A stretch of DNA of 64,000 nucleotides from Dyella lipolytica. Lineage in GTDB: Bacteria > Pseudomonadota > Gammaproteobacteria > Xanthomonadales > Rhodanobacteraceae. Under the pieces are notes generated by a model, which was not told where the DNA came from, made no database searches, and worked only from the letters and a program-made list of their open reading frames with translations. How positions within the stretch are numbered: position 1 is the stretch's first letter; the number at the start of each line of letters is the position of its first letter. Where the stretch lies: assembly GCF_030160075.1 (NCBI RefSeq), contig NZ_BSNQ01000009.1:492295-556294 (forward strand). The letters are read 5' to 3'. This document shows positions 1 to 64,000 of this stretch, piece by piece. The translations under genes and the position numbers were made by a program.

Positions 1-32
1 ACCCATTACGCGAGGTTGACCCCTCATCCCAA

Positions 33-54
33 CCTTCTCCCCAAAGGGAGAAGG
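33..54. repeat. Short inverted repeat, possibly a dispersed intergenic repeat
   Basis: A 9-bp perfect inverted repeat (CCTTCTCCC, loop CAAA, GGGAGAAGG) lies in noncoding DNA at the window edge. Pyrimidine-rich elements of this kind recur between genes in many proteobacterial genomes, so it may be a dispersed repeat or the terminator of a gene to the left. No copy of the same element was noticed elsewhere in the window. Confidence 0.45.
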
Positions 55-156
55 GGCAATCGCAAAGAGCCGCATTTCAAAGGTGTAAACCTATAGGCGC
101 GCAGCCGCATCCAAGCTGGCAAGATGATTGCTGCTTTTGCTGTCAATGGGAGCGCC

Positions 157-705
157 ATGTCACCTGCACTCGCTGCGGGAAACAACGATACGGATGACGT
201 GCGCGCGGCCGCAGCAGGCGACCGTCAGGCTTTCCAGCGCCTGTATCGCCTGCATGTGGGCCGCATCCATGGCGCGATGCTGCGACTGTCCGGCTACGAT
301 CATGCGCGCGCCGAAGATCTTACGCAGGATGCCTTCGTACGCGCCTGGCAGAAGCTGGACAGCTTCCGTGAGCAGAGTGCCTTCGGTACATGGCTTTACC
401 GATTGGCGGTGAATGTGGCACTGATGGACATACGGGCGCGGGGCGCCGATCCCGTCGGCTATGTCGACGAGGACAACGTTCCCGAGCATGGCGAGACACC
501 GTTCTGCGCCGCCGAACGCGAGGAGCTGGAACGCGCGATCGGCCGGTTGCCGCCGCGGGCTCGCGCTGTACTGGTACTGCATGACGTGGAAGGTTGGCGC
601 CACGAAGAAATCGCCAACGAGCTGGACATGGCAGTAGGGTCATCCAAGGCGCAACTGCACCGTGCACGCGGCTTGTTGCGCAAGGCTCTTGGAGAAATGC
701 GATGA
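157..705 (+). CDS. ECF-type RNA polymerase sigma factor
   Basis: A 182-residue sigma-70 family factor of the extracytoplasmic-function type. Region 2 is visible near residues 20-90, including AEDLTQDAFVRAWQKL. Region 4 follows at the C-terminus, with RLPPRARAVLVLHDVEGW and a helix-turn-helix reading HEEIANELDMAVGSSKAQL. Such factors direct core polymerase to stress or envelope promoters. I chose ATG 157 because GGGAG precedes it; an in-frame ATG at 124 would add 11 residues but has no clear ribosome site. The stop overlaps the next start (ATGA at 702-705), so the downstream membrane protein is probably its co-translated regulator. The specific regulon cannot be read from the sequence. Confidence 0.9.
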   Translation: MSPALAAGNNDTDDVRAAAAGDRQAFQRLYRLHVGRIHGAMLRLSGYDHARAEDLTQDAFVRAWQKLDSFREQSAFGTWLYRLAVNVALMDIRARGADPVGYVDEDNVPEHGETPFCAAEREELERAIGRLPPRARAVLVLHDVEGWRHEEIANELDMAVGSSKAQLHRARGLLRKALGEMR

Positions 706-1160
706 ACGAATTCGAATGGCTGCGCCAGATGCGCGAACTGAATCAGCCCGTCGCTCCGCAGAACGACGTATGGGCGCGCATCGATGCTGCTCTAGACGAA
801 AATGCTGCGCCAGCCGATGTCACGGCACCGGCACCTATCAAGCGCGCGCGCCCTCACCGCGTATGGGCGCTAGCGGCGAGTATCGCAGCCGTCGTTGTGA
901 TAGCCGGCGGTGTCGTATGGCGCATGCATTCGGTTCCGCAAACCACCGAATCCGTGGCGACGAACATCCCCAGTGACAAGACACCATGGAAACCCAACGA
1001 CCCGCGCCTGGCCGGCGCCGCGCTCGAACTGGGTGCCGCACGCATGGAACTGCAACAGGCGATGCAGCAAGCTCCCGACTCACCGGCCCTGCAGCGCCTG
1101 CTGCAGCGGACCGACGCGCAACAAGCTCGCTTGCGCGAGCTAGAGAAACAAGCTGGCTAA
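702..1160 (+). CDS. Single-pass membrane protein, probable anti-sigma factor
   Basis: A 152-residue protein overlapping the sigma-factor gene by four bases. The N-terminal ~50 residues are hydrophilic (MNEFEWLRQMRELNQPVAP). One transmembrane segment follows around residues 51-70 (VWALAASIAAVVVIAGGVVW). The outer part is rich in Ala and Gln and helical, ending in a probable coiled coil (LLQRTDAQQARLRELEKQAG). This layout and position suit an anti-sigma factor that holds the ECF factor at the membrane. I do not see the Cys/His zinc site of ZAS-type anti-sigma factors, so the role rests on context and topology. Confidence 0.65.
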   Translation: MNEFEWLRQMRELNQPVAPQNDVWARIDAALDENAAPADVTAPAPIKRARPHRVWALAASIAAVVVIAGGVVWRMHSVPQTTESVATNIPSDKTPWKPNDPRLAGAALELGAARMELQQAMQQAPDSPALQRLLQRTDAQQARLRELEKQAG

Positions 1161-1181
1161 AGCTACCTGGACACCATAACT

Positions 1182-2087
1182 ATGAAAAACGCCCGCTATC
1201 TGCCGCTGTTGCTCTGCCTGTCTTGGGGAGGGCAGGCTGTTGCCGAAACTCCGATTGACCTCAGCCACCCTGCTGCGCCAACGGCACATATCGACATCAG
1301 CAACATCAAAGGCGACGTCACCATCACTGCATGGGATCGCAACGAAGTACACGTCGGTGGCGAACTCGGTAACGGTGCCGTGCCGCTTACCATCGAAGGC
1401 AGCGACAACAACCTGTCCATCAAGGTGCAGGCGCAAGGACAAAACGGCTGGTTCAACTGGGGCAGCGACAAGGCGATGTCGTCGACCAAGCTGGATGTCA
1501 GCGTGCCGCGCGGCGCATCGCTAAAAGTCAGCGTTGTAAGCGCACCGCTGAGTGTGGACGGCATCGACGGCGGCGACATCGAAGTGAATTCGGTGAGCGG
1601 CCGGGTGCGCATCGATGCGCGGACGCCCATGCTCCACGTCGTCACCGTGAGCGGCAACGTCGCTTTCTCCGGTCAAGCCAAGCAAGCAAAACTGCAAACG
1701 GTGAGCGGCGACATTCTCGCGCCTTCACTCGGCCATACGGTCGATCTGCAGACGGTTTCCGGCCACATCCAGGCCGGCGGCGGCCCCTGGCAGCAGCTCA
1801 GCCTGAGTACCGTTTCGGGTGACGTGCAACTCAGTGGCGGACTCGCGGCCGGCGGCACGATGAGCCTCGACAGCATGAGCGGCGATCTGCAGCTGCAGTT
1901 CCCCGCTTCCCTGTCCAGCAGCGTGCACGCCGCCACGTTCAGCGGTGATCTGCGCAGCGATTTCGGCACGCCCAAGCAACCCGAACACGGCCCAGGGAGC
2001 ACGCTCGATACCGTGGCTGGCGGCGGCGACGGCAAGATCAGCATCGAAACATTCAGCGGCGACCTGCGCATCCGCAAGCAGGACTGA
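1182..2087 (+). CDS. Exported DUF4097-type beta-repeat protein
   Basis: A 301-residue protein with a signal peptide (MKNARYLPLLLCLSWGGQAVA). The rest is a ladder of short beta repeats built around a Ser-Gly-Asp/Asn/His turn: VSGRVRI, VSGNVAF, VSGDILA, VSGHIQA, VSGDVQL, MSGDLQL, FSGDLRS and FSGDLRI. This is typical of the DUF4097 family, whose members probably fold as a beta solenoid. It starts 21 bases after the probable anti-sigma gene and ends just before a terminator, so the three genes look like one operon. DUF4097 proteins often accompany ECF sigma/anti-sigma pairs; their biochemical function is not settled. Location is predicted as periplasm or outer membrane. Confidence 0.8.
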   Translation: MKNARYLPLLLCLSWGGQAVAETPIDLSHPAAPTAHIDISNIKGDVTITAWDRNEVHVGGELGNGAVPLTIEGSDNNLSIKVQAQGQNGWFNWGSDKAMSSTKLDVSVPRGASLKVSVVSAPLSVDGIDGGDIEVNSVSGRVRIDARTPMLHVVTVSGNVAFSGQAKQAKLQTVSGDILAPSLGHTVDLQTVSGHIQAGGGPWQQLSLSTVSGDVQLSGGLAAGGTMSLDSMSGDLQLQFPASLSSSVHAATFSGDLRSDFGTPKQPEHGPGSTLDTVAGGGDGKISIETFSGDLRIRKQD

Positions 2088-2101
2088 GCATGACCGGACA
2101 T

Positions 2102-2134
2102 AAAAAAAGCCCTCGCAATGCGGGGGCTTTTTTG
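2102..2134. terminator. Bidirectional rho-independent terminator
   Basis: A G+C-rich hairpin (GCCCTCGC, loop AATG, CGGGGGC) is flanked by seven A on the left and six T on the right. It can therefore end the sigma-factor operon on the plus strand and the convergent gene at 2152-3021 on the minus strand. Confidence 0.85.
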
Positions 2135-2151
2135 TGCGTCGAGGAATCAGA

Positions 2152-3021
2152 TCAAAGATCCTGGTGATACTGCACGTAAGGCGTACGCGATTGATCCGGT
2201 TCGGGCGGCCCTGCCGGCGTGTTTGTCGCGTTACCGGAAGACCAGAGATTCTGCGCACCGAAACTCAACGAACCCTGCCAAGGCAGACGCCACGTCACGC
2301 CAAGATCGATGCTGTTCCAGCGACGATCGGTAGTAAAGCTGTTCGGCATCCCGGGTTCCGGCGCCATCGTACGGCCGATGATGCTGCCGCTGATCGGACC
2401 GTGATCGATACCGAAGCTCAAGGCTTTCTGATCCAACGTGCTGAGGCCCATCAGATTGCCCGGCAACAGCCGGATGCGTCCCACGCTGGCGCCGAGTAGC
2501 AGACCGCTATTACCCGTCAGGGCAACACGACCGCGCGCATTCACTTGAGTGCTGCTGTCGAAATCCGGCAAGCCGTTAACACCGGTTACCGCGCCAGGCA
2601 GTACGCGCGGCAGCGGTGTGGTGTTCGGAACCTGATCCTGCGCAACGCTCACGCCGAGGCTATAGCGACCGGCGTTGTAGATAGCGCCCACTTCGCTGCC
2701 GACAATGCGCGGCTGAGTGACCCAGGAACGCTGATTGACACCGACTTGCGCCGTGACATTGGGTGTCACGCCGTACAGCAAGGTGCTCGAACTTACCGTG
2801 CCGCCCGAGAGCGGATTGAGCGAAAGCAACGCGTTATTCGCCGCCGCCGTCGTAGAACTCTGCGATTGCAGCAGCAACGAACCTTGCGTGGGCTGACCGG
2901 ACTTCAATGAGCTCTGCTGTTGCAGCCACGCCATGTCGCTGACCTGATCGCCGCCCACCGTCTGCCCTGCCGCAACGAACGGCACGAACAATAACGGCAA
3001 TGTCAGCAACAGTCGGCGCAT
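2152..3021 (-). CDS. Exported outer-membrane-like protein of unknown function
   Basis: A 289-residue protein with a clear signal peptide (MRRLLLTLPLLFVPFVAAGQ). The mature part is rich in Ser, Thr, Gly, Asn and Gln. It shows alternating polar and apolar stretches (TLLYGVTPNVTAQVGVNQRS, GRVALTGNSGLLLGASVGRI, IDLGVTWRLPWQGSLSFGAQ) that look like antiparallel strands of a small beta barrel. I do not recognise a named family. The C-terminus is polar and does not end in the Phe typical of barrels inserted by BamA, so the barrel is an inference. It stands alone, transcribed toward the shared terminator and divergent from the GGDEF/EAL gene. Confidence 0.6.
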   Translation of the reverse strand: MRRLLLTLPLLFVPFVAAGQTVGGDQVSDMAWLQQQSSLKSGQPTQGSLLLQSQSSTTAAANNALLSLNPLSGGTVSSSTLLYGVTPNVTAQVGVNQRSWVTQPRIVGSEVGAIYNAGRYSLGVSVAQDQVPNTTPLPRVLPGAVTGVNGLPDFDSSTQVNARGRVALTGNSGLLLGASVGRIRLLPGNLMGLSTLDQKALSFGIDHGPISGSIIGRTMAPEPGMPNSFTTDRRWNSIDLGVTWRLPWQGSLSFGAQNLWSSGNATNTPAGPPEPDQSRTPYVQYHQDL

Positions 3022-3289
3022 GAAAGTTCGAATTGGCGTAGCAGACCGCGTCCGGCCCTCAGAGAGGGGCGGACTCCCGGGTGCCAGTATACCCCGTTTT
3101 ACTTTTTACTAACACCCTGGATAGGCCACACTTTCTGTGTCGCAATGCGCCAAAACAGCCTCCCGAACAAGGACTTGCTGGCACGCTGGATGCATGATCG
3201 GGAAACCTTTCCGACCCGGCTACCAATAACCATCCACGCTGGCGACATGACGGTATCGTCACGATATATAGTCATCCGAGATAGCGCGC

Positions 3290-6199
3290 ATGGACCCGCA
3301 AACAGCCATGAGTTCAGTGCCTGACAGCCGCAATTTCATGTCGGAATCCACCGGGGCTATCCCGGCGGAGCTACGTGAGACCATGGAACGGCTGTTTCGT
3401 GCCGTGGACGCGGGCAGCGTGCTGGAAACCTGCGAGGCAGCCCTGGGGCACCTGGGCATCAAGGGCCGGCTGCTTTGGCTGCCGCCGGAAGCGGACGACC
3501 AGCTGCCGGGACCGGGCCGGCTAAGTCTGGCCAAGGATCCGCAGAGCCTGCAGACCCTGGTGCTTGAGGGCGACCCCGCCGAGCTAAACGGCAAGGTGAG
3601 CGCTGAAATGGTCTGGCTGGGGCGACTCGCCGGGACCCGCCTACGCCAATTGAGCGAAACCGGTCGTCTCTACGAGGCCATTTCGCGCCTCGCCATGGCC
3701 GAGCGCCTGCAACGCGCCCTGTATGCCATCGCCGACCTGGCCGGCACAGCGCACAACATGACCGAGATGATGCAGTCGCTGCACACCATCGTCGGCATGC
3801 TGATGTACGCAGAGAACTTCTACATCTTCCTCTACGACCCCGCGACCGACAGCGTGCGCTTTCCGTATTACGTAGACACGATGGACCAGAAGCCGCCCCC
3901 GCCGGACGAGAGCTATCCGCTGCAAGACATGCGGCACAGCCTGTCATGGAACCTGCTGCAAGGCGGGCAGCCAATCATGGGTTCGGTCGAGGAGTTGTCG
4001 CGACAGCTGGAAGGCCGCTTCACCCTGGTCGGGCCCGCCTGCGAACACTGGCTGGGCGTGCCACTGCTACGCGGCAGCCAAGTGGCCGGCGGCATCGCCG
4101 TGCAAAGTTATCGGGCCGATACGCACTACACCCGACATGACCGCGACTTGCTCAATTACGTCGCGCAACATGTGCAGACGGCGCTAGAACGCCGCGAAGC
4201 GCATGCCGAACTGGAACGAAGGGTCGCCGATCGTACGGCAGCGCTGCGTGCTACCAATCGCGTGCTGCGCCAGCAAGTGCTACAACGCCAGCGTGGCGAA
4301 CGCCTGCAATCGGCCTTGTTTCGCATCGCGGAACTGGCCAGCGCACCGGAAAGTCAGCAGAACTTTTACGCCGCCGCACACCGTGTCGTGAGCGGTTTGC
4401 TCTATGCGCGCAATTTCTACATCGCGCTACTCGACGAAAGCGGCCAGAACATCAGCTTCCCCTATTCGGTGGACGAGATCGAGACCGTGCGCAATCCGCG
4501 CCCGCTCGGCAACGGTGCCACCGAGTACGTACTAAAACACGGCAAACCCCTGCTGGCCGATCGGCAAAGTTTCGACCGGCTCGCTGCAGCCGGTGAATGC
4601 GTGGAAGCCGGGGCACCCTCGGTCTGCTGGCTCGGCGTTCCCCTGGTATGGGACGACCGCGTGATGGGTGTCCTCGCCGTGCAAAGCTATTCGCCCAAGC
4701 ACATCTACGACACGCGCGACCAGGAACTGCTCACCTTCGTGAGCTATCACATCGCCAATGCCCTGCAACGCAAACAGACCAGTGAAACGCTGAAGCAGGC
4801 GTACGTGAATCTGGAGCGCCGCGTCACCGAACGCACGCGCGCACTGGCGTTGGCCAATCGCGACTTGCGCGAGCAGATCGCCGAGCGCGAACGCGTCGAG
4901 CGCCGACTGATGTACGAGACCTTGCACGATTCACTGACCGGCTTGCCCAACCGCACGCTATTGCTGCAGCGTCTTGGTCAGGCGCTGCAGGCTTATCACA
5001 ACGATCCCAGCAAGCTGTTCGCGGTGCTCTTCATCGACCTGGACCGCTTCAAGGTCATCAACGACTCGGTGGGTCACTTGATTGGCGACGACTTGCTGTT
5101 TCAGGCAGGCAGCCGGATTCGCGCGTGCCTGAAAACCCGCGATCTGGTGGCGCGATTGGGCGGCGACGAATTCGCAGTGCTGCTGGAAGGCATTAACGAC
5201 GCCAGCAAGGCCCGCACCATCGCCGAACGTATCATCGCGGAACTGCACGTGCCGTTCCGTCTCGGCGTGAAGGAAATTTTTACCTCGGCGTCGATCGGCA
5301 TCGCCCTGCCCGCCCAGCACTACCAGCAACCGGAAGAGTTGCTGCGCGACGCGGACGCCGCGATGTATCGCGCCAAGGACGAGGGTCGTCACCGCGCCGC
5401 TATGTTCGACGATCGCCTGCGCCGCGAAGTGCTTTCGCTGCTGGAAATGGAAGGCGATCTGCGTCGCGCGCTGAGTCGCAATGAATTCGTACCGTTCTAC
5501 CAGCCGATCGTCGCTCTCGACGACGGACACACCGTCGGTTACGAAGCCCTGCTGCGTTGGCGCCATCCCGACCGCGGTCTGCTATGCCCCGGGGATTTTC
5601 TCGCCGTCGCCGAAGAAAACGGCAGCGCGGAAACCATCGACTGGCAGATCTTCGAACAAGTCGCCTCGCAGGCAAGCATGTTGGCCGGGACCGATGGCTT
5701 CGTCAGCTTGAACGTATCGGGCCGACACTTCCGTATGCCCGATCTCGACGAGCGCCTGCTTAACCTGTTGCGTGCCCATCGCGTCAATCCGCGGTCGTTG
5801 CGTATCGAAGTAACCGAACGCACCCTGCTGGAAAATCCTTCGCAAGTGAAACGCATACTCGACAACTTGCGCCAGCACGGCGTAGGCATTGCGCTCGACG
5901 ATTTCGGCACCGGCTATTCGTCACTCAGCTATCTGCATCAATATCCAATCGAAACACTGAAAATCGATCGCAGCTTCATTACCGAACTGGCCAACCCCGG
6001 CAGCCATAGCGTGCCGGTGGTACGCGCCATCCAGGTGCTGGCCGATTCGCTGCAAATGCAGGTGATTGCCGAAGGCATCGAAGAGGAAGAGCAGCGACAG
6101 GCGCTGCGGAGCATCGGCTGTCGCTACGGCCAAGGTTTTCTGTTCGCCCGGCCGCAAGCCGCCGAGGTGTGGCTGGGCACGATCAGCACCGTGGGCTGA
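3290..6199 (+). CDS. GAF-GAF-GGDEF-EAL protein, c-di-GMP turnover
   Basis: A 969-residue cytoplasmic protein. Two GAF-like sensor domains cover roughly residues 140-300 and 340-500; they are similar to each other (both contain AxNFYI and a conserved WLGVPL). Each is followed by a predicted coiled coil (AELERRVADRTAALRATNRV and NLERRVTERTRALALANRDL). A GGDEF domain spans about 545-700 with an intact RLGGDEFAVLL motif, implying possible diguanylate cyclase activity. An EAL domain spans about 715-965 with YEALLRW, the Asp-rich ALDDFGTGYSSLSYL and IAEGIE, consistent with a c-di-GMP phosphodiesterase. Both active sites look complete, so net output cannot be told. No membrane segment is seen. Other starts at 3308 and 3338 are possible. 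Confidence 0.92.
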   Translation: MDPQTAMSSVPDSRNFMSESTGAIPAELRETMERLFRAVDAGSVLETCEAALGHLGIKGRLLWLPPEADDQLPGPGRLSLAKDPQSLQTLVLEGDPAELNGKVSAEMVWLGRLAGTRLRQLSETGRLYEAISRLAMAERLQRALYAIADLAGTAHNMTEMMQSLHTIVGMLMYAENFYIFLYDPATDSVRFPYYVDTMDQKPPPPDESYPLQDMRHSLSWNLLQGGQPIMGSVEELSRQLEGRFTLVGPACEHWLGVPLLRGSQVAGGIAVQSYRADTHYTRHDRDLLNYVAQHVQTALERREAHAELERRVADRTAALRATNRVLRQQVLQRQRGERLQSALFRIAELASAPESQQNFYAAAHRVVSGLLYARNFYIALLDESGQNISFPYSVDEIETVRNPRPLGNGATEYVLKHGKPLLADRQSFDRLAAAGECVEAGAPSVCWLGVPLVWDDRVMGVLAVQSYSPKHIYDTRDQELLTFVSYHIANALQRKQTSETLKQAYVNLERRVTERTRALALANRDLREQIAERERVERRLMYETLHDSLTGLPNRTLLLQRLGQALQAYHNDPSKLFAVLFIDLDRFKVINDSVGHLIGDDLLFQAGSRIRACLKTRDLVARLGGDEFAVLLEGINDASKARTIAERIIAELHVPFRLGVKEIFTSASIGIALPAQHYQQPEELLRDADAAMYRAKDEGRHRAAMFDDRLRREVLSLLEMEGDLRRALSRNEFVPFYQPIVALDDGHTVGYEALLRWRHPDRGLLCPGDFLAVAEENGSAETIDWQIFEQVASQASMLAGTDGFVSLNVSGRHFRMPDLDERLLNLLRAHRVNPRSLRIEVTERTLLENPSQVKRILDNLRQHGVGIALDDFGTGYSSLSYLHQYPIETLKIDRSFITELANPGSHSVPVVRAIQVLADSLQMQVIAEGIEEEEQRQALRSIGCRYGQGFLFARPQAAEVWLGTISTVG

Positions 6200-6213
6200 T
6201 CGCGCAACTTATG

Positions 6214-7107
6214 TCACTGCACCGTTGAGGTGGTCGCCGTGCCGCCGCTCAACAGATGCGCCGCATCGACGCGATCGAACGTGTATGCACGCGCGCAAAA
6301 TTCGCAAGTGACCTCGATGGTGCCGTGATGCGCCTCCAGCGTGGCCTCGATCTCGTCACGCCCCAGCGAGCGCAACATCGCTTCCACTCGTTCGCGCGAG
6401 CAGCTGCAACCGAACGCCAGCGGCCGTGGTTTGAACAAGCGCACCGTTTCTTCATGATAGAGGCGATAGAGCAGCTGCTCCGGTGGCGTAGTGAGCAATT
6501 CGTCGCTACCGAGGGTGGCGGTTAGGTGCTCGATGCGCGGCCAGGCGTCCTCATCCTGGACCGCATCGCGACCGCCCTCACCCGGCAGCTTCTGCAACAT
6601 CAGGCCGACGGCATGCTGATCGTTGGCCGCCAGCACGATGCGTGCCGGCAGCTGCTCGGACTGCTGGAAATAGTTTTCCAGCGCGCCAGCCAGCTCCGGG
6701 TGCCGCAGATCGACCAGGCCCTGATAACGTTGACCACGCTCGGCATGGCCGATGGTGATTGCCATGATGGCGTCGGGCAGGTCGCTCAAGGTCAGGGCGT
6801 CTGGCAAGGAGTCATTCCAGCGCGCCAGTCCGCGCAGGCGCCCGGTGTCGGAGCATTCGGCGAACAATAGCCGCAGGGCTCCGGCGCTCTTCAATTCGAT
6901 CGACAACGCGCCATCGAGCTTGATGTTACCGGTCAGCAGCGCGCTCGCCGCCAGGGATTGGCCCAGCAAGTCTCGCAGGGGGGCGGGATAGTCGGCACGC
7001 CCCGCAACCTCGCGCCAGGCTGGGCCCAGCCGCACGATGACACCTCTAACCCCTGCGCGTTCAAGCAAAAAACGATGCAGCACATCTTCGACGAGCACGG
7101 TTTCCAC
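6214..7107 (-). CDS. hslO: Redox-regulated chaperone Hsp33
   Basis: A 297-residue protein matching Hsp33 in length and layout. The N-terminal domain carries family motifs such as SALLTGNIKLDG. The C-terminus carries the zinc site, a Cys-X-Cys pair (CSCSRERVEAMLRSLG) and a Cys-X-X-Cys pair (CEFC) about 30 residues later. These four Cys bind zinc when reduced; on oxidative unfolding they form disulfides and switch on holdase activity in the cytoplasm. The gene is monocistronic and divergent from mtgA. Confidence 0.95.
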   Translation of the reverse strand: METVLVEDVLHRFLLERAGVRGVIVRLGPAWREVAGRADYPAPLRDLLGQSLAASALLTGNIKLDGALSIELKSAGALRLLFAECSDTGRLRGLARWNDSLPDALTLSDLPDAIMAITIGHAERGQRYQGLVDLRHPELAGALENYFQQSEQLPARIVLAANDQHAVGLMLQKLPGEGGRDAVQDEDAWPRIEHLTATLGSDELLTTPPEQLLYRLYHEETVRLFKPRPLAFGCSCSRERVEAMLRSLGRDEIEATLEAHHGTIEVTCEFCARAYTFDRVDAAHLLSGGTATTSTVQ

Positions 7108-7219
7108 TTCGATTACCTCTAAAAGCCAAGAGGCGAGAGATGGGGGCTCGCCTGGGGACTGACAATAGTCGGCACGGGTGGCCGCTTATACTGCGCCGGG
7201 TTTTTCTGTCTGGTCGGCC

Positions 7220-7966
7220 ATGTCTCATCTTCCCTCTTTTCGTCGTCTGTTGCGTTATGCCGGCATCGTCGTTCTGTCATGGGTGGCGCTGAGCTGGCTG
7301 GTCGTGTTCGTGCTGCGCTTCGTGCCACCCTGGACCTCGGCGGTGATGATGGAACGCCAGTTCGCTGCGGTGATCCACGGCGAAAAAGCCTTTCATCTGC
7401 AGCATCACTGGGTTCCCTGGCCGCGTGTTTCGCCCTGGGTACCCTTGGCGATGGTGGCCGGCGAAGACCAGAAATTCCCGTTTCACCACGGTTTTGACTT
7501 CGATTCCATCCAGAACGCGATCGATGCGGCCGATGACGGCAAGCGATTGCGCGGCGCCAGCACGATCAGCCAGCAGACCGCCAAGAATTTGTTCCTGTGG
7601 AATGGCCGCAGCTTCATCCGCAAGGGATTGGAGGCGTATTTCACGGTGTTGCTGGAAGTGACCTGGCCCAAGCGCCGCATCCTGGAGGTCTATATGAATA
7701 TCGCGCAGCTCGGCGACGGCATCTACGGCGTGGGCGCGGCCAGCGACACCTTCTTTGGCAAGTCGCCAGCCCAGCTTGGCCCCGCGCAGGCCGCCAGGCT
7801 GGCCGCGGTGCTGCCCAATCCGGATCGCTTTCGCGTCGATCGACCGAGCGTCTATGTGATGGAACGCAGCCGGTGGATCGAAGAGCAAATGGATCAACTC
7901 GGCGGACCGGGCTATCTGGAAAGCCAGCAGCCGCCACGTAATACCCGCATTCCACGACGGCGCTGA
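7220..7966 (+). CDS. mtgA: Monofunctional peptidoglycan transglycosylase
   Basis: A 248-residue inner-membrane enzyme of glycosyltransferase family 51 that polymerises lipid II into glycan strands. One N-terminal membrane anchor is seen (YAGIVVLSWVALSWLVVFVL). The catalytic domain has the family signatures EDQKFPFHHGFD, including the catalytic Glu; RGASTISQQTAKNLFLW; and KRRILEVYMNIAQLGDGIYG. No transpeptidase domain follows, which separates it from class A PBPs. The start at 7220 gives a normal-length N-terminus; an in-frame start at 7178 adds 14 residues without support. Confidence 0.95.
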   Translation: MSHLPSFRRLLRYAGIVVLSWVALSWLVVFVLRFVPPWTSAVMMERQFAAVIHGEKAFHLQHHWVPWPRVSPWVPLAMVAGEDQKFPFHHGFDFDSIQNAIDAADDGKRLRGASTISQQTAKNLFLWNGRSFIRKGLEAYFTVLLEVTWPKRRILEVYMNIAQLGDGIYGVGAASDTFFGKSPAQLGPAQAARLAAVLPNPDRFRVDRPSVYVMERSRWIEEQMDQLGGPGYLESQQPPRNTRIPRRR

Positions 7967-8003
7967 TCCGTTAGCATCATTGCCACTACAACAGGTCCGA
8001 AGC

Positions 8004-8972
8004 ATGCCGAAACTCACTGTCGTCGTTCCCGCCTACAACGAATCGGCCGTACTGGCGATCTTCCACGAACGCTTGCGCGGCGTGTTGGACACGCTTTCGC
8101 TGCAATGCAACGTGCTGTACATCGACGACGGCAGCCGGGATGACACCTGGACGATCATGCAATCGCTTGCTGCGGCCGATGCGCGCGTCGGTGCACTCAA
8201 GCTGTCGCGCAATTTCGGCAAGGAGATCGCCCTCACCGCCGGCCTCGATCATGTCGATGCCGATGCTGCCGTGGTGATTGATGCGGACCTGCAAGACCCG
8301 CCGGAGCTGATCCCCGAACTGGTGGCGCAATGGCAGGCCGGCTACGACGTGGTTTATGCCACACGTAGCGCGCGCGCCGGCGAGAGCGGCTTCAAGCGTT
8401 TCACGGCGGCGGCGTTTTATCGCACCATGGAGATACTCTCGGATGTGCCGGTGCCGCGCGATACCGGCGACTTCCGGCTACTCTCGCGCCGCGCGCTCAA
8501 AGCGCTGTCGCAGTTGCGCGAACGGCAGCGTTTCATGAAAGGGCTGTTCGCGTGGATCGGCTATCGACAAACCTCTGTCCAGTACATGCGCGATCCCCGC
8601 AAGGCCGGCAAGACCAAATGGAACTACTGGCGGCTGGGCCAGTTCGCCATCGAAGGCATTACTTCGTTCTCTAGCGCACCGCTGCGGCTGGCGACCTGGA
8701 CCGGCGTGACGGCCTCTCTGGTCGCTTTCCTTCTCGGGCTCAAGGTACTGATCAAGGCGCTGATGCATCGGGATCCTGTGCCTGGTTATCCCAGCCTGAT
8801 GGTGGTGATCCTGTTCCTCGGCGGCGTTCAGCTGCTTGCGCTGGGTGTGATCGGCGAATACCTCGGCCGCAGCTATGCCGAGAGCAAGCAGCGGCCGCTG
8901 TACTTCATCGAAGAGGAACGTCTTCCGGCGTCCCAGGGCACGCTTCACACTGAAGCCACACAGCAGCGCTAA
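8004..8972 (+). CDS. GtrB/ArnC-like polyprenyl-phosphate glycosyltransferase
   Basis: A 322-residue GT2 family enzyme. The N-terminal catalytic domain shows the nucleotide-sugar binding start (TVVVPAYNE), YIDDGSRDDT and VIDADLQDPPELI, the DXD-type metal site of DPM1/GtrB enzymes. Two transmembrane segments lie near the C-terminus (residues ~230-300). Family members move a sugar from UDP-glucose, UDP-4-formamido-arabinose or similar onto undecaprenyl phosphate at the inner membrane. The sugar is not decided by sequence. No flippase (gtrA) or arn genes are adjacent. Start ATG 8004 places the motif at the usual position. Confidence 0.85.
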   Translation: MPKLTVVVPAYNESAVLAIFHERLRGVLDTLSLQCNVLYIDDGSRDDTWTIMQSLAAADARVGALKLSRNFGKEIALTAGLDHVDADAAVVIDADLQDPPELIPELVAQWQAGYDVVYATRSARAGESGFKRFTAAAFYRTMEILSDVPVPRDTGDFRLLSRRALKALSQLRERQRFMKGLFAWIGYRQTSVQYMRDPRKAGKTKWNYWRLGQFAIEGITSFSSAPLRLATWTGVTASLVAFLLGLKVLIKALMHRDPVPGYPSLMVVILFLGGVQLLALGVIGEYLGRSYAESKQRPLYFIEEERLPASQGTLHTEATQQR

Positions 8973-9016
8973 ACTGTCCCGACGCGGCCATGCTGCGGCC
9001 GTCGGGGAGGTTTGGC

Positions 9017-9445
9017 ATGCGTCAAGTCAAGCATTTGCTTGCCACGAAAGGCAACGACATCTTCGCCATTGCGCCCGAGGCGCCGGTACTGGAAGCGATC
9101 AAACACATGGCCGAGCGATGCGTCGGCGCTTTGCTGGTGATGCGCGGCGAACAACTGGTCGGCATCGTTTCCGAACGCGACTACGCCCGCAAGGTGATCC
9201 TGCAGGGACGTTCTTCCGCCCAAACGGCGGTCTCCGAGATCATGAGCAGCCCCGCGCTCACCGTCACGCCCGAGACGGATGTTTTCGACTGCATGCGCCT
9301 GTGTACCGACAGCCGCATCCGCCATCTGCCGGTGGTGCATGGAAATCGCGTACTGGGTGTGATCTCGATCGGCGATCTGGTCAAGGAAGTGATCAGCGCG
9401 CAGGCCGAGCAGATCGACCAGTTGCAGCGTTACATCACCAGCTGA
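9017..9445 (+). CDS. Two-CBS-domain protein
   Basis: A 142-residue protein made only of a tandem CBS pair (Bateman module). The first domain covers roughly residues 10-65 (VLEAIKHMAERCVGALLVM), the second about 80-135 (FDCMRLCTDSRIRHLPVV). CBS pairs bind adenine nucleotides or S-adenosyl ligands and act as sensors; stand-alone ones have no fixed partner. The start is supported by GGGGAGG at 9004-9010, six bases before ATG. Its stop abuts the stop of the convergent transporter gene at 9446 with no space for a terminator. Confidence 0.88.
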   Translation: MRQVKHLLATKGNDIFAIAPEAPVLEAIKHMAERCVGALLVMRGEQLVGIVSERDYARKVILQGRSSAQTAVSEIMSSPALTVTPETDVFDCMRLCTDSRIRHLPVVHGNRVLGVISIGDLVKEVISAQAEQIDQLQRYITS

Positions 9446-10753
9446 TCAATGCGGCGCCGGCACGCCGGCGCCTTGCGATGATCTGGCATCATTTTCCGGC
9501 GCCAGGTCGGGTGACGTGGCGGTTTTGCGCGCCACCCAGGTCGCCACGGTCGCGATGCCGGCACCGATCAGCGCAATGCTGCCGAGGCCAACGCCGAGCT
9601 TGCCCAATCCGCTGATACCGCTGGTGATTACCACATCGCCGAATCGCCACACCGCGGTCTCTATGAAATTCTTGCCCTTGTAGCGCGTTTCGCGCGGCAT
9701 GCGCGTGTAAAGCGCATCGCTCGCCGGCTTGGTCATGCCATACATGAAGCCGCGCGTGCCCACCATCATCAGGGCCAGCAAGGGAACGCCATAGCCCCAC
9801 AGATTCAGCTGCCCATGGCCGCCTATCATCACCATCAACAACAAGCCGAGGTTCACCAGCTGCGGTAGAACCAGCGCCCATACCGCCCCGCGGTGCACAA
9901 GCAGCCAGCGCGATAGCGTCAGTTGGAGAAACGCACCGAGCAAGTTCACCGCCAGATCGATGTGCGTGTAAAAAGCCGTGCGCGCCGCCGCCGAAACAAG
10001 ATGCGCTTTGGCATAGTCGGCCACCAACGCGTAAGCCAGCGTGCCGACGCCGTCACCCAGCAACATCAGGATCGCCATGTAACGCAAGAACGGCTGCGAC
10101 CACAGCTCCCGCACGCCAGCCCAAAGCGAACCACCTACGGGCTGTTCGCCGAGCCCACCGTTTGCCCGCTGCGCAGAGATCCGCAAAAGCAGCAGCAACG
10201 AAATGCTCAGCATGGCTGCCGATACAAGCAGTAGTGGCGCCACCCCGATCAAGCCGACCAACAAACCGGTCAAGATCGGCCCAAATATCGCCCCCGCCAT
10301 GCCGCCGAGTGCGATCAACGGAAACACATCACGTGCGCGCCGACTGTCGAACACATCCGCCATGAAGCTCCAGAACAGCGACACGACGAACAAATTGAAC
10401 ACACTGACCCAGATGAAGAACACCACACCTAGCGCGCGTGCACCGAGACGGTCCTGTGCCAGGAATGCCGGAATGAAAGCCAACAGACACACGATGAAGA
10501 AGCTGTAACTCCAGCCGAGCAGACGTCGCCGCGGAAAGCGGGCCACCAGCACACCGAACACCGGCGTCAACAGCAGCATGGCCAGAAAGGTGGCGGCATA
10601 AAACAACGGCAATTGAGCCGAGCCCACTGCACCGCCAAGCTGATCGCGCACCGGTCGCACGATGTAATAGGCGGTCAACACGAAGAAAAACGCGAGCGCC
10701 GACACCATCGGCGTGGCGTCTTTGCGTACGGCAACGGTGGGCGGCAAACTCAC
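9446..10753 (-). CDS. AAA/NTT- or MFS-type membrane carrier
   Basis: A 435-residue polytopic inner-membrane protein with about 12 hydrophobic helices. The start YYIVRPVRDQLG and the loop FMADVFDSRRARDVFPLIA resemble the ATP:ADP antiporter (AAA/NTT) family known from Chlamydia and Rickettsia, and related MFS-like proteins of free-living bacteria. In energy parasites these exchange host ATP for ADP; in free-living bacteria the substrate is not known. Cytosolic and periplasmic loops are short and basic residues follow the positive-inside pattern. A plain MFS permease is the alternative. It is divergent from the GMC oxidoreductase gene. Confidence 0.75.
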   Translation of the reverse strand: MSLPPTVAVRKDATPMVSALAFFFVLTAYYIVRPVRDQLGGAVGSAQLPLFYAATFLAMLLLTPVFGVLVARFPRRRLLGWSYSFFIVCLLAFIPAFLAQDRLGARALGVVFFIWVSVFNLFVVSLFWSFMADVFDSRRARDVFPLIALGGMAGAIFGPILTGLLVGLIGVAPLLLVSAAMLSISLLLLLRISAQRANGGLGEQPVGGSLWAGVRELWSQPFLRYMAILMLLGDGVGTLAYALVADYAKAHLVSAAARTAFYTHIDLAVNLLGAFLQLTLSRWLLVHRGAVWALVLPQLVNLGLLLMVMIGGHGQLNLWGYGVPLLALMMVGTRGFMYGMTKPASDALYTRMPRETRYKGKNFIETAVWRFGDVVITSGISGLGKLGVGLGSIALIGAGIATVATWVARKTATSPDLAPENDARSSQGAGVPAPH

Positions 10754-10822
10754 TGGCGGCTTCCAGCGTGGGGCGGCGCAAGACTAGCATGCACCCATGA
10801 CCCCGGTTCTCGAGGAGCTGAC

Positions 10823-12400
10823 GTGGATTACGACTATGTGATCGTCGGTGCCGGCTCGGCCGGATGCGTACTGGCCAATCGCCTCAGCGCACATCCAGGG
10901 AAACGCGTACTGCTGTTGGAAGCAGGTGGCTCCGATTGGAATCCGCTGATCCATATGCCCGCCGGCATTGCACGTCTGGCAAAAAATCGGCGTCTCAACT
11001 GGAACTACGAGACCGAACCCGAACCGTCCCTGCAAGGACGTCGCCTGTGGTGGCCACGAGGCAAGACGCTGGGCGGCTCCAGCTCGATCAATGCGATGTG
11101 TTACGTGCGTGGCGTACCCGCTGATTACGATGCCTGGGCCGACGCCACCGGTGATGCGCGATGGTCGTGGTCGCAGGTGTTGCCGTGGTTCCTGCTCAGC
11201 GAAGACAATACGCGCGGTGCGAGTGCGTTGCACGCCACAGGTGGCCCGCTTGGTGTGTCCGATCTGCGCCATCACAACCCGCTTTCCGCTGCCCTGATCG
11301 AGGCAGGCACCAGCGCGGGATTTAACCGCAACAACGATTTCAATGGGCCCGATCAAGCTGGCTTCGGTTTCTATCAAGTCACACAACGGGATGGCGCGCG
11401 TTGTTCGACAGCCGTGGCTTTTCTGCGACCGGCGCGCGCACGACCCAACCTGCATGTACGCACACATACGCTAGTGGAACGCGTGCTGATCGAACAAGGA
11501 CGCGCCGTAGGCGTACGGCTGCGACACGCACACCACAGTGAAGACGTACACGCCGGCGAAGTCATCTTGGCGGCGGGTGCGATCAACTCGCCGCAATTGC
11601 TGATGCTCTCCGGCATCGGGCCTGCCGATCACCTGCGCGAACAGGGCGTGACGCCTGCGCTCGATCTCCCTGGCGTGGGCGCAGGGCTGCAGGATCATTT
11701 GGACATCTGCACCTTGATAGGCAGCACGCAGAACATCACCTACGACCACCTCAACGAACTGGCGGCCGGTTGGCGCTACTTGCGCCATCACGACGGCCCC
11801 GGCAGCTCCAATGTGGCCGAGTCGGGCGGTTTTGTGCGCAGCCGATGGGCTACCGACTCTCGGTGCGATATTCAATTCCACTTCGTGCCGGCATTGCTCG
11901 ACAACCACGGTCGCCATCGCCTGCCCGGTATCGGCTACACGCTTCACGCCTGCTACTTGCATCCCCGCAGCCGCGGACGACTGCGCTTACGCTCAGCCAA
12001 CCCTGCCGAGCCGATCGCCATCCATGCCGGCTACCTGAGCGATCCGGAGGGCCACGACCTGGCGCGAATGATCGAGGCGGCGAAGCTCTCGCGCGAGATC
12101 CTCGCTCAACCGGCCTTCGATCCCTATCGCGGCGACCATGTCTTCCCGGAATCCGAACTGCATGGCGACGCTGCATGGGAAGCCTTCGTTCGCCGCAAGG
12201 CAGAAACGATTTATCACCCGGTGGGAACGTGTCGCATGGGCCGGGATGCACATGCCGTGGTGGATAGCGAGCTGCGCGTCCAGGGCGTCACGGCGCTGCG
12301 CGTCGTCGATGCCTCGATCATGCCCGCGTTGCCTACCGGCAACACCAATGCGCCGACCATCATGATCGCTGAACGGGCCGCTGCTCTCCTGTTGGCGTGA
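10823..12400 (+). CDS. GMC-family FAD oxidoreductase (choline dehydrogenase-like)
   Basis: A 525-residue flavoprotein of the glucose-methanol-choline family. The FAD-binding motif is at the extreme N-terminus (YVIVGAGSAGCVLANRL). Next come the family signatures WPRGKTLGGSSSINAM and GAINSPQLLMLSGIGPA. The C-terminal catalytic region has the active-site His in YHPVGTCRMG and the distal Asn in ALPTGNTNAPTIM. It should oxidise a primary or secondary alcohol; choline, other alcohols and terpenols all occur as substrates in this family. The start is GTG 10823, preceded by GAGGAG; no in-frame ATG fits. No betaine aldehyde dehydrogenase gene is nearby, so a choline role is not supported by context. 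Confidence 0.9.
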   Translation: MDYDYVIVGAGSAGCVLANRLSAHPGKRVLLLEAGGSDWNPLIHMPAGIARLAKNRRLNWNYETEPEPSLQGRRLWWPRGKTLGGSSSINAMCYVRGVPADYDAWADATGDARWSWSQVLPWFLLSEDNTRGASALHATGGPLGVSDLRHHNPLSAALIEAGTSAGFNRNNDFNGPDQAGFGFYQVTQRDGARCSTAVAFLRPARARPNLHVRTHTLVERVLIEQGRAVGVRLRHAHHSEDVHAGEVILAAGAINSPQLLMLSGIGPADHLREQGVTPALDLPGVGAGLQDHLDICTLIGSTQNITYDHLNELAAGWRYLRHHDGPGSSNVAESGGFVRSRWATDSRCDIQFHFVPALLDNHGRHRLPGIGYTLHACYLHPRSRGRLRLRSANPAEPIAIHAGYLSDPEGHDLARMIEAAKLSREILAQPAFDPYRGDHVFPESELHGDAAWEAFVRRKAETIYHPVGTCRMGRDAHAVVDSELRVQGVTALRVVDASIMPALPTGNTNAPTIMIAERAAALLLA

Positions 12401-12604
12401 CAACGACGAGTTCGAATGTTTAGCCACTGGACAGGTCACCAGCAATTTAAGTCACACGCTCCGCACGAATGCCATCGCGACTGGTATCCCGGCGTTGTGG
12501 CCTTGTCCGAAGTGCAGGACAATCCGGCCATAACCCCACGGATGACCCCCCACACAGCCCCAGGACCGAAGGCGTGTCCTAACGCCAGTAGTACGCGGAG
12601 TCGC

Positions 12605-13933
12605 ATGCAGTTTCGTAAGCTTCCCCTGTTGATCGCCGGCTTGCTCGGCGTCACCACCCCTCTGATCGCCGCACCGGTGGCGCAAGCCGCATCTCCCGCC
12701 AGCCAGCCCGACCCGGTCGTCCATCCGGCGCGGTACGACGCGACGGATCTCAATGCGACAACCAGCATTCCGCCGGAACGGATCAAGGCGAGCCTGGATG
12801 CCTACGCGCACTGGCTGGATGTGGTGGCGCAGCGTAATGAAGTCGCTGGTCTCGCCACGGCCGTTGTGGTCGACGGCAAGGTCGCTTACGAGCGCGAAAT
12901 CGGTTATGCGGATACCTCTACGCAGGAGCCGATAACGCCCGACACGGTGTTCCGCCTCGCCTCACTTTCGAAAGCGTTCGCGACGGCGCTTACCGGTCTG
13001 CTGGTCGACGATGGTCACTTCAGCTGGGACACCAAGCTTGCCGAAGTGCTGCCGTTCTTCCAGCTCAAGGATGCGCAGGCCTCCAGCGAGGTCACGGTGA
13101 AGGACATCCTGGGTCAACGCCTGGGACTGCCGCACAACACCTACGACCGCATGCTGGAGGACAACGTCCCGTACGAAGAGCTGGTGCGCAAGCTCGATGA
13201 AGTAAGCCTCACCTGCAACGTTGGGCAATGTTACGGCTATCAGAACGTGGCCTTCAGCCTGATCGGCGACCTGATCTATGCGGAGACCGGTGACTTTTTT
13301 TATCACCAGGTCGACAAGCGCATCTTCTTCCCGCTGGGTATGACAACGGCCAGCTATGGTCGCGAAGCGCTGGAGAGCAGCAAGAGCTGGGCACGCCCGC
13401 ATCGTCCCAGCGGAGAACACAGTTGGACGCCGTTCGATCCCAATGACGCGTATTACCGCGTGGCGCCCGCAGCCGGCGTCAACGCCAGCCTGCACGACAT
13501 GGAGCACTGGCTGATCGCACAGATGGGCGGACGGCCGGATGTGCTGTCCCAGCCGCTGCTGGAGTACTTGCACACACCCGTCGTACCCACGCCAAGCGAA
13601 ACACACGCCTCGCCGTGGCGGCGCGCCCGACTGACTTCCGCCAGCTACGCCTTGGGCTGGCGCGTGTTCACCTACGCCGGCGAGACCATGGTCTTTCACG
13701 CGGGCGAAGTGGAAGGCTACCGCACCATGATCGCCTTCTTCCCGAAATACCATATCGGCATGGTGTCGCTGTGGAACTCGCCCGGCGCCATCGGCACCGA
13801 CCTGATGCCGATGGTGTTCGACAGCATACTGGGCTTACCGCACGTCGACTGGGCGGGCGTGGAAAGCGAACCGCCCGCAGACAAAGCGTCGCCCGCGAGG
13901 CCCCACCACAAGCATCGCTATCGCCGCGACTGA
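12605..13933 (+). CDS. Exported serine hydrolase, beta-lactamase/penicillin-binding fold
   Basis: A 442-residue class C beta-lactamase-like hydrolase with a signal peptide (LPLLIAGLLGVTTPLIAAPVAQA). The catalytic Ser-X-X-Lys is SLSK within FRLASLSKAFATALTG; the Tyr-X-Asn motif is YQN in CYGYQNVAFSLIGD; and HAG in VFHAGEVEGYRTM takes the place of the KTG box. Members act as D-aminopeptidases, esterases or peptidoglycan-related hydrolases in the periplasm; resistance to beta-lactams cannot be assumed. Start ATG 12605 begins the signal peptide; a longer in-frame reading from 12416 lacks a plausible N-terminus. A terminator follows the gene. Confidence 0.88.
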   Translation: MQFRKLPLLIAGLLGVTTPLIAAPVAQAASPASQPDPVVHPARYDATDLNATTSIPPERIKASLDAYAHWLDVVAQRNEVAGLATAVVVDGKVAYEREIGYADTSTQEPITPDTVFRLASLSKAFATALTGLLVDDGHFSWDTKLAEVLPFFQLKDAQASSEVTVKDILGQRLGLPHNTYDRMLEDNVPYEELVRKLDEVSLTCNVGQCYGYQNVAFSLIGDLIYAETGDFFYHQVDKRIFFPLGMTTASYGREALESSKSWARPHRPSGEHSWTPFDPNDAYYRVAPAAGVNASLHDMEHWLIAQMGGRPDVLSQPLLEYLHTPVVPTPSETHASPWRRARLTSASYALGWRVFTYAGETMVFHAGEVEGYRTMIAFFPKYHIGMVSLWNSPGAIGTDLMPMVFDSILGLPHVDWAGVESEPPADKASPARPHHKHRYRRD

Positions 13934-13975
13934 CGTCGCCTGCAAGCCTGCTGTCACGACAACGTGCCAAAAGAA

Positions 13976-14010
13976 AGAGGCGGAGCCGTTATGGCCCCGC
14001 CTCTTTTGTT
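13976..14010. terminator. Bidirectional rho-independent terminator
   Basis: A 12-bp near-perfect stem (AGAGGCGGAGCC / GGCCCCGCCTCT, loop GTTAT) is bordered by A-rich and T-rich tracts. It lies between the convergent serine hydrolase and TonB genes and can serve both. Confidence 0.85.
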
Positions 14011-14031
14011 TTCCGCTTTCCGCAGCAGGGA

Positions 14032-15081
14032 CTACTGCGAATTGCTTAGCTTGAACTCGATACGCTTTTGCTGCTGCGATGCGGTAGCCGTGCCATTGCG
14101 CAGCGCGGGCGAGAATTTGGCGCGTCGGATGGCGTCGACAGCGGCGTTGTCGAAGACATGCCGCGGCTCGGCATTCACCACCTGGACGCCGCTGACGCTG
14201 CCGTCCGCATTCACCGTGTACTGCACATCCACCCAACCTTCCTGGTTGCTGCGTAGCGCCGTGGCCGGATACCGCACGCGAATGCTGCTGACCGGTATGG
14301 CATCCCGCGTTTCGCCACCACCTGCCGACGTGTTGTCGCCAGCTCCCTGACTGGTGGCAGCGGTCTGTGCGACCTTGGCCTGTTCGTCCTGCCTGGCTTT
14401 CTGTGCGGCCAGCGCCGCCTGTTCCTGTGCCGCCTTGTCGGCAGCGATCTTATCGCTGGCCGCCTTATCTGCCGCAGCCTTGTCGGCCGCTGTCTTCTGC
14501 TGTGCGGCAAGATCCTGCTGATGTTGCTGGTCGAGCTGCTTCTGCTGCTCCTCGTCCAGTGTCTTGCGCTGGGCATCGAGCTTGGAGCGCAGGATGGTCA
14601 GCGTGTAGTTGGTCGGATCCACCTTCGCCAGCAGATCGATCTCGCGCCCGGCCTCATTGAAGTCGCGCTGATTGATCACCTGCTCCACACCACTGGCCGC
14701 GAACGGGAACGTCTCGCGCAAGGCGTCGGCAGCCGTCTGGTTGCCCGGCTGCTTCTGCAACACCTTGAGGTAGAACTCGAAGGCATTATTGCCGGCCGGC
14801 GCAAGCACGCGCTGTTCGTTCATCGCCTTGCGCGCTTCGGCCAACAGATCGTTAAGGCTCATCGCCTCGACATTGACCGGCGGTGCCGCCTGCTGAATCT
14901 GTGCGACGGGCGTGGACGGATGACCGCCGACGTCCGACAACTCCATGTCCTGGTGAGGCTTGATGATGAAGAACCAGGACGCGATAACCAGACCCGCGAC
15001 AATGGCAAGAACGGCGATGGTGACGGGCTTGACAGCCCCGCGCGCACGCGAGCGCGCATGACGACTATTTCGGGTATCCAT
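14032..15081 (-). CDS. TonB-family energy transducer with TolA-like linker
   Basis: A 349-residue inner-membrane protein. A basic N-terminus leads into one membrane anchor (VTIAVLAIVAGLVIASWFFI). A helical periplasmic segment (about residues 60-170) follows, then a long Ala/Lys/Gln-rich coiled coil (DKAAADKAASDKIAADKAA) that resembles TolA more than the Pro-rich spacer of E. coli TonB. The last ~85 residues are a TonB C-terminal domain (RVRYPATALRSNQEGWVDVQ, then VDAIRRAKFSPA). Known TonB proteins pass proton-motive energy from ExbB/ExbD to outer-membrane receptors. No exbBD or receptor gene is adjacent. Confidence 0.88.
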   Translation of the reverse strand: MDTRNSRHARSRARGAVKPVTIAVLAIVAGLVIASWFFIIKPHQDMELSDVGGHPSTPVAQIQQAAPPVNVEAMSLNDLLAEARKAMNEQRVLAPAGNNAFEFYLKVLQKQPGNQTAADALRETFPFAASGVEQVINQRDFNEAGREIDLLAKVDPTNYTLTILRSKLDAQRKTLDEEQQKQLDQQHQQDLAAQQKTAADKAAADKAASDKIAADKAAQEQAALAAQKARQDEQAKVAQTAATSQGAGDNTSAGGGETRDAIPVSSIRVRYPATALRSNQEGWVDVQYTVNADGSVSGVQVVNAEPRHVFDNAAVDAIRRAKFSPALRNGTATASQQQKRIEFKLSNSQ

Positions 15082-15345
15082 GATCTCTCACTAACTACGT
15101 GGCATCAGGTACCCGCGCTTCCCCCCTGTTATCCAGGAGCGGCTTCCCCCAGGTTCGCCGCGGCGCGGATGGAGAGAAGGTAACGCGATTGGGGCGATAC
15201 AGCAAATGCGGCGTGCTTCACGGCATGGCGTGGAAATTTGCTGCTAGGGGGCTTTGATCTATAGCGAAGGCCGTTATCGGCACTGCCAGCACGGGTCACG
15301 AGGGTGCCCGCTTAGATGTTCGATTCCGGAGGCCGGAAACGAAGC

Positions 15346-15367
15346 GTCCCGGCATGGAAGCCGGGAC
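15346..15367 (-). terminator. Hairpin downstream of MetJ-H1 gene, possible terminator
   Basis: A perfect 8-bp stem (GTCCCGGC, loop ATGGAA, GCCGGGAC) lies about 75 bases past the MetJ-H1 stop. Reading on the minus strand it is followed by GCTTCGTTT, only a weak T-tract, so termination is plausible but unproven. Confidence 0.45.
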
Positions 15368-15385
15368 GAAACGCTTTCGAAGCAC

Positions 15386-15411
15386 CTCCCTGCGCTGGGC
15401 ACCGCAGGGAG
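15386..15411 (-). terminator. Second hairpin downstream of MetJ-H1 gene
   Basis: A perfect 9-bp stem (CTCCCTGCG / CGCAGGGAG with an 8-base loop) lies about 30 bases beyond the MetJ-H1 stop. It lacks a T-tract and may stabilise the mRNA 3' end or assist the neighbouring hairpin. Confidence 0.4.
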
Positions 15412-15441
15412 ACAATTCCGATAGAACGCTAGTTGTTGTGC

Positions 15442-15732
15442 TTACTTCTTGGCTTTGGAGGTCTTGGTGGCCTTCACCACCTTGGCAGCCGCGGCTTTCT
15501 TGGCAGTGCGCTTGCGCGTTGCCTTCTTCGCGGCCTTCTTTACACCAACGCGCTTGGCGGTGGTCTTCTTCGCGCCTACGCGCTTTGCAGCCTTCTTGGC
15601 GGTCTTGCGCACAGTGCGCTTCTTCGCGGTGGCCTTCTTGGCGACCGGCCGCTTCTTGGCGGCGACTTTACGGGTGGTTTTCTTGGCGGCTTTCTTAGCC
15701 GATTTCCTAGCAGTTTTCTTGGCAGTGGCCAT
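15442..15732 (-). CDS. Possible internal translation product: free H1-like tail
   Basis: In the MetJ-H1 frame, Met79 is preceded by GAGGAG at 15745-15750, 12 bases upstream of ATG 15732. Starting here gives a 96-residue, highly basic Lys/Ala/Arg protein ([18 protein letters not shown]...) with the composition of a stand-alone H1-like nucleoid protein. The spacing is longer than ideal, so this is an inference from one ribosome-site match. Confidence 0.35.
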
Positions 15733-15966
15733 AGTTCGTCTCAGCTCCTCATCAGTTGGCAGTGGTTGCCCAGTAAAAGCGTGAAGGAACGCCTCAACCA
15801 GCAAATCGCTGTTCGTGGCGTGCCTTAAATTGTTCACCTGGCGGTAGGTGCGTAAATCCGAAAGCAGTCGCAGTACGTGCATTGGAATCGAAACAGTGAT
15901 CTTTCTCACTGCGCTGGCTTTTGCGCCATGTTCGACGTAAGGCTTAATGAATTTCGATGCCGCCAT
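15442..15966 (-). CDS. MetJ ribbon-helix-helix repressor fused to a histone-H1-like tail
   Basis: A 174-residue protein in two parts. Residues 5-76 are clearly the methionine repressor MetJ: KITVSIP is the DNA-contacting beta strand (Lys22 and Thr24 match the E. coli contacts), followed by [20 protein letters not shown] and HAFTGQPLP, almost identical to E. coli. The usual MetJ C-terminal helix is absent. From residue 79 the protein is a Lys/Ala-rich repeat of AKK, AAKK and TAKR units, like histone H1 or AlgP. MetJ represses methionine genes with S-adenosylmethionine as corepressor; the basic tail should bind DNA without sequence specificity. An internal ATG (15732) with GAGGAG upstream may also make the tail alone. 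Regulation of the metB gene at 52712 is possible but not shown. Confidence 0.9.
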
Positions 15967-16229
15967 TGGTACCGTTCCCCGTTATATGGTGCGAAAGCTA
16001 TTCCTGAATATTTCAACTGTCAAATGATTTTCGCCATGAAATCAATCCCTTCGACCCGGAACCCTGCCCGCAACACTCATCTCGAAGGCTTCATGTCAGT
16101 TGCAAAAATCAATTCGACGAGCCATCTAAACATCCAAAGCGCTCGCTTCGCGCATTGCCAAAAAAAGCCAAAAACAAGCTAAAAAATGTAATTTTTCTCA
16201 TTCACGCTGATACACGCAATGTATCAATA

Positions 16230-16241
16230 CAAACATGTTTG
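16230..16241. promoter_or_regulatory. 12-bp palindrome, candidate operator
   Basis: CAAACATGTTTG is a perfect palindrome in A+T-rich noncoding DNA, about 265 bases upstream of the MetJ-H1 start. It does not match the AGACGTCT met box, so if it is an operator another regulator would bind it. Confidence 0.3.
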
Positions 16242-16496
16242 CTGCTTGATGCGCGACGCCGTTTCGGTCGCCCGAAGGGGTCAATCCGGAGCATGAACGA
16301 ATTTAGACTGAAACGCGTCCGGAAGACGTCAAAAGTGGTCCGAAGCATCCCCGAACACCCTCGACGCGCATCCGGGTGACACCTCGCAACGTGCACTCGA
16401 TGGATCGCCGTCGAGGTATCGCTCGCAGTGTTTGTCATGTGTTTTCACGAAGCGCGCCACAGCAAAATGCACGTCGTCGTCGCATGGGTGCATACG

Positions 16497-16532
16497 TGAA
16501 AACGGTAACGGCCGCATAGGCGGCCGTTACCG
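16497..16532 (-). terminator. Rho-independent terminator of gcvTH
   Basis: A perfect 13-bp stem (CGGTAACGGCCGC / GCGGCCGTTACCG, loop ATAG) starts about 22 bases after the gcvH stop and, read on the minus strand, is followed by TTTTC. Confidence 0.85.
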
Positions 16533-16554
16533 GAACAAACGGATCTGAGACCGA

Positions 16555-16950
16555 TCAGTGGTCTTCGTTCTCGATCAGCTCGGCGTACGCATCGGCGTCG
16601 AGCAGCTCATCGAGTTCGGCACGATCGCTGGCTTTGACCACGAAGATCCAGCCGTCGCCGTAGGCATCCTCGTTAATCGTTTCGGGCTTGTCGTTGAGGT
16701 TTTCGTTGACCTCGACAATCTCGCCGGACACCGGGGAGTAGATGTCCGAAGCGGCCTTGACCGATTCGACCACGGCCGCACCGTTGCCGGCCTGCACATT
16801 GCTGCCCACTTCGGGCAGTTCCACGTAGACCAGATCGCCGAGCTGGCCCTGGGCGTGGTCGGAGATACCCACGCGTACCAGGCCGTTGTCTTCGACACGG
16901 GCCCACTCGTGGGACTTGAGGAATTTCAGATCGCCGGGAATCTCGCTCAT
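16555..16950 (-). CDS. gcvH: Glycine cleavage system H protein
   Basis: A 131-residue lipoyl carrier protein, the usual length. The lipoylated lysine sits in [19 protein letters not shown], and the N-terminus ([16 protein letters not shown]) matches the family. It carries the aminomethyl group between GcvP and GcvT and is reoxidised by lipoamide dehydrogenase. It lies 93 bases downstream of gcvT on the same strand, so the two are probably co-transcribed; gcvP is not in the window. Confidence 0.97.
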
Positions 16951-17043
16951 GGTCGGGTCCAGTCGTCGTTAGTTTCGATCAGGGGTGGAGGCGTGGATTC
17001 TAACCGCTTCCGCAGCGGCTCAATACCCGCCCAGAATCTTTGC

Positions 17044-18144
17044 TCAAATCCCTTCGCAGGGTTTGCCGTCGCGCACGAATGGAAACTTGACCACTCGCAC
17101 CGGCATTTCGCGGCCGCGGATATCGACCCGCACGTCGCCCGATGCGCCGGATGGAATTCGCGCGAAGGCCACCGCCTTGTTCAAGGTCGGCGCGAAGCTG
17201 CCGGAAAGAATCTCGCCGTCGCCGCGGTCCGTCAACACTTTCTGGCCATGGCGGAGCACGCCTTTGTCGTCCAGCACCAGGCCGATCATAGTGCGCGGCA
17301 CACCGGCGGCTTTCTGCGCCTCGAGCGCTTTGCGACCGATGAAGTCGCGGCCTTCGTCCAGCGCGATGGTCCACGCCAAGCCGGCTTCCCACGGCGAGAC
17401 GCTTTCATCCATGTCCTGGCCGTAAAGATTCATGCCGGCTTCCAGGCGCAACGTGTCGCGCGCGCCGAGCCCGCAAGGTGCGACGCCGGCTGCCACCAGC
17501 TCGTTCCAAAAGGTGATGGCCTGTTCGGATAGCACCATGATCTCGAAGCCGTCCTCGCCCGTATAACCGGTGCGTGCGATGAACAGTGGCGCGCCGTGCG
17601 GCCCCTGCGCTGCGGCAGCGGCGAAACGGCCCAGCTTCTCGATGCGTGCACGATCCACTTCGTGCAACAGGCCAATCACCTTGGCGCGCGCGTTCGGGCC
17701 CTGCACCGCGATCATCGCGAAATCGGGACGTTCCTGCACGGCCACGCCGAATGCTTTCGCCTGCTGCCCGATCCAGGCCAGGTCTTTGGTGCGCGTGGAG
17801 GCGTTCACCACCAGACGGAAAAATTCATCACCCAGGAAGTACACGATCAAGTCATCGATCACGCCGCCCTGCTCGTTCAGCATGCACGAGTACAGCGCTT
17901 TGCCCTGCACTTTCAACTTGTCGACGCTGTTGGCGAGCAAGTGGCGCAGGAAATCCCGCGTGCGCGCGCCATGTAGGTCGACGACTGTCATGTGCGAGAC
18001 GTCGAACATGCCAGCGTCACGTCTCACTACATGGTGTTCTTCGATCTGCGATCCATAGTTGATCGGCATGTCCCAGCCGCCGAAATCGACCATGCGCGCG
18101 CCGAGCTCGCGATGGGTGGCGTTGAGTACGGTCTTCTCGGTCAT
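17044..18144 (-). CDS. gcvT: Glycine cleavage system T protein (aminomethyltransferase)
   Basis: A 366-residue folate-dependent enzyme that takes the aminomethyl group from lipoyl-GcvH and makes 5,10-methylene-tetrahydrofolate and ammonia. Family motifs include [19 protein letters not shown] near the start, [14 protein letters not shown], and the folate-site region [12 protein letters not shown]. The start ATG at 18144 aligns with the family; a longer reading from 18222 adds residues unlike any GcvT. It probably heads the gcvT-gcvH operon. Confidence 0.96.
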
Positions 18145-18186
18145 TGCGGGGCCTGCCAAGGGTAAGAATAGGAAAGGGGGTCGCGC

Positions 18187-18215
18187 ATTATCGCCACCGC
18201 CCAGGATCAATCCAA
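18187..18215 (-). promoter_or_regulatory. Candidate sigma-70 promoter of gcvT
   Basis: On the minus strand TTGGAT and GATAAT are separated by exactly 17 bases, with the -10 box ending about 42 bases upstream of the gcvT start. No glycine-riboswitch-like leader fits in the short gap to the alkB stop. Confidence 0.45.
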
Positions 18216-18237
18216 GCTGCACGGCGTCATGGGCGGG

Positions 18238-18879
18238 CTATGCCGGCACCTGGATGAGGCGAAAGGTCAGATTGATCCGCGCCGCGGTCACCGCCGGACT
18301 CTTCGGCAGATCATGCTGATAGCGACGCTGCGTAGCCCCTGCCATGCATAGCAAGCTACCGTGCGTCAGTCGCAGATCCAGGGTATCTGCAGGCACGGCG
18401 CGCGTTCCTTTCGGCAGCCGTCGACGCAAGCGGAAGCGGCGCACAGCACCGAGACTCAACGAAGCGATCACCGGTTGCGACCCCAGCTCGGGCTCGTCAT
18501 CGCTGTGCCAGCCCATGGAATCGGCGCCATCGCGATAAAGGTTGGCCAGCACGCTATTGAAGCGCACGCCGCAGGATTGCTCCGCGCGTTCGCGCAAGGG
18601 AAGCAGCGATGGCGTCCACGGCCTCGGCTCGAAGCGGCTGCGCGAATAGACGTAAGTGGCGCCGGGATCACCGATCCAGCAACTCATCCGCGGCGCTTCC
18701 AGCTCGCGACCGAACATGCGAAGGCGGTGACGCTCCCAGGGAATTTCTTTCAGCAGGCACTCGAACAGTGCATCGGCTTCATCGTCGGTCAACCATGACC
18801 AGGCACAGCGCACGTCCGCATCGGTGATTGGCAAACGTTGCCAAACGTCGCTGGCGATCTCAGCGCTCGTCGCGGGCAT
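18238..18879 (-). CDS. alkB: AlkB-like 2-oxoglutarate/Fe(II) dioxygenase
   Basis: A 213-residue protein of the AlkB family, which removes alkyl groups from DNA or RNA bases by oxidation. The iron ligands are visible: His-X-Asp in MGWHSDDEPELG and the distal His in RRYQHDLPKS; RINLTFR provides the 2-oxoglutarate-binding arginines. VLANLYRDGADSMGWH is typical of the E. coli AlkB/ALKBH2-3 group. Start ATG 18879 was chosen because upstream residues look non-coding. Its first 20 bases overlap the 3' end of the methyltransferase gene upstream, suggesting translational coupling. Confidence 0.92.
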   Translation of the reverse strand: MPATSAEIASDVWQRLPITDADVRCAWSWLTDDEADALFECLLKEIPWERHRLRMFGRELEAPRMSCWIGDPGATYVYSRSRFEPRPWTPSLLPLRERAEQSCGVRFNSVLANLYRDGADSMGWHSDDEPELGSQPVIASLSLGAVRRFRLRRRLPKGTRAVPADTLDLRLTHGSLLCMAGATQRRYQHDLPKSPAVTAARINLTFRLIQVPA

Positions 18880-19447
18880 AGGTATAAACCTGCGCCGGCG
18901 GCAGATTTCGCCACACCATGCCGACCCGGGTGCAACGCAACCCGAGCTGCTGCTGTACCCGCTTATCCAGCGGACTGCGCCAACCGTAGGTGTACTGCAC
19001 GAAGACACCGCCGGGGCGCAACACCGCCAGCGCGGCAGAGACGATGTCGTGCTGCAACTCAGGTGGCATCGTCAGCAAACCAAGGCTGCTGAGGATGGCA
19101 TCTGCGCCTTCCGGTGCCAGCACGCCCGTGCGCTGCGCCAGTTCGTTGACGTGACGCGCATCGGCGCAAAGCACCTGCGCCTGTGGAAATCGGCGTCGAA
19201 GAATGGCGTGCATCGTGGCGTTCATTTCCAGCACCAGCAGCTGGGCCGGCGATACGCCATGGTGAAGCAGTGCTTCGGTGATCACGCCGGTACCGCCGCC
19301 GAGTTCGATCACACAACTGGCCTTGGCAGGCATGGCCGAAACCATCATGCGCGCCAATGGCCGTCCGGAAGGCAGCACGGAGGCCATCTGCAGCGGATGC
19401 TTGATCCACTCCCGAAAAAACGTGAGTTGTTGCGTGTAGGCGGGCAT
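18860..19447 (-). CDS. SAM-dependent methyltransferase, PmtA-like
   Basis: A 195-residue class I methyltransferase. The SAM-binding motif is VIELGGGTGVITEALL. The N-terminus (FFREWIKHPLQMASVLPSGR) and a late motif (VWRNLPPAQVYTY) resemble Rhodobacter-type phospholipid N-methyltransferases (PmtA) and the related rRNA adenine dimethylase-like group. PmtA methylates phosphatidylethanolamine toward phosphatidylcholine at the membrane; whether this one does is an inference. It lacks the full length of KsgA, so an rRNA role is less likely. Overlap with alkB suggests one transcript. Confidence 0.75.
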   Translation of the reverse strand: MPAYTQQLTFFREWIKHPLQMASVLPSGRPLARMMVSAMPAKASCVIELGGGTGVITEALLHHGVSPAQLLVLEMNATMHAILRRRFPQAQVLCADARHVNELAQRTGVLAPEGADAILSSLGLLTMPPELQHDIVSAALAVLRPGGVFVQYTYGWRSPLDKRVQQQLGLRCTRVGMVWRNLPPAQVYTYARDER

Positions 19448-19502
19448 GGGGAGGCCTGATTGTTTCCTACCACTCTACCCGGGTATCCGTAACAAAACGT
19501 TG

Positions 19503-20903
19503 TCACCCGACCAGAACAGGGTAATCCGGCGCCGCATCGAGCGTGGCCGACCACACCTCGGCCAACTCCAGCAAGCGCAGATCCGAACCGCGCGCGCCCA
19601 CGAGCTGCAAACCGATCGGTAAACCGTCCGGCAGCGTGCCCATCGGAATACTCACCGCCGGGCAGCCGGCCAGATTGGCGAAGCTGGTGAGATCGGCCTG
19701 CGAATCGGGCACCGGGCCGTCGAGCGGAAACGCACCCTGTGGCGTGGTGGGTGTGACCAGCACATCGATCTGCGCGAACAATCGGCGCATCTTCAATGCG
19801 GCCGCATCGAGCACTCGGTCGGCGGTTGCGTAATCAGCGGCCGTCTTGCTTGCGGCATAGTCCAGCATCTGACGGAAACGCGGTGATACGGGATGCTCTG
19901 CATCGGCCAGTTGCGTGGCGAAGGTGCCGAGCATTTCCGCTTCCATGAGCAGCAGACCGGCGCGACGGGCGCGGGCGAAATGCCAATCCTCGAAATCCAC
20001 CGTACGCCGTTGGCCGAGTTCACGATCGAGCTTTGCGAGCGTCGCCTCGAACACGTCGACGACAGCCGGCTGCACGCCCAATCCAGGCAGATTCGACAGC
20101 ACACCGCAGCGCAATTTGCCAGGCTCCCAGTCCGGCGGCGCGAGCGCCACACGGCGCCGGCGTGAGCGCGGATCGTCAGCGTCGTAGCCCGCCAACACCT
20201 GCAAGAGCACGGTAAGGTCATTCACGCTGCGCGCCAGCAGGCCTACGGTATCCAGCATGCGCGCCGCCGGTATCATGCCGCGGACAGAAATTTCGCCCTG
20301 CGTGGGCTTCAATGCGAATACGCCGCAATAGCTGGCGGGAATGCGGATCGAGCCCAGGCTGTCCGAACCGATGGCCGCTACCGCTAACCCCGCCGCTACG
20401 GCAGCTGCCGCGCCGCCTGAGGAACCACCCGCGGTGTAGCCGTGACGATGCGGATTGTGTGTCGGCCCGACGTGCGGGTTGTTGGTGACAGCACCCAACG
20501 CTCCCTCATCCATATTGGTCTTGCCGATCAGCACCGCGCCCGACGCACGCAGCCGCCCAACGATGTGAGCATCGTGTTCGGCGGGGCGACCAGGTCCAGG
20601 CAAGCCGGCGCGCGTCGGCCACCCGGCGATGTCGAAGTTGTCCTTGAGCGCAATGGGAATGCCGTCGAGTCGCCCGATGACACCATCGCGCCGGCGGTGC
20701 TCGGCGGTACGCGCCTGCTCGCGCAGCAAGGTCGGACTCACGCCCACATACGCGTTGAGCTGCGGATTGATGCGCTCGATGGCGTCGAGGTAGACCTCGG
20801 CCAGCGCCTCCGAATGCACACGCCCCGCGGCTAGCCAATGCAATAGCTGGCAAAGCGTAGCGCGGCGGAGATCGACATCGGCAATCGGCGGTACAGAATT
20901 CAT
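19503..20903 (-). CDS. Amidase-signature-family amidase
   Basis: A 466-residue amidohydrolase with the Ser-cisSer-Lys triad of the amidase signature family. The catalytic Lys lies in IPIALKDNFDIAGWPTRAG, the cis-Ser in AGGSSGGAAAAVAAGLAV, and the nucleophile region reads GSDSLGSIRIPASYCGV. Substitution of Leu-Gly for the common Gly-Gly after the nucleophile region is a minor oddity. Relatives include GatA, but no gatB or gatC is adjacent, so a catabolic amidase is more likely; the substrate is unknown. It is divergent from the ETF-QO gene. Start ATG 20903 fits better than the in-frame start at 20930. Confidence 0.88.
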   Translation of the reverse strand: MNSVPPIADVDLRRATLCQLLHWLAAGRVHSEALAEVYLDAIERINPQLNAYVGVSPTLLREQARTAEHRRRDGVIGRLDGIPIALKDNFDIAGWPTRAGLPGPGRPAEHDAHIVGRLRASGAVLIGKTNMDEGALGAVTNNPHVGPTHNPHRHGYTAGGSSGGAAAAVAAGLAVAAIGSDSLGSIRIPASYCGVFALKPTQGEISVRGMIPAARMLDTVGLLARSVNDLTVLLQVLAGYDADDPRSRRRRVALAPPDWEPGKLRCGVLSNLPGLGVQPAVVDVFEATLAKLDRELGQRRTVDFEDWHFARARRAGLLLMEAEMLGTFATQLADAEHPVSPRFRQMLDYAASKTAADYATADRVLDAAALKMRRLFAQIDVLVTPTTPQGAFPLDGPVPDSQADLTSFANLAGCPAVSIPMGTLPDGLPIGLQLVGARGSDLRLLELAEVWSATLDAAPDYPVLVG

Positions 20904-21070
20904 GCGCACTCCGGCACAGATCCAGCGCAACTATGGCTACCCCTGGCAAACCGGCCGCGGCAGGCTCCTGTTTGCTGCGCGGTAGGCGAACCCGGAGAAT
21001 AGCGTCCGGACCGCCTTTGGAACACCACGCGGCCACGGACCCGCACTCACTAGCCCACGATGGAGCTCCC

Positions 21071-22672
21071 ATGACCGAACGCGAAACGATGGAATACGAC
21101 GTCATCGTCGTCGGTGCAGGGCCGGCTGGGTTGTCATTTGCGATCCGGCTGAAGCAGCTCAAGCCGGAGGTCACCGTGTGTGTGATCGAAAAAGCCTCAA
21201 CCATCGGCGCGCAGATCCTTTCCGGGGCGGTGATCGAACCACAGCCCTTGGATGCCCTGCTACCTGGCTGGCGCGACAATCCGCCGCCGATCTGCGTACC
21301 CGCGGCCGACGACGAGTTCTGGCTACTCAAAAAGACCGGCGGACGCAAACTGCCAGTACCGCCGGGCATGAAAAATCACGGTAATTTCATCGTCTCGCTG
21401 GGCGCACTTTGCGCATGGCTGGCGCCGCAAGCCGAGGCGTTGGGGGTGGATGTGTTCCCCGGCTTTGCAGCCGCCGACACCATCTACAACGAAGACGGTT
21501 CGGTCGCCGGCGTACGCATCGGCGACATGGGCGTGGCCAAGGACGGTTCGCACAAACCCGGCTACACCCAGGGCATCGATATCAAGGCCAAGGTCACCGT
21601 GCTCGCCGAGGGCGCGCGCGGCAGCCTCACCAAGCAACTGATCAAGCGCTTCGCGCTAGATAAGGACAGCGATCCGCAGGGCTACTCCATCGGCATCAAG
21701 GAACTGTGGCAAGTGCCGGCCGGACGCGTGACGCCCGGCAAGATCGTGCATAGCTTTGGCTGGCCGGCAGATAGCCACACCTACGGCGGCAGCTTCCTCT
21801 ACCACCTGGACAAGGATCGCATCGCGCTCGGCTACGTCAGCGGCCTCGATTACAGCGATCCGAACTACCAGCCATGGGAAGCCTTCCAGCAATGGAAGAA
21901 CCACCCGATGATCAAGCCGCTGCTCGAAGGCGGCACGATTCTTTCCGCGGGCGCGCGCGCCATCGTCACCGGCGGCTATCAATCGCTGCCGAAAATCGAC
22001 ATGCCTGGCGCGCTGCTGATCGGCGACACCGCCGGCCTGCTCAACGTACCCAAGATCAAAGGCACGCACCAGGCCATCCGCAGCGGCATGCTCGCCGCCG
22101 AACACCTGGTGGCGAACGATCTGAAGCCAGCCGGCTTTGACGCCAAACTGCGCGGCTCCGAAGTGATGGCGGAGTTGAAAAAAGTGCGCAACATCAAACC
22201 CGGCTTCAAGAAAGGGTTGTGGTTCGGCATGTTCAACGCCGCATGGGAAACCCTGGTCGGCGGTGCTTCGCCGTGGACGCTGAAGAACAAAGCCGACTGG
22301 TCTTCACTACACAAACTCGGCCAGCAGGAAGAACCCAAGCGCGACTATGTGCAACGCGAGCTGCCGCCCCGCGATCGCCTCGCCGGCGTCTACTTCGCAG
22401 CTACCGAACACGACGAAGATCAGCCCATCCATCTTCATGTGGAAGACACTTCGGTCTGCGTGACCCAGTGCGCCCAGGAATATGGCAACCCTTGTACACG
22501 TTTCTGCCCGGCCAACGTTTACGAGATCGTCAACGATGAAGCGGGCAAGCGTCTGCAGATCAACGCCGCCAACTGTGTGCACTGCAAGACCTGCGACATC
22601 AAGGATCCCTACCAGATCATCAATTGGGTGACGCCGGAAGGTGGTTCGGGTCCCAACTATCAGAATCTTTAA
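21071..22672 (+). CDS. Electron-transfer flavoprotein:ubiquinone oxidoreductase
   Basis: A 533-residue membrane-associated flavoprotein with one [4Fe-4S] cluster. The FAD motif is near the start (DVIVVGAGPAGLSFAIRL). The C-terminal cluster site shows CVTQCAQEYGNPCTRFCPA and CVHCKTCDIKDP. It passes electrons from reduced ETF, made by acyl-CoA and other dehydrogenases, to ubiquinone. Its partners etfB and etfA lie 2.3 kb downstream on the same strand, separated only by a glycosyltransferase gene. Start ATG 21071 was chosen because codons upstream look non-coding. Confidence 0.96.
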   Translation: MTERETMEYDVIVVGAGPAGLSFAIRLKQLKPEVTVCVIEKASTIGAQILSGAVIEPQPLDALLPGWRDNPPPICVPAADDEFWLLKKTGGRKLPVPPGMKNHGNFIVSLGALCAWLAPQAEALGVDVFPGFAAADTIYNEDGSVAGVRIGDMGVAKDGSHKPGYTQGIDIKAKVTVLAEGARGSLTKQLIKRFALDKDSDPQGYSIGIKELWQVPAGRVTPGKIVHSFGWPADSHTYGGSFLYHLDKDRIALGYVSGLDYSDPNYQPWEAFQQWKNHPMIKPLLEGGTILSAGARAIVTGGYQSLPKIDMPGALLIGDTAGLLNVPKIKGTHQAIRSGMLAAEHLVANDLKPAGFDAKLRGSEVMAELKKVRNIKPGFKKGLWFGMFNAAWETLVGGASPWTLKNKADWSSLHKLGQQEEPKRDYVQRELPPRDRLAGVYFAATEHDEDQPIHLHVEDTSVCVTQCAQEYGNPCTRFCPANVYEIVNDEAGKRLQINAANCVHCKTCDIKDPYQIINWVTPEGGSGPNYQNL

Positions 22673-22705
22673 GGCTCGGTACACGCAAAAAAATTATCGG
22701 TCCAC

Positions 22706-22729
22706 CTATATCCTGCGCGCAGGATATAG
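22706..22729. promoter_or_regulatory. 24-bp perfect palindrome between ETF-QO and GT genes
   Basis: CTATATCCTGCG is followed directly by its exact reverse complement. It begins 34 bases after the ETF-QO stop and ends 34 bases before the glycosyltransferase start. There is no T-tract immediately after it on the plus strand, so it may be a terminator lacking a tail or an operator for the downstream gene. Confidence 0.5.
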
Positions 22730-22763
22730 CCCGACGTCGGCACACAGATAGTTCGAGGAATCA

Positions 22764-24845
22764 ATGTCACTCAGCACTTTGCAGTGGCGAGCCAAGCGTT
22801 TGCGATACCTGTCACAACGCGTGTTTGGCAGCATGGCTCAGCGCGGTCTTCACGGGACGCTTTCGCGGATATTGCAGGAATTCAAGTCCAATCCGGTCGA
22901 AGAAGCTTCTTTAGAACTCGAGACGCTGAATCAGCCGTTTAGTCCTTTCGCTCTGCCCACCAGTGAGACCCCGCGCATCTCCGTCATCATTCCCGCATAC
23001 GGAAAGCTTGCGTGGACATTGGCCTGCTTACGTTCGATCGGCCGCCATGGCGCTAGCCTGCCGTTCGAGGTCATCGTGGTAGATGACGCATCCCCGGATA
23101 ACAGCGCATCAACCCTATCGCAAGTTGATGGGCTTCGTCTGTTGCGGAACGAGAGCAATGTCGGCTACATCGGCAGCTGTAACGCAGGTGCCGCCGCGGC
23201 ACGAGCGCCTTATCTCCTTTTCCTCAACAATGACACCCAGGTTACGCCGCGCTGGCTCGATGCGCTGCTTGAGGCTTACTTGGAAGAGCCGAACTGCGGC
23301 ATCGTCGGCAGCCAACTCATCTACCCGGACGGAAGACTCCAGGAAGCGGGTGCATTGGTGTATTCCAACGCCGAGGCTTGGAACGCCGGGCGCTTTGAAA
23401 AGCGCGACGACCCTAGGTACTTGTACCGCCGCGATGTGGATTATGTGTCCGGCGCGGCGTTGCTGATCGAAAAATCGCTTTTTATCTCAATAGGTGGCTT
23501 TGACACGCGATATACGCCGGCCTACTGCGAAGACATGGATCTTGCCTTCGCCGCGCGCGCATCAGGGCGACGTGTCATCTACGAACCCACCAGCATCGTC
23601 GTTCATTGCGAAGGGATCACTTCGGGAACGGACATATTGAAAGGCGTCAAGCGATACCAGTCCATCAATCGCGAAAAGTTCATCCGCAAATGGGAGGCCG
23701 CACTTCGGCAGCAACCTGCGCCGCGTACTCCGGTAGAACGAGCAATCCATCACGGGCAACGCCATATCTTCGTGATGGACGCACTGACTCCCGATCCCCG
23801 CAGGGACGCTGGATCGCTTCAAATGTTCAACATCATGCGTTTGCTCCGAGGCATGGGCTGGCGAGTGACGTTCATGGCGGACAATCGGTTGGCCAGCGCC
23901 GACGACATTCGTCTGCTCGGTGCGATTGGCGTAGAGGTACTTTGCAAACCATGGTCGCCGCCGCTCGCTACATGGCTGAAACGCGAGCAGGCCAGCCTCG
24001 ACGCCGTGATGCTATGCCGTCATTACGTGGCTGACGCCAATCTCCCTCTTATTCGGCAATTGGCACCCCATGCGCGAATTCTGTTCGATACGGTAGATCT
24101 ACATTTTTTGCGTGAGCGGCGCGCGGCAGCGCATACCGACAACCCCACCCTGGCCCGTCAGGCGAGCGCATCGCAACGCCGTGAGTTTGAGATTATTCGG
24201 GCCAGTCACGCCACCTTTGTAGTGAGCACGGTGGAACTTGAATTATTGAAAAATGAGCTGCCTGGTGCCAACGTCATGCTTCTACCCAATATGCATGAGG
24301 TCCATGGGCGTCACGGTGAATTCGAGCAAAGGCGAGGCCTCGTCTTTGTTGGCGGTTTCGGACACCCCCCGAACGTCGATGCAGTTCAATGGCTGACCGA
24401 CGAGATCTATCCCAGAATCCGCACTGCGCGTCCGGACATCGAATTGCATTTGATCGGCCAAATACCGGAAGCAGTACAACGGGAGCTGCAGGGACGTGGC
24501 ATCGTTGCCCACGGTCGCGTTGAGGATCTCACTCCTTGGATGGATGGCAGCCGTATCGCGCTTGCGCCATTGCGTTACGGCGCGGGCGTCAAGGGCAAGG
24601 TCAACACCGCCATGAGCCACGGTTTACCCGTCGTAGGAACCCACATCGCCGCCGAAGGCATGCGGTTGGAGGATGGCGAAAACATTCTCCTCGCTGACGA
24701 CGCGCAGACATTTGCCGATGCGGTACTGCGTTTGTACGAGGACCGTGCACTTTGGTATCGCCTGTCCGAGGCCGGAATGAACAATATCCGCGACCATTTT
24801 TCCTTTGATATCGCCCGTCGCGCCCTTCATTCAGCGCTGGCTTGA
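22764..24845 (+). CDS. Two-domain glycosyltransferase, GT2 fused to GT4
   Basis: A 693-residue cytoplasmic protein. Residues ~70-310 form a GT2 domain (ISVIIPAYGK, VVDDASPDNSA, LFLNNDTQVTPRWLDALLEA with the DXD-type site, and YCEDMDLAFAARASGRRV). Residues ~335-690 form a GT4/GT1-like domain of GT-B fold (GLVFVGGFGHPPNVDAVQWL, ALAPLRYGAGVKGKVNTAMS). It is a clear paralogue of the C-terminal half of the large protein at 46922-50362. Two joined transferases probably add two linkages of a repeat unit. It is the only polysaccharide gene inside the ETF gene group, and AGGAA lies upstream of the start. Confidence 0.88.
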   Translation: MSLSTLQWRAKRLRYLSQRVFGSMAQRGLHGTLSRILQEFKSNPVEEASLELETLNQPFSPFALPTSETPRISVIIPAYGKLAWTLACLRSIGRHGASLPFEVIVVDDASPDNSASTLSQVDGLRLLRNESNVGYIGSCNAGAAAARAPYLLFLNNDTQVTPRWLDALLEAYLEEPNCGIVGSQLIYPDGRLQEAGALVYSNAEAWNAGRFEKRDDPRYLYRRDVDYVSGAALLIEKSLFISIGGFDTRYTPAYCEDMDLAFAARASGRRVIYEPTSIVVHCEGITSGTDILKGVKRYQSINREKFIRKWEAALRQQPAPRTPVERAIHHGQRHIFVMDALTPDPRRDAGSLQMFNIMRLLRGMGWRVTFMADNRLASADDIRLLGAIGVEVLCKPWSPPLATWLKREQASLDAVMLCRHYVADANLPLIRQLAPHARILFDTVDLHFLRERRAAAHTDNPTLARQASASQRREFEIIRASHATFVVSTVELELLKNELPGANVMLLPNMHEVHGRHGEFEQRRGLVFVGGFGHPPNVDAVQWLTDEIYPRIRTARPDIELHLIGQIPEAVQRELQGRGIVAHGRVEDLTPWMDGSRIALAPLRYGAGVKGKVNTAMSHGLPVVGTHIAAEGMRLEDGENILLADDAQTFADAVLRLYEDRALWYRLSEAGMNNIRDHFSFDIARRALHSALA

Positions 24846-24942
24846 GCCAGCCCCCAAGCTTGCACTTCAAACGACCGTTTGCCTGGCGCTACAATGCACC
24901 CTTTCGGCTGCTGTAGGTAGCCACCGAAATAGGAACTCGCAG

Positions 24943-25689
24943 ATGAAGATTCTTGTCGGCTACAAGCGTGTCGTGGACTACAACGTCCGCGTCCAAGTCA
25001 AACCCGACGGTACGGGCGTGTCGACCGACGGCGTGAAACTTTCCGCAAACCCCTTCGACGATATTGCTCTCGAAGAAGCGCTGCGGCTCCGGGAAAAAGG
25101 GCTTGCTACCGAAGTCGTGGTGGTCGGGATCGGCCCAGCAGACCTGACCGCACACTTGCGCAATGGTTTGGCGATGGGTGCTAACCGCGCCATCCACGTG
25201 GTCGTTGCGGGCGAAGTACAACCTCTCACGGTCGCTCGCACATTCCTCAAGCTGATCGAGAAGGAGCAACCGGACCTCGTCATTCTTGGCAAACAGGCCA
25301 TCGATGACGACGCCAGTCAAACCGGCCAGATGTTGGCGGCGCTCTGGGATCGTCCTCAAGCCACCTTTGCGAGCAAGGTGGAAATCGCAGACGGCAAAGC
25401 TACCGTTACCCGCGAGGTCGACGCAGGGCTGGAAGTTATCCAGGCGGATCTGCCAGCGGTAATCACCACCGACCTGCGCCTCAACGAGCCGCGCTTTATC
25501 AAGCTGCCGGATATCATGAAGGCCAAGTCCAAACCTATCGACACCATCGAGTTAGCGTCGCTGGGCGTTGATGTGCACGACCAGCTCAAGACCACTCACT
25601 ACGCCGCGCCAGCCAAACGCAGCAAGGGCGTGTTGGTGAAGGACGCAGCCGAACTGGTTGCTACGCTGAAGCAGAAGGGCCTGCTCTAA
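24943..25689 (+). CDS. etfB: Electron-transfer flavoprotein beta subunit
   Basis: A 248-residue ETF beta subunit that binds AMP and pairs with EtfA. The N-terminus (MKILVGYKRVVDYNVRV) and GKQAIDDDASQTGQMLAALW are typical. It sits 26 bases upstream of etfA. The ATG at 24943 gives the family N-terminus. In Xanthomonas the etf genes mark one border of the LPS locus, as they do here. Confidence 0.97.
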   Translation: MKILVGYKRVVDYNVRVQVKPDGTGVSTDGVKLSANPFDDIALEEALRLREKGLATEVVVVGIGPADLTAHLRNGLAMGANRAIHVVVAGEVQPLTVARTFLKLIEKEQPDLVILGKQAIDDDASQTGQMLAALWDRPQATFASKVEIADGKATVTREVDAGLEVIQADLPAVITTDLRLNEPRFIKLPDIMKAKSKPIDTIELASLGVDVHDQLKTTHYAAPAKRSKGVLVKDAAELVATLKQKGLL

Positions 25690-25715
25690 GCAGCCGACCG
25701 GACGAGGAGACACCC

Positions 25716-26660
25716 GTGAGCAAGATCCTGGTTATCGCCGAACATCTGGGCGGCAAGCTGAACCCTTCCACTGCACGCGCCGTGAGCGCGGCAGCAGCCG
25801 TGAAACCCGAAATTATCGACATTCTGGTGCTTGCTGACAGTGTCGAAGCCATTGCCACAGAAGCCGCCAAGATCGATGGTGTGAGCCGCGTGCTGACCAT
25901 CGCACGTGCCGAGAATGCACATCCGCTGGCGGCCGTGCTGGCGCCGCAGATCGCCAAAGCCGCTGCCGGCTACACCCACGTTTTCGCGCCGTCCACCACC
26001 TTCGGTAAGGATGTCGCGCCACGCGTAGCAGCTTTGCTAGGCGTAGCACAGGTCAGCGATGTAATGAGCGTGGATGCTAGCCATACTTTCAAGCGACCTA
26101 TTTATGCAGGCAACGCAATCATCACGGTAGAAGCCGATGCCGCGCACGCCGTGGTTGCCACCATCCGCACGGCATCCTGGTCGGCTGCGGCCAGCGGCAC
26201 CCAGAGCGCACCAATCGAAGCATTGAGCCTGGACGTCGCCCTTCCCACACACACCCGCTTTGTCGAACTGAAGCAGGGCAAGAGCGATCGTCCAGATCTG
26301 CAGAGCGCCAGCAAAGTGGTGTCCGGCGGTCGTGGTGTGGGCTCAAAGGAGAACTTCGAGATTATCTATAAGTTCGCCGATAAGATCGGCGCCGCCGTGG
26401 GCGCCTCACGCGCCGCCGTCGATGCAGGCTATGTGCCTAACGAATTGCAAGTAGGACAGACCGGGAAAATCATCGCACCGGAGCTGTACATGGCCATCGG
26501 TATTTCAGGCGCGATCCAGCACCTCACTGGCATCAAGGACGCCGGAACCATCGTCGCTATCAACAAAGATGCCGAGGCGCCGATCTTCGAAGTGGCAGAC
26601 ATTGGCCTGGTCGGTGATCTGTTCAAACTGATTCCGGAGCTAGAGCAGGCGATCGGCTGA
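25716..26660 (+). CDS. etfA: Electron-transfer flavoprotein alpha subunit
   Basis: A 314-residue FAD-binding alpha subunit. The N-terminal domain starts [18 protein letters not shown]; the C-terminal FAD domain has [17 protein letters not shown] and [20 protein letters not shown], matching the family consensus. It accepts electrons from acyl-CoA dehydrogenases and hands them to ETF-QO. A GAGGAG lies upstream of its start. A terminator follows, closing the etf unit just before the polysaccharide locus. Confidence 0.97.
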
Positions 26661-26681
26661 GATCAACAAAACCGACGCGAT

Positions 26682-26713
26682 AAAAAAAGCGGCACTCGGA
26701 TGCCGCTTTTTTT
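26682..26713. terminator. Bidirectional rho-independent terminator after etfA
   Basis: AAAAAAAGCGGCA, a short loop, then TGCCGCTTTTTTT. It separates the convergent etfA and aminotransferase genes and can work on both strands. Confidence 0.9.
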
Positions 26714-26728
26714 CGCGCCAGTGCTCGA

Positions 26729-27895
26729 TCAACCGTGCAGAATTGATCGGACAGCGTCGACTACGCGCTCAACATCCGCATCTGACAGTGCGGGAGACAG
26801 CGGCAAACTTACGGTCTCACGCCCTAACTTCATAGCATTCGGCCATTGCTCCGGCCGCCAGCCGAAGCGCCGCTGGTAGTACGGATGCTCCGGAATAGAC
26901 AGGTAGTGCACGCCAGTCCCGATCCTCGCCACGTTCATGGCCTCAAGAAAATCGTCGCGCGCAATACCGCAACGCTGCGCGTCGAGCATAACGGTGTAAA
27001 GGTGCCGCCCATGGCGTGTTTCCGAGTCGGCCGGTGCCGGCAACCGAATAGGCAGCTGAGCAAAAGCCTGATCGTAGCGCCGCCAAATCTCGTCGCGGTG
27101 ACGCCAGCTTTCTTCGACGCGAGCGAGCTGATGCAGACCGATCGCGGCCTGCACGTCCATCATGTTGTATTTGAAACCGCACTCCACGACCTGGTAGTGC
27201 TTGTAGCCCTTATCACCAAATCGGTGCCAAGCGTCCTTACTCATTCCGTGCAGCGCCAAAACGCGTGCTCTGGCCACTTGCTCCTCACTACGCCCTAGGA
27301 TCATCCCCCCTTCACCCGTCGTGATGTTCTTTGTGACGTAAAAGCTAAAGCAGCCGAAGTCGCCGAAAGTGCCCAACGGCTGCCCGCGGTATTCGGATTC
27401 CACCGCATGCGCGCAATCCTCGATGACCACCAGTCCATATTTGCGAGCGACGGCCATGATCCGGTCCATCGCGCAGGGACGCCCAGCAAAGTGCACGGGC
27501 AAGATCGCCCGCGTGCGCGGTGTAATGGCCGCCTCGATCGCGTCTGGATCGATGTTTTGGGTTACGGGATCGACATCGGCCAACACAGGTACCAAACCTG
27601 CGTGAAGGATGGCGTTGACGGTGGCGCAGAACGTCAATGGCGTCGTGATGACTTCCGAACCCGGTTCAATGCCGGCCGCCAACATGCTTACATGCAATGC
27701 CGCCGTGCAGGAATTGACCGCAGCGGCTCTCTCGTGCTGCACGCCGCGGAAGATCGCAAAGTCCCGCTCGAGTTGCGCAACGCGGGGGCCGGTACCGAGC
27801 CAACCGGACCGCAGGCAAGCCACCACCTCGGCGATTTCTGCCTCATCGATTTGGGGAGCGCCGAATACCAGGAATGGTGACCGTGTTTGATCCAT
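26729..27895 (-). CDS. DegT/DnrJ/EryC1/StrS-family sugar aminotransferase
   Basis: A 388-residue PLP enzyme. The Schiff-base lysine lies in CFSFYVTKNITTGEGG, and the PLP-contacting Asp in VVIEDCAHAVESEYRG. Other family signs are LRSGWLGTGPRV and AVNSCTAALHVSMLAAGI. Members transaminate keto-sugar nucleotides to amino sugars such as perosamine, Qui3N, Qui4N or bacillosamine precursors. No dehydratase or acetyltransferase partner is directly adjacent, so the sugar cannot be named. It is the first gene of the variable locus after etfA. Start ATG 27895 is used; a TTG two codons upstream is possible. Confidence 0.9.
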   Translation of the reverse strand: MDQTRSPFLVFGAPQIDEAEIAEVVACLRSGWLGTGPRVAQLERDFAIFRGVQHERAAAVNSCTAALHVSMLAAGIEPGSEVITTPLTFCATVNAILHAGLVPVLADVDPVTQNIDPDAIEAAITPRTRAILPVHFAGRPCAMDRIMAVARKYGLVVIEDCAHAVESEYRGQPLGTFGDFGCFSFYVTKNITTGEGGMILGRSEEQVARARVLALHGMSKDAWHRFGDKGYKHYQVVECGFKYNMMDVQAAIGLHQLARVEESWRHRDEIWRRYDQAFAQLPIRLPAPADSETRHGRHLYTVMLDAQRCGIARDDFLEAMNVARIGTGVHYLSIPEHPYYQRRFGWRPEQWPNAMKLGRETVSLPLSPALSDADVERVVDAVRSILHG

Positions 27896-28287
27896 GTTCA
27901 ATCCGTCTTAGTGGAGCGTGGGCAGATTTTGTGTAACCGGGATTGAGGCACAGCTCAGGGAGCCGCCCCAACTGGATCGTAAAACGTTCGGGGCGACCTA
28001 CCAATCGCAGATCGGTGACCTTTGCTTCTTGCTGATGTCGCAAAACACCTTGTTGAGGGTCGATGAGCGCCTCATCGCTCGAAAATACATCTCAGCGCCC
28101 GGTTACTTTGCGCAGACCCAACTTCATCGACCCGATGGCGCTGGTCGGATAGATCGACCTGCCTATCTTCGGTGGGTAGTCAAAGAAAACGGGATCACGC
28201 GCAGTCAACTACGCCGCGAGGATTGCTACTAGTTGACGCTTACCCATGCGGTGGCAGCTACCGATCAATGGGTCGTTTACACAAAAT
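27896..28287. other. Intergenic region, 392 bases
   Basis: This is the upstream region of the aminotransferase gene and downstream region of the sulfotransferase gene. An open frame at 27918-28232 (+) gives a polar 104-residue peptide with no recognisable family and no ribosome site. I see no repeat or terminator; a degraded gene is possible. Confidence 0.5.
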
Positions 28288-29541
28288 CTACGGCACATCC
28301 GCATTCCGAAAGGTATTTTTTAGCTTATGCAGACCTGCATCGCCCGCACGACGATGCCAACCGCACCTATGGATCATCCCAATCACAAAGCTACGAAGGC
28401 CTGCCCGACGCAGGGTCACATAGAAAGCTAAACCCGCTACCGCTCCCACCAGCCAGACCGCATTCTGAAAGTTCATTTGCCACCACCCGTAGCGCAGCAC
28501 TCCAGGTGCAGTCGCGACCAGCGCCAACAAGAAATAGCACACCAATATCAGGCCACAACGGTCCAAGCGCTTGCTCAGTTTGCAAACCTTTTCTTGACCA
28601 AGCGCATATTCGGTATCGAGCTCGGACATAAATGCCACGCGCCGGTCGAAACGTGCTTTCAAGTCTGCTAGTTCCCCAGGCGATAGCGGACCTTCTTCAA
28701 ATGGTCGTTGCAACTGTTCGCTCAACCGAATCGCTTGTTCGACGACGGCAGGATTAGTCCTAGGATCAACGGCACAAAAACCATTGGGGACTTCGGAACT
28801 GTTGATCCGACGCGCCAATGGCTCGATGCAGGGCGCCATGAACGGTTCGCCCAAAAACTCGAGCACACCCCGAATTGCCCATTCCGGCCGGTGCACCAAG
28901 TCGTCGTAGCGCAAGCGGTGCACCACCCGCGGACCCAGCGCGCGTTCGGCTTGTACACATGCCTGAACGGTACGCAGCCAATACTCGTATGCTTGTTGTT
29001 CCGTCTTCACAAGCTCCTTGCATGCACTCTGCTTGAAATTCAACATCGAATCTACGACAGAGCGTACGTCTCGTACGATATGCACGAAGCGCGCATGTGG
29101 AAACAATAGCGTGAGTCCATAGATGTAGAACGAATACTCGGGTGTGCCGTCGACCCAGCGTGATTTCGGTTCGACATCCGATCGCGAAATGTTGAAAGCC
29201 GAATCAACCTGAGCCGGATTCTCTCTAGCAGAACGCTTGCAGTTTTGCTCCTGCCGAGGACGATGCCGATGGATCATGGCATCGATCGCATCGCCGAACG
29301 TCTTGAAGAAAGCCTCGCGGTCGACGCCCAGCGCTGTTAGTTGAGAGCGATCCCCGTGCTGGTTGCCGGTTTGATATCGAACACCAGTACCTATAGCGAA
29401 CTCCCCCATCCACCCGGACTCTTCCTGCGGGAGAATATTGGCATGCTGACCTAGGCACCAGGTAAGGATGCTGGTGCCGGATCGCGGCGAACCGACCACA
29501 AAAATCGGCCCTTGATGATGGTTTGCCTCAATTTCAGACAC
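28288..29541 (-). CDS. Sulfotransferase with C-terminal membrane segments
   Basis: A 417-residue protein. The PAPS 5'-phosphosulfate loop is at the N-terminus (FVVGSPRSGTSILTW), and the 3'-phosphate-binding region is HARFVHIVRDVRSVVDSML. These place it in the sulfotransferase superfamily. After about residue 320 come two hydrophobic segments (CGLILVCYFLLALVATAPGV and NAVWLVGAVAGLAFYVTL), which should anchor the enzyme at the membrane. It probably sulfates a sugar or lipid-linked glycan. PAPS would come from cysD-cysNC, four kilobases away. The start is GTG with GGGGA nine bases upstream. Monocistronic by spacing. Confidence 0.85.
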   Translation of the reverse strand: MSEIEANHHQGPIFVVGSPRSGTSILTWCLGQHANILPQEESGWMGEFAIGTGVRYQTGNQHGDRSQLTALGVDREAFFKTFGDAIDAMIHRHRPRQEQNCKRSARENPAQVDSAFNISRSDVEPKSRWVDGTPEYSFYIYGLTLLFPHARFVHIVRDVRSVVDSMLNFKQSACKELVKTEQQAYEYWLRTVQACVQAERALGPRVVHRLRYDDLVHRPEWAIRGVLEFLGEPFMAPCIEPLARRINSSEVPNGFCAVDPRTNPAVVEQAIRLSEQLQRPFEEGPLSPGELADLKARFDRRVAFMSELDTEYALGQEKVCKLSKRLDRCGLILVCYFLLALVATAPGVLRYGWWQMNFQNAVWLVGAVAGLAFYVTLRRAGLRSFVIGMIHRCGWHRRAGDAGLHKLKNTFRNADVP

Positions 29542-29990
29542 CGATTTGGTCCCCAGAAGTAGGTCAAGTTCCCTGATCGATCCCCCTCGCAGAGAATACC
29601 CCTGGTGCCAACCTCCCTGAAGCCGCGCACTTTATTCCCTAGCAAAGCGACATATTGTCAGTTTGGCGCAAGCTTATAGCCTTTCGAAAACACCTAGCAA
29701 CCTGTTCCAGGACAACGGTCTATTGAATGTTGCCGCGAAGGTACCTGGGAATGACCCTATGGCCTTGCATTTTGACGTCGTTTTCATGCCTACTTTGTAA
29801 GCAACGTGATGGTTCAGTAAAAAGCACGTGAGCGTTCAGTGACGAACAGTCCACGATGACCTACAGGGAGGTGCGGGTTCCAGCAATCCTGAGATTGAAT
29901 TGACGATCAGCAACGATCAAGACCTGTCACCGCGGCGGGGTTGCCCGGGGGCAGAGTCTTTCTTTCAGTAACAAACCAATGGGGGAATTC
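29542..29990. other. Divergent intergenic region, 449 bases
   Basis: It separates the sulfotransferase gene (minus) from the S53 peptidase gene (plus) and should hold both promoters. It is A+T-richer than the early part of the window. No gene, hairpin with T-tract or repeat was found. Confidence 0.5.
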
Positions 29991-32900
29991 ATGTCTACAT
30001 TCAGGAGCGGGCCTCGGTCCGCCAGAGCGGCGTTTGCGCTCGTAGCGCTATTACCGCTGGGAGTGCACGCAGCTGGTGCGCAGGTAGCCAACTACTATCC
30101 GAACTACGCGTCGGACACGGCCAGGATCACTGGCGCGATTGACACCTCGAAACGGGTGTCGGTGGGAGAAAAGCCGCAATTGGCCGTCTCTGCCCAAGAC
30201 ACCGGTGCATTGCCTTCCACGCAAGCAATCCACAACGTAACTCTGCTGCTCAAGCGCAGCGCTGCCAAACAGCAGCAGTTCGATGCCTACGTCCATGCGC
30301 TGAGCAATCCCAGTTCGCCATACTTTCATCACTGGCTTACGGCAGCCCAGATCGGCAGCCTGTTCGGCCCAGCCCAGTCCGACATTGACCAAGTCAAGCA
30401 GTGGCTGCAGGCCCAAGGCCTCCAAGTCACCTCCGTCTCTCCGACCGGCATGATGATTCACTTCTCCGGTAACGCCGCCACCGTCGGCAACGCCTTCCAT
30501 ACTTCGTTGCACAGTTACGTGGTCAACGGCGAAAAGCATTTCGCCAACAACAGCGCGCAGCAAATTCCTGCGGCACTCGCCACCGTGGTGACGGGCGCGA
30601 CCTCGTTGAGCAATTTCTTCCCCAAGCCCCAGCATATCGATGTCGGTGCGGTGAGCCGAGACAAGCAGACCGGCAAATGGAAAACCGTCGCCAAGGCTAG
30701 CGGATCACCCCAATTTACGACGCCGTCTCAGCCTCCGGGGCAAACCGCCCAGACGGTCTATGACGTGGCGCCGGCTGACTTTGACGCAATCTACAATGTC
30801 ACGCCGCTGTGGAACGCGAGTACTCCCATCCGCGGCGCTGGACAGACCCTGGCGGTGCTGGAACGCACCGACGTACTACCTAACGATGTCCAGGGATTCC
30901 GCAGCGTTTTTCTGCCCGCCAATGCAGCGGGTACGGTCAGTTACATACATCCGTTAAAAAGTGCCAGCGATACAACCTGCACCGATCCCGGCACCAATGC
31001 CGACGAGAGCGAGGCAGCTCTGGACACCGAGTGGGTAGGTGCGGCAGCGCCCGATGCGAACATCGTCTTCGCTTCGTGCAATGACGCCAATAGCGCGACC
31101 TTCGGACCGTTCACCGCGGCAGAAAACCTGCTCACTGGTTACACCACGCCGGTGCCTGCCGTCTTCAGCTTGAGCTACGGCGAATGTGAAGTCGACGGGC
31201 TGATGGATGGGACAGCACAGGAAGCCGCTACGCTATGGGAGCAGGCCGCAGCACAGGGCGTGACCGTATTTGTATCGACGGGCGACTCCGGCTCGGCCGG
31301 CTGTGACGATAACCGACTCGTTGCCCATGAAGGCGCTGCGGTCAACAGCATGGCCTCGACACCATTCAACGTTGCCGTGGGCGGCACCGATTTCAACGAC
31401 TTCAACAACTACAGCGCGTATTGGAACTCCAACAACTCGACGCTCAACCAATCGGCGTTCGGCTATATCCCGGAAATGACCTGGAACGATACGTGCGCCA
31501 GCAACGTGCTATACGGCCTGCTCGGCTATAGCAACGGCGTGCAGGCGTGTAACAGCAGCGTAGGCCAGAATTTCCTGGGTACTGGTGGCGGCAGCGGCGG
31601 CTCGAGCCTGATCTGGTCCCAGCCGATATGGCAGACAGGTATCAATGGGTCCACCAATTTCGGGACACGCATGCTCCCGGACATATCGCTGTTTGCCGCC
31701 AACGGCCTGTATGGTCATGCGCTGATTTATTGCATGTCCGATGCCAGCGAAGTCCAGCAAGCAGGAGTGACCTGTAGCTATAACATCCCCGAAAACGTCT
31801 TCTTCAACAGTGCCGGCGGTACGTCATTCGCGGCACCGGCCATGGCGGGCATCCAGGCACTGATCAATCAGGCGAGTGGACAGAACAGCGGCAACATCCT
31901 GCCAGCCTTGTACAACATCGCGGCCAAGGAATATGGCACGAACGCATCGCCGAACAGGTCGATGTTGAGCACCTGCAATTCCGGTAGTAGCGCGGGTAGC
32001 TCTTGTGTGTTCAACAACGTCACTGTGGGCAACAACGACGTGCCATGCGCGCAGGGATCCAACGATTGTTATACCGGTCCGAGCGTCGAGACCTATGGCG
32101 TCGTCAGCGCAGGCGGCTCCGCGGAGCTTGCACCAGCATGGAATGCTAATTCCGGCTACAGCCTGGCAACCGGACTGGGTAGCGTCAACGTTACCAACCT
32201 GGTGAACGCACTAACGACGTTCTACAAGCCGTTCCAAAACGGTTACGTTGCGCCGTATGACTTCCTGGCCCCCACCAACGGTGCGGAAGCCGATGGTTTC
32301 AGCGATATTGCCTTGGTGAATCCCACGACAGGGGTATTCACCCAGCTGGCCATGAAGGGCAGTGTCGTACTGGAAAACGTCTCGCAATCCGTACCCGCCG
32401 GTTACACGATCGGCGCCGTCGGCGAATTCTTTGCAGCCAGCGCCGCCACAAACAACACGGTTGGTTTCAAAATCGGCGGCCTGGCATGGACCGGACCGGA
32501 CGACCAGCTCTGGGTCTACCTTTCCAATGGAACAGGCGGTGCGAACGGTTACACCTACTTGAAGGTCGGTAACCCTTATGCGGCTGGATGGACCTTAGTA
32601 GGAGCCGGCAATTTCGACGGCAGTGGCTCCGATGAGCTGTTCTGGTGGAATAGCAGCACTGGCCAGATCGAGTGGTGGGACCTGACCGCACCGGCCGCAG
32701 GTACCGGCTTTGCCGCCGCCACTCCGCATGCTTTTACGGTGGCTACCGGCTACGTACCTCACCTGGCAGACGTCAACGGCGATGGTTATGTCGACATCGT
32801 CTGGACCAACACTTCCAACAACAGCGTCTACGTCTGGACCAATAACCAGCACGGCAGCTTCACCAACACAACGATCCAGAACCACCCCGCCGGCTTTACC

Positions 32901-33281
32901 TTGTTCGGCGCCGGTGACGTGACTGGCACTGGCAGGACGGCACTGTTCTGGACGAACCCGGCGGCCAACCAGATGATGGTGTGGAACATGAATGGCGCCA
33001 CCATCGCCTCTCAGACGACGTTTAACATCGCTGCCGGTTACACGATAGCGAGCATCGCCGATTACAACGGCGACGGCCTGGCCGACATCCTCTGGGTTGG
33101 AACCGCTGGCGATGTGTACGATTGGTTCAGCGACGGCAACGGTAGTTTCTACTCGCAACGGGTGGCCGATGCGGCCGGCAGTCCGCTGGTGATTCCGGCG
33201 GGAGCCCAGATCCAGGCAAACCGTCTGCAAGGCGGCAAAGCCGTCACCGCGCTAAATACGTCTGTGGGCGTCAGCCACTAA
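29991..33281 (+). CDS. Secreted S53 (sedolisin/kumamolisin-type) serine-carboxyl peptidase with FG-GAP-like repeats
   Basis: A 1096-residue exported protein. A signal peptide (AAFALVALLPLGVHAAGAQ) is followed by a pro-kumamolisin activation domain (about residues 45-200; SPYFHHWLTAAQIGSLFGPA). The S53 catalytic domain spans about 250-740: the Glu/Asp pair lies in ADESEAALDTEWVGAA, the oxyanion Asp region in FVSTGDSGSAGCDD, and the catalytic Ser (near 611) in AGGTSFAAPAMAG. About 350 C-terminal residues hold FG-GAP/VCBS-like repeats (ADVNGDGYVDIVWTN, ADYNGDGLADILWVG). S53 enzymes are acid-active endopeptidases. It has its own terminator and no co-directional neighbour. ATG 29991 has GGGGGA upstream; an in-frame ATG at 29979 is the alternative. 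Confidence 0.92.
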   Translation: MSTFRSGPRSARAAFALVALLPLGVHAAGAQVANYYPNYASDTARITGAIDTSKRVSVGEKPQLAVSAQDTGALPSTQAIHNVTLLLKRSAAKQQQFDAYVHALSNPSSPYFHHWLTAAQIGSLFGPAQSDIDQVKQWLQAQGLQVTSVSPTGMMIHFSGNAATVGNAFHTSLHSYVVNGEKHFANNSAQQIPAALATVVTGATSLSNFFPKPQHIDVGAVSRDKQTGKWKTVAKASGSPQFTTPSQPPGQTAQTVYDVAPADFDAIYNVTPLWNASTPIRGAGQTLAVLERTDVLPNDVQGFRSVFLPANAAGTVSYIHPLKSASDTTCTDPGTNADESEAALDTEWVGAAAPDANIVFASCNDANSATFGPFTAAENLLTGYTTPVPAVFSLSYGECEVDGLMDGTAQEAATLWEQAAAQGVTVFVSTGDSGSAGCDDNRLVAHEGAAVNSMASTPFNVAVGGTDFNDFNNYSAYWNSNNSTLNQSAFGYIPEMTWNDTCASNVLYGLLGYSNGVQACNSSVGQNFLGTGGGSGGSSLIWSQPIWQTGINGSTNFGTRMLPDISLFAANGLYGHALIYCMSDASEVQQAGVTCSYNIPENVFFNSAGGTSFAAPAMAGIQALINQASGQNSGNILPALYNIAAKEYGTNASPNRSMLSTCNSGSSAGSSCVFNNVTVGNNDVPCAQGSNDCYTGPSVETYGVVSAGGSAELAPAWNANSGYSLATGLGSVNVTNLVNALTTFYKPFQNGYVAPYDFLAPTNGAEADGFSDIALVNPTTGVFTQLAMKGSVVLENVSQSVPAGYTIGAVGEFFAASAATNNTVGFKIGGLAWTGPDDQLWVYLSNGTGGANGYTYLKVGNPYAAGWTLVGAGNFDGSGSDELFWWNSSTGQIEWWDLTAPAAGTGFAAATPHAFTVATGYVPHLADVNGDGYVDIVWTNTSNNSVYVWTNNQHGSFTNTTIQNHPAGFTLFGAGDVTGTGRTALFWTNPAANQMMVWNMNGATIASQTTFNIAAGYTIASIADYNGDGLADILWVGTAGDVYDWFSDGNGSFYSQRVADAAGSPLVIPAGAQIQANRLQGGKAVTALNTSVGVSH

Positions 33282-33308
33282 GACGCTTTGGCAAGTGTGT
33301 TGTAAATA

Positions 33309-33345
33309 AAGAGGCCGGACAGCGATGTCCGGCCTCTTTTTCGTT
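33309..33345. terminator. Bidirectional rho-independent terminator
   Basis: A 12-bp perfect stem (AGAGGCCGGACA / TGTCCGGCCTCT, loop GCGA) followed by TTTTT on the plus strand and TTTATTT on the minus strand. It ends the S53 peptidase gene and the convergent cysNC gene. Confidence 0.9.
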
Positions 33346-33366
33346 ACCGTCCGGGATCGGTGAGAC

Positions 33367-35235
33367 TCATCCTGCCCCTGTAGGGTCAGAGTCATGTATC
33401 AATCGCTTTGCCAATACTTCAACCAACGATTCGATGGAACCACCACTTGTACGCAAATGCACATCCGGTGCGCTGGGAACCTCGTAGGGTGAATCAATAC
33501 CCGTGAAGTTGCTGATTTCGCCGGCCCTCGCTTTGCGATAGAGCCCCTTCGCATCGCGGCGCTCACATTCCTCCAGTGGCGTATCCACGAACACCTCCAT
33601 GAACTCACCTTCGGCAAACAAACCGCGGGCGAATTCACGTTCGCTCTCAAACGGCGAGATCACGCAAACCAGCACTATCAACCCTGCGTCGACCATCAGG
33701 TGCGCCACTTCAGCGACGCGTCGCACGTTTTCAACGCGGGCTTCAGCAGTAAAACCCAGATCGCGGTTCAAGCCATGACGAAGATTGTCTCCATCCAGCA
33801 CGTACGTATGGTAGCCGCGCGCATTGAGGTGGCGCTCCAGAAGATTCGCGATAGTTGACTTGCCGGCGCCCGACAGGCCCGTGAACCACACGCATCGGGG
33901 CCGTTGCCCCTTGTTGCGCGCACGCGCCTGTTTGTTGATATCGAGATGCTGCCAGTGCACGTTGGTCGCACGGTGCAAGGCAAAATCCAGCATGCCGCAA
34001 GCCACCGTGGCATGGCTGTGCCGATCGATCAGAATAAAGCCACCCAGAACATGGTTTGTTGCATAGGCTTCGAATGCAACCGGATGGTCGAGATCGATGT
34101 TGCAATATCCCACTTCGTTCAACGCGAGGCGATGAGCTGCGAGCGCAGCCTGCGTGTTCACATCGACTTTGTGTTTGATCGACGTAACGCGCGCATTCAC
34201 GGTGCGTGTTCCGATCTTGAGCCAGTAGCTGCGGTTGGGCAGCAATGCCTCGTCACCCATCCACAGCAGATGCGCTGCGAACTGATCCGCTTCGGGTGCC
34301 GGACGCACAGCATCGGCGATAACGTCGCCTCGGCTTATGTCGATCTCGCGGTCCAGGGTTAACGTCACCGCTTGCCCCGCATGGGCCTCAGGCATTTCCC
34401 CCGTGGCTGTGATGATCCGCGCCACGCGCGCCTGATGCGTACCCGGCTGAACGACAACCTCGTCGCCGGCCCTGATGCGACCACCACAAATCGTCCCGGC
34501 AAAACCTCTGAAGTTCTGGTCGGGACGGTTGACCCATTGCACAGGCATGCGAAAGTCGGCGGACTGCACCGGATCGACACTTATGGTTTCCAGTATGTCC
34601 AGCAATGTCGATCCGGCGTACCAGGGCATGTGTATGGACGGCGAGCTAACATTGTCGCCACCAAGTGCGCTGACCGGCAGCCCGTATACCGCGCCAATAC
34701 CTAGCTGACTGGCCAATTCGCGGTAGTCGGCGTAGATCGATTCGTAGACGGCCTGGCTATAGTCGACCAGATCCATCTTGTTCACTGCGAGCACCACTTT
34801 ACGAATACCGAGCAATGCGCAGATATAGGTGTGCCGCCGCGTCTGTGTCAGTAGTCCCTTGCGTGCATCCACCAAGACCACGGCCAAATCGGTATTCGAC
34901 GCGCCGGTAGCCATGTTGCGCGTGTATTGTTCGTGCCCCGGGCAATCGGCGACGATGAAGCTGCGTCGAGCACTGTGAAAATACCGATAGGCGACGTCAA
35001 TGGTGATACCTTGCTGCCGCTCGGCGTCCAATCCGTCCGTGAGCAAAGAAAAATCCAATACATCATCAGACTGATGCTGACGACGGCTGTCCCGTCGCAA
35101 CGCCTCGATCTGGTCGTCGGCCAGCGTGCCTACATCGTAAAGTAGCCGGCCGAGCAGCGTGCTTTTGCCGTCGTCCACGCTTCCGCAAGTAATGAAACGC
35201 AACAGGCTGTGTGTCGAAGCATCACCGGCGGCCAT
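33367..35235 (-). CDS. cysNC: Bifunctional ATP sulfurylase large subunit / APS kinase
   Basis: A 622-residue fusion. Residues 1-~430 are the GTPase subunit CysN: G1 loop [26 protein letters not shown], and NKMD. Residues ~440-622 are APS kinase (CysC): Walker [16 protein letters not shown] and [16 protein letters not shown]. With CysD it turns sulfate plus ATP into APS, then phosphorylates APS to PAPS. No PAPS reductase (cysH) or sulfite reductase gene is adjacent, and two sulfotransferases are in the same locus, so supply for sulfation is a reasonable inference, though assimilation cannot be excluded. Its start overlaps the cysD stop by one base (TAATG). Confidence 0.96.
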
Positions 35236-36140
35236 TAGAAATAACCTTCCTGCTTTTTGCGCTCCATCGATGCGGATGGATCGTGGTCAATCACCCGCCC
35301 TTGCCGTTCGGAGCTGCGTGACTGACTCATCTCGTCGATAACTGCATCCAGCGTATCGGCCGATGACTCCACGGCGCCTGTCAACGGATAGCAGCCAAGC
35401 GTGCGGAAACGAACTTTGCGTATTTCTATTTTCTCGCCAGCGCGCAGGACGAAGCGGTCATCGTCGACCATGATCAGCGATCCTTCCCTCTGCACTACAG
35501 GCCGTTCACACGCGAAATAAAGCGGTACGACAGGGATATTCTCGCGCTGGATGTAACGCCATATATCCATCTCTGTCCAGTTCGACAGCGGGAAAACACG
35601 CACGCTTTCACCGCTGTGAATATGGGTGTTATAGACGCTCCACAATTCGGGTCGCTGGCGCTTCGGGTCCCAGTGGTGCTGCGCGTTGCGAAAGGAAAAT
35701 ACGCGCTCTTTGGCACGGGCCTTTTCTTCGTCGCGCCGCGCACCGCCGATCGCAGCGTCGAATCGGTATTTGTCCAACGCCTGCTTGAGCGCCGCCGTCT
35801 TCATTACGTCGGTATGCACTGTCGCACCGTGAACCAGCGGTGATATGCCCTGTCGGATGCCATCTTCGTTGATGTGCACCAGCAACCTAACATCTCCTGC
35901 GGCCGCCACTCGATCGCGAAACGCGATCATCTCCCGAAATTTCCAGGTGGTATCGACGTGCAGCAAGGGAATCGGTGGAGGCGCGGGGTAAAACGCTTTA
36001 CGCAACACATGCAATAGGACGGAGGAGTCCTTGCCGATGGAGTACAGCATGACCGGTCGCTGGAAGCTTGCCATCACTTCTCGGAAGATGTGAATGCTTT
36101 CGGCTTCAAGCGCATCGAGATGAGAAAACGAGGTGTTCAT
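35235..36140 (-). CDS. cysD: ATP sulfurylase small subunit
   Basis: A 301-residue adenylyltransferase subunit of the PAPS-reductase-like fold. The PP-loop is [33 protein letters not shown] and the C-terminal [16 protein letters not shown] are family hallmarks. It uses GTP-driven CysN to make APS from sulfate and ATP in the cytoplasm. The ATG at 36140 matches the normal N-terminus ([17 protein letters not shown]). It leads a two-gene operon with cysNC. Confidence 0.96.
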
Positions 36141-36745
36141 CAGTCCAATCGGCAAGTATTTCCCGGCAAAGCCGGGGCTTTATTGGGTGAGCCGTCAAAG
36201 AAGCTCATGAAAGCACGAGCCGCCTGAAGGCAGCTGGCTATAGCCCTTCTTTACCTAGTTGTAGCGCTCATTCTTTTTCTCCTTGGTTCTGCATGTAGAT
36301 CCTTGCCATCACCTCTTCCCGCATAGGTCAAACCTTCAGGAGTCCCTCGACTGACCCGAGGATTCCCTCACGTTATGTTCCCGGGATCCGATTTTGCCAT
36401 GCTAGCGCCACATATGGCGGCTGCGGCGGGCCGGTCAGCTTACGTCCTGGAGCGCTGTTGCACAGCCCCAAGGGACTCGGGTATCTTCATCCAGGTGTGA
36501 AATTTAAAAATGAAACGGGCTGGATCTGGTCAACGGATCCAAATATGTGTGCAGGGGCACCGGAACGCTCAGAGCTCTCGCCGTCCCGTCCGAACGTATA
36601 TATATAGCCTCGCCCAAACACGCGTTTTCCACCACCCCGGCTTGGCCACAACCCACAAATGATGCCTGCCAACAGCGCTTAGTGCTGTCGTATCATTGCG
36701 GATGTTGCCAAGTGGCAGAGTTGTATCGAGAGCCCAACTAAGCAT
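36141..36745. other. Divergent intergenic region, about 600 bases
   Basis: It lies between cysD (minus) and the FkbH-like gene (plus) and should hold promoters for both. It contains the hairpin described next and an alternating TA run near 36600. Open frames inside it do not resemble proteins. Confidence 0.55.
36162..36176. promoter_or_regulatory. Hairpin in the cysD leader
   Basis: CCCGGC, loop AAA, GCCGGG, with its near edge about 22 bases upstream of the cysD start. On the plus strand it is followed by GGCTTTATT and would look like a terminator, but no plus-strand gene ends here. It could act in the cysD mRNA leader. Confidence 0.4.
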
Positions 36746-38554
36746 ATGGACGTTAGAAAGTTTCACCTCGAGCAAAATAACGACGCCACGTTCAATTACT
36801 TCAAGCTAATGAAAGAAGTAAAACGGTTAGGCGACCTCAAAGCAAAGATTGATCGAAAGGTAAAACTCGCCTTTTTGGCGGACTGTGCGACACAGCATCT
36901 GACCATGCTTGCTCAGGTCATCGGCGCTAATCGCGGACTTGATATCGAGGTGTACGAAGCGGGCTACGACACCATTGAACTGGAAGCTTTCAACCCGTCC
37001 TCTGCACTCTATGCATTTAATCCAGATTTTATCGTCATCCTAAAATCTGCGGAGAAGCTGAAGCACAAGTTCTACGCGGCACCCCATGCGGATGCCGCCG
37101 GACACATGGTTCAGCACCTCTCGTCAATCTGGAACGCGATCAAGACTCACTCTCGCGCAACCATTGTTCAATCGACATTTGTTGTTCCGCTTGAGAGACC
37201 GTTTGGCAATTACGGACGAATGCTGGCGGGAGCATTGGACCAGTTCTTTACCGACGTGAACCACAAGCTAGTTGAGGCAGCCCGTTCTGAACGCCAGGTT
37301 GTACTGAACGATGTAGATTTTCTCGCGGCCGCCGTTGGTCGCAGGAACTGGATCGACGAGAAGATGTGGGCACTAGCCAAGGAGCCGTGTGCGCTTGAAT
37401 ACATGCCCTTGCTCGCGCACAACCTGGTGGATCTTATTGGATCGGCCATCGGCAAGGTCGTTAAATGCGTTGTCCTGGATCTGGATAACACCCTTTGGGG
37501 TGGTGTCATCGGTGACGATGGGCTTGAAGGCATTCGTCTCGGCGACCTCGAAGATGGCGAGGCATTCGTAGCGTTCCAACACTTCATCCTTGGCTTGAAG
37601 AGGCGCGGAATTATCCTTGCGGTTTGTAGCAAGAACGACCATCACAACGCAATTCTCCCCTTTCAGAGCCATCCCGAAATGGTGCTGAAGGAAACGGATA
37701 TAGCCGTCTTCGTCGCCAACTGGAACAACAAGGCAGACAATATCCACTATATCCAGCAGACGTTGAATATCGGCCTGGATTCCATCGTCTTCCTGGATGA
37801 CAATCCCTTTGAGCGCGATCTGGTGCGGAAGATGCTCCCGGAAGTCATCGTCCCGGAGATGCCGGAAGACCCGTCTCAATACATCCGCGTCGTTGCAGAA
37901 CTCAACTTGTTCGAAACTGCAAGCTTTTCTGAGGCAGACGCCGAACGCGCAGATATGTATCGCGTAGAAGCGCAACGAGAACAGGCCAAGACCGGATTCG
38001 AGCGTATCGAAGATTACCTTCTGTCACTCGACATGGTGATTACGTTGGAACGCTTCAATGCATTCAATCTGCCGCGCATTGCACAGCTCATCCAACGCAG
38101 CAATCAATTTAATCTCACCACGCGGCGGTATAGCGAGAGCGACTGCGAACAACTCATGAACGACGGTGAGAATGCTTTTCCGTTCACACTCACCCTTGAG
38201 GATCGATTTGGTAACTACGGACTAATTTCCGTCGTCGTGCTAAAGCGTGTGGACAGCGAACTCGTTATCGACGAATACCTCATGAGTTGCCGCGTGCTGC
38301 AGCGTGGCGTCGAGAATTTCGCCATGAACGGGATCTTCGGTTTAGCCAGGCAGCTCGGTCTTACGAGCGTGAGAGGTTCGTACATTCCAAGCAAGAAAAA
38401 CGGAATGGTGAAGGACTTCTACGCCGGGTTTGGTTTCGAGAAAATCCACGAAGAATCCGATGGAACCACTCAATGGCTGCTACCTACCGACGCCTACCTG
38501 GACCAGCCAGCGCTTATGCGCACCGGCACTCTTGATTTTCTTTCGTCGACTTGA
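36746..38554 (+). CDS. FkbH-like HAD-IIIC protein (probable glyceryl-ACP forming)
   Basis: A 602-residue cytoplasmic protein. The HAD motif near residue 243 reads VVLDLDNTLWGGVIGDDG and is the FkbH signature; the region FLDDNPFERDLVRKMLPEV carries the acidic HAD motif. The N-terminal 230 residues resemble the SGNH-like part of FkbH proteins and the last 170 an acetyltransferase-like domain (FNLTTRRYSESDCEQL, IDEYLMSCRVLQRG). FkbH enzymes take 1,3-bisphosphoglycerate, remove phosphate and load a glyceryl group onto an acyl carrier protein. An ACP gene follows after 11 bases, fitting that reaction. The acyl group finally used here is an inference. Confidence 0.85.
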   Translation: MDVRKFHLEQNNDATFNYFKLMKEVKRLGDLKAKIDRKVKLAFLADCATQHLTMLAQVIGANRGLDIEVYEAGYDTIELEAFNPSSALYAFNPDFIVILKSAEKLKHKFYAAPHADAAGHMVQHLSSIWNAIKTHSRATIVQSTFVVPLERPFGNYGRMLAGALDQFFTDVNHKLVEAARSERQVVLNDVDFLAAAVGRRNWIDEKMWALAKEPCALEYMPLLAHNLVDLIGSAIGKVVKCVVLDLDNTLWGGVIGDDGLEGIRLGDLEDGEAFVAFQHFILGLKRRGIILAVCSKNDHHNAILPFQSHPEMVLKETDIAVFVANWNNKADNIHYIQQTLNIGLDSIVFLDDNPFERDLVRKMLPEVIVPEMPEDPSQYIRVVAELNLFETASFSEADAERADMYRVEAQREQAKTGFERIEDYLLSLDMVITLERFNAFNLPRIAQLIQRSNQFNLTTRRYSESDCEQLMNDGENAFPFTLTLEDRFGNYGLISVVVLKRVDSELVIDEYLMSCRVLQRGVENFAMNGIFGLARQLGLTSVRGSYIPSKKNGMVKDFYAGFGFEKIHEESDGTTQWLLPTDAYLDQPALMRTGTLDFLSST

Positions 38555-38565
38555 AGGATTTGCAC

Positions 38566-38811
38566 ATGGATCGAAACCAGATACACGACAAGCTCACGGC
38601 GATCTTTCGCGATGTGCTCGATGACGACTCGATTGTCCTGAACGACTCGACCACCGCAGATGATGTCGATGGCTGGGACTCGCTCTCCCACGTAAATCTC
38701 CTGGTAGCAGTGGAAAAGCGCTTCGCTATTCGCATGTCGACACGCGAGGTGAAGAGCATGCGCAACGTGGGTGACTTTATTGCACTCATCTCGCAGAAAC
38801 TGGCTCAATGA
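38566..38811 (+). CDS. Acyl carrier protein
   Basis: An 81-residue ACP. The phosphopantetheine-attachment serine is in DGWDSLSHVNLLVAVE. GAAGGA stands seven bases before the ATG at 38566. The gene lies between the FkbH-like and MBOAT genes and its stop overlaps the MBOAT start (ATGA), so it probably carries the acyl group made by the former and used by the latter. It is distinct from housekeeping AcpP. Confidence 0.9.
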   Translation: MDRNQIHDKLTAIFRDVLDDDSIVLNDSTTADDVDGWDSLSHVNLLVAVEKRFAIRMSTREVKSMRNVGDFIALISQKLAQ

Positions 38812-40250
38812 ATTTCACGTCACTGCCCTTCCTTTTGGCACTGGCCGTTGCCATACCGATCACTTATTTCATTCCTGCGAAATTCAAGTGCGTCTATCTA
38901 CTGGCATTATCCTATCTATTTTACTTCACATGGAGTGTCGGTTACTCGCTTCTTCTGGCAGCTACCAGCCTTACTACATACAGCGCGGCGCTAATTATTA
39001 GCAACGCAAAATCTGACTCAGTTAAAAAATGGGTTGTGGCCGGCGCAATATCCGCCTTGCTTGCCGTGCTGGTATTTTTCAAGTACAGCGAAGCTTTGGC
39101 TGCAATCGGTAAAGCGCTAACGGCGCCTGGTTTGTCTTCCGTGCTGACAGGCTTGGTGATCCCCATCGGCATCTCCTATTACCTGTTTAAGTCCATCAGC
39201 TACGTGCTAGATGTGTACTGGGGCAACCTAGAAGCGTCCCGCGATGTCGTAGCCGTCAGCCTCTACATAGCGTTCTTCCCACAGATACTCAGTGGCCCGA
39301 TCCAACGCTCGCCGGAATTCTTTAAGCAGATTTCTTCGGGAAATTTCGGCCGGCTTGATCCTCCAGCATTCGAGCGCGCAATCGGGTTGCTCCTACTTGG
39401 CTTCTTCGAGAAGCTTGTGGTTGCCGACCACATCGGTGCACTGGTTCACGCCGTTGACGCGGCTCAGAGCACCAACGCTTATCTGCTACTGATCGGCGTA
39501 TACGGCTACACCTTGCAGCTTTTCGCCGATTTTTCGGGTATCACGCACATCGCAATCGGTATAGGCCTGTTCTTTGGAATCGAAGGTCCGCCGAACTTCA
39601 ACCGTCCGTTCCGTGCAAATAACATCCAGGAATATTGGCGCGGCTGGCATATGAGCCTGACCACCTGGCTAACCGACTATCTATTCATGCCTTTGCGCCT
39701 GGCGATGCGCAATATGGGCAACTATGGCCTTGCGCTCAGCATCATGATCAACATGATCCTGATCGGCATTTGGCATGGTGATAATTGGACATTCCTAGTC
39801 TTCGGCGTCATCCACGGCGTATTCATGATCTGCTCCGCGCTGACGTTGAAGCCCCGTAATACTTTCTTCAAGTCTCGCCCCACGCTATCGCGCCTGCGAA
39901 AGGTCTACGCACCCATTGTGACATTCCATATGGTTTGCCTGGCGCTCATCTTCTTTCGCGCACCAACCGTATCCTCTGCGGTCGAAGTAATACGAGGTAT
40001 CGCACATCACCAATTCAGCACGAAGATTCCACCGTCCATTGGACATGACGTGCTGATTCCGGCCCTTGTTGCTGCGGTTATCGCTTTCGACCTCGGCACA
40101 GGCTATCTGGGTCTAAATCGTCTTGGAACGCTTATAGCGGGCACGAGCAACAGCTCGAACCGCCGATGGATCAGTTATGGGACGGCGCTATTGATCATTC
40201 TTTTGCTAGCGAGCACCGGCGGCGGCGAGTTTATTTATGCAAAGTTCTAA
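38808..40250 (+). CDS. MBOAT-family membrane O-acyltransferase
   Basis: A 480-residue polytopic inner-membrane protein with about ten hydrophobic helices, AlgI-like in length. The MBOAT core shows FRANNIQEYWRGWHMSLTTW and the invariant His in GIWHGDNWTFLVFGVIHG near residue 320. Such enzymes move an acyl group from a cytoplasmic donor across the membrane onto a periplasmic polysaccharide or protein. Here the donor is likely the ACP encoded just upstream. It overlaps the next gene by 14 bases. Confidence 0.92.
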   Translation: MNFTSLPFLLALAVAIPITYFIPAKFKCVYLLALSYLFYFTWSVGYSLLLAATSLTTYSAALIISNAKSDSVKKWVVAGAISALLAVLVFFKYSEALAAIGKALTAPGLSSVLTGLVIPIGISYYLFKSISYVLDVYWGNLEASRDVVAVSLYIAFFPQILSGPIQRSPEFFKQISSGNFGRLDPPAFERAIGLLLLGFFEKLVVADHIGALVHAVDAAQSTNAYLLLIGVYGYTLQLFADFSGITHIAIGIGLFFGIEGPPNFNRPFRANNIQEYWRGWHMSLTTWLTDYLFMPLRLAMRNMGNYGLALSIMINMILIGIWHGDNWTFLVFGVIHGVFMICSALTLKPRNTFFKSRPTLSRLRKVYAPIVTFHMVCLALIFFRAPTVSSAVEVIRGIAHHQFSTKIPPSIGHDVLIPALVAAVIAFDLGTGYLGLNRLGTLIAGTSNSSNRRWISYGTALLIILLLASTGGGEFIYAKF

Positions 40251-41442
40251 GTTCACCGCTAAGCGGCTGATAGCGCTACTTTTCCTTGGGTTGGCGACGT
40301 TTGTTTGCACCGACGCGCTAGTGTTTCGGTCTGGTCTGTACAACCGCTTGATTTCCCCAGAATCGATGAGCGGCTTCGTTTACTACATGGCCCACTACGA
40401 GAAGCAGCGTCGAGCAGATCCTACTCGCGACGTACTTCTGACCGGGGATTCGCGCATGAGCGAAGGCTTCTCTCCACGGCTTGCCAATGCGAGCGGCGTG
40501 GCCAAGGATTTCCGTTTCATCGAGGCAGGCATGCCGGGTACGACGCTACGAACGTGGTACTACCTATTGAAGGATATGGATCCAAATGCCGATCGTTATC
40601 GAGCGATCGTCCTAAGCATTCCAAGTTATCGCGAAGTATCTCCAGATGATCCCTCGCTGGATGACAGAGAGCTGGATGCCGACATGCTGGCTCCCATTCT
40701 GGACACTACTGACTTTATAGAGCTAGCAAACACATTTCCCTCACCAGACAAAAGGCACGTGATCTGGTCACGGGTGGCTACGTGGGCTCTAAATTATCAA
40801 ATGGACTTTCAAGACTTCCTGCTGCACCCCAGGAAGCGTCTTCGCGCTGTCCGCTGGCGCAACAGTGTAGGAAGCACTATGGGAGACGACTACGAAGGAC
40901 ATCCTGAGTCCATGGTCGGACTTGCGTTTGACGCCGGGACTCATTCGTTGACCTACCCAGCGCGCCTCTCGGAAATTGAACGAAGCGCCGTAAGTCAACG
41001 CTTCCTAACCCCGTATACCTATCCGCCTGAGCCGCTGGACGCTTACACAAGCGAATGGCTTGAAAAGATCTTCGCTCGGTACGAACACAGCTCTACTCAA
41101 ATCGTCATCGCTCGCGTCCCAACATCCCCGCTCCCGGGAGTATTCAACGAAGCGGACAAGCCGATGGCACACTTCATCGACAAGATAGGCCACCACCCCA
41201 ATGTCATCCTGATACCGGAAGACACCTTTCTCAACCTTGAGTCACCGACATACTTCTTCGACACAAACCATCTTGACGCTGTTGGTCGAGAGCACTTCAC
41301 AAGTCAAATGGTGGATGCTTTAGCCGCGGCCCTAACCAGTGGCCATCCACAGAATCGATCCGTTCACACTCAAAGCAGCGATCGCGCTCAAAGCAGCGAT
41401 CGCGCAACGGATGTCGTGCATTCAAATCAGCCGATGCAATGA
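40237..41442 (+). CDS. SGNH-like exported partner of the MBOAT acyltransferase
   Basis: A 401-residue protein with an N-terminal signal anchor (LIALLFLGLATFVCTDALVF). The SGNH block I nucleophile is GDSRMSEGF near residue 70, and the C-terminal Asp-X-X-His is DTNHLD near residue 345. Together with an MBOAT gene this matches the two-protein acetylation systems (as in alginate AlgI/AlgJ/AlgX or DltB/DltD), where the SGNH protein completes transfer in the periplasm. It overlaps the MBOAT gene, so the pair is co-translated. The low-complexity C-terminus contains an exact 18-base tandem repeat. Confidence 0.8.
   Translation: MQSSKFTAKRLIALLFLGLATFVCTDALVFRSGLYNRLISPESMSGFVYYMAHYEKQRRADPTRDVLLTGDSRMSEGFSPRLANASGVAKDFRFIEAGMPGTTLRTWYYLLKDMDPNADRYRAIVLSIPSYREVSPDDPSLDDRELDADMLAPILDTTDFIELANTFPSPDKRHVIWSRVATWALNYQMDFQDFLLHPRKRLRAVRWRNSVGSTMGDDYEGHPESMVGLAFDAGTHSLTYPARLSEIERSAVSQRFLTPYTYPPEPLDAYTSEWLEKIFARYEHSSTQIVIARVPTSPLPGVFNEADKPMAHFIDKIGHHPNVILIPEDTFLNLESPTYFFDTNHLDAVGREHFTSQMVDALAAALTSGHPQNRSVHTQSSDRAQSSDRATDVVHSNQPMQ
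41369..41404 (+). repeat. Exact 18-bp tandem duplication
   Basis: Two adjacent identical 18-base copies near the end of the SGNH gene encode QSSDRA twice. Each contains the palindrome GCGATCGC. The frame is kept. Confidence 0.9.
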
Positions 41443-41489
41443 ATGGCGCACCGTTTTTAGCGTGCTCGGCGATATTGACAAGTATTCAA

Positions 41490-42578
41490 CTATACGGGCT
41501 CATGCACACTGTTCTGCGGTGTTATATCTCGTGAGTATTCGTGGTTAGCGGATGAATCCACAGTCATTACGGCGATAATATGGGTGGGCGTAAGAGTCCC
41601 ATTGCGAAAACCAACTTCATCAAACTCATGCAACCGATCAATAAATTGACGATCCCAATCCTGTTTAATGTCGAAATTGTGCCCAAAACAGCGATCGATG
41701 AATACGTCAACAACATTGGCGAAGCCAATAAACAATCTGAAATCAAATCGCTCTAGCAACAGCGGCAATATGTCTTGAGCTCGTATTCCTTCAAATCCTT
41801 CTGTCGAGCAGTCCCAATTCTCATACCGCTCTTCATGTCGTTTGAGGAGATGATTGTAGCGATACGATTCTGGCAACTCTTTCCAGAATTGATTCACCGC
41901 ATCAAGGGCCTCCGGCCAACGCTGGTGACCATTCCTGCCAATCATGTCGTGGGTAATAAAGTATCCGCGTGGATCCAGTGCACGCACCACCTGGTCAAAC
42001 AAGCCCTCAAGGTTTAAAACGTGATGCAGCGACTGATTAGCCATAATCGCCGTATATCGCTGCGATGCTTCCCATTTGTTGAAATCACCCTCGACGAACG
42101 CCAGGTGTTCCGAAAGACCTTCGCGCGCCGCCATCTCACGTCCTCTTTGAAGCATGTGAGGATTCATGTCCAGGCATTCAATCGTAAATCTGGTAAGCCC
42201 GGCTTTTTGCAAGAGGCCTGCAACACGAACCTCAGTATCACAATTTCCCGACCCTACGCTTACAAAAGTTGGAGACGTTGCGTTGCAACGCTGCGCACTT
42301 TCTAAGAAATATTTTGCAAAAAACTCGTCCGAGTTAGCGAATCCATATTCTTCCAGCATCGGTCGTAGATACTTGTTCGACCAATAGTGAAAGATTTCCG
42401 GCAGTTCATTGATGTTCACCACATCTTTGTAGTACTTCTTTTCAGCGGCCAACTTGGCGTCATAACTGGCGTCACCGATTTTCGCACTGAGAGGCGCCGC
42501 GGAAAGCGTCGGCCTTATCTTCTTCGCATTAGTGTTGTGACCCGTTACACGCCGCACTAACTCGCTGAGATAGTTCAT
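41490..42578 (-). CDS. Class I SAM-dependent methyltransferase
   Basis: A 362-residue methyltransferase. The SAM-binding motif is FVSVGSGNCDTEVRVAGLL, with a second acidic motif in IECLDMNPHMLQRG and AIMANQSLHHVLNLEGLF. The N-terminal ~100 residues and a C-terminal extension (EGFEGIRAQDILPLLLERFD) are not recognised. In this locus it is likely to methylate a sugar or lipid-linked glycan, but the acceptor is unknown. It converges on the FkbH-to-SGNH operon with only a 47-base gap and no hairpin between. Base composition is low in G+C like its neighbours. Confidence 0.8.
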   Translation of the reverse strand: MNYLSELVRRVTGHNTNAKKIRPTLSAAPLSAKIGDASYDAKLAAEKKYYKDVVNINELPEIFHYWSNKYLRPMLEEYGFANSDEFFAKYFLESAQRCNATSPTFVSVGSGNCDTEVRVAGLLQKAGLTRFTIECLDMNPHMLQRGREMAAREGLSEHLAFVEGDFNKWEASQRYTAIMANQSLHHVLNLEGLFDQVVRALDPRGYFITHDMIGRNGHQRWPEALDAVNQFWKELPESYRYNHLLKRHEERYENWDCSTEGFEGIRAQDILPLLLERFDFRLFIGFANVVDVFIDRCFGHNFDIKQDWDRQFIDRLHEFDEVGFRNGTLTPTHIIAVMTVDSSANHEYSRDITPQNSVHEPV

Positions 42579-42791
42579 CTTGCTTCCCTTTTTTAAGGCT
42601 CTTTGTCGCTGGATAGGTTTCGATAATTCTTTAGTAAATGGTTTTGGCCTACTTCGCTGATAATCAATTACTTGCGAGATGCCAACTTATATAGAATGAG
42701 GCAATACCTTGGTACATTGCCAACCGATTACCTCTGCGCTACCCGTTTCTATGAATCGCAGCTTGAGGCTTTATACGTTTGCTCCGATATC

Positions 42792-43841
42792 TCAGCGGAA
42801 TTTTTGGGCCAGGCTTAATGCCCAATGTGTGCGCTGCTCCGCAATAGCATGTTCAAGATAACATCTCGCACTTTCTAACCCCATCGTGTACATAAGGGGA
42901 CCAAAAATAGGGTCTTTCAAGCGAGACACGTTTTCCGGTACTGCCGTCCAGAGCCGATTGAGCATTTCCTCTGCACTGCACGACTTTGTTTGGCCATATT
43001 CAGCGAGAAATGCCCAGGTGCGCCCATGCAATGGGTGTACCTGGAACCCATACTCAGCAAAGAGCGGCGCCAATCCCTTGAGGGAATACGACATGATATG
43101 CCCTCGTCCATAAGGGTCGAGATAGCCTTCATCGTATTGTTTGACATACTCGGGCTGTCCGCTGTTGAAGAAATAAACGGCGCCGCTGACGGAACGGGCC
43201 GCTAACTGGCTCAACAGTTTCCGGAGAATGGTAGGAGAGAGGTGCTCAATGACTTCGATACATGAACCAGCCTCAAATTTATGTGGTACGTCATCGAGCG
43301 ATCCGACCACATAATTTGGATGTTTCGTCCTGTATTCGTCAGCTGGCGGAAATAGTTCCACGGCATGAAAAATCGATTGAGACGATGGCATCAGCATCGA
43401 TAGCGAATCAAGCAGGAATCCGGGTCCCGAGCCCACATCAATAAAACGATGGATAGGAATGCGGCTGTACAGGAATGTCTCCGCGACCCGGTTCAGCGAC
43501 GAGCCAAATGATCGCTCACGCGCGGCCCTGACTTCCTCTTTCCAGTACTCTTCGCTGTAGTTACCAAGTTTTCCGGCATCGATATCGACGAGGAATTGCT
43601 CGTCTGCCGAAAGACTTCCGCAATCGCGGCATTCAAAATACTGAACGTCAGAAACCTTGCGATAAGTAGTCAGCGACTTGCGTTGGCACACGGGGCAATA
43701 CACGATTCTCTCTCCTGAAAATGGCAAAGCGCGGCGCCCGTGGGCGTTAATGTGACCGCACTTATTTTCGATCAAACAATTCTTGCATTTTGAACCTATA
43801 ACGTTTCTGCATCGTGAAATGCCTAAACATCCTGACCGCAC
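42792..43841 (-). CDS. SAM-dependent methyltransferase with N-terminal zinc ribbon
   Basis: A 349-residue protein. Two Cys-X-X-Cys pairs (YCPVCQ and FECRDCGSL) form a zinc ribbon, as in the Methyltransf_23-type sugar methyltransferases. The SAM site is FIDVGSGPGFLLDSL, followed by CIEVIEHLSP. Upstream of the ribbon the frame adds an unusual Cys-rich stretch (SKCKNCLIENKCGH) that may or may not be translated. The GTG start at 43841 is uncertain because no in-frame ATG exists before the SAM domain. The role is presumed glycan or nucleotide-sugar methylation. Confidence 0.75.
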   Translation of the reverse strand: MRSGCLGISRCRNVIGSKCKNCLIENKCGHINAHGRRALPFSGERIVYCPVCQRKSLTTYRKVSDVQYFECRDCGSLSADEQFLVDIDAGKLGNYSEEYWKEEVRAARERSFGSSLNRVAETFLYSRIPIHRFIDVGSGPGFLLDSLSMLMPSSQSIFHAVELFPPADEYRTKHPNYVVGSLDDVPHKFEAGSCIEVIEHLSPTILRKLLSQLAARSVSGAVYFFNSGQPEYVKQYDEGYLDPYGRGHIMSYSLKGLAPLFAEYGFQVHPLHGRTWAFLAEYGQTKSCSAEEMLNRLWTAVPENVSRLKDPIFGPLMYTMGLESARCYLEHAIAEQRTHWALSLAQKFR

Positions 43842-44049
43842 AATAAATTTGTTGCACGTCGCGCGCCACGACCTGCGTTGGCAAATACCTGGTCCGTCTG
43901 CAAGCTTACCCCAGAATCAGCCTGCTATTAATTGTTAGCCTTTCATCTACAAAACGTCGACGGACATTCCTGTAATGACCCAAATTCCTTGCACCTAACT
44001 TACAGGCAGATTTCTCGCCTCTCAAAAGCTGCACTGACAATTGAGGCTG

Positions 44050-44625
44050 TCAGTCTCCCGGCCTGGCGGACACAACTCGCCGCATGTCGAGCACAGCGTC
44101 TTCGACCATGAAATAAGCACCAATGCCGGCACTTATCGCGGCTTCCCGATCACTGGGCTTGTCGCCGACCATGACCGAGGAAGCAACGTCAAGCTCAAAC
44201 CGCGCAGCAGCGGCCAAAATCATGCCTGGTCGTGGCTTGCGACACTCACAATCCAACCTCCAGCTACCAAGCCCAGCTTCCGGATGATGAGGGCAATAGT
44301 AGGTCGCCAGTATGGGTATATTTCGCGCCCTGAATTGATCGTGCATCCACTGGGTATATGCCAGATAAGACGCTTCGCTGTAGTAGCCACGCGCAATCCC
44401 CGCCTGGTTGGTCACAACAATCAATTCGTAGCCCGCATCACGAGCCATGCTGCACAGCTCGAATATTCCTGGGACCCAGTCTGTCCGCTCCGGGGTATGG
44501 ACATAACCGTGATTAACGTTTATTACGCCGTCTCGGTCCAGAAATAGCGCTTTGCCATTTGTGCAAGACCGGGCAGTCGGATCAGTTTCCGTGGGAAACA
44601 TGCGAGGGCAACTGCTTACGGTCAC
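44050..44625 (-). CDS. gmhB: D-glycero-D-manno-heptose 1,7-bisphosphate phosphatase
   Basis: A 191-residue HAD phosphatase of the histidinol-phosphatase-like group. The nucleophile motif is ALFLDRDGVINVN, the GmhB loop GYVHTPERTDWVPG, and the zinc-binding Cys/His set is in CPHHPEAGLGSWRLDCECRKP. It removes the C7 phosphate from heptose 1,7-bisphosphate in the GDP-heptose route. It is the last gene of the operon. The GTG start overlaps the hddC stop (GTGA); ATG 44601 is an alternative. Confidence 0.93.
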   Translation of the reverse strand: MTVSSCPRMFPTETDPTARSCTNGKALFLDRDGVINVNHGYVHTPERTDWVPGIFELCSMARDAGYELIVVTNQAGIARGYYSEASYLAYTQWMHDQFRARNIPILATYYCPHHPEAGLGSWRLDCECRKPRPGMILAAAARFELDVASSVMVGDKPSDREAAISAGIGAYFMVEDAVLDMRRVVSARPGD

Positions 44626-45326
44626 TTCATCTCCGCAAACATGTGCTGCGCGCGCGCATAGTCGTCTGGAACACCGATATCTATGAAGTCACTTGAATCA
44701 CCGTAAGCGGCAACCCTGCCAGCCAGAGCTTCGGGCTGAAGTACCACGGTTTCGAAAGAATAGTTTCTATCGACCGGCAAGCTGGCGATACCCTCTTGGG
44801 TCAGGAAATAACTTCCAGCATTGATATAGCCGGCACCTTGGCCGCCTTTTTCACGAAAGGCAGTGACCAGCCCCTCTCTTACTTCTACCGCACCGTACCG
44901 ACCGACGTCAGGAACCCAAGCTAGCGCGATCCCGATTGAAAGCTGCTGTGCATTCACGCAATTTTCCAGCTTGGCGAAATCAAAGCGTAGAAATGTATCG
45001 CCGTTCGCCAGATGGACTGCATCACCGTGCAGCAGTTCGGCCGCCTGTCGAATAGCTCCGCCTGTACCAAGTGGCTCTTCTTCTCGGGAATAACTGACAT
45101 CCATATCACGCCAACGAGCGCCGATGGCTTGCTCGACTTTCTCCGCCAAATAACCGGTGGCTAGAATGACGCGCCTGATGCCTCCGATTGACAATTGATC
45201 TAGCAGGTGGGCGAGGAACGGGCGACCGGCTACCGGTGCCAACGGCTTGGGTAAATCCGGCACGACCCCGCGCAAGCGAGTTCCTAACCCTCCGACCAGA
45301 ACGATCGCCTCTTCAGCCTTTGGCAT
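44622..45326 (-). CDS. hddC: D-glycero-alpha-D-manno-heptose 1-phosphate guanylyltransferase
   Basis: A 234-residue nucleotidyltransferase. The NTP-binding start is AIVLVGGLGTRLRGVVPDLP with KPLAPVAGRPFLAHLL, and the metal site lies in VHLANGDTFLRFD. In this gene set it should join heptose 1-phosphate to GTP, giving GDP-D-glycero-alpha-D-manno-heptose; sequence alone could not exclude another sugar, so the call uses the hddA-gmhA-gmhB context. Start ATG 45326 overlaps the end of gmhA by 14 bases. Confidence 0.9.
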   Translation of the reverse strand: MPKAEEAIVLVGGLGTRLRGVVPDLPKPLAPVAGRPFLAHLLDQLSIGGIRRVILATGYLAEKVEQAIGARWRDMDVSYSREEEPLGTGGAIRQAAELLHGDAVHLANGDTFLRFDFAKLENCVNAQQLSIGIALAWVPDVGRYGAVEVREGLVTAFREKGGQGAGYINAGSYFLTQEGIASLPVDRNYSFETVVLQPEALAGRVAAYGDSSDFIDIGVPDDYARAQHMFAEMK

Positions 45327-45912
45327 TCGCAAATATCTCTTGCTCGATCAGGTCGCATAGCAAATGACCGACTATTTCGTGGCCTTCTTGAATCTTGGGA
45401 GTTTCACTGGAAGGCATTCGAAAGCAAATGTCACAGGAGTCGGCCATAGCGCCGCCACTCTTTCCCGTAAAGCCGATTACGTTGATGTTTGCAGTTCGCG
45501 CAGCCTGAATGGCGCGAAGTATGTTCTTGGAATTTCCTGACGTGGAGATCGCCAACAGCACATCACCATCCCTGCCCAACGCTTCGACCTGACGTGCGAA
45601 CACATAGTCGTAGCCGTAGTCGTTGCCAATCGCCGTGAGAATGCTTGTATCCGTCGTCAGTGCCAAAGCTGGTAGGCCGGGACGGTCGAAGTTGAAGCGA
45701 CTGACCAGCTCACCCGCCCAGTGTTGCGCGTCGGCGGCACTGCCGCCATTGCCAGCAAACATCAACTTGTTTCCGCGCTTAAGCGCGGCCACGCACAAAT
45801 CGAGCGCACGCCCAATCTGCTCGTGAAGCTGCACGTCGGTAGACATGGCGCTAAGCAATGCCATGGATTTGCTGAAAGCTTCGTCAATTTTTGTTGTCAA
45901 GTGATGCGCCAC
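45313..45912 (-). CDS. gmhA: Sedoheptulose 7-phosphate isomerase
   Basis: A 199-residue SIS-domain isomerase. GNKLMFAGNGGSAADAQHWA and AISTSGNSKNILRAIQAA are the sugar-phosphate-binding loops, and QEGHEIVGHLLCDLIEQ is the GmhA helix. It converts sedoheptulose 7-phosphate to D-glycero-D-manno-heptose 7-phosphate, the first step of ADP- and GDP-heptose synthesis. The start is GTG, overlapping the hddA end by 16 bases. A separate housekeeping gmhA for LPS core may exist elsewhere. Confidence 0.95.
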   Translation of the reverse strand: MAHHLTTKIDEAFSKSMALLSAMSTDVQLHEQIGRALDLCVAALKRGNKLMFAGNGGSAADAQHWAGELVSRFNFDRPGLPALALTTDTSILTAIGNDYGYDYVFARQVEALGRDGDVLLAISTSGNSKNILRAIQAARTANINVIGFTGKSGGAMADSCDICFRMPSSETPKIQEGHEIVGHLLCDLIEQEIFANAKG

Positions 45913-46925
45913 GCGATTGCTCCTTGTGCGGTGAAGTGAAAATCCATGATGCTTCCCCCTTGTTCTAGAAGAGCTCGTGACAAGCGCAACCGTTCCTCTG
46001 GATCACACAGAAACATCATAAATCCGCCGCCGCCGGCACCCGACACTTTGGCGGCACGTGCACCATTGGCAAAGGCCACGCGTTCTACATTTTCAATCAG
46101 CGGATTGCTGATGCTGGTAGCCGTTTTTTTCTTTGCCTCCCAGCCTGCCTGCAGCGTTACTTCGAGACCGCGAAGGTCGCCACGCAAAACACATTCCTTC
46201 ATTTGCACCGCCTCTCGTTTAAGGCTATGCATGGCGTCGATAGAGGACTGCTTGCTCTGGCCGACATTACGCGATTGCTGGTCGATAATATCGGCCGATG
46301 CACGCGACACGCCTGTAAAGTACAGAACAAGGGAGGCCTCCAGCTCTGCCCACACCCAATCCTTGATACGCAGTGGGTTAACTACCACACGCTCGTTAGC
46401 GTAGAACTCCATAAAATTGAAGCCGCCAAACGTCGCCGCATACTGATCTTGCTTGCCGCCTGCCAAACCGAGATCTTTTCGCTCGATTTCATAAGCGAGC
46501 TTCGCGACCTCGTATTCACCCAGCGGTAGATTGAAGTACTCCACAAACGCCTGTAGAAGCGCCACCACCATCGTGGATGACGAACCCAGCCCAGAACCCG
46601 GTGGCGCATCTGAGAAAGTTCTCACGTGCAATGCAGCAGCGTCGCCACCCAGAAACTCGTGCACAATGCGGTTATAGACACCTTTCAGCAATTGGAGCGG
46701 CCCATGGGTAGGGATCACATCGCCGCAATGCCATTCTTCATGCGCACCGCTGTCCAGTGTGGAAAAGCGACAACGGCCATCCTGTGAGGGGCTAAGGGAC
46801 GTATAAGCGTAACGGTCGATGGTGACGTTCATTACGTGACCGCCGAATAGATCACAGTACGGCGCAACGTCCGTTCCACCACCGGCTAGACCAAGGCGCA
46901 ATGGAGCGCGCGATCGCACGATCAT
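45897..46925 (-). CDS. hddA: D-glycero-alpha-D-manno-heptose 7-phosphate kinase
   Basis: A 342-residue GHMP kinase. The N-terminal [20 protein letters not shown] and the ATP loop [20 protein letters not shown] are typical of HddA; the last GHMP motif is [16 protein letters not shown]. It phosphorylates the anomeric C1 to give alpha-heptose 1,7-bisphosphate, which commits the pathway to GDP-heptose rather than ADP-heptose. The ATG overlaps the stop of the preceding 1146-residue gene (ATGA). Confidence 0.95.
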
Positions 46926-49900
46926 GCAATGCCTCCCGCACGCTGCACACTGCTCACAGCACTCAGTTCCTGTGAAAACACCCGCCATTGGGCGTCTGTT
47001 GTAAAGTTTTGACTGACGTAGGCCTGTCCCTCGCGAGATTTAGCCTGCCACAGCGAGTCATCTGCAAGCAGCTCCAGTACTTTTTGAGCGAACTGTTCTG
47101 GGCTCTCCGCTACTGAAAGCGCATTTACGGCCGAGCTCAGACCTTGTGCACCGGCAGGGGACGTTACGCACGGAACGCCGAAACGCATGGCTTCAATGAC
47201 TTTTCCCTTCACACCACCTCCATAACGCAACGGAGCGACTACCACGCGCGCCGACATATAACGCTCAGTCAATTCCTCGTCGGACACAAAGCCAGTGACT
47301 TCGACATGATCGCTCGCAAGAGCCAACACCGTATCGGTTGGATTCGATCCGACAAGCGAAAGCTTAATCTCTGGACGCACTGCTCGAACAAGCGGCAGGA
47401 CTTCGCGTGTAAACCAGATTGCTGCATCAACATTAGGCCCGTGGACAAATCCCGCGACAAATATCAACCCGGAGCGCATATCGAGGTTGGACCATGGCGC
47501 CTCAGGTAGCGAGTCATAGGAATAGGGTGCAACCGTATAACAGCGTGCTGGCGATCCATGCCGGCTAAGCCAATCTTTGACGTGCGCAGTTTCGGTTTCC
47601 GACGGGTAGTAGACGGCGTCAACGCGCGACCATATCTCATGCTCCATCGCTTCGAAGCGATCTCGCTCTAGTTTGGTCTCTTCGGTGTATTGCACACCGA
47701 GCTGATCATCGAGCCTCAAGTAATGGATGTCGTGCCCGTAGTAGAGCAATGGCGCGCTAACGTACTTACGAACAGCGCTGATGAAGTCAATGGAAATATG
47801 GGGTCTGCTCAATAGTACGCAACCAATGTAAGCCGCATTGTCGCGAATCCAGTTTTCGAACCCGGTGTAAAACTCTTCGCCATACATCACTTCGACACCG
47901 AGCTGCTGCAATGCAGGCAGATAGACGCTATCCGCGCATAGGTTCTGCGGCCAGAACTTCACAGCGAACCCCAACTGCTTAAACATGACCATGAACTGCC
48001 ACATGGTGCGCGAACCTGCATCACGATCTGGCTGAGGCACATAATGATCAATAATAAGGATGGTACGAGCCTGGCTAGTTCGCCCACGCGCTAATGCGAC
48101 GTGCTGGCCATTTCTAAAATGCTCGCGCTCCAGCGTGTCCCGCCATCGTTCACGAAAACGGCGCTGATTCTCCACTTGGTAAGATTTGACGCCCGCATTC
48201 ACATCCGTGCCGTGCGATATTCCCTCGAAATGGATTACGACCGAGGTAGGTTGGTAATAGAGTTTGAGCCCAGCCTCTCGCACTTTAAAGGCCAGGTCGG
48301 AGTCTTCGCAGTAAGCCGGCACATAGCGCTCGTCGAACCGCCCCAGACGCTCGAATAGCTCCTTTTCGATCAGCAAAGAGGCACCAGAGCAGTAATCAAC
48401 CTCTCGCACATAGTTGTAGATGCTGCGTTCCGGATTGTCGAGGCGACCATAGTTCCAGGCGCCGCCATCCTCCCAGAGGATTCCACCGGCTTCTTGCAAC
48501 CTGCCATCGGGGTATACGAGCTTTGAACCCACCATTCCGCAATCGGGATAGTGGTCAAAAATATCGAGCATCGCGTCAAGCCAACCTGCGGTGACTTCGG
48601 TGTCATTGTTCAGGAGATAAAGGTACTTGCCCTTGATAAGCGTTGACGCCCTATTGCAGGAACGCAAGAAACCCAGATTCTGCGGGTTTTCCTCATAACG
48701 CAGGCCGGGCACAGTTGCCAGGGAACGCATGGCCGGGTCACCCGAGGCGTCCTCTACCACCAGCACCTCGAAGGGCACCAAGGGCGGGTTGCTCATGATG
48801 GAATATAGGCAAGCCACGGTGTACGCGAATTGGCCATACGCGGGCACGACGATGCTGACCAGTGGCTCGGCGAATTCTGGAAAGTTTAATGCCCTAAGCT
48901 TCGTCTCAACATCGAGCGAGCTAACTGCCGTTTTGGGAACCGCGCGGCGAATCTGTCGATAATGCTGGAACCGACTACGCAAAGCATGTTTGATCGGAGC
49001 CACATCACCCCTGACAAGTCTCGATAGCAGGCGTAACGGTCTAGTAATGCGCCACGAATGAGAAGTCATGATCGACTGTAACTGTCCGCGCAAACCGGCT
49101 AGCTCCTGCTCCATGGCAAGCGCTTGAACACTCATCTTCCTATTTGCATTGAGGTAGGTTGCGTTGCGCGCAATGAGATCGCGCAGCTGCAATTCGGACT
49201 TCTCCTGCTTTTCGTGCAGCGAGTTGTAGTCGTACAGTAGATCATTCATGGCGCTTTCAAGGCTTGCTGCAACCTTATGCTTGGTCGCAACCTCAAGCGG
49301 CCGACCCACAGGAGCCACGTCGCCTTGGACAACACCTGTCACTACGCCTGCAATGAATTCCATTTCCACGGAGGTCTCATCCAACTCGTCCTGAAGAGCA
49401 TTCGCTCGTTCGCGAAGTCTGGCAATTTCCTCATTGTGTTCAATCAACGCACCAAACTGTTTGCGAAGGCCCGCTATTTCCTTATCACGTTCAATCAACT
49501 CGCTTTCCATGCCCTTCGCCCATCGCGCGACACCCTCGTGCTCCTGCACCAGCGCAGCATAGATGGCATGTACTTTGGTTAGTTCCAAGTCTGTTTTCTG
49601 CGCCCATTCCGCTATTTGCTGATGACGAATATAGAGATCTTCGGCCTCAGACAGGAAAATCGAGGAATTAAGATTTGGCAAAACCGCCGCATCTGATGCG
49701 GCTATGGCAATGAAGTAGACGGGATCAGCAAGCTGTACCGCTCGCTCGGTTACCTCGTTGCCCGTGTCGGTAAACGCGTCCATGCATGAACCGTTGTCGC
49801 CATGAACTGCAGCGATCACCGAGCCTGTCGCTAGACGCTGCCCGTAGTAGCGGACCTGCTGAAACCGAGCATGGAGCAACGCGTCAAATTCTGCGAAATC

Positions 49901-50362
49901 AAGTTCCTTGACGTGGAATTCGTTGTAGTGCGCGGCTTTTTCAGTGTACACGGGGCGATTAGGTGACGACATAATCAACACACCGTCCGGCCGGAGCACA
50001 CGGCGTATCTCGTCGATCATTTCTACATGCTTGTCGTGATGCTCAATCGTTTCGAACGACACCACGATGTCGACACTGTTATCAGGCAGTGGAATTGACG
50101 CTGCATTCCCTTCTCGGTATTCAAGCCCCGCGATGCCCGCGTATGTCTGCATTGCATGCTGGACGGCCTCGGCGGAGATATCGACACCGATCACCGATGC
50201 TGCGCGGCGCGCGAGCATGGCGCTGCCATAACCCTCTCCGCAAGCAATGTCGAGCACAGCTTTACCTTCCACCAGGGTACGGCACCATGCATATCGATGC
50301 AGGTGTTCGTGCCTTATTTCACCAGGCAGCGTAGGAAGGTAGCGCTCGCCAGTAAATTCCAT
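46922..50362 (-). CDS. Methyltransferase / coiled-coil / GT2 / GT4 multidomain protein
   Basis: A 1146-residue cytoplasmic protein with four parts. Residues ~1-230 are a SAM methyltransferase ([38 protein letters not shown]). Residues ~235-440 are Glu/Lys/Leu-rich coiled coil ([38 protein letters not shown]). Residues ~500-760 are a GT2 domain ([41 protein letters not shown]). Residues ~762-1140 are a GT4 domain ([40 protein letters not shown]). The GT2-GT4 half is paralogous to 22764-24845. It lies four bases after wzt, so it probably acts on the exported glycan, perhaps ending the chain. Confidence 0.88.
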
Positions 50363-50366
50363 ATGA

Positions 50367-51791
50367 TCAGATCCTCGACTGCTGGATTTCTATCAAGTGC
50401 ATCGGAATGCCGACCAAGCCGTGCCGCATCGTGCTCTCACTCGCCCTGAACGTCAGCGCATCGTGAATCCAATGCTGATGCGTGTGGTCATCCTGGGAGC
50501 CGCTGGCGAGAGCGACGTCGATCGAGTACTCACCGGAGGGAAGGACAGGCATCCTGAACTTGAATTTTGCCTGCAAACGAGTGCCCGCACTCGCCGCCAC
50601 TGGGTGATCGCGATATGTCAAATAAGTGTTGTCGCCAAACAAGCGCTGCCCAAGCCTGTCTTTCACGTAGAAGCCGAAAATAGGTCCACGCAGGGGTATC
50701 GATGTGGTCGCGTCAATAACTAGATCGACCATCTCCCCTCCGCTAAGAAGCTGGCCGCTTGCTCCCTCGTCGCCGACTAGCGATACATCGGTGATTTTTG
50801 CGGCGCCAGCGCCAAATTCGGTACCTGCCTTGTCTGGGTCGAATTCAAATACTTCGAATGCGTTGCGCTGATCGCCAGCATTGAGTTGGCGAATACGCGA
50901 GTCAATTACGTCAACGACCGAATCACCGCTTCTTTCCGAGTGCGGCGCGGTGGATGCGGATGCCGGTGCGCTCAACGTAGCCGAAGCATCGGATCGAATG
51001 GCCACAGACTCGCCCATACTCTTCCTGTCAGCAGCATGTTGCGCGGCGAGATATTGCTCCACTACGGTCTTGGTAACCCCGTCCAGAATCTGCTGCCCAC
51101 GATCGAGCCAAATAGCCCGGTCGCATAGATTAGTTACCGCTGTGGTGTCGTGACTTACAAAAAGAAGAGTTCCCCTCTTTTGAAATTCGCGCAAATAGCG
51201 CATGCATTTTTGAGTAAAGCGAATATCGCCGACGCTTAGCGCTTCGTCGATCACCAAAGTATCGGCGTCGACATGCGCGGCAATAGCGAACGCTAATCGC
51301 ACATACATACCGCTGGAATAAGTTTTGACCGGCTGACGAATAAAGTCACCGATATCGGCAAACGCCACAATCGAATCGAACCGTTTACGTAGTTCCTTCT
51401 CCGAAATACCGTAGAGCAGACCGCTCAAAAAGACGTTCTCCTCACCGGTGAATTCCGGATTAAAACCGGCACCAAGTTCGAGCAGCGCGGCAATGCGCCC
51501 ATAAGTATTGATGCTGCCTTCAGTGGGATGGAGTGTTCCGCAGATCATCTGCAACAGCGTCGATTTGCCTGAACCGTTGCGACCAATGATGCCCACGGTC
51601 TCGCCACGTCGCACGTGGAAGCTGACACCTCGCAGTGCCCAAAACTCCTGGTGATAACGCAGGCCCTTCTTTCCAATCGCGCGCCCAAGCCGGGGCAGAA
51701 TCATCTGCTTGAGGCGGTCGGCCGGCTTGGTATAGATATCGTACTTTTTACCGAGCGACTCGACAGAAATGGTTAACTCTTCAGAGGACAT
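50367..51791 (-). CDS. wzt: O-antigen ABC transporter ATP-binding protein Wzt
   Basis: A 474-residue ABC ATPase with a C-terminal extension. The Walker A loop is [16 protein letters not shown], the signature [17 protein letters not shown], and Walker [13 protein letters not shown]. The region after about residue 300 ([16 protein letters not shown], then [20 protein letters not shown]) is the beta-sandwich domain that in Wzt proteins binds the finished, often end-modified, glycan before export. Its start at 51791 overlaps the wzm stop by 11 bases. An ABC route, rather than Wzx/Wzy, is therefore indicated for this polysaccharide. Confidence 0.95.
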
Positions 51792-52605
51792 CGGCAAAAC
51801 CCCGGCGAGAGCGCTCAAACCAACTAAATGAAGCCCAGGCGAACAAGCAAGACACCGTGGCGTACAGTCCCAACAAGATCCAGTTCGGCGCGCGCCCCCA
51901 AACCAGCACGTCGCGCGATGCTTCGACAATGGTCGTCAGCGGATTCAGGTACAGCAGTTTTTGATAAGGAGGGTGGATCAATTCTTTGGGATAGAAGATC
52001 GGGGCGAGAAACATCATCATCGCGGTAATGATGCCCATGGCTTGCTTGAGGTCACGCAGGAATACGCCCAGCGAGCTAAGCAACCATATCAACCCGGCGA
52101 CGAAGGGCAAGAACACTGCGACCACGATGGGAAAATACACGGCGGTCCACGGGATGCTTCCCCGCACGACGATCGAGAAGATCAACAATACGAGGGTAGA
52201 TACCAGCAGATGGAACAGCGCCGAGCCTAATGTGCTCCATGACAACACCTCTAGCGGAAACACCACCTTTTTGACGAAGTTGGTGTTCTCGACGATCAAG
52301 GTCGGCGCACGATTCGCGCATTCGGTAAACATGTTGTTTATATTCAGACCTGCGAAAAGGATCACCGCAAATTCGAAGTGCCCCGCGGTCTGTCCGCTCC
52401 AGCGGGACTTGAAGATAAATCCGAATACAAACGTGTAGACACCCAGCATCAACAACGGGTTGAAGAACGACCACAACAGACCGATGAACGAGCCTCGATA
52501 GCGTCCGACGACGTCGCGTCGCGCCATTTGTACGACCAGCACAAAGTTGCGCGCGAGCGCCCGGTAGGGGGACAGCGGATCGCGGAGGCGATATTTGGAA
52601 ATCAT
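51781..52605 (-). CDS. wzm: O-antigen/polysaccharide ABC transporter permease Wzm
   Basis: A 274-residue inner-membrane permease of the ABC-2 type with six predicted helices. The N-terminal amphipathic part has RNFVLVVQMARRDVVGRYRG, typical of Wzm/KpsM-type exporters, and later helices include PFVAGLIWLLSSLGVFLRDL. With Wzt it exports an undecaprenyl-linked glycan to the periplasm. It is the first gene of the seven-gene minus-strand operon ending at gmhB; its promoter should lie in the ~105 bases before it. Confidence 0.95.
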   Translation of the reverse strand: MISKYRLRDPLSPYRALARNFVLVVQMARRDVVGRYRGSFIGLLWSFFNPLLMLGVYTFVFGFIFKSRWSGQTAGHFEFAVILFAGLNINNMFTECANRAPTLIVENTNFVKKVVFPLEVLSWSTLGSALFHLLVSTLVLLIFSIVVRGSIPWTAVYFPIVVAVFLPFVAGLIWLLSSLGVFLRDLKQAMGIITAMMMFLAPIFYPKELIHPPYQKLLYLNPLTTIVEASRDVLVWGRAPNWILLGLYATVSCLFAWASFSWFERSRRGFADVL

Positions 52606-52711
52606 GTATTAGTCACTAATAGATGGTGCAGTCCGTGTGATCTGACCGTTCGGATTGCCCAAGGATTCCTGGGTTTCGGCTGATATCCAGCAAAAATTGT
52701 TTGCGCCAGTT

Positions 52712-53890
52712 TCAGGCAAGAGCCGAAGCAAGTTCCTGCTTTAGATCGTCAATATCCTCCACTCCCACCGACAAGCGAATAAGGCTGTCGCTTATACCAA
52801 GTCGTTTGCGATTTGCTAGAGGCACCGACGCATGGGTCATGATGGCTGGATGCTCGATGAGACTTTCCACGCCGCCCAGCGATTCGGCCAGGGCAAACAA
52901 TTGGCAGCGCTCCAAAACGCGACGCGCTTTTTTCAGTCCGCCCTTCACTTCCATGCTGATTATTCCTCCGAAGCCATCCATCTGCCGGCGCGCAAGCGCG
53001 TGCTGTGGATGACTCTTGAGTCCCGGATAAATCACGCGTTCAACAGCTGCATGCTTTTGCAGCCATGTCGCCAGCTCCATCGCGCCTTCGCAATGCGCCT
53101 TCATTCTCAAATGGAGTGTCTTCAGACCGCGCATGGCCAAGAAGGCATCGAAAGGACCTGCGACTGCGCCGACTGAGTTCTGCAGAAAGCCCATACGTTC
53201 CGCAAGATCCGACGTGCCTGCCACGACGATGCCACCCACCATGTCGGAATGTCCGTTTAGGTATTTGGTTGCTGAATGCAGGACAAGATCCGCGCCGAAC
53301 TCCAGCGGCCGTTGAATGATAGGTGAGCAAAAGGTGTTGTCGACGACCAGGATCAACCCATGCTTACGTGCAAAAGCCGCGACCTTTTTGAGGTCGACCA
53401 GCTTGAGCATGGGGTTGGTCGGGGTCTCGGCCCAGATCATGCGGGTATTGGGCTTCAACGCTCTTTTGAGCGCGTGATCATCGTTCAGATCGATAAAGCT
53501 GAAATCAAGCCCCGCGGAACGACGGCGCACGCGTTCGAAAAGGCGATAGCTGCCACCGTACAGGTCATCCATGGCGATGACATGGCTGCCTGAGTCAAGC
53601 AGATCCAGGACCGTTGCCGCGGCCGCCAGCCCTGAAGCGAAGGCAAAACCGGCGGCTCCGCCCTCCAGCTCCGTCACACAGCGCTCGTACGCCATCCGAG
53701 TCGGATTTTGCGTACGCGAGTATTCATAGCCTTTATGTACGCCTGGGCTTTCCTGCACGTAGGTGGACGTCGCGTAGATCGGCGTCATGATCGCGCCGGT
53801 CGAAGGATCCGGGTGCTGCCCGGCATGGATTGCCCGGGTACCAAGACCCAGCTTCACTTGCCTTGCGGCATTCCTTGTCGATTTGCGCAT
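52712..53890 (-). CDS. metB: Cystathionine gamma-synthase / gamma-lyase family enzyme
   Basis: A 392-residue PLP enzyme of trans-sulfuration. The PLP lysine is in LVLHSATKYLNGHSD, with GYEYSRTQNPTRMAYERCV and LIEHPAIMTHASVP as family motifs. Synthase (methionine synthesis) and lyase (cysteine synthesis) forms cannot be separated reliably by eye; the metB name follows the Xanthomonas convention for this border gene. In Xanthomonas, metB and etfA flank the LPS locus, exactly the relation seen here. Start ATG 53890 fits the family; a reading from 53926 is longer. Confidence 0.9.
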   Translation of the reverse strand: MRKSTRNAARQVKLGLGTRAIHAGQHPDPSTGAIMTPIYATSTYVQESPGVHKGYEYSRTQNPTRMAYERCVTELEGGAAGFAFASGLAAAATVLDLLDSGSHVIAMDDLYGGSYRLFERVRRRSAGLDFSFIDLNDDHALKRALKPNTRMIWAETPTNPMLKLVDLKKVAAFARKHGLILVVDNTFCSPIIQRPLEFGADLVLHSATKYLNGHSDMVGGIVVAGTSDLAERMGFLQNSVGAVAGPFDAFLAMRGLKTLHLRMKAHCEGAMELATWLQKHAAVERVIYPGLKSHPQHALARRQMDGFGGIISMEVKGGLKKARRVLERCQLFALAESLGGVESLIEHPAIMTHASVPLANRKRLGISDSLIRLSVGVEDIDDLKQELASALA

Positions 53891-54269
53891 ACCCCGGGCA
53901 CCGTTTGACGTGATGTTAAACAGCAATCTTACCTGTCGGCGGCGTCACAATAGAGCCCTAGCCGAACCGATGTTCATAAACCCGTGAGCGAACTGGGTTT
54001 TCGGCGTTGCGAATCACCCTTAGGACATACGTCCACGCCTGGACTCGCGCGGCGCCCGGCGAATGCCTAGGGGGTACCCGACACTCCCTGAATGCCTCAG
54101 GCTCGTGCACCCCTGGCACATTGCCCGGACCTACCGTTAAAGTGAAGCTGTCACAAAACTTACACTTAGGAGCATGTAGCGGGCGGCATATCAAGCCCTA
54201 GCTCGAGACCACGGCGCGGACAGCTTCCTAGTCAAATTCAATCTCCCAACGAATTTCACCAACCCTTTG
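53891..54269. other. Divergent intergenic region between metB and second sulfotransferase
   Basis: These 379 bases should hold the metB promoter and leader and the promoter of the plus-strand sulfotransferase. No convincing gene is present; a 78-residue minus-strand frame at 53958-54194 has no known relatives that I recognise. Several short GGAC/GTCC repeats lie near 54025-54045. Confidence 0.5.
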
Positions 54270-55097
54270 ATGATCGATCAGCACGTTCTTATCCACTATC
54301 ACATCTTCAAGAACGCAGGCAGCAGCATAGACGCGAGCCTTCAACACTCCTTTGGGGATCGCTGGGGCATTTTCGAGGGATCTCACGCTCATGCGATCCA
54401 ATCCAGCGCCCAGCTGGGAGAATTCTTGGATGCCAATCGCCATCTGGCTGCTATCTCGAGCCACCTTGCGCGACCACCGCTACCTCGCGCTAGCTGCCTA
54501 CCAGTGGTTTTCATCCGACATCCTTTGTTGCGTGCCTACTCTGTCTACAATTTCACGCGATGGGACCCTTCCCAGCCTTACTCGGATATCGCACAAGGAG
54601 CAGCTTTTTCGGATTACCTGCGTTGGGCCTTAAGGAAAGAGCCCGGAAGCATCGTCATTCGGGACTACCAGGTTGTCCACCTTTCCGAGGCCTCCTGGCG
54701 CGGTGGCAATATCCTTAAAACAGCTGCTGAGCGATTGGATTTGGAGCAGGCATGTCAGCTGCTCACCGATTGGGGCATCGTTGGCCTCGTCGAGCAATTC
54801 GAGCTGTCGTCGCAAGTTTTCCAGGCGACATACGGCCCAAAGTTACCCGGCTTCAAGCTCCTGCCGAACTGGGAGAACGCGACAGGCAAAAAGGGGGTTT
54901 CTACCGAGGAGCAACTGGGGGATCTTCGGCAAGAGCTTGGTGAGGCGCTGTACTCGGACTTCATGGAGGCCAACCAGCTCGATCTCGCCTTGTACTCGCA
55001 TGCACGCTCGGTGCTCGACCAAGCGATAATTCGAGCCGGTCTGACCGCTAGCCAGGACTCAATCCAGGGGGCACCTGTCGGTATTGAGTGCCGATAG
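54270..55097 (+). CDS. Sulfotransferase (family-2 type)
   Basis: A 275-residue protein. The N-terminal loop HYHIFKNAGSSIDASLQ corresponds to the HIPKTAGTS motif of carbohydrate sulfotransferases, which binds the 5' phosphosulfate of PAPS. PVVFIRHPLLRAYSVYNF is the 3'-phosphate site. It is only distantly related to the sulfotransferase at 28288-29541 and has no membrane segment. It probably sulfates a sugar of the surface glycan. It lies between metB and rmlB, read with the rml genes but separated from them by 169 bases. ATG 54270 was chosen over the preceding TTG. Confidence 0.8.
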   Translation: MIDQHVLIHYHIFKNAGSSIDASLQHSFGDRWGIFEGSHAHAIQSSAQLGEFLDANRHLAAISSHLARPPLPRASCLPVVFIRHPLLRAYSVYNFTRWDPSQPYSDIAQGAAFSDYLRWALRKEPGSIVIRDYQVVHLSEASWRGGNILKTAAERLDLEQACQLLTDWGIVGLVEQFELSSQVFQATYGPKLPGFKLLPNWENATGKKGVSTEEQLGDLRQELGEALYSDFMEANQLDLALYSHARSVLDQAIIRAGLTASQDSIQGAPVGIECR

Positions 55098-55266
55098 CCA
55101 GGGCCCATTACTGTTCGGCACAGACGATCACGTTTTCCTGCGAATCCGATTAGAGCCCTATTTTTCGGGCCGAGAACACTGTCTGAACAGGCAGCGTAGA
55201 CGCGTAGCATGGTCTGCACAGCGTTGTTTCCTATGACAGAATAGTGAACCACCCCCGGAGTTCTGC

Positions 55267-56316
55267 ATGAAGACCCTGCTCGTAACCGGCGGTGCCGGTT
55301 TCATCGGTGCCAATTTCGTACTGCAGGCCATTGCTGACGGCCTTCGCGTGATCAACCTCGACAAACTTACCTACGCAGGTAACCCGGATACCCTCTCATC
55401 ACTGAGCGAGAACGAGCGGCACGTTTTCGTACACGGGGACATTGGCGATCGCACCCTAGTCGACCGTTTGCTTGCCACGCACAAGCCCGATGCGATCGTC
55501 AATTTTGCGGCGGAATCGCACGTCGACCGATCGATCGACGGGCCGGCAGCCTTTGTGCATACCAACGTCGTGGGCACATTGGGGCTGTTGGAATCTTCAC
55601 GGGACTACTGGCGAGCACTGGAAGGCGCGGCCAGGGAGGCATTCCGCTTCCTTCACGTGTCTACCGACGAGGTGTACGGCTCGCTCGGCGCCGAGGGAAG
55701 CTTCAGCGAAGCCACGCCCTATGCGCCCAACTCTCCGTATTCGGCATCGAAGGCCGCTTCCGACCATCTGGTCCGCGCCTTTCATCATACTTACGGGCTG
55801 CCTACGCTCACGACGAACTGTTCGAACAACTATGGCCCTTACCAGTTTCCCGAAAAGCTGATTCCGCTGGTGATCCAAAAAGCGCTTGCCGGCGAGCCGC
55901 TCCCGGTTTACGGCGACGGGCTCAATATCCGCGACTGGCTGTATGTCGGAGATCATTGCACGGCGATCCGCCGGGTACTCGAGGCCGGCCATCAAGGCGA
56001 CACCTATAACGTAGGCGGCAATGCCGAGCGCACGAATATCACCGTGGTAAAAACCATTTGTGCCTTGCTGGATGCACGCCATCCCCTTGCTGGCGGTCGC
56101 CCCCGCGAATCGCTGATCACTTACGTCAAAGACCGCCCGGGTCACGACCGTCGCTACGCCATCGATTCCGGGAAGCTGCAACGGGAGCTGGGCTGGCGGC
56201 CTTCGCAAACCTTTGAGAGCGGGATCGCACAAACGGTGGATTGGTACCTAGCGCACCAACCCTGGGTGCAACGCGTACTTGATGGCAGCTATCGCATGGA
56301 GCGTCTTGGCGCATGA
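55267..56316 (+). CDS. rmlB: dTDP-glucose 4,6-dehydratase
   Basis: A 349-residue extended SDR enzyme. The NAD-binding motif is [15 protein letters not shown]; the catalytic TDEVYGSLG and [15 protein letters not shown] (Tyr-X-X-X-Lys) are intact, and [15 protein letters not shown] is diagnostic. It makes dTDP-4-keto-6-deoxy-glucose, step two of dTDP-L-rhamnose synthesis. CGGAG precedes the start. Stop and rmlA start overlap (ATGA). Confidence 0.97.
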
Positions 56317-57200
56317 GTACGCACAAGGGCATTATTCTCGCCGGTGGTTCGGGAACGCGGCTTTATCCGATCACGCAGGCCGTTAGCAAGCAACTGCTGC
56401 CGATCTACGACAAGCCGATGGTGTATTACCCATTGTCCATCCTGATGCTAGCCGGCATCCGACAGATCCTGATGATCAATACACCGCATGAGCAGGCCTT
56501 GTTTCAGCGCCTGCTCGGCGATGGATCGCAATGGGGCATCGATATCCAATATGCCGTCCAACCCTCTCCCGATGGTCTGGCGCAAGCTTTCATCATCGGT
56601 CGCGACTTCGTCGGAACGGACCCTAGCTGCCTGGTACTAGGCGACAACATTTTCTACGGTGTCGGCCTCACCGAACGCCTGAAGCGGGCAGTATCGCGCG
56701 AGAAAGGCGCGACAGTGTTCGGCTACTGGGTCAAAGACCCTGAGCGCTACGGCGTCGCCGAGTTTGATTCCAACGGTCGCGTCATCGGGCTGGAGGAGAA
56801 ACCAGCAAAACCCAAGTCACACTATGCAGTCACCGGTCTCTATTTCTATGACTCGCGGGTCTGCGACTACGCCGCCGCGCTGAAGCCCTCGGCGCGCGGC
56901 GAACTGGAAATCACCGACCTCAACCGCCGTTATCTGGAAGATGGATCGCTTCACCTGGAACAACTTGGCCGCGGCTACGCGTGGCTGGACACCGGTACGC
57001 ACGAATCGCTGATGGAAGCCGGCAACTACATCGAGACGATCGAGAACCGGCAGGGACTGAAGGTGTGTTGTCCTGAGGAGATTGCCTATCTCAACGACTG
57101 GATCGACGCCGAACAATTGTTGCGGCTGGCCGCACCGCTGGCCAAAACCGGCTACGGTCAGTATCTGCAGCGTCTGGTCGAACAGGGGCATGTGCGATGA
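56313..57200 (+). CDS. rmlA: Glucose-1-phosphate thymidylyltransferase
   Basis: A 295-residue enzyme. The nucleotide loop is [20 protein letters not shown], and [33 protein letters not shown] and [16 protein letters not shown] are RmlA motifs. It makes dTDP-glucose, the first step of the pathway, and is usually inhibited by dTDP-rhamnose. It overlaps both neighbours by four bases. Confidence 0.97.
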
Positions 57201-57754
57201 AGGTCATCCAGACGTCCTTACCGGGGGCGCTCGTCATCGAGCCACAGGTGTTTGGCGACGCGCGCGGATTCTTTTACGAGAGCTATAACGAAGCGAAATA
57301 CATCGCCGCCGGTATCCGGATGCATTTCGTACAGAGCAACGTTTCGCGTTCCAGCAAAGGCGTGCTGCGCGGCTTGCATTACCAGTGGCCGAATCCGCAG
57401 GGCAAACTGGTGAGCGTGCTCGAAGGCGAGGTCTACGACGTGGCCGTGGACATCCGTCGCGGTTCGCCCACGTTCGGCCAGTGGGCCGGTGTCATGCTCA
57501 CCGCCGAGAACCACCGGCACTTCTGGGTACCGGAGGGCTTTGCGCACGGTTTCTGCGTGCTGTCCGACCACGCCACCTTTACCTACCAGTGCACTGCCGC
57601 CTACGACGCGAAAGCCGACGCTGGCGTTCGCTGGGACGACGCAAGCCTTGGCATCGACTGGCCCATCAGCAACCCCCAGCTTTCGGAGAAAGATCTAAAG
57701 GCCCCGCTGCTTTCAGACGTCCCGACCGAGCGACTGCCCACGTTTACGCCATGA
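57197..57754 (+). CDS. rmlC: dTDP-4-dehydrorhamnose 3,5-epimerase
   Basis: A 185-residue cupin. The catalytic region [17 protein letters not shown] holds the active-site His, and [20 protein letters not shown] the second conserved block. It epimerises C3 and C5 of the keto-sugar. Overlaps rmlA and rmlD by four bases each. Confidence 0.97.
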
Positions 57755-58701
57755 ACATTTTGCTGCTGGGTGCGAATGGCCAGCTCGGCCGCGATTTCCT
57801 CGAACACGGCGGCCTAGCCGCCCTCGGCCACCTGATAGCGGCAACCCGTGACGGCAAGCGCATCGATGGTCATTCGGCCGAGGTCGCCGACCTCTCCCGT
57901 CCCGACACGCTGCCCGCTTTGCTCAACAAACTGCGCCCCGGGATCATCGTGAATGCAGCCGCCTATACAGCGGTAGACCGTGCCGAACAGGAAGAGGAGC
58001 TGGCCACGCGCGTCAACGGTGAGGCCGTGGGCGTGCTTGGCAAGTGGGCCGCCTCCAACCATGCCTTGGTTGTGCATTACTCCACCGATTACGTCTTCGA
58101 CGGCAGCGCGACAACGCCCTACCCCGTGGATGCCGCTACAGCTCCTTTGGGAGCCTACGGCCGCAGCAAGCTGGCTGGCGAGCGCGCGCTACAGGCCAGT
58201 GGTGCAGCGCATTTGCTGCTGCGTACGGCATGGGTCTACGCGCCGCATGGCCACAACTTTCTGCGCACCATGCTGCGATTGGGCGCCGAGCGCGAAGAAC
58301 TGCGAGTGGTGGCCGACCAGCACGGCGCTCCTACCAGCACCCGCCTGATCGTCGGCGCCACGCTGGCCGCACTCGATACCTGGCAAAAATCCGATACGAA
58401 GCAACGGCAAAACGTACTCGGAACCCATCACTTGGTCGCTAGCGGACATACCAGCTGGCACGGTTTCGCTACGGCGATTTTCGATGCCGCGAAAGCGCGT
58501 GGACTGATCGCCCGCGCACCGCGCGTCGTGCCGATTTCAACCGCCGAATTTCCGACACCCGCGCGACGCCCCGCCTGGTCGGTGCTCGATAACACCGGCT
58601 TCCAGCAACGCGTCGGACATGCTCTGCCCGACTGGCGGGACGGTCTGGACGAGGTCATCGAACACCTCTCCCGGACTGGCGATCCCCATCGCTCTCAATA
58701 A
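57751..58701 (+). CDS. rmlD: dTDP-4-dehydrorhamnose reductase
   Basis: A 316-residue SDR reductase that gives dTDP-L-rhamnose. The NADPH motif is ILLLGANGQLGRDFLEHGG; VHYSTDYVFDG and YGRSKLAGERALQ contain the catalytic Ser/Thr and Tyr-X-X-X-Lys. ATG 57751 overlaps the rmlC stop. It ends the rmlBACD operon; the next gene is 215 bases away. Confidence 0.96.
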   Translation: MNILLLGANGQLGRDFLEHGGLAALGHLIAATRDGKRIDGHSAEVADLSRPDTLPALLNKLRPGIIVNAAAYTAVDRAEQEEELATRVNGEAVGVLGKWAASNHALVVHYSTDYVFDGSATTPYPVDAATAPLGAYGRSKLAGERALQASGAAHLLLRTAWVYAPHGHNFLRTMLRLGAEREELRVVADQHGAPTSTRLIVGATLAALDTWQKSDTKQRQNVLGTHHLVASGHTSWHGFATAIFDAAKARGLIARAPRVVPISTAEFPTPARRPAWSVLDNTGFQQRVGHALPDWRDGLDEVIEHLSRTGDPHRSQ

Positions 58702-58916
58702 CGGGACGGCAGCACTACACGCCCGAAATAAAGCGGTAACCTTATCCGCTGTGCCGAGCATTGCCGAATACACGCCCGGAAGTCCCATTCAGCAACCCGG
58801 CACGGCTATCACCCTTTATCCGAGCGGATATACAGCTGCCATACGCCGGCGTGTTGCACATTTGAACGGGAAACACGATCTTTGGATTTCACTCTTTATC
58901 TCCTGGTGTGCACCCC

Positions 58917-61328
58917 ATGATGAAAGCCCTCCGCCCTTCCACCCAGAGCGGACCCGTTGAGGGGGTAGTGGACGAGTTGGTGAACCATACCCTGCGTGGA
59001 TGGGCATGCGCCTCGGGTAACGACTCGCCTCACGTCTATGTCGAAGTCCGGTCCGGGAGTCAGGTATGGGGGGCTGATGCGCTCGCCTTCAGATCGGACC
59101 TCGCCGCTGCCGGCAAGCGCGGAGGACATTGCGCTTTTGCGATAGCACTTGACCCCATGCCATCGCCTGGATCCAAGCTCACGGTCAGCGCCATCACCGC
59201 CGATGGAAAGCGCCATACACTCCGCGGTAGCCCGCTGATTGTCCCGGCACCGTTGGGCGGCGCCACACCTGCGCATGACCAGCCCGATGTTCTGCCTTTG
59301 CCGATAAGCGCAGACAACCTCTGTGGCTCGCTGGATCAATGTGGCCCACTACGCATCCGCGGGTGGGCGCATTGGCTTGACCACTCCCATCAACCTTTGA
59401 CGCTATCGCTGTGGGAATTCGAACGCGAACTGCTGCGCCTAGACGCCAACCAGTGGCGCAGCGACCTCGCGGAACTACGCGAAGGAGATGGTTGTTGTGG
59501 TTTTGAAGCCCCGCTGCCCGCAGAACTTGGCGATGGCGAACTTCACACGCTGGATCTGCGCCGTAGCGACACGGGCGCATCCGTGCTGTCCCGTCCCTTT
59601 CGGATGCGTGTCAGAAACTTACAGGCCTCATCGACAGCGCGTCAGGACGGCCCCGCTCCTCTGACGCGCATACCGGCAAAGCGCAAAGTCACCCTTTCGG
59701 TGATCGTCAACTTCTACAACATGCGACGCGAGGCAGAGCGCACGCTGACCTCGCTGAGCCATAGCTATCAGAAAGGAGCCGACGACTTCGATTACGAGGT
59801 CCTATGTATCGACAACGGTTCCAATCCTCCGCTCGATCCCGCATGGATCGAGCGTTTCGGCCCGCAGTTTCGCCTTGTGCGACCGAGCCGCCAGCTCGCC
59901 TCACCTTGCGCAGCGATCAACGAAGCCGCTCTTCAGGCACAAGGCGATTACCTGGCCATCATGATCGACGGTGCTCACCTGCTCACTCCAGGTGTATTTC
60001 ACGCGGCGCGACAAGCATGGGAGCATCACGCCGACGCCGTTGTCGCGGTACGCCATTGGTTCATTGGCGGAGACCAGCGCTGGCTCGCAGTAGCCGGCTA
60101 TACACGGCAAATGGAAGATCGACTATTCGAGCGCATCCAATGGCCGAACAACGGGTATGAGCTATTCCGGATAAGTGCACCCATCGGCGAAAGTCCCGAG
60201 CCCTGGCTTGAGGGATTAAGCGAGAGCAATTGTCTGATGCTGCCTACCTCGCTCTACGACCGCATTGGCGGCATGGACGAAGCGTTCGATCAGGCGGGCG
60301 GTGGTTTTGCGAACTTGGATCTCTGGCACCGTGCCAGCGAAAGTTCCCTCGGCCCTCTTGTATCGCTGGTAGGTGAAGCAAGCTTCCATCAATTTCATGG
60401 TGGTACCACCACCAATGTCGAAGACGCGGAAAAAGATGTACGCGTCCGTGCCTATGCTAATGCGTATCGCGCGCTGCGCGGTAAAGACTTCGTTGGCGTG
60501 CCTCCCTCACGTTTGCATTTTCGTGGCAGCCTGCAATCAGAGTTTGCCACCGGCATACGCCAACGCAGCCTTATCCCACTACGACTTGGTATCACCGAGC
60601 AGATCCGCCCCGGTCAACTACCGGTTCACTTCGACGAAGGTGCGCAGACCTATCTTCAATCGGTGTATGCCGAGTGCGGTCTACACCACGGTGTGATGTG
60701 GATGGGACAACCGGCCGGCGTCGCGCCCGCCGATCTAATCAACCTGCAGGATATCGTCTATCAGCTTCGCCCCGACGCCATCATCACCGTCGGAACAGAA
60801 TGCGGACTGGTGGGTTTTATCGACACTGCTCTTGATGCCATGGGAAGCGGAGACACTCGCATCTTGTGCATCAGTCCGGCATCCATTGCCTCCACGCCAT
60901 TGCCTCGCGTGACCGTGCTGCAAGGTAAAGCGGACGACCCGCATATATTGGCAACAGCGCGCCATTGGACGGGAAGCGCCGAAACCGTACTGGTGCTTTA
61001 CGACGCGAACTCATCCGCGGCGTTTTCCTTGACATCGCTCCAGGCCTACGGTGCGTTGGTGTCCTACCGATCCTATCTTGTCTGTCTCGGCACCTTGTTC
61101 GGACAGCCTTGGCTGGGATACTCAAACCGTCAGCCGCTTCAGACCATTCGCGAATTCATCCGCGACGATAAATCCTTTGTCGTCGACCGCAGCTGGAATA
61201 GGCAACTGATCAGCACCTGCCCGTCCGGTTATCTACGCAAAATTGGCGATCCAGTCACCGCCGCCCACTACGATCCTACGCTAGACGAGTTTGCCTCGGC
61301 ACCGCGTTTTCCGGAGAACGTTCAATGA
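58917..61328 (+). CDS. GT2 glycosyltransferase fused to a CmcI-like methyltransferase domain
   Basis: An 803-residue protein. Two N-terminal beta-rich modules cover residues ~10-100 and ~135-225; both contain a similar RGWA motif (LRGWACASGNDSPHVYVEV; IRGWAHWLDHSHQPLTLSL). A GT2 domain runs from about 260 to 510 (LSVIVNFYNMRREAERTL, CIDNGSNPP). Residues ~560-790 resemble CmcI/rhamnosyl O-methyltransferases (VTVLQGKADDPHILATARHW; YSNRQPLQTIREFIRDDKSF). Following rmlBACD, it may add and methylate rhamnose. No good ribosome site marks the start; ATG 58917, ATG 58920 or GTG 58908 are possible. It overlaps the next gene (ATGA). Confidence 0.8.
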   Translation: MMKALRPSTQSGPVEGVVDELVNHTLRGWACASGNDSPHVYVEVRSGSQVWGADALAFRSDLAAAGKRGGHCAFAIALDPMPSPGSKLTVSAITADGKRHTLRGSPLIVPAPLGGATPAHDQPDVLPLPISADNLCGSLDQCGPLRIRGWAHWLDHSHQPLTLSLWEFERELLRLDANQWRSDLAELREGDGCCGFEAPLPAELGDGELHTLDLRRSDTGASVLSRPFRMRVRNLQASSTARQDGPAPLTRIPAKRKVTLSVIVNFYNMRREAERTLTSLSHSYQKGADDFDYEVLCIDNGSNPPLDPAWIERFGPQFRLVRPSRQLASPCAAINEAALQAQGDYLAIMIDGAHLLTPGVFHAARQAWEHHADAVVAVRHWFIGGDQRWLAVAGYTRQMEDRLFERIQWPNNGYELFRISAPIGESPEPWLEGLSESNCLMLPTSLYDRIGGMDEAFDQAGGGFANLDLWHRASESSLGPLVSLVGEASFHQFHGGTTTNVEDAEKDVRVRAYANAYRALRGKDFVGVPPSRLHFRGSLQSEFATGIRQRSLIPLRLGITEQIRPGQLPVHFDEGAQTYLQSVYAECGLHHGVMWMGQPAGVAPADLINLQDIVYQLRPDAIITVGTECGLVGFIDTALDAMGSGDTRILCISPASIASTPLPRVTVLQGKADDPHILATARHWTGSAETVLVLYDANSSAAFSLTSLQAYGALVSYRSYLVCLGTLFGQPWLGYSNRQPLQTIREFIRDDKSFVVDRSWNRQLISTCPSGYLRKIGDPVTAAHYDPTLDEFASAPRFPENVQ

Positions 61329-62200
61329 ACCGCTTTTGGCATCGCTACATCAGACCTCTGATCGATATCGCTCAACCGAGTCGAATTCTGGAAATCGGTG
61401 CAGACTCAGGCTGGAACACGCGCAATATCCTTGAGTATTGCCAGGCCAAAGGTGCTCAAGCGGATATCGTCGACCCGGCACCACGACCCAGTCTGCACGA
61501 GGTGCTGAAGCAATACAGTGCTGATCATTACCGTTACTACCCGCTGAAAAGCATTGCCGTCATTCCGCAACTCCTCACCCCCGATATTGCGCTCATCGAC
61601 GGCGACCACAACTGGGCGACGGTTTACAGCGAACTCAACCTCTTGCATGCCAATGCCGAAGCGGCAGGCTTGCCGCCGCCCATTGTGATATCGCATGACG
61701 TGGCATGGCCCTATGCGCGACGCGATATGTACTACAACCCGGACGACCTGGAAGCTTCGCAAAAGCATCCCTATGCGTATCGTGGCATGTTGCCGGGGAT
61801 CAATGAGTTGGTGGAGCAAGGCATGAATGGCATCCTCGCCAATGCCCTTCATGAAGGCGGTCCACGCAACGGAGTACTGACCGCGATTGAAGACTACATT
61901 GCAAGCGCTGGCATCGACTTTCATTTTTACAAACTGCCGTTCTTCAACGGGCTGGGCGTTCTGATACCCGCTGCTCGCATGACGCCAGCGTTGCAGCAAT
62001 TGATCGATAGCTTCTTCACTGCGGAAAGCTTGCTCGACGCCTGCATCGCCATCGAAAACGACAGCATGCACCTGCGCGCCATCCTCGCGCAGACAGAAAC
62101 GTGCCTTAGTCGCCGTACCGAGGCACTGGAGCGGGCACGCAGCGTGATCGAAACGCTAAGTCGCCGAATTGCCGAATTGGAAAAGCAACCTGTGCATTAA
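61325..62200 (+). CDS. SAM-dependent methyltransferase with coiled-coil tail
   Basis: A 291-residue protein. The SAM loop is SRILEIGADSGWNTRNILEY, and DIALIDGDHNWATVYSELNL resembles Methyltransf_24 enzymes. The C-terminal ~45 residues form a short coiled coil (SRRTEALERARSVIETLSRR). It is translationally coupled to the GT2/CmcI-like gene upstream. Probable glycan methyltransferase; the acceptor is unknown. Confidence 0.8.
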   Translation: MNRFWHRYIRPLIDIAQPSRILEIGADSGWNTRNILEYCQAKGAQADIVDPAPRPSLHEVLKQYSADHYRYYPLKSIAVIPQLLTPDIALIDGDHNWATVYSELNLLHANAEAAGLPPPIVISHDVAWPYARRDMYYNPDDLEASQKHPYAYRGMLPGINELVEQGMNGILANALHEGGPRNGVLTAIEDYIASAGIDFHFYKLPFFNGLGVLIPAARMTPALQQLIDSFFTAESLLDACIAIENDSMHLRAILAQTETCLSRRTEALERARSVIETLSRRIAELEKQPVH

Positions 62201-62209
62201 GCACAGGTT
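62187..62209 (+). terminator. Hairpin at the methyltransferase stop codon
   Basis: AACCTGTGC, loop ATTAA, GCACAGGTT forms a perfect 9-bp stem that spans the stop codon. The T-tract after it is poor, so it is a weak terminator candidate between convergent genes. Confidence 0.5.
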
Positions 62210-62242
62210 TGCGATCTTTCGACAGATTGCTCTCAATTCCGT

Positions 62243-63301
62243 TTAGAGCCAGAGCGGCACTTGCTGGCTCGGATACGCGGAGGGCGCGAAAAACCAGGAC
62301 TCGATGGCATAACGGTCCTTGGCAATCGCTGCTGGGATGCCGGTGCGATGCAAAAAGAAGTGATCGAAGAGCATCACGTCGCCCGGGGCAAACACTGGGC
62401 TTACCGTAGCCATGCCTTCGCCAGCCAAGTCCACCATGCCCGGGCCAACGGACCAGTCAAAATTGGCGCCGTGTGTTCCTGTCGGCAATACCGTCGGCAA
62501 TCGTCGTGGCAACACCTCCAGACCCGACGCGTCTTCGCCGCAATGCGAAAGACTCAGCCACACATTGACGCTGCGGATGTCGCCCCCCATAAACGCACCA
62601 TCCTGATGCCAGTCGGCCACGCGTATCGTGCTCGGAACACAGCGTAGCGTCGATTTGCCCACCGAAAGTAACGGACGTTCACCAAAGTACTGAGCAATCG
62701 CGTCAATGACACCACGCTGATCGAAAACCTCGGAGAGTTCGAAAAGCATCCGCGGTGAATCAGCCGTCCATACGCCGCCCGCTCCTTCGACCCAAAGCCG
62801 CGCCGGCGCCAATTCGCAATCGTCAGGCAGAGGCAGTCGCCAATACCAGGGGGAATCAAACGTCGGTTGGTTTTTTTGATGCCATTGCCCGCAGGCGTCC
62901 AATGCACGCTGGACACCAGCGGCCATCTCCATCGCCTTCGGCTCGCTAAGCAATCCGCGGACAATCAGCGCGCCGTGGTATCGAATACCTGCTGCAAGCG
63001 TATGTGCATTCAACTGACCTGCGTGAATCTCGGGCAAGCCCGAAGATCCCGCAAATACATCATCCACCTCTACAGGCCATGCCGATGTGTTGCTGGCCTG
63101 TGGCGGATTCGCCACATACGCCTCATATTGCCATTGTGCGAGCAGTTGCTCATAACGCACATCTTGAAACCGCTTATTGCAGCGGCGCAGTGAAGCGATC
63201 GCCTCAGCGAAGCGCCCTTCGCTTGCCCATGCGCGTGCCTGCAAGACATCCTTTTCAATGGTCTCGTACTGCAACATCACACCCTCATCGCTCAATGACA
63301 T
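62243..63301 (-). CDS. Phytanoyl-CoA dioxygenase (PhyH) family oxygenase
   Basis: A 352-residue non-haem Fe(II)/2-oxoglutarate oxygenase. Iron ligands are His-X-Asp in ADWHQDGAFMGGDIRSV and the distal His in FFLHRTGIPAAIAKDRYAIE, whose Arg residues can bind 2-oxoglutarate. The N-terminal ~75 residues are helical and TPR-like (RFAEAIASLRRCNKRFQ). Enzymes of this family hydroxylate many small molecules, and some act on sugars or lipids. Its place next to glycosyltransferases suggests glycan tailoring, but this is inference. ATG 63301 was chosen. Confidence 0.82.
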   Translation of the reverse strand: MSLSDEGVMLQYETIEKDVLQARAWASEGRFAEAIASLRRCNKRFQDVRYEQLLAQWQYEAYVANPPQASNTSAWPVEVDDVFAGSSGLPEIHAGQLNAHTLAAGIRYHGALIVRGLLSEPKAMEMAAGVQRALDACGQWHQKNQPTFDSPWYWRLPLPDDCELAPARLWVEGAGGVWTADSPRMLFELSEVFDQRGVIDAIAQYFGERPLLSVGKSTLRCVPSTIRVADWHQDGAFMGGDIRSVNVWLSLSHCGEDASGLEVLPRRLPTVLPTGTHGANFDWSVGPGMVDLAGEGMATVSPVFAPGDVMLFDHFFLHRTGIPAAIAKDRYAIESWFFAPSAYPSQQVPLWL

Positions 63302-63362
63302 CACGTTGCGCCCCTATCAGCAGCGCCGAACCATACCGTGGCAATACTAAGCAACTTACTCA

Positions 63363-64000
63363 TTATGCACCCGAGATCATTGCCAACTGCCCCGTGAACT
63401 GTTCGTCATCCAATGGCACCCAAGGCTCCGAGGTACTGGCAAATCCTTCCCGTGGAGGAAAAGCCAGCGAAAATGGTTCGCCGGAAAGTGTCAGATTGGG
63501 ATTGTAATAAGGGTCTGTGCTCAGTTGCATGGACCAACGCCTCACCATGAAATCGACTTCCCCTTTGAAGCGCTCATGTTTTTCGGGCGTATCTTCGTGT
63601 CCACGTGAGGCAGATTCCCAGTGGTATAGCTCTGCGAACGGAGTCCATATATTGATATAGCCCTGTTGCCGAAGGCGCAGGCAAAAATCGATGTCGTTAA
63701 ACGCCACCTGGAGCGAGACATCCAGCCCACCCACTTTTTCGAAGACATCCCGACGCACCAGCATGCAAGCAGCAGTCACAGCGCTTATCGCCTGAGTCAA
63801 TCGCGCCCGAGACATTTGGCCGTGATAACCACGCGGCATGCCCGAGTAGGCATGTGCTGCCACACCATGCACTCCGGTGATCACGCCAGCGTGCTGAATG
63901 GTGTTGTTCGGGTAATAGAGCATCGCTCCCACTGCACCCACGTTCGGGCGTAGAGCGTGGCTGACCAATTCCTCCAGCCAGTCTGGCGTAATGACTTCGA
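63363..64000 (-). CDS. GT2 glycosyltransferase, C-terminal part (cut by window edge)
   Basis: The open frame continues past the right edge. The visible 212 residues are the C-terminal half of a GT2 domain: VITPDWLEELVSHALRPNVG, GAMLYYPNNTIQHAGV, CMLVRRDVFEKVGGLDVSLQ and FNDIDFCLRLRQQGYINIWT, with the catalytic-base Asp pair and ELYHWESASRG. No GT4 domain follows. It lies upstream of the PhyH gene on the same strand, with a 61-base gap. Confidence 0.9.
   Translation of the reverse strand, partial: EVITPDWLEELVSHALRPNVGAVGAMLYYPNNTIQHAGVITGVHGVAAHAYSGMPRGYHGQMSRARLTQAISAVTAACMLVRRDVFEKVGGLDVSLQVAFNDIDFCLRLRQQGYINIWTPFAELYHWESASRGHEDTPEKHERFKGEVDFMVRRWSMQLSTDPYYNPNLTLSGEPFSLAFPPREGFASTSEPWVPLDDEQFTGQLAMISGA

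Follow-up and report, generated by a model that had tools for sequence, protein, structure and literature searches.

A MetJ repressor with a histone H1-like tail in Rhodanobacteraceae and a conserved nucleotide element at the fusion junction

Why would a methionine repressor carry a tail of the kind that makes up histone H1-like proteins? The question is raised by one open reading frame (174 aa, 15442..15966, minus strand) in the window, the 64,000-nucleotide stretch of a Dyella lipolytica contig analysed here. Its first part is, by sequence, a MetJ ribbon-helix-helix core (residues 3–77, 15736..15960, minus strand), which matches PF01340 over residues 5–83 (E 2.9e-35, 120.6 bits in Pfam; cut-off 25) and the NCBIfam MetJ equivalog NF003622 over residues 4–85 (125.2 against a cut-off of 110), and aligns to PDB 1cma with E 2.3e-30. 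By sequence the protein belongs to the MetJ family, a membership that rests on these curated-model matches together with the MET-box operators described below, and it is the sole MetJ match in its genome. The first-pass annotation described the likeness to E. coli MetJ as almost residue for residue, which is accurate from the ribbon-helix-helix to the GQPLP motif (40/50 identical over residues 21–70) and overstated for the N-terminus (51/72 over residues 5–76 as a whole). The remaining 96 residues, from Met79 onwards, include 43 Lys or Arg, 26 Ala and no Asp or Glu; such a Lys/Ala-rich, low-complexity basic chain is characteristic of H1-like proteins, and is seen also in the bacterial H1-like protein AlgP of Pseudomonas. 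A Pfam scan of the whole fusion protein reported no H1-type family, and the E. coli-type C-terminal helix is absent by sequence. The AlphaFold2 monomer model is poor (mean pLDDT 52.7, pTM 0.23) and gives no information on the predicted ribbon-helix-helix fold. A terminator-like stem-loop lies 3′ of the gene (15345..15368, minus strand), but it is weak, as two were found versus 2.2 expected in shuffles.

An obvious concern is that such a gene results from a frameshift or an assembly error, or that it represents two separate genes and nothing more. Both are ruled out by the family: in all 101 complete Rhodanobacteraceae loci, the window's own included, the frame is open from core to tail with no stop or frame break between them. 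These loci span 25 numbered genera, and every one has an in-frame basic tail. The fusion proposed in the first-pass annotation, with the MetJ core running directly into a Lys/Ala-rich tail, is therefore real and kept among near relatives, and its conservation supports the description of a sequence-specific repressor fused to a tail of the kind that binds DNA nonspecifically. Tails extend 42–317 residues past GQPLP and carry a net charge of +14 to +101 in the 101 loci; the net charge of 19 tail-less MetJs is −9 to +1. The longest tail (317 residues) and three of 189–192 residues all occur in genus g7 (L016, L026, L108, L109). The core was read in 102 Rhodanobacteraceae loci, of which 101 are complete. 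Three loci were left out, namely L042 (altered core sequence within the motif used), L051 (truncated at a contig end and outside the 101) and L160 (partial), and short frames in G311 and G380 reflect contig ends. L154 and L049 are probably one genome, and named and numbered loci overlap.

How far does the fusion extend? MetJ was found in 96 of 299 genomes sampled across the order, comprising 76 of family f1, 13 of f9, six of f12 and one of f8, and in five of 369 genomes sampled across the class, two of which were again f1. Family f1 is Rhodanobacteraceae, with Dyella and Rhodanobacter relatives from a protein search falling among its rows in the tree; a census of the family gave a MetJ match in 227 of 233 genomes. 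None of the 24 listed genomes of f2 in the order sample, which is probably Xanthomonadaceae, has MetJ. The available part of PMC6230763 reports metJ missing from X. campestris 8004, and the portion seen of Leyn et al. 2014 (PMC4239095) gives no MetJ regulon for their four Xanthomonadales genomes; Xanthomonas is counted among bacteria with an E. coli-type system in an excerpt of PMC7270179. A search of MetJ matches for a basic extension across the order recovered it throughout the complete Rhodanobacteraceae loci and in none of the 16 MetJs read from f9, f12 and f8, so that the suggestion of a fusion widespread in Xanthomonadales does not hold: it was found only in Rhodanobacteraceae, and the sister-family MetJs that were read are tail-less.

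The tail-less proteins also bear on how the fusion arose. It had been proposed that the tail directly replaced the normal C-terminal helix, but the 16 MetJs of f9, f12 and f8 that were read end 10–26 residues past GQPLP, with neither a tail nor the E. coli C-terminal helix. The missing helix is thus better seen as a lineage trait. The f12 loci L058–L061 were not caught by the motif, leaving two f12 sequences that were read; the other f12 matches were assessed by frame length (80–88 aa). On the core tree f12 pairs with f1 (support 100/94), from which we infer that acquisition of the tail probably dates to the base of Rhodanobacteraceae. A separate H1-like ORF of 235 aa with the start MATTRKSAAKK lies elsewhere in the same genome (L218 1063..1770, minus strand, contig C3); it is similar to the first part of the metJ tail and could be its donor or a partner, suggesting that a gene of the H1-like type was available for joining.

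The junction between core and tail is conserved at the nucleotide level. The codons of residues 63–77 (E. coli 64–78) form a 45-nt element (15736..15780, minus strand) in which synonymous codon identity reaches 0.857, compared with 0.37–0.60 in codon windows ending before position 64, among them an equally conserved stretch of protein, residues 46–60, at 0.59. These values come from 31 representatives (24 genera and seven named loci, with g17 excluded). The element codons GGG, CCA, ACT and AGA are near-invariant, while third positions elsewhere are GC-rich. Allowing up to three mismatches, its 33-nt core (15745..15777, minus strand) is present in 223 of 233 family genomes and in none of 126 genomes from elsewhere in the order. 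The ten genomes that lack the core are six without a MetJ match, the g17 genome (G236), and G438, G439 and G442, in which a MetJ match is present and the element match absent. Tail-less MetJs have nearly the same residues in other codons, with 12–20 mismatches to the 45 nt; 100 Rhodanobacteraceae loci have 0–7, and g17 has 11. The 10-mer CCACTGCCAA occurs as a direct repeat, once within the element (15756..15765) and once just after the tail ATG (15719..15728, both minus strand). Several candidate structures were tried and dropped: g6 and g14 have lost a small hairpin (GGCA-ACCAC-TGCC) seen in the others, a hammerhead-like core and a sigma-54-like palindrome, compared by eye with consensus sequences, are broken by variants or spacing, and programmed frameshifting, an idea based on AGA keeping a +1-frame stop, is ruled out by CTT AGA in L030 and L155.

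The best reading of the element is an internal start from which the tail may also be made on its own, as a free H1-like protein. The element terminates at the tail ATG, holds a Shine-Dalgarno (SD)-like hexamer and pairs with the anti-SD above the shuffle mean, which together favour this reading. The proposed nested ORF would begin at Met79 and run in the tail frame for 96 aa (15442..15732, minus strand), and its ATG is present in 100 of 101 complete loci. The hexamer GAGGAG lies 12 nt before it in the window (15745..15750, minus strand) and is present in all 100 loci with the ATG; these Glu-Glu codons are GAG GAG in 100/100 loci with the Met, while Glu codons in the core are GAA 192 times and GAG 167 times. 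A nested gene should show synonymous constraint on a conserved SD and on its start codon, and this pattern is found here. Predicted anti-SD pairing exceeds the mean of synonymous shuffles in 31/31 representatives, even if 59% of shuffles match or beat the native pairing in L153 and L155. The site has a score of −8.8 kcal/mol, where the metJ start has −6.5, and 14 of 319 internal ATGs in the window's ORFs pair as strongly. The first-pass annotation overlooked the element and the likely internal start, such that "fusion" is likely only half of the description. The fused form would be needed too, as the frame stays open from core to tail in all 101 loci.

Some features fit an internal start less well, and they give substance to a rival account in which the fusion is the only product and the element is read by something else at the DNA or RNA level, thereby regulating the fused protein. 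It might be the target of a small RNA or of an RNA-binding protein, a place of ribosome pausing or of processing, or an internal promoter. The SD accounts for 6 of the 45 conserved nucleotides, conservation extends 45 nt upstream and far past an SD, with about 30 conserved nt that it leaves unexplained, and the invariance of codons such as GGG and CCA suggests that the sequence itself matters. The spacing in most loci is 12 nt, longer than the usual 5–9 nt, and the start region is more open than in synonymous shuffles in 19/31 representatives (0.446 versus 0.429), with no clear gain. On the other hand, the element stops at the ATG, and 100/101 loci retain GAGGAG along with the ATG; both have changed in the exception, the single g17 genome, where ATG becomes GTG, GAGGAG becomes GACGAG and element codons are altered while the fusion is retained. 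GTG could still start translation there, so the internal start is perhaps lost in this one genome. Nor do the expected signatures of another reader appear: there is no Rfam match over the element with E up to 5, which speaks against a known RNA family, no sigma-70-like promoter within it by consensus scan, and ordinary folding (z 0.03), which speaks against a special RNA structure. We regard a fusion-only gene with a differently read element as possible, though on the unlikely side.

If the core is to act as a repressor it should have operators. A triple MET-box pattern (≤3 mismatches) occurs in 91/97 family genomes, compared with 8/97 for the reversed control. Among 151 genomes of the order sample, MetJ-positive genomes have a site in 38/42 cases (control 7/42) and MetJ-negative genomes in 10/109 (control 15/109), three of the ten being incomplete f12; across the order sample, sites and MetJ presence are associated with a Fisher p of 7e-22. 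Three of five g7 genomes are without a triple match at 3 mismatches. The best array in the window's genome, GGACGTTTAGACGTCTAAACGTAA, lies between the genes for homoserine O-succinyltransferase (metX) and cysteine synthase A, each of which scores higher than its curated cut-off, with the triple box at C3:2325737. Among 70 site loci, a non-random set (40 of them hand-picked, 39 of these with ≤2 mismatches and one with 3), the site is flanked in 29 by a metX-like gene pointing away from it, as judged by BLAST clustering with one member profile-checked. A TTGAC −35-like element is at the boxes or within a few nucleotides of them in 29/29 metX loci. An array also precedes metJ itself (≤5 mismatches, at −162 to −196) in 46/102 family loci and 16/25 genera, with 0/102 in the control, and is absent at this threshold in genus g8 (0/11) and in the named loci (0/7). 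The window has a degenerate array at the corresponding position (16120..16143, minus strand, 6 mismatches). Rhodanobacteraceae MetJ therefore still looks like a MET-box regulator.

At metX the boxes are accompanied by a second element. A SAM-I riboswitch lies just downstream of the boxes in all 10 metX loci scanned with Rfam, and all 10 Rhodanobacteraceae genomes searched were positive; the array is 27–40 nt before the riboswitch in nine of the ten, the exception being G031. The riboswitch is also found in 9/10 f2 genomes, and was absent in the one f12 and one f9 genome searched. L123 (1349..1524) and other metX loci display a MET-box array, a sigma-70-like promoter and the riboswitch in tandem. 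These stacked elements amount to two predicted SAM-linked controls at one gene.

Glu39 and Arg42 of MetJ are named as SAM partners, with mutation predicted to lower corepression, in the part of PMC2775130 available to us. Both are kept in 78/101 family loci, but the aligned positions in the window protein, and likewise in its genus, are Leu and Tyr. Replacement of Glu39 by Leu, combined with Tyr, His or Glu at position 42, occurs in 21/101 loci (three named loci and the genera g1, g9, g11, g18 and g22), and the tree (support 91/92) is compatible with Leu39 having arisen once; separately, g17 has His42 and L159 has Gly39. Leu39/Tyr42 is, as far as the alignment tells, a departure inside the MetJ family. 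The loss of these reported contacts makes SAM dependence doubtful in the window's clade, and with it the description of the window protein as SAM-dependent.

A second rival builds on this observation, proposing that the tail supplies the positive charge that SAM would otherwise contribute, so that MetJ is SAM-independent at least in the Leu39 clade and the riboswitch does the sensing. The single origin of the Leu39 variants, the persistence of MET-box arrays in the Leu39 genera, the SAM-I riboswitch at metX and the electrostatic model of SAM action, as cited in the accessible text of PMC2775130, are all compatible with such a repressor. Yet the tail coexists with intact Glu39 and Arg42 in the 78 loci noted above, Glu59, Phe65 and Leu70 are kept in 102/102, and work cited in the same portion of PMC2775130 indicates that added positive charges could not replace SAM. 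We consider this proposal unlikely. A last rival, highly improbable, takes the tail for an inert basic extension on which selection does not act and puts the junction conservation down to chance or codon bias: low-complexity tails do vary in length, as these do, but they are in frame and basic in every complete locus, and synonymous conservation peaks sharply at the junction rather than in the equally conserved residues 46–60.

On balance we lean towards a model in which a tailed MetJ on MET boxes, an internal start for the free tail, a riboswitch tandem and altered SAM sensing all play a part. The fusion, its conservation, the operator-like arrays, the riboswitch tandem and the junction constraint are read directly from the DNA. 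From these we propose that MetJ acquired its long polycationic H1-like tail, presumably a disordered one, in an ancestor of the family, after loss of the E. coli-type C-terminal helix. The ribbon-helix-helix core would bind tandem MET boxes at metX, at other promoters and, in many genera, at its own gene, while the tail would add nonspecific electrostatic affinity for DNA in cis. Additional nonspecific affinity is what its charge makes plausible; the spreading along DNA, bridging of sites or coupling of nucleoid packing to methionine state suggested in the first-pass annotation would go beyond that. The conserved junction start (element, GAGGAG and ATG) would also yield a free H1-like nucleoid protein. 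At metX, repression would act jointly with the riboswitch in the leader, and MetJ's own sensing of SAM has probably changed in the clade to which the window belongs. Whether this amounts to one gene for two chromosome proteins, a nested H1-like protein and a tailed repressor that in one clade may have shed its SAM contacts and left sensing to the metX riboswitch, we judge to be a little short of an even bet.

Comparison with characterized systems places the fusion between several of them. It resembles E. coli MetJ (PDB 1cma, NF003622) in its ribbon-helix-helix core by sequence, its MET-box arrays, a homoserine acyltransferase target and probable autoregulation, and differs in lacking the C-terminal helix, in its polycationic tail, in Leu39/Tyr42 in the window's clade, in the junction element, and in the SAM-I riboswitch that shares the metX leader. 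The Xanthomonas met operon has the same riboswitch family as the Rhodanobacteraceae metX leader (available parts of PMC6230763 and PMC7270179), but the strain reported as lacking metJ, X. campestris 8004 (PMC6230763, in part), contrasts with the tandem of MetJ operator and riboswitch in Rhodanobacteraceae. Unlike bacterial H1-like proteins such as AlgP (PMC9239181), the tail here is joined in frame to a sequence-specific repressor. Mycobacterial HupB (PMC5676037) and actinobacterial TopA with its lysine repeats (PMC7398561) likewise combine a DNA-binding protein with a basic C-terminal tail, which HupB needs for nucleoid association, but they are an HU protein and a topoisomerase rather than operator-specific metabolic repressors. 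A further parallel, and with HupB a precedent for basic tails on DNA-binding proteins, is PgFur of Porphyromonas gingivalis, a specific regulator with a Lys-rich C-terminus important in vivo, although that end has 13 residues, the fold is different and a nested start is not mentioned in the available portion of PMC6613475. The same portion reports that the Lys-rich end is dispensable for operator binding in vitro while needed in vivo, and the former counts against our preferred explanation of the MetJ tail.

In Rhodanobacter sp. R12, MetJ has been called a putative repressor, with the word histone absent from the part of PMC12146267 available. We found no description of a MetJ-H1 fusion in the literature covered on MetJ with histone H1-like proteins, Xanthomonadales, Xanthomonas, Stenotrophomonas or Rhodanobacteraceae, a coverage mostly outside subscription journals and partial for the sources reached. 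If the model is correct, a metabolite-linked specific repressor carries a chromatin-type tail throughout one bacterial family, the locus is a clear case of a nested gene detected by synonymous-site conservation, and methionine control and the supply of a chromatin-like protein are locked together. MetJ with a recognisable operator set is also extended to a family outside the six groups of Leyn et al. 2014, as far as the excerpt of PMC4239095 shows, a single promoter combines a MetJ operator with a SAM-I riboswitch, and the effect of a polybasic tail on a classic, structurally solved repressor becomes testable.

The MET-box survey produced further observations. Three MET-like sites in the window's own genome (L120, L121 and L122, each with 1 or 2 mismatches) are found within a coding frame, next to a likely terminator and ahead of a hemagglutinin-like ORF; they are treated as possible chance matches, since the 3-mismatch count in this genome is 17 against a control of 14. 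A recurrent site in genus g5 (L139, L140, L143, L173) has no recognised gene pointing away from it, and two ORFs of L139, the one of the four that was scanned, gave zero NCBIfam family matches. Genes beside the arrays at L126, L134, L144, L170, L131 and L202 encode a CysB-type regulator, a 2-isopropylmalate synthase and an aspartokinase (one of each profile-checked), and may point to a wider regulon. Two f12 genomes with a short MetJ (G011 and G021) contain 13–17 triple MET-box matches per strand, more than the listed Rhodanobacteraceae genomes.
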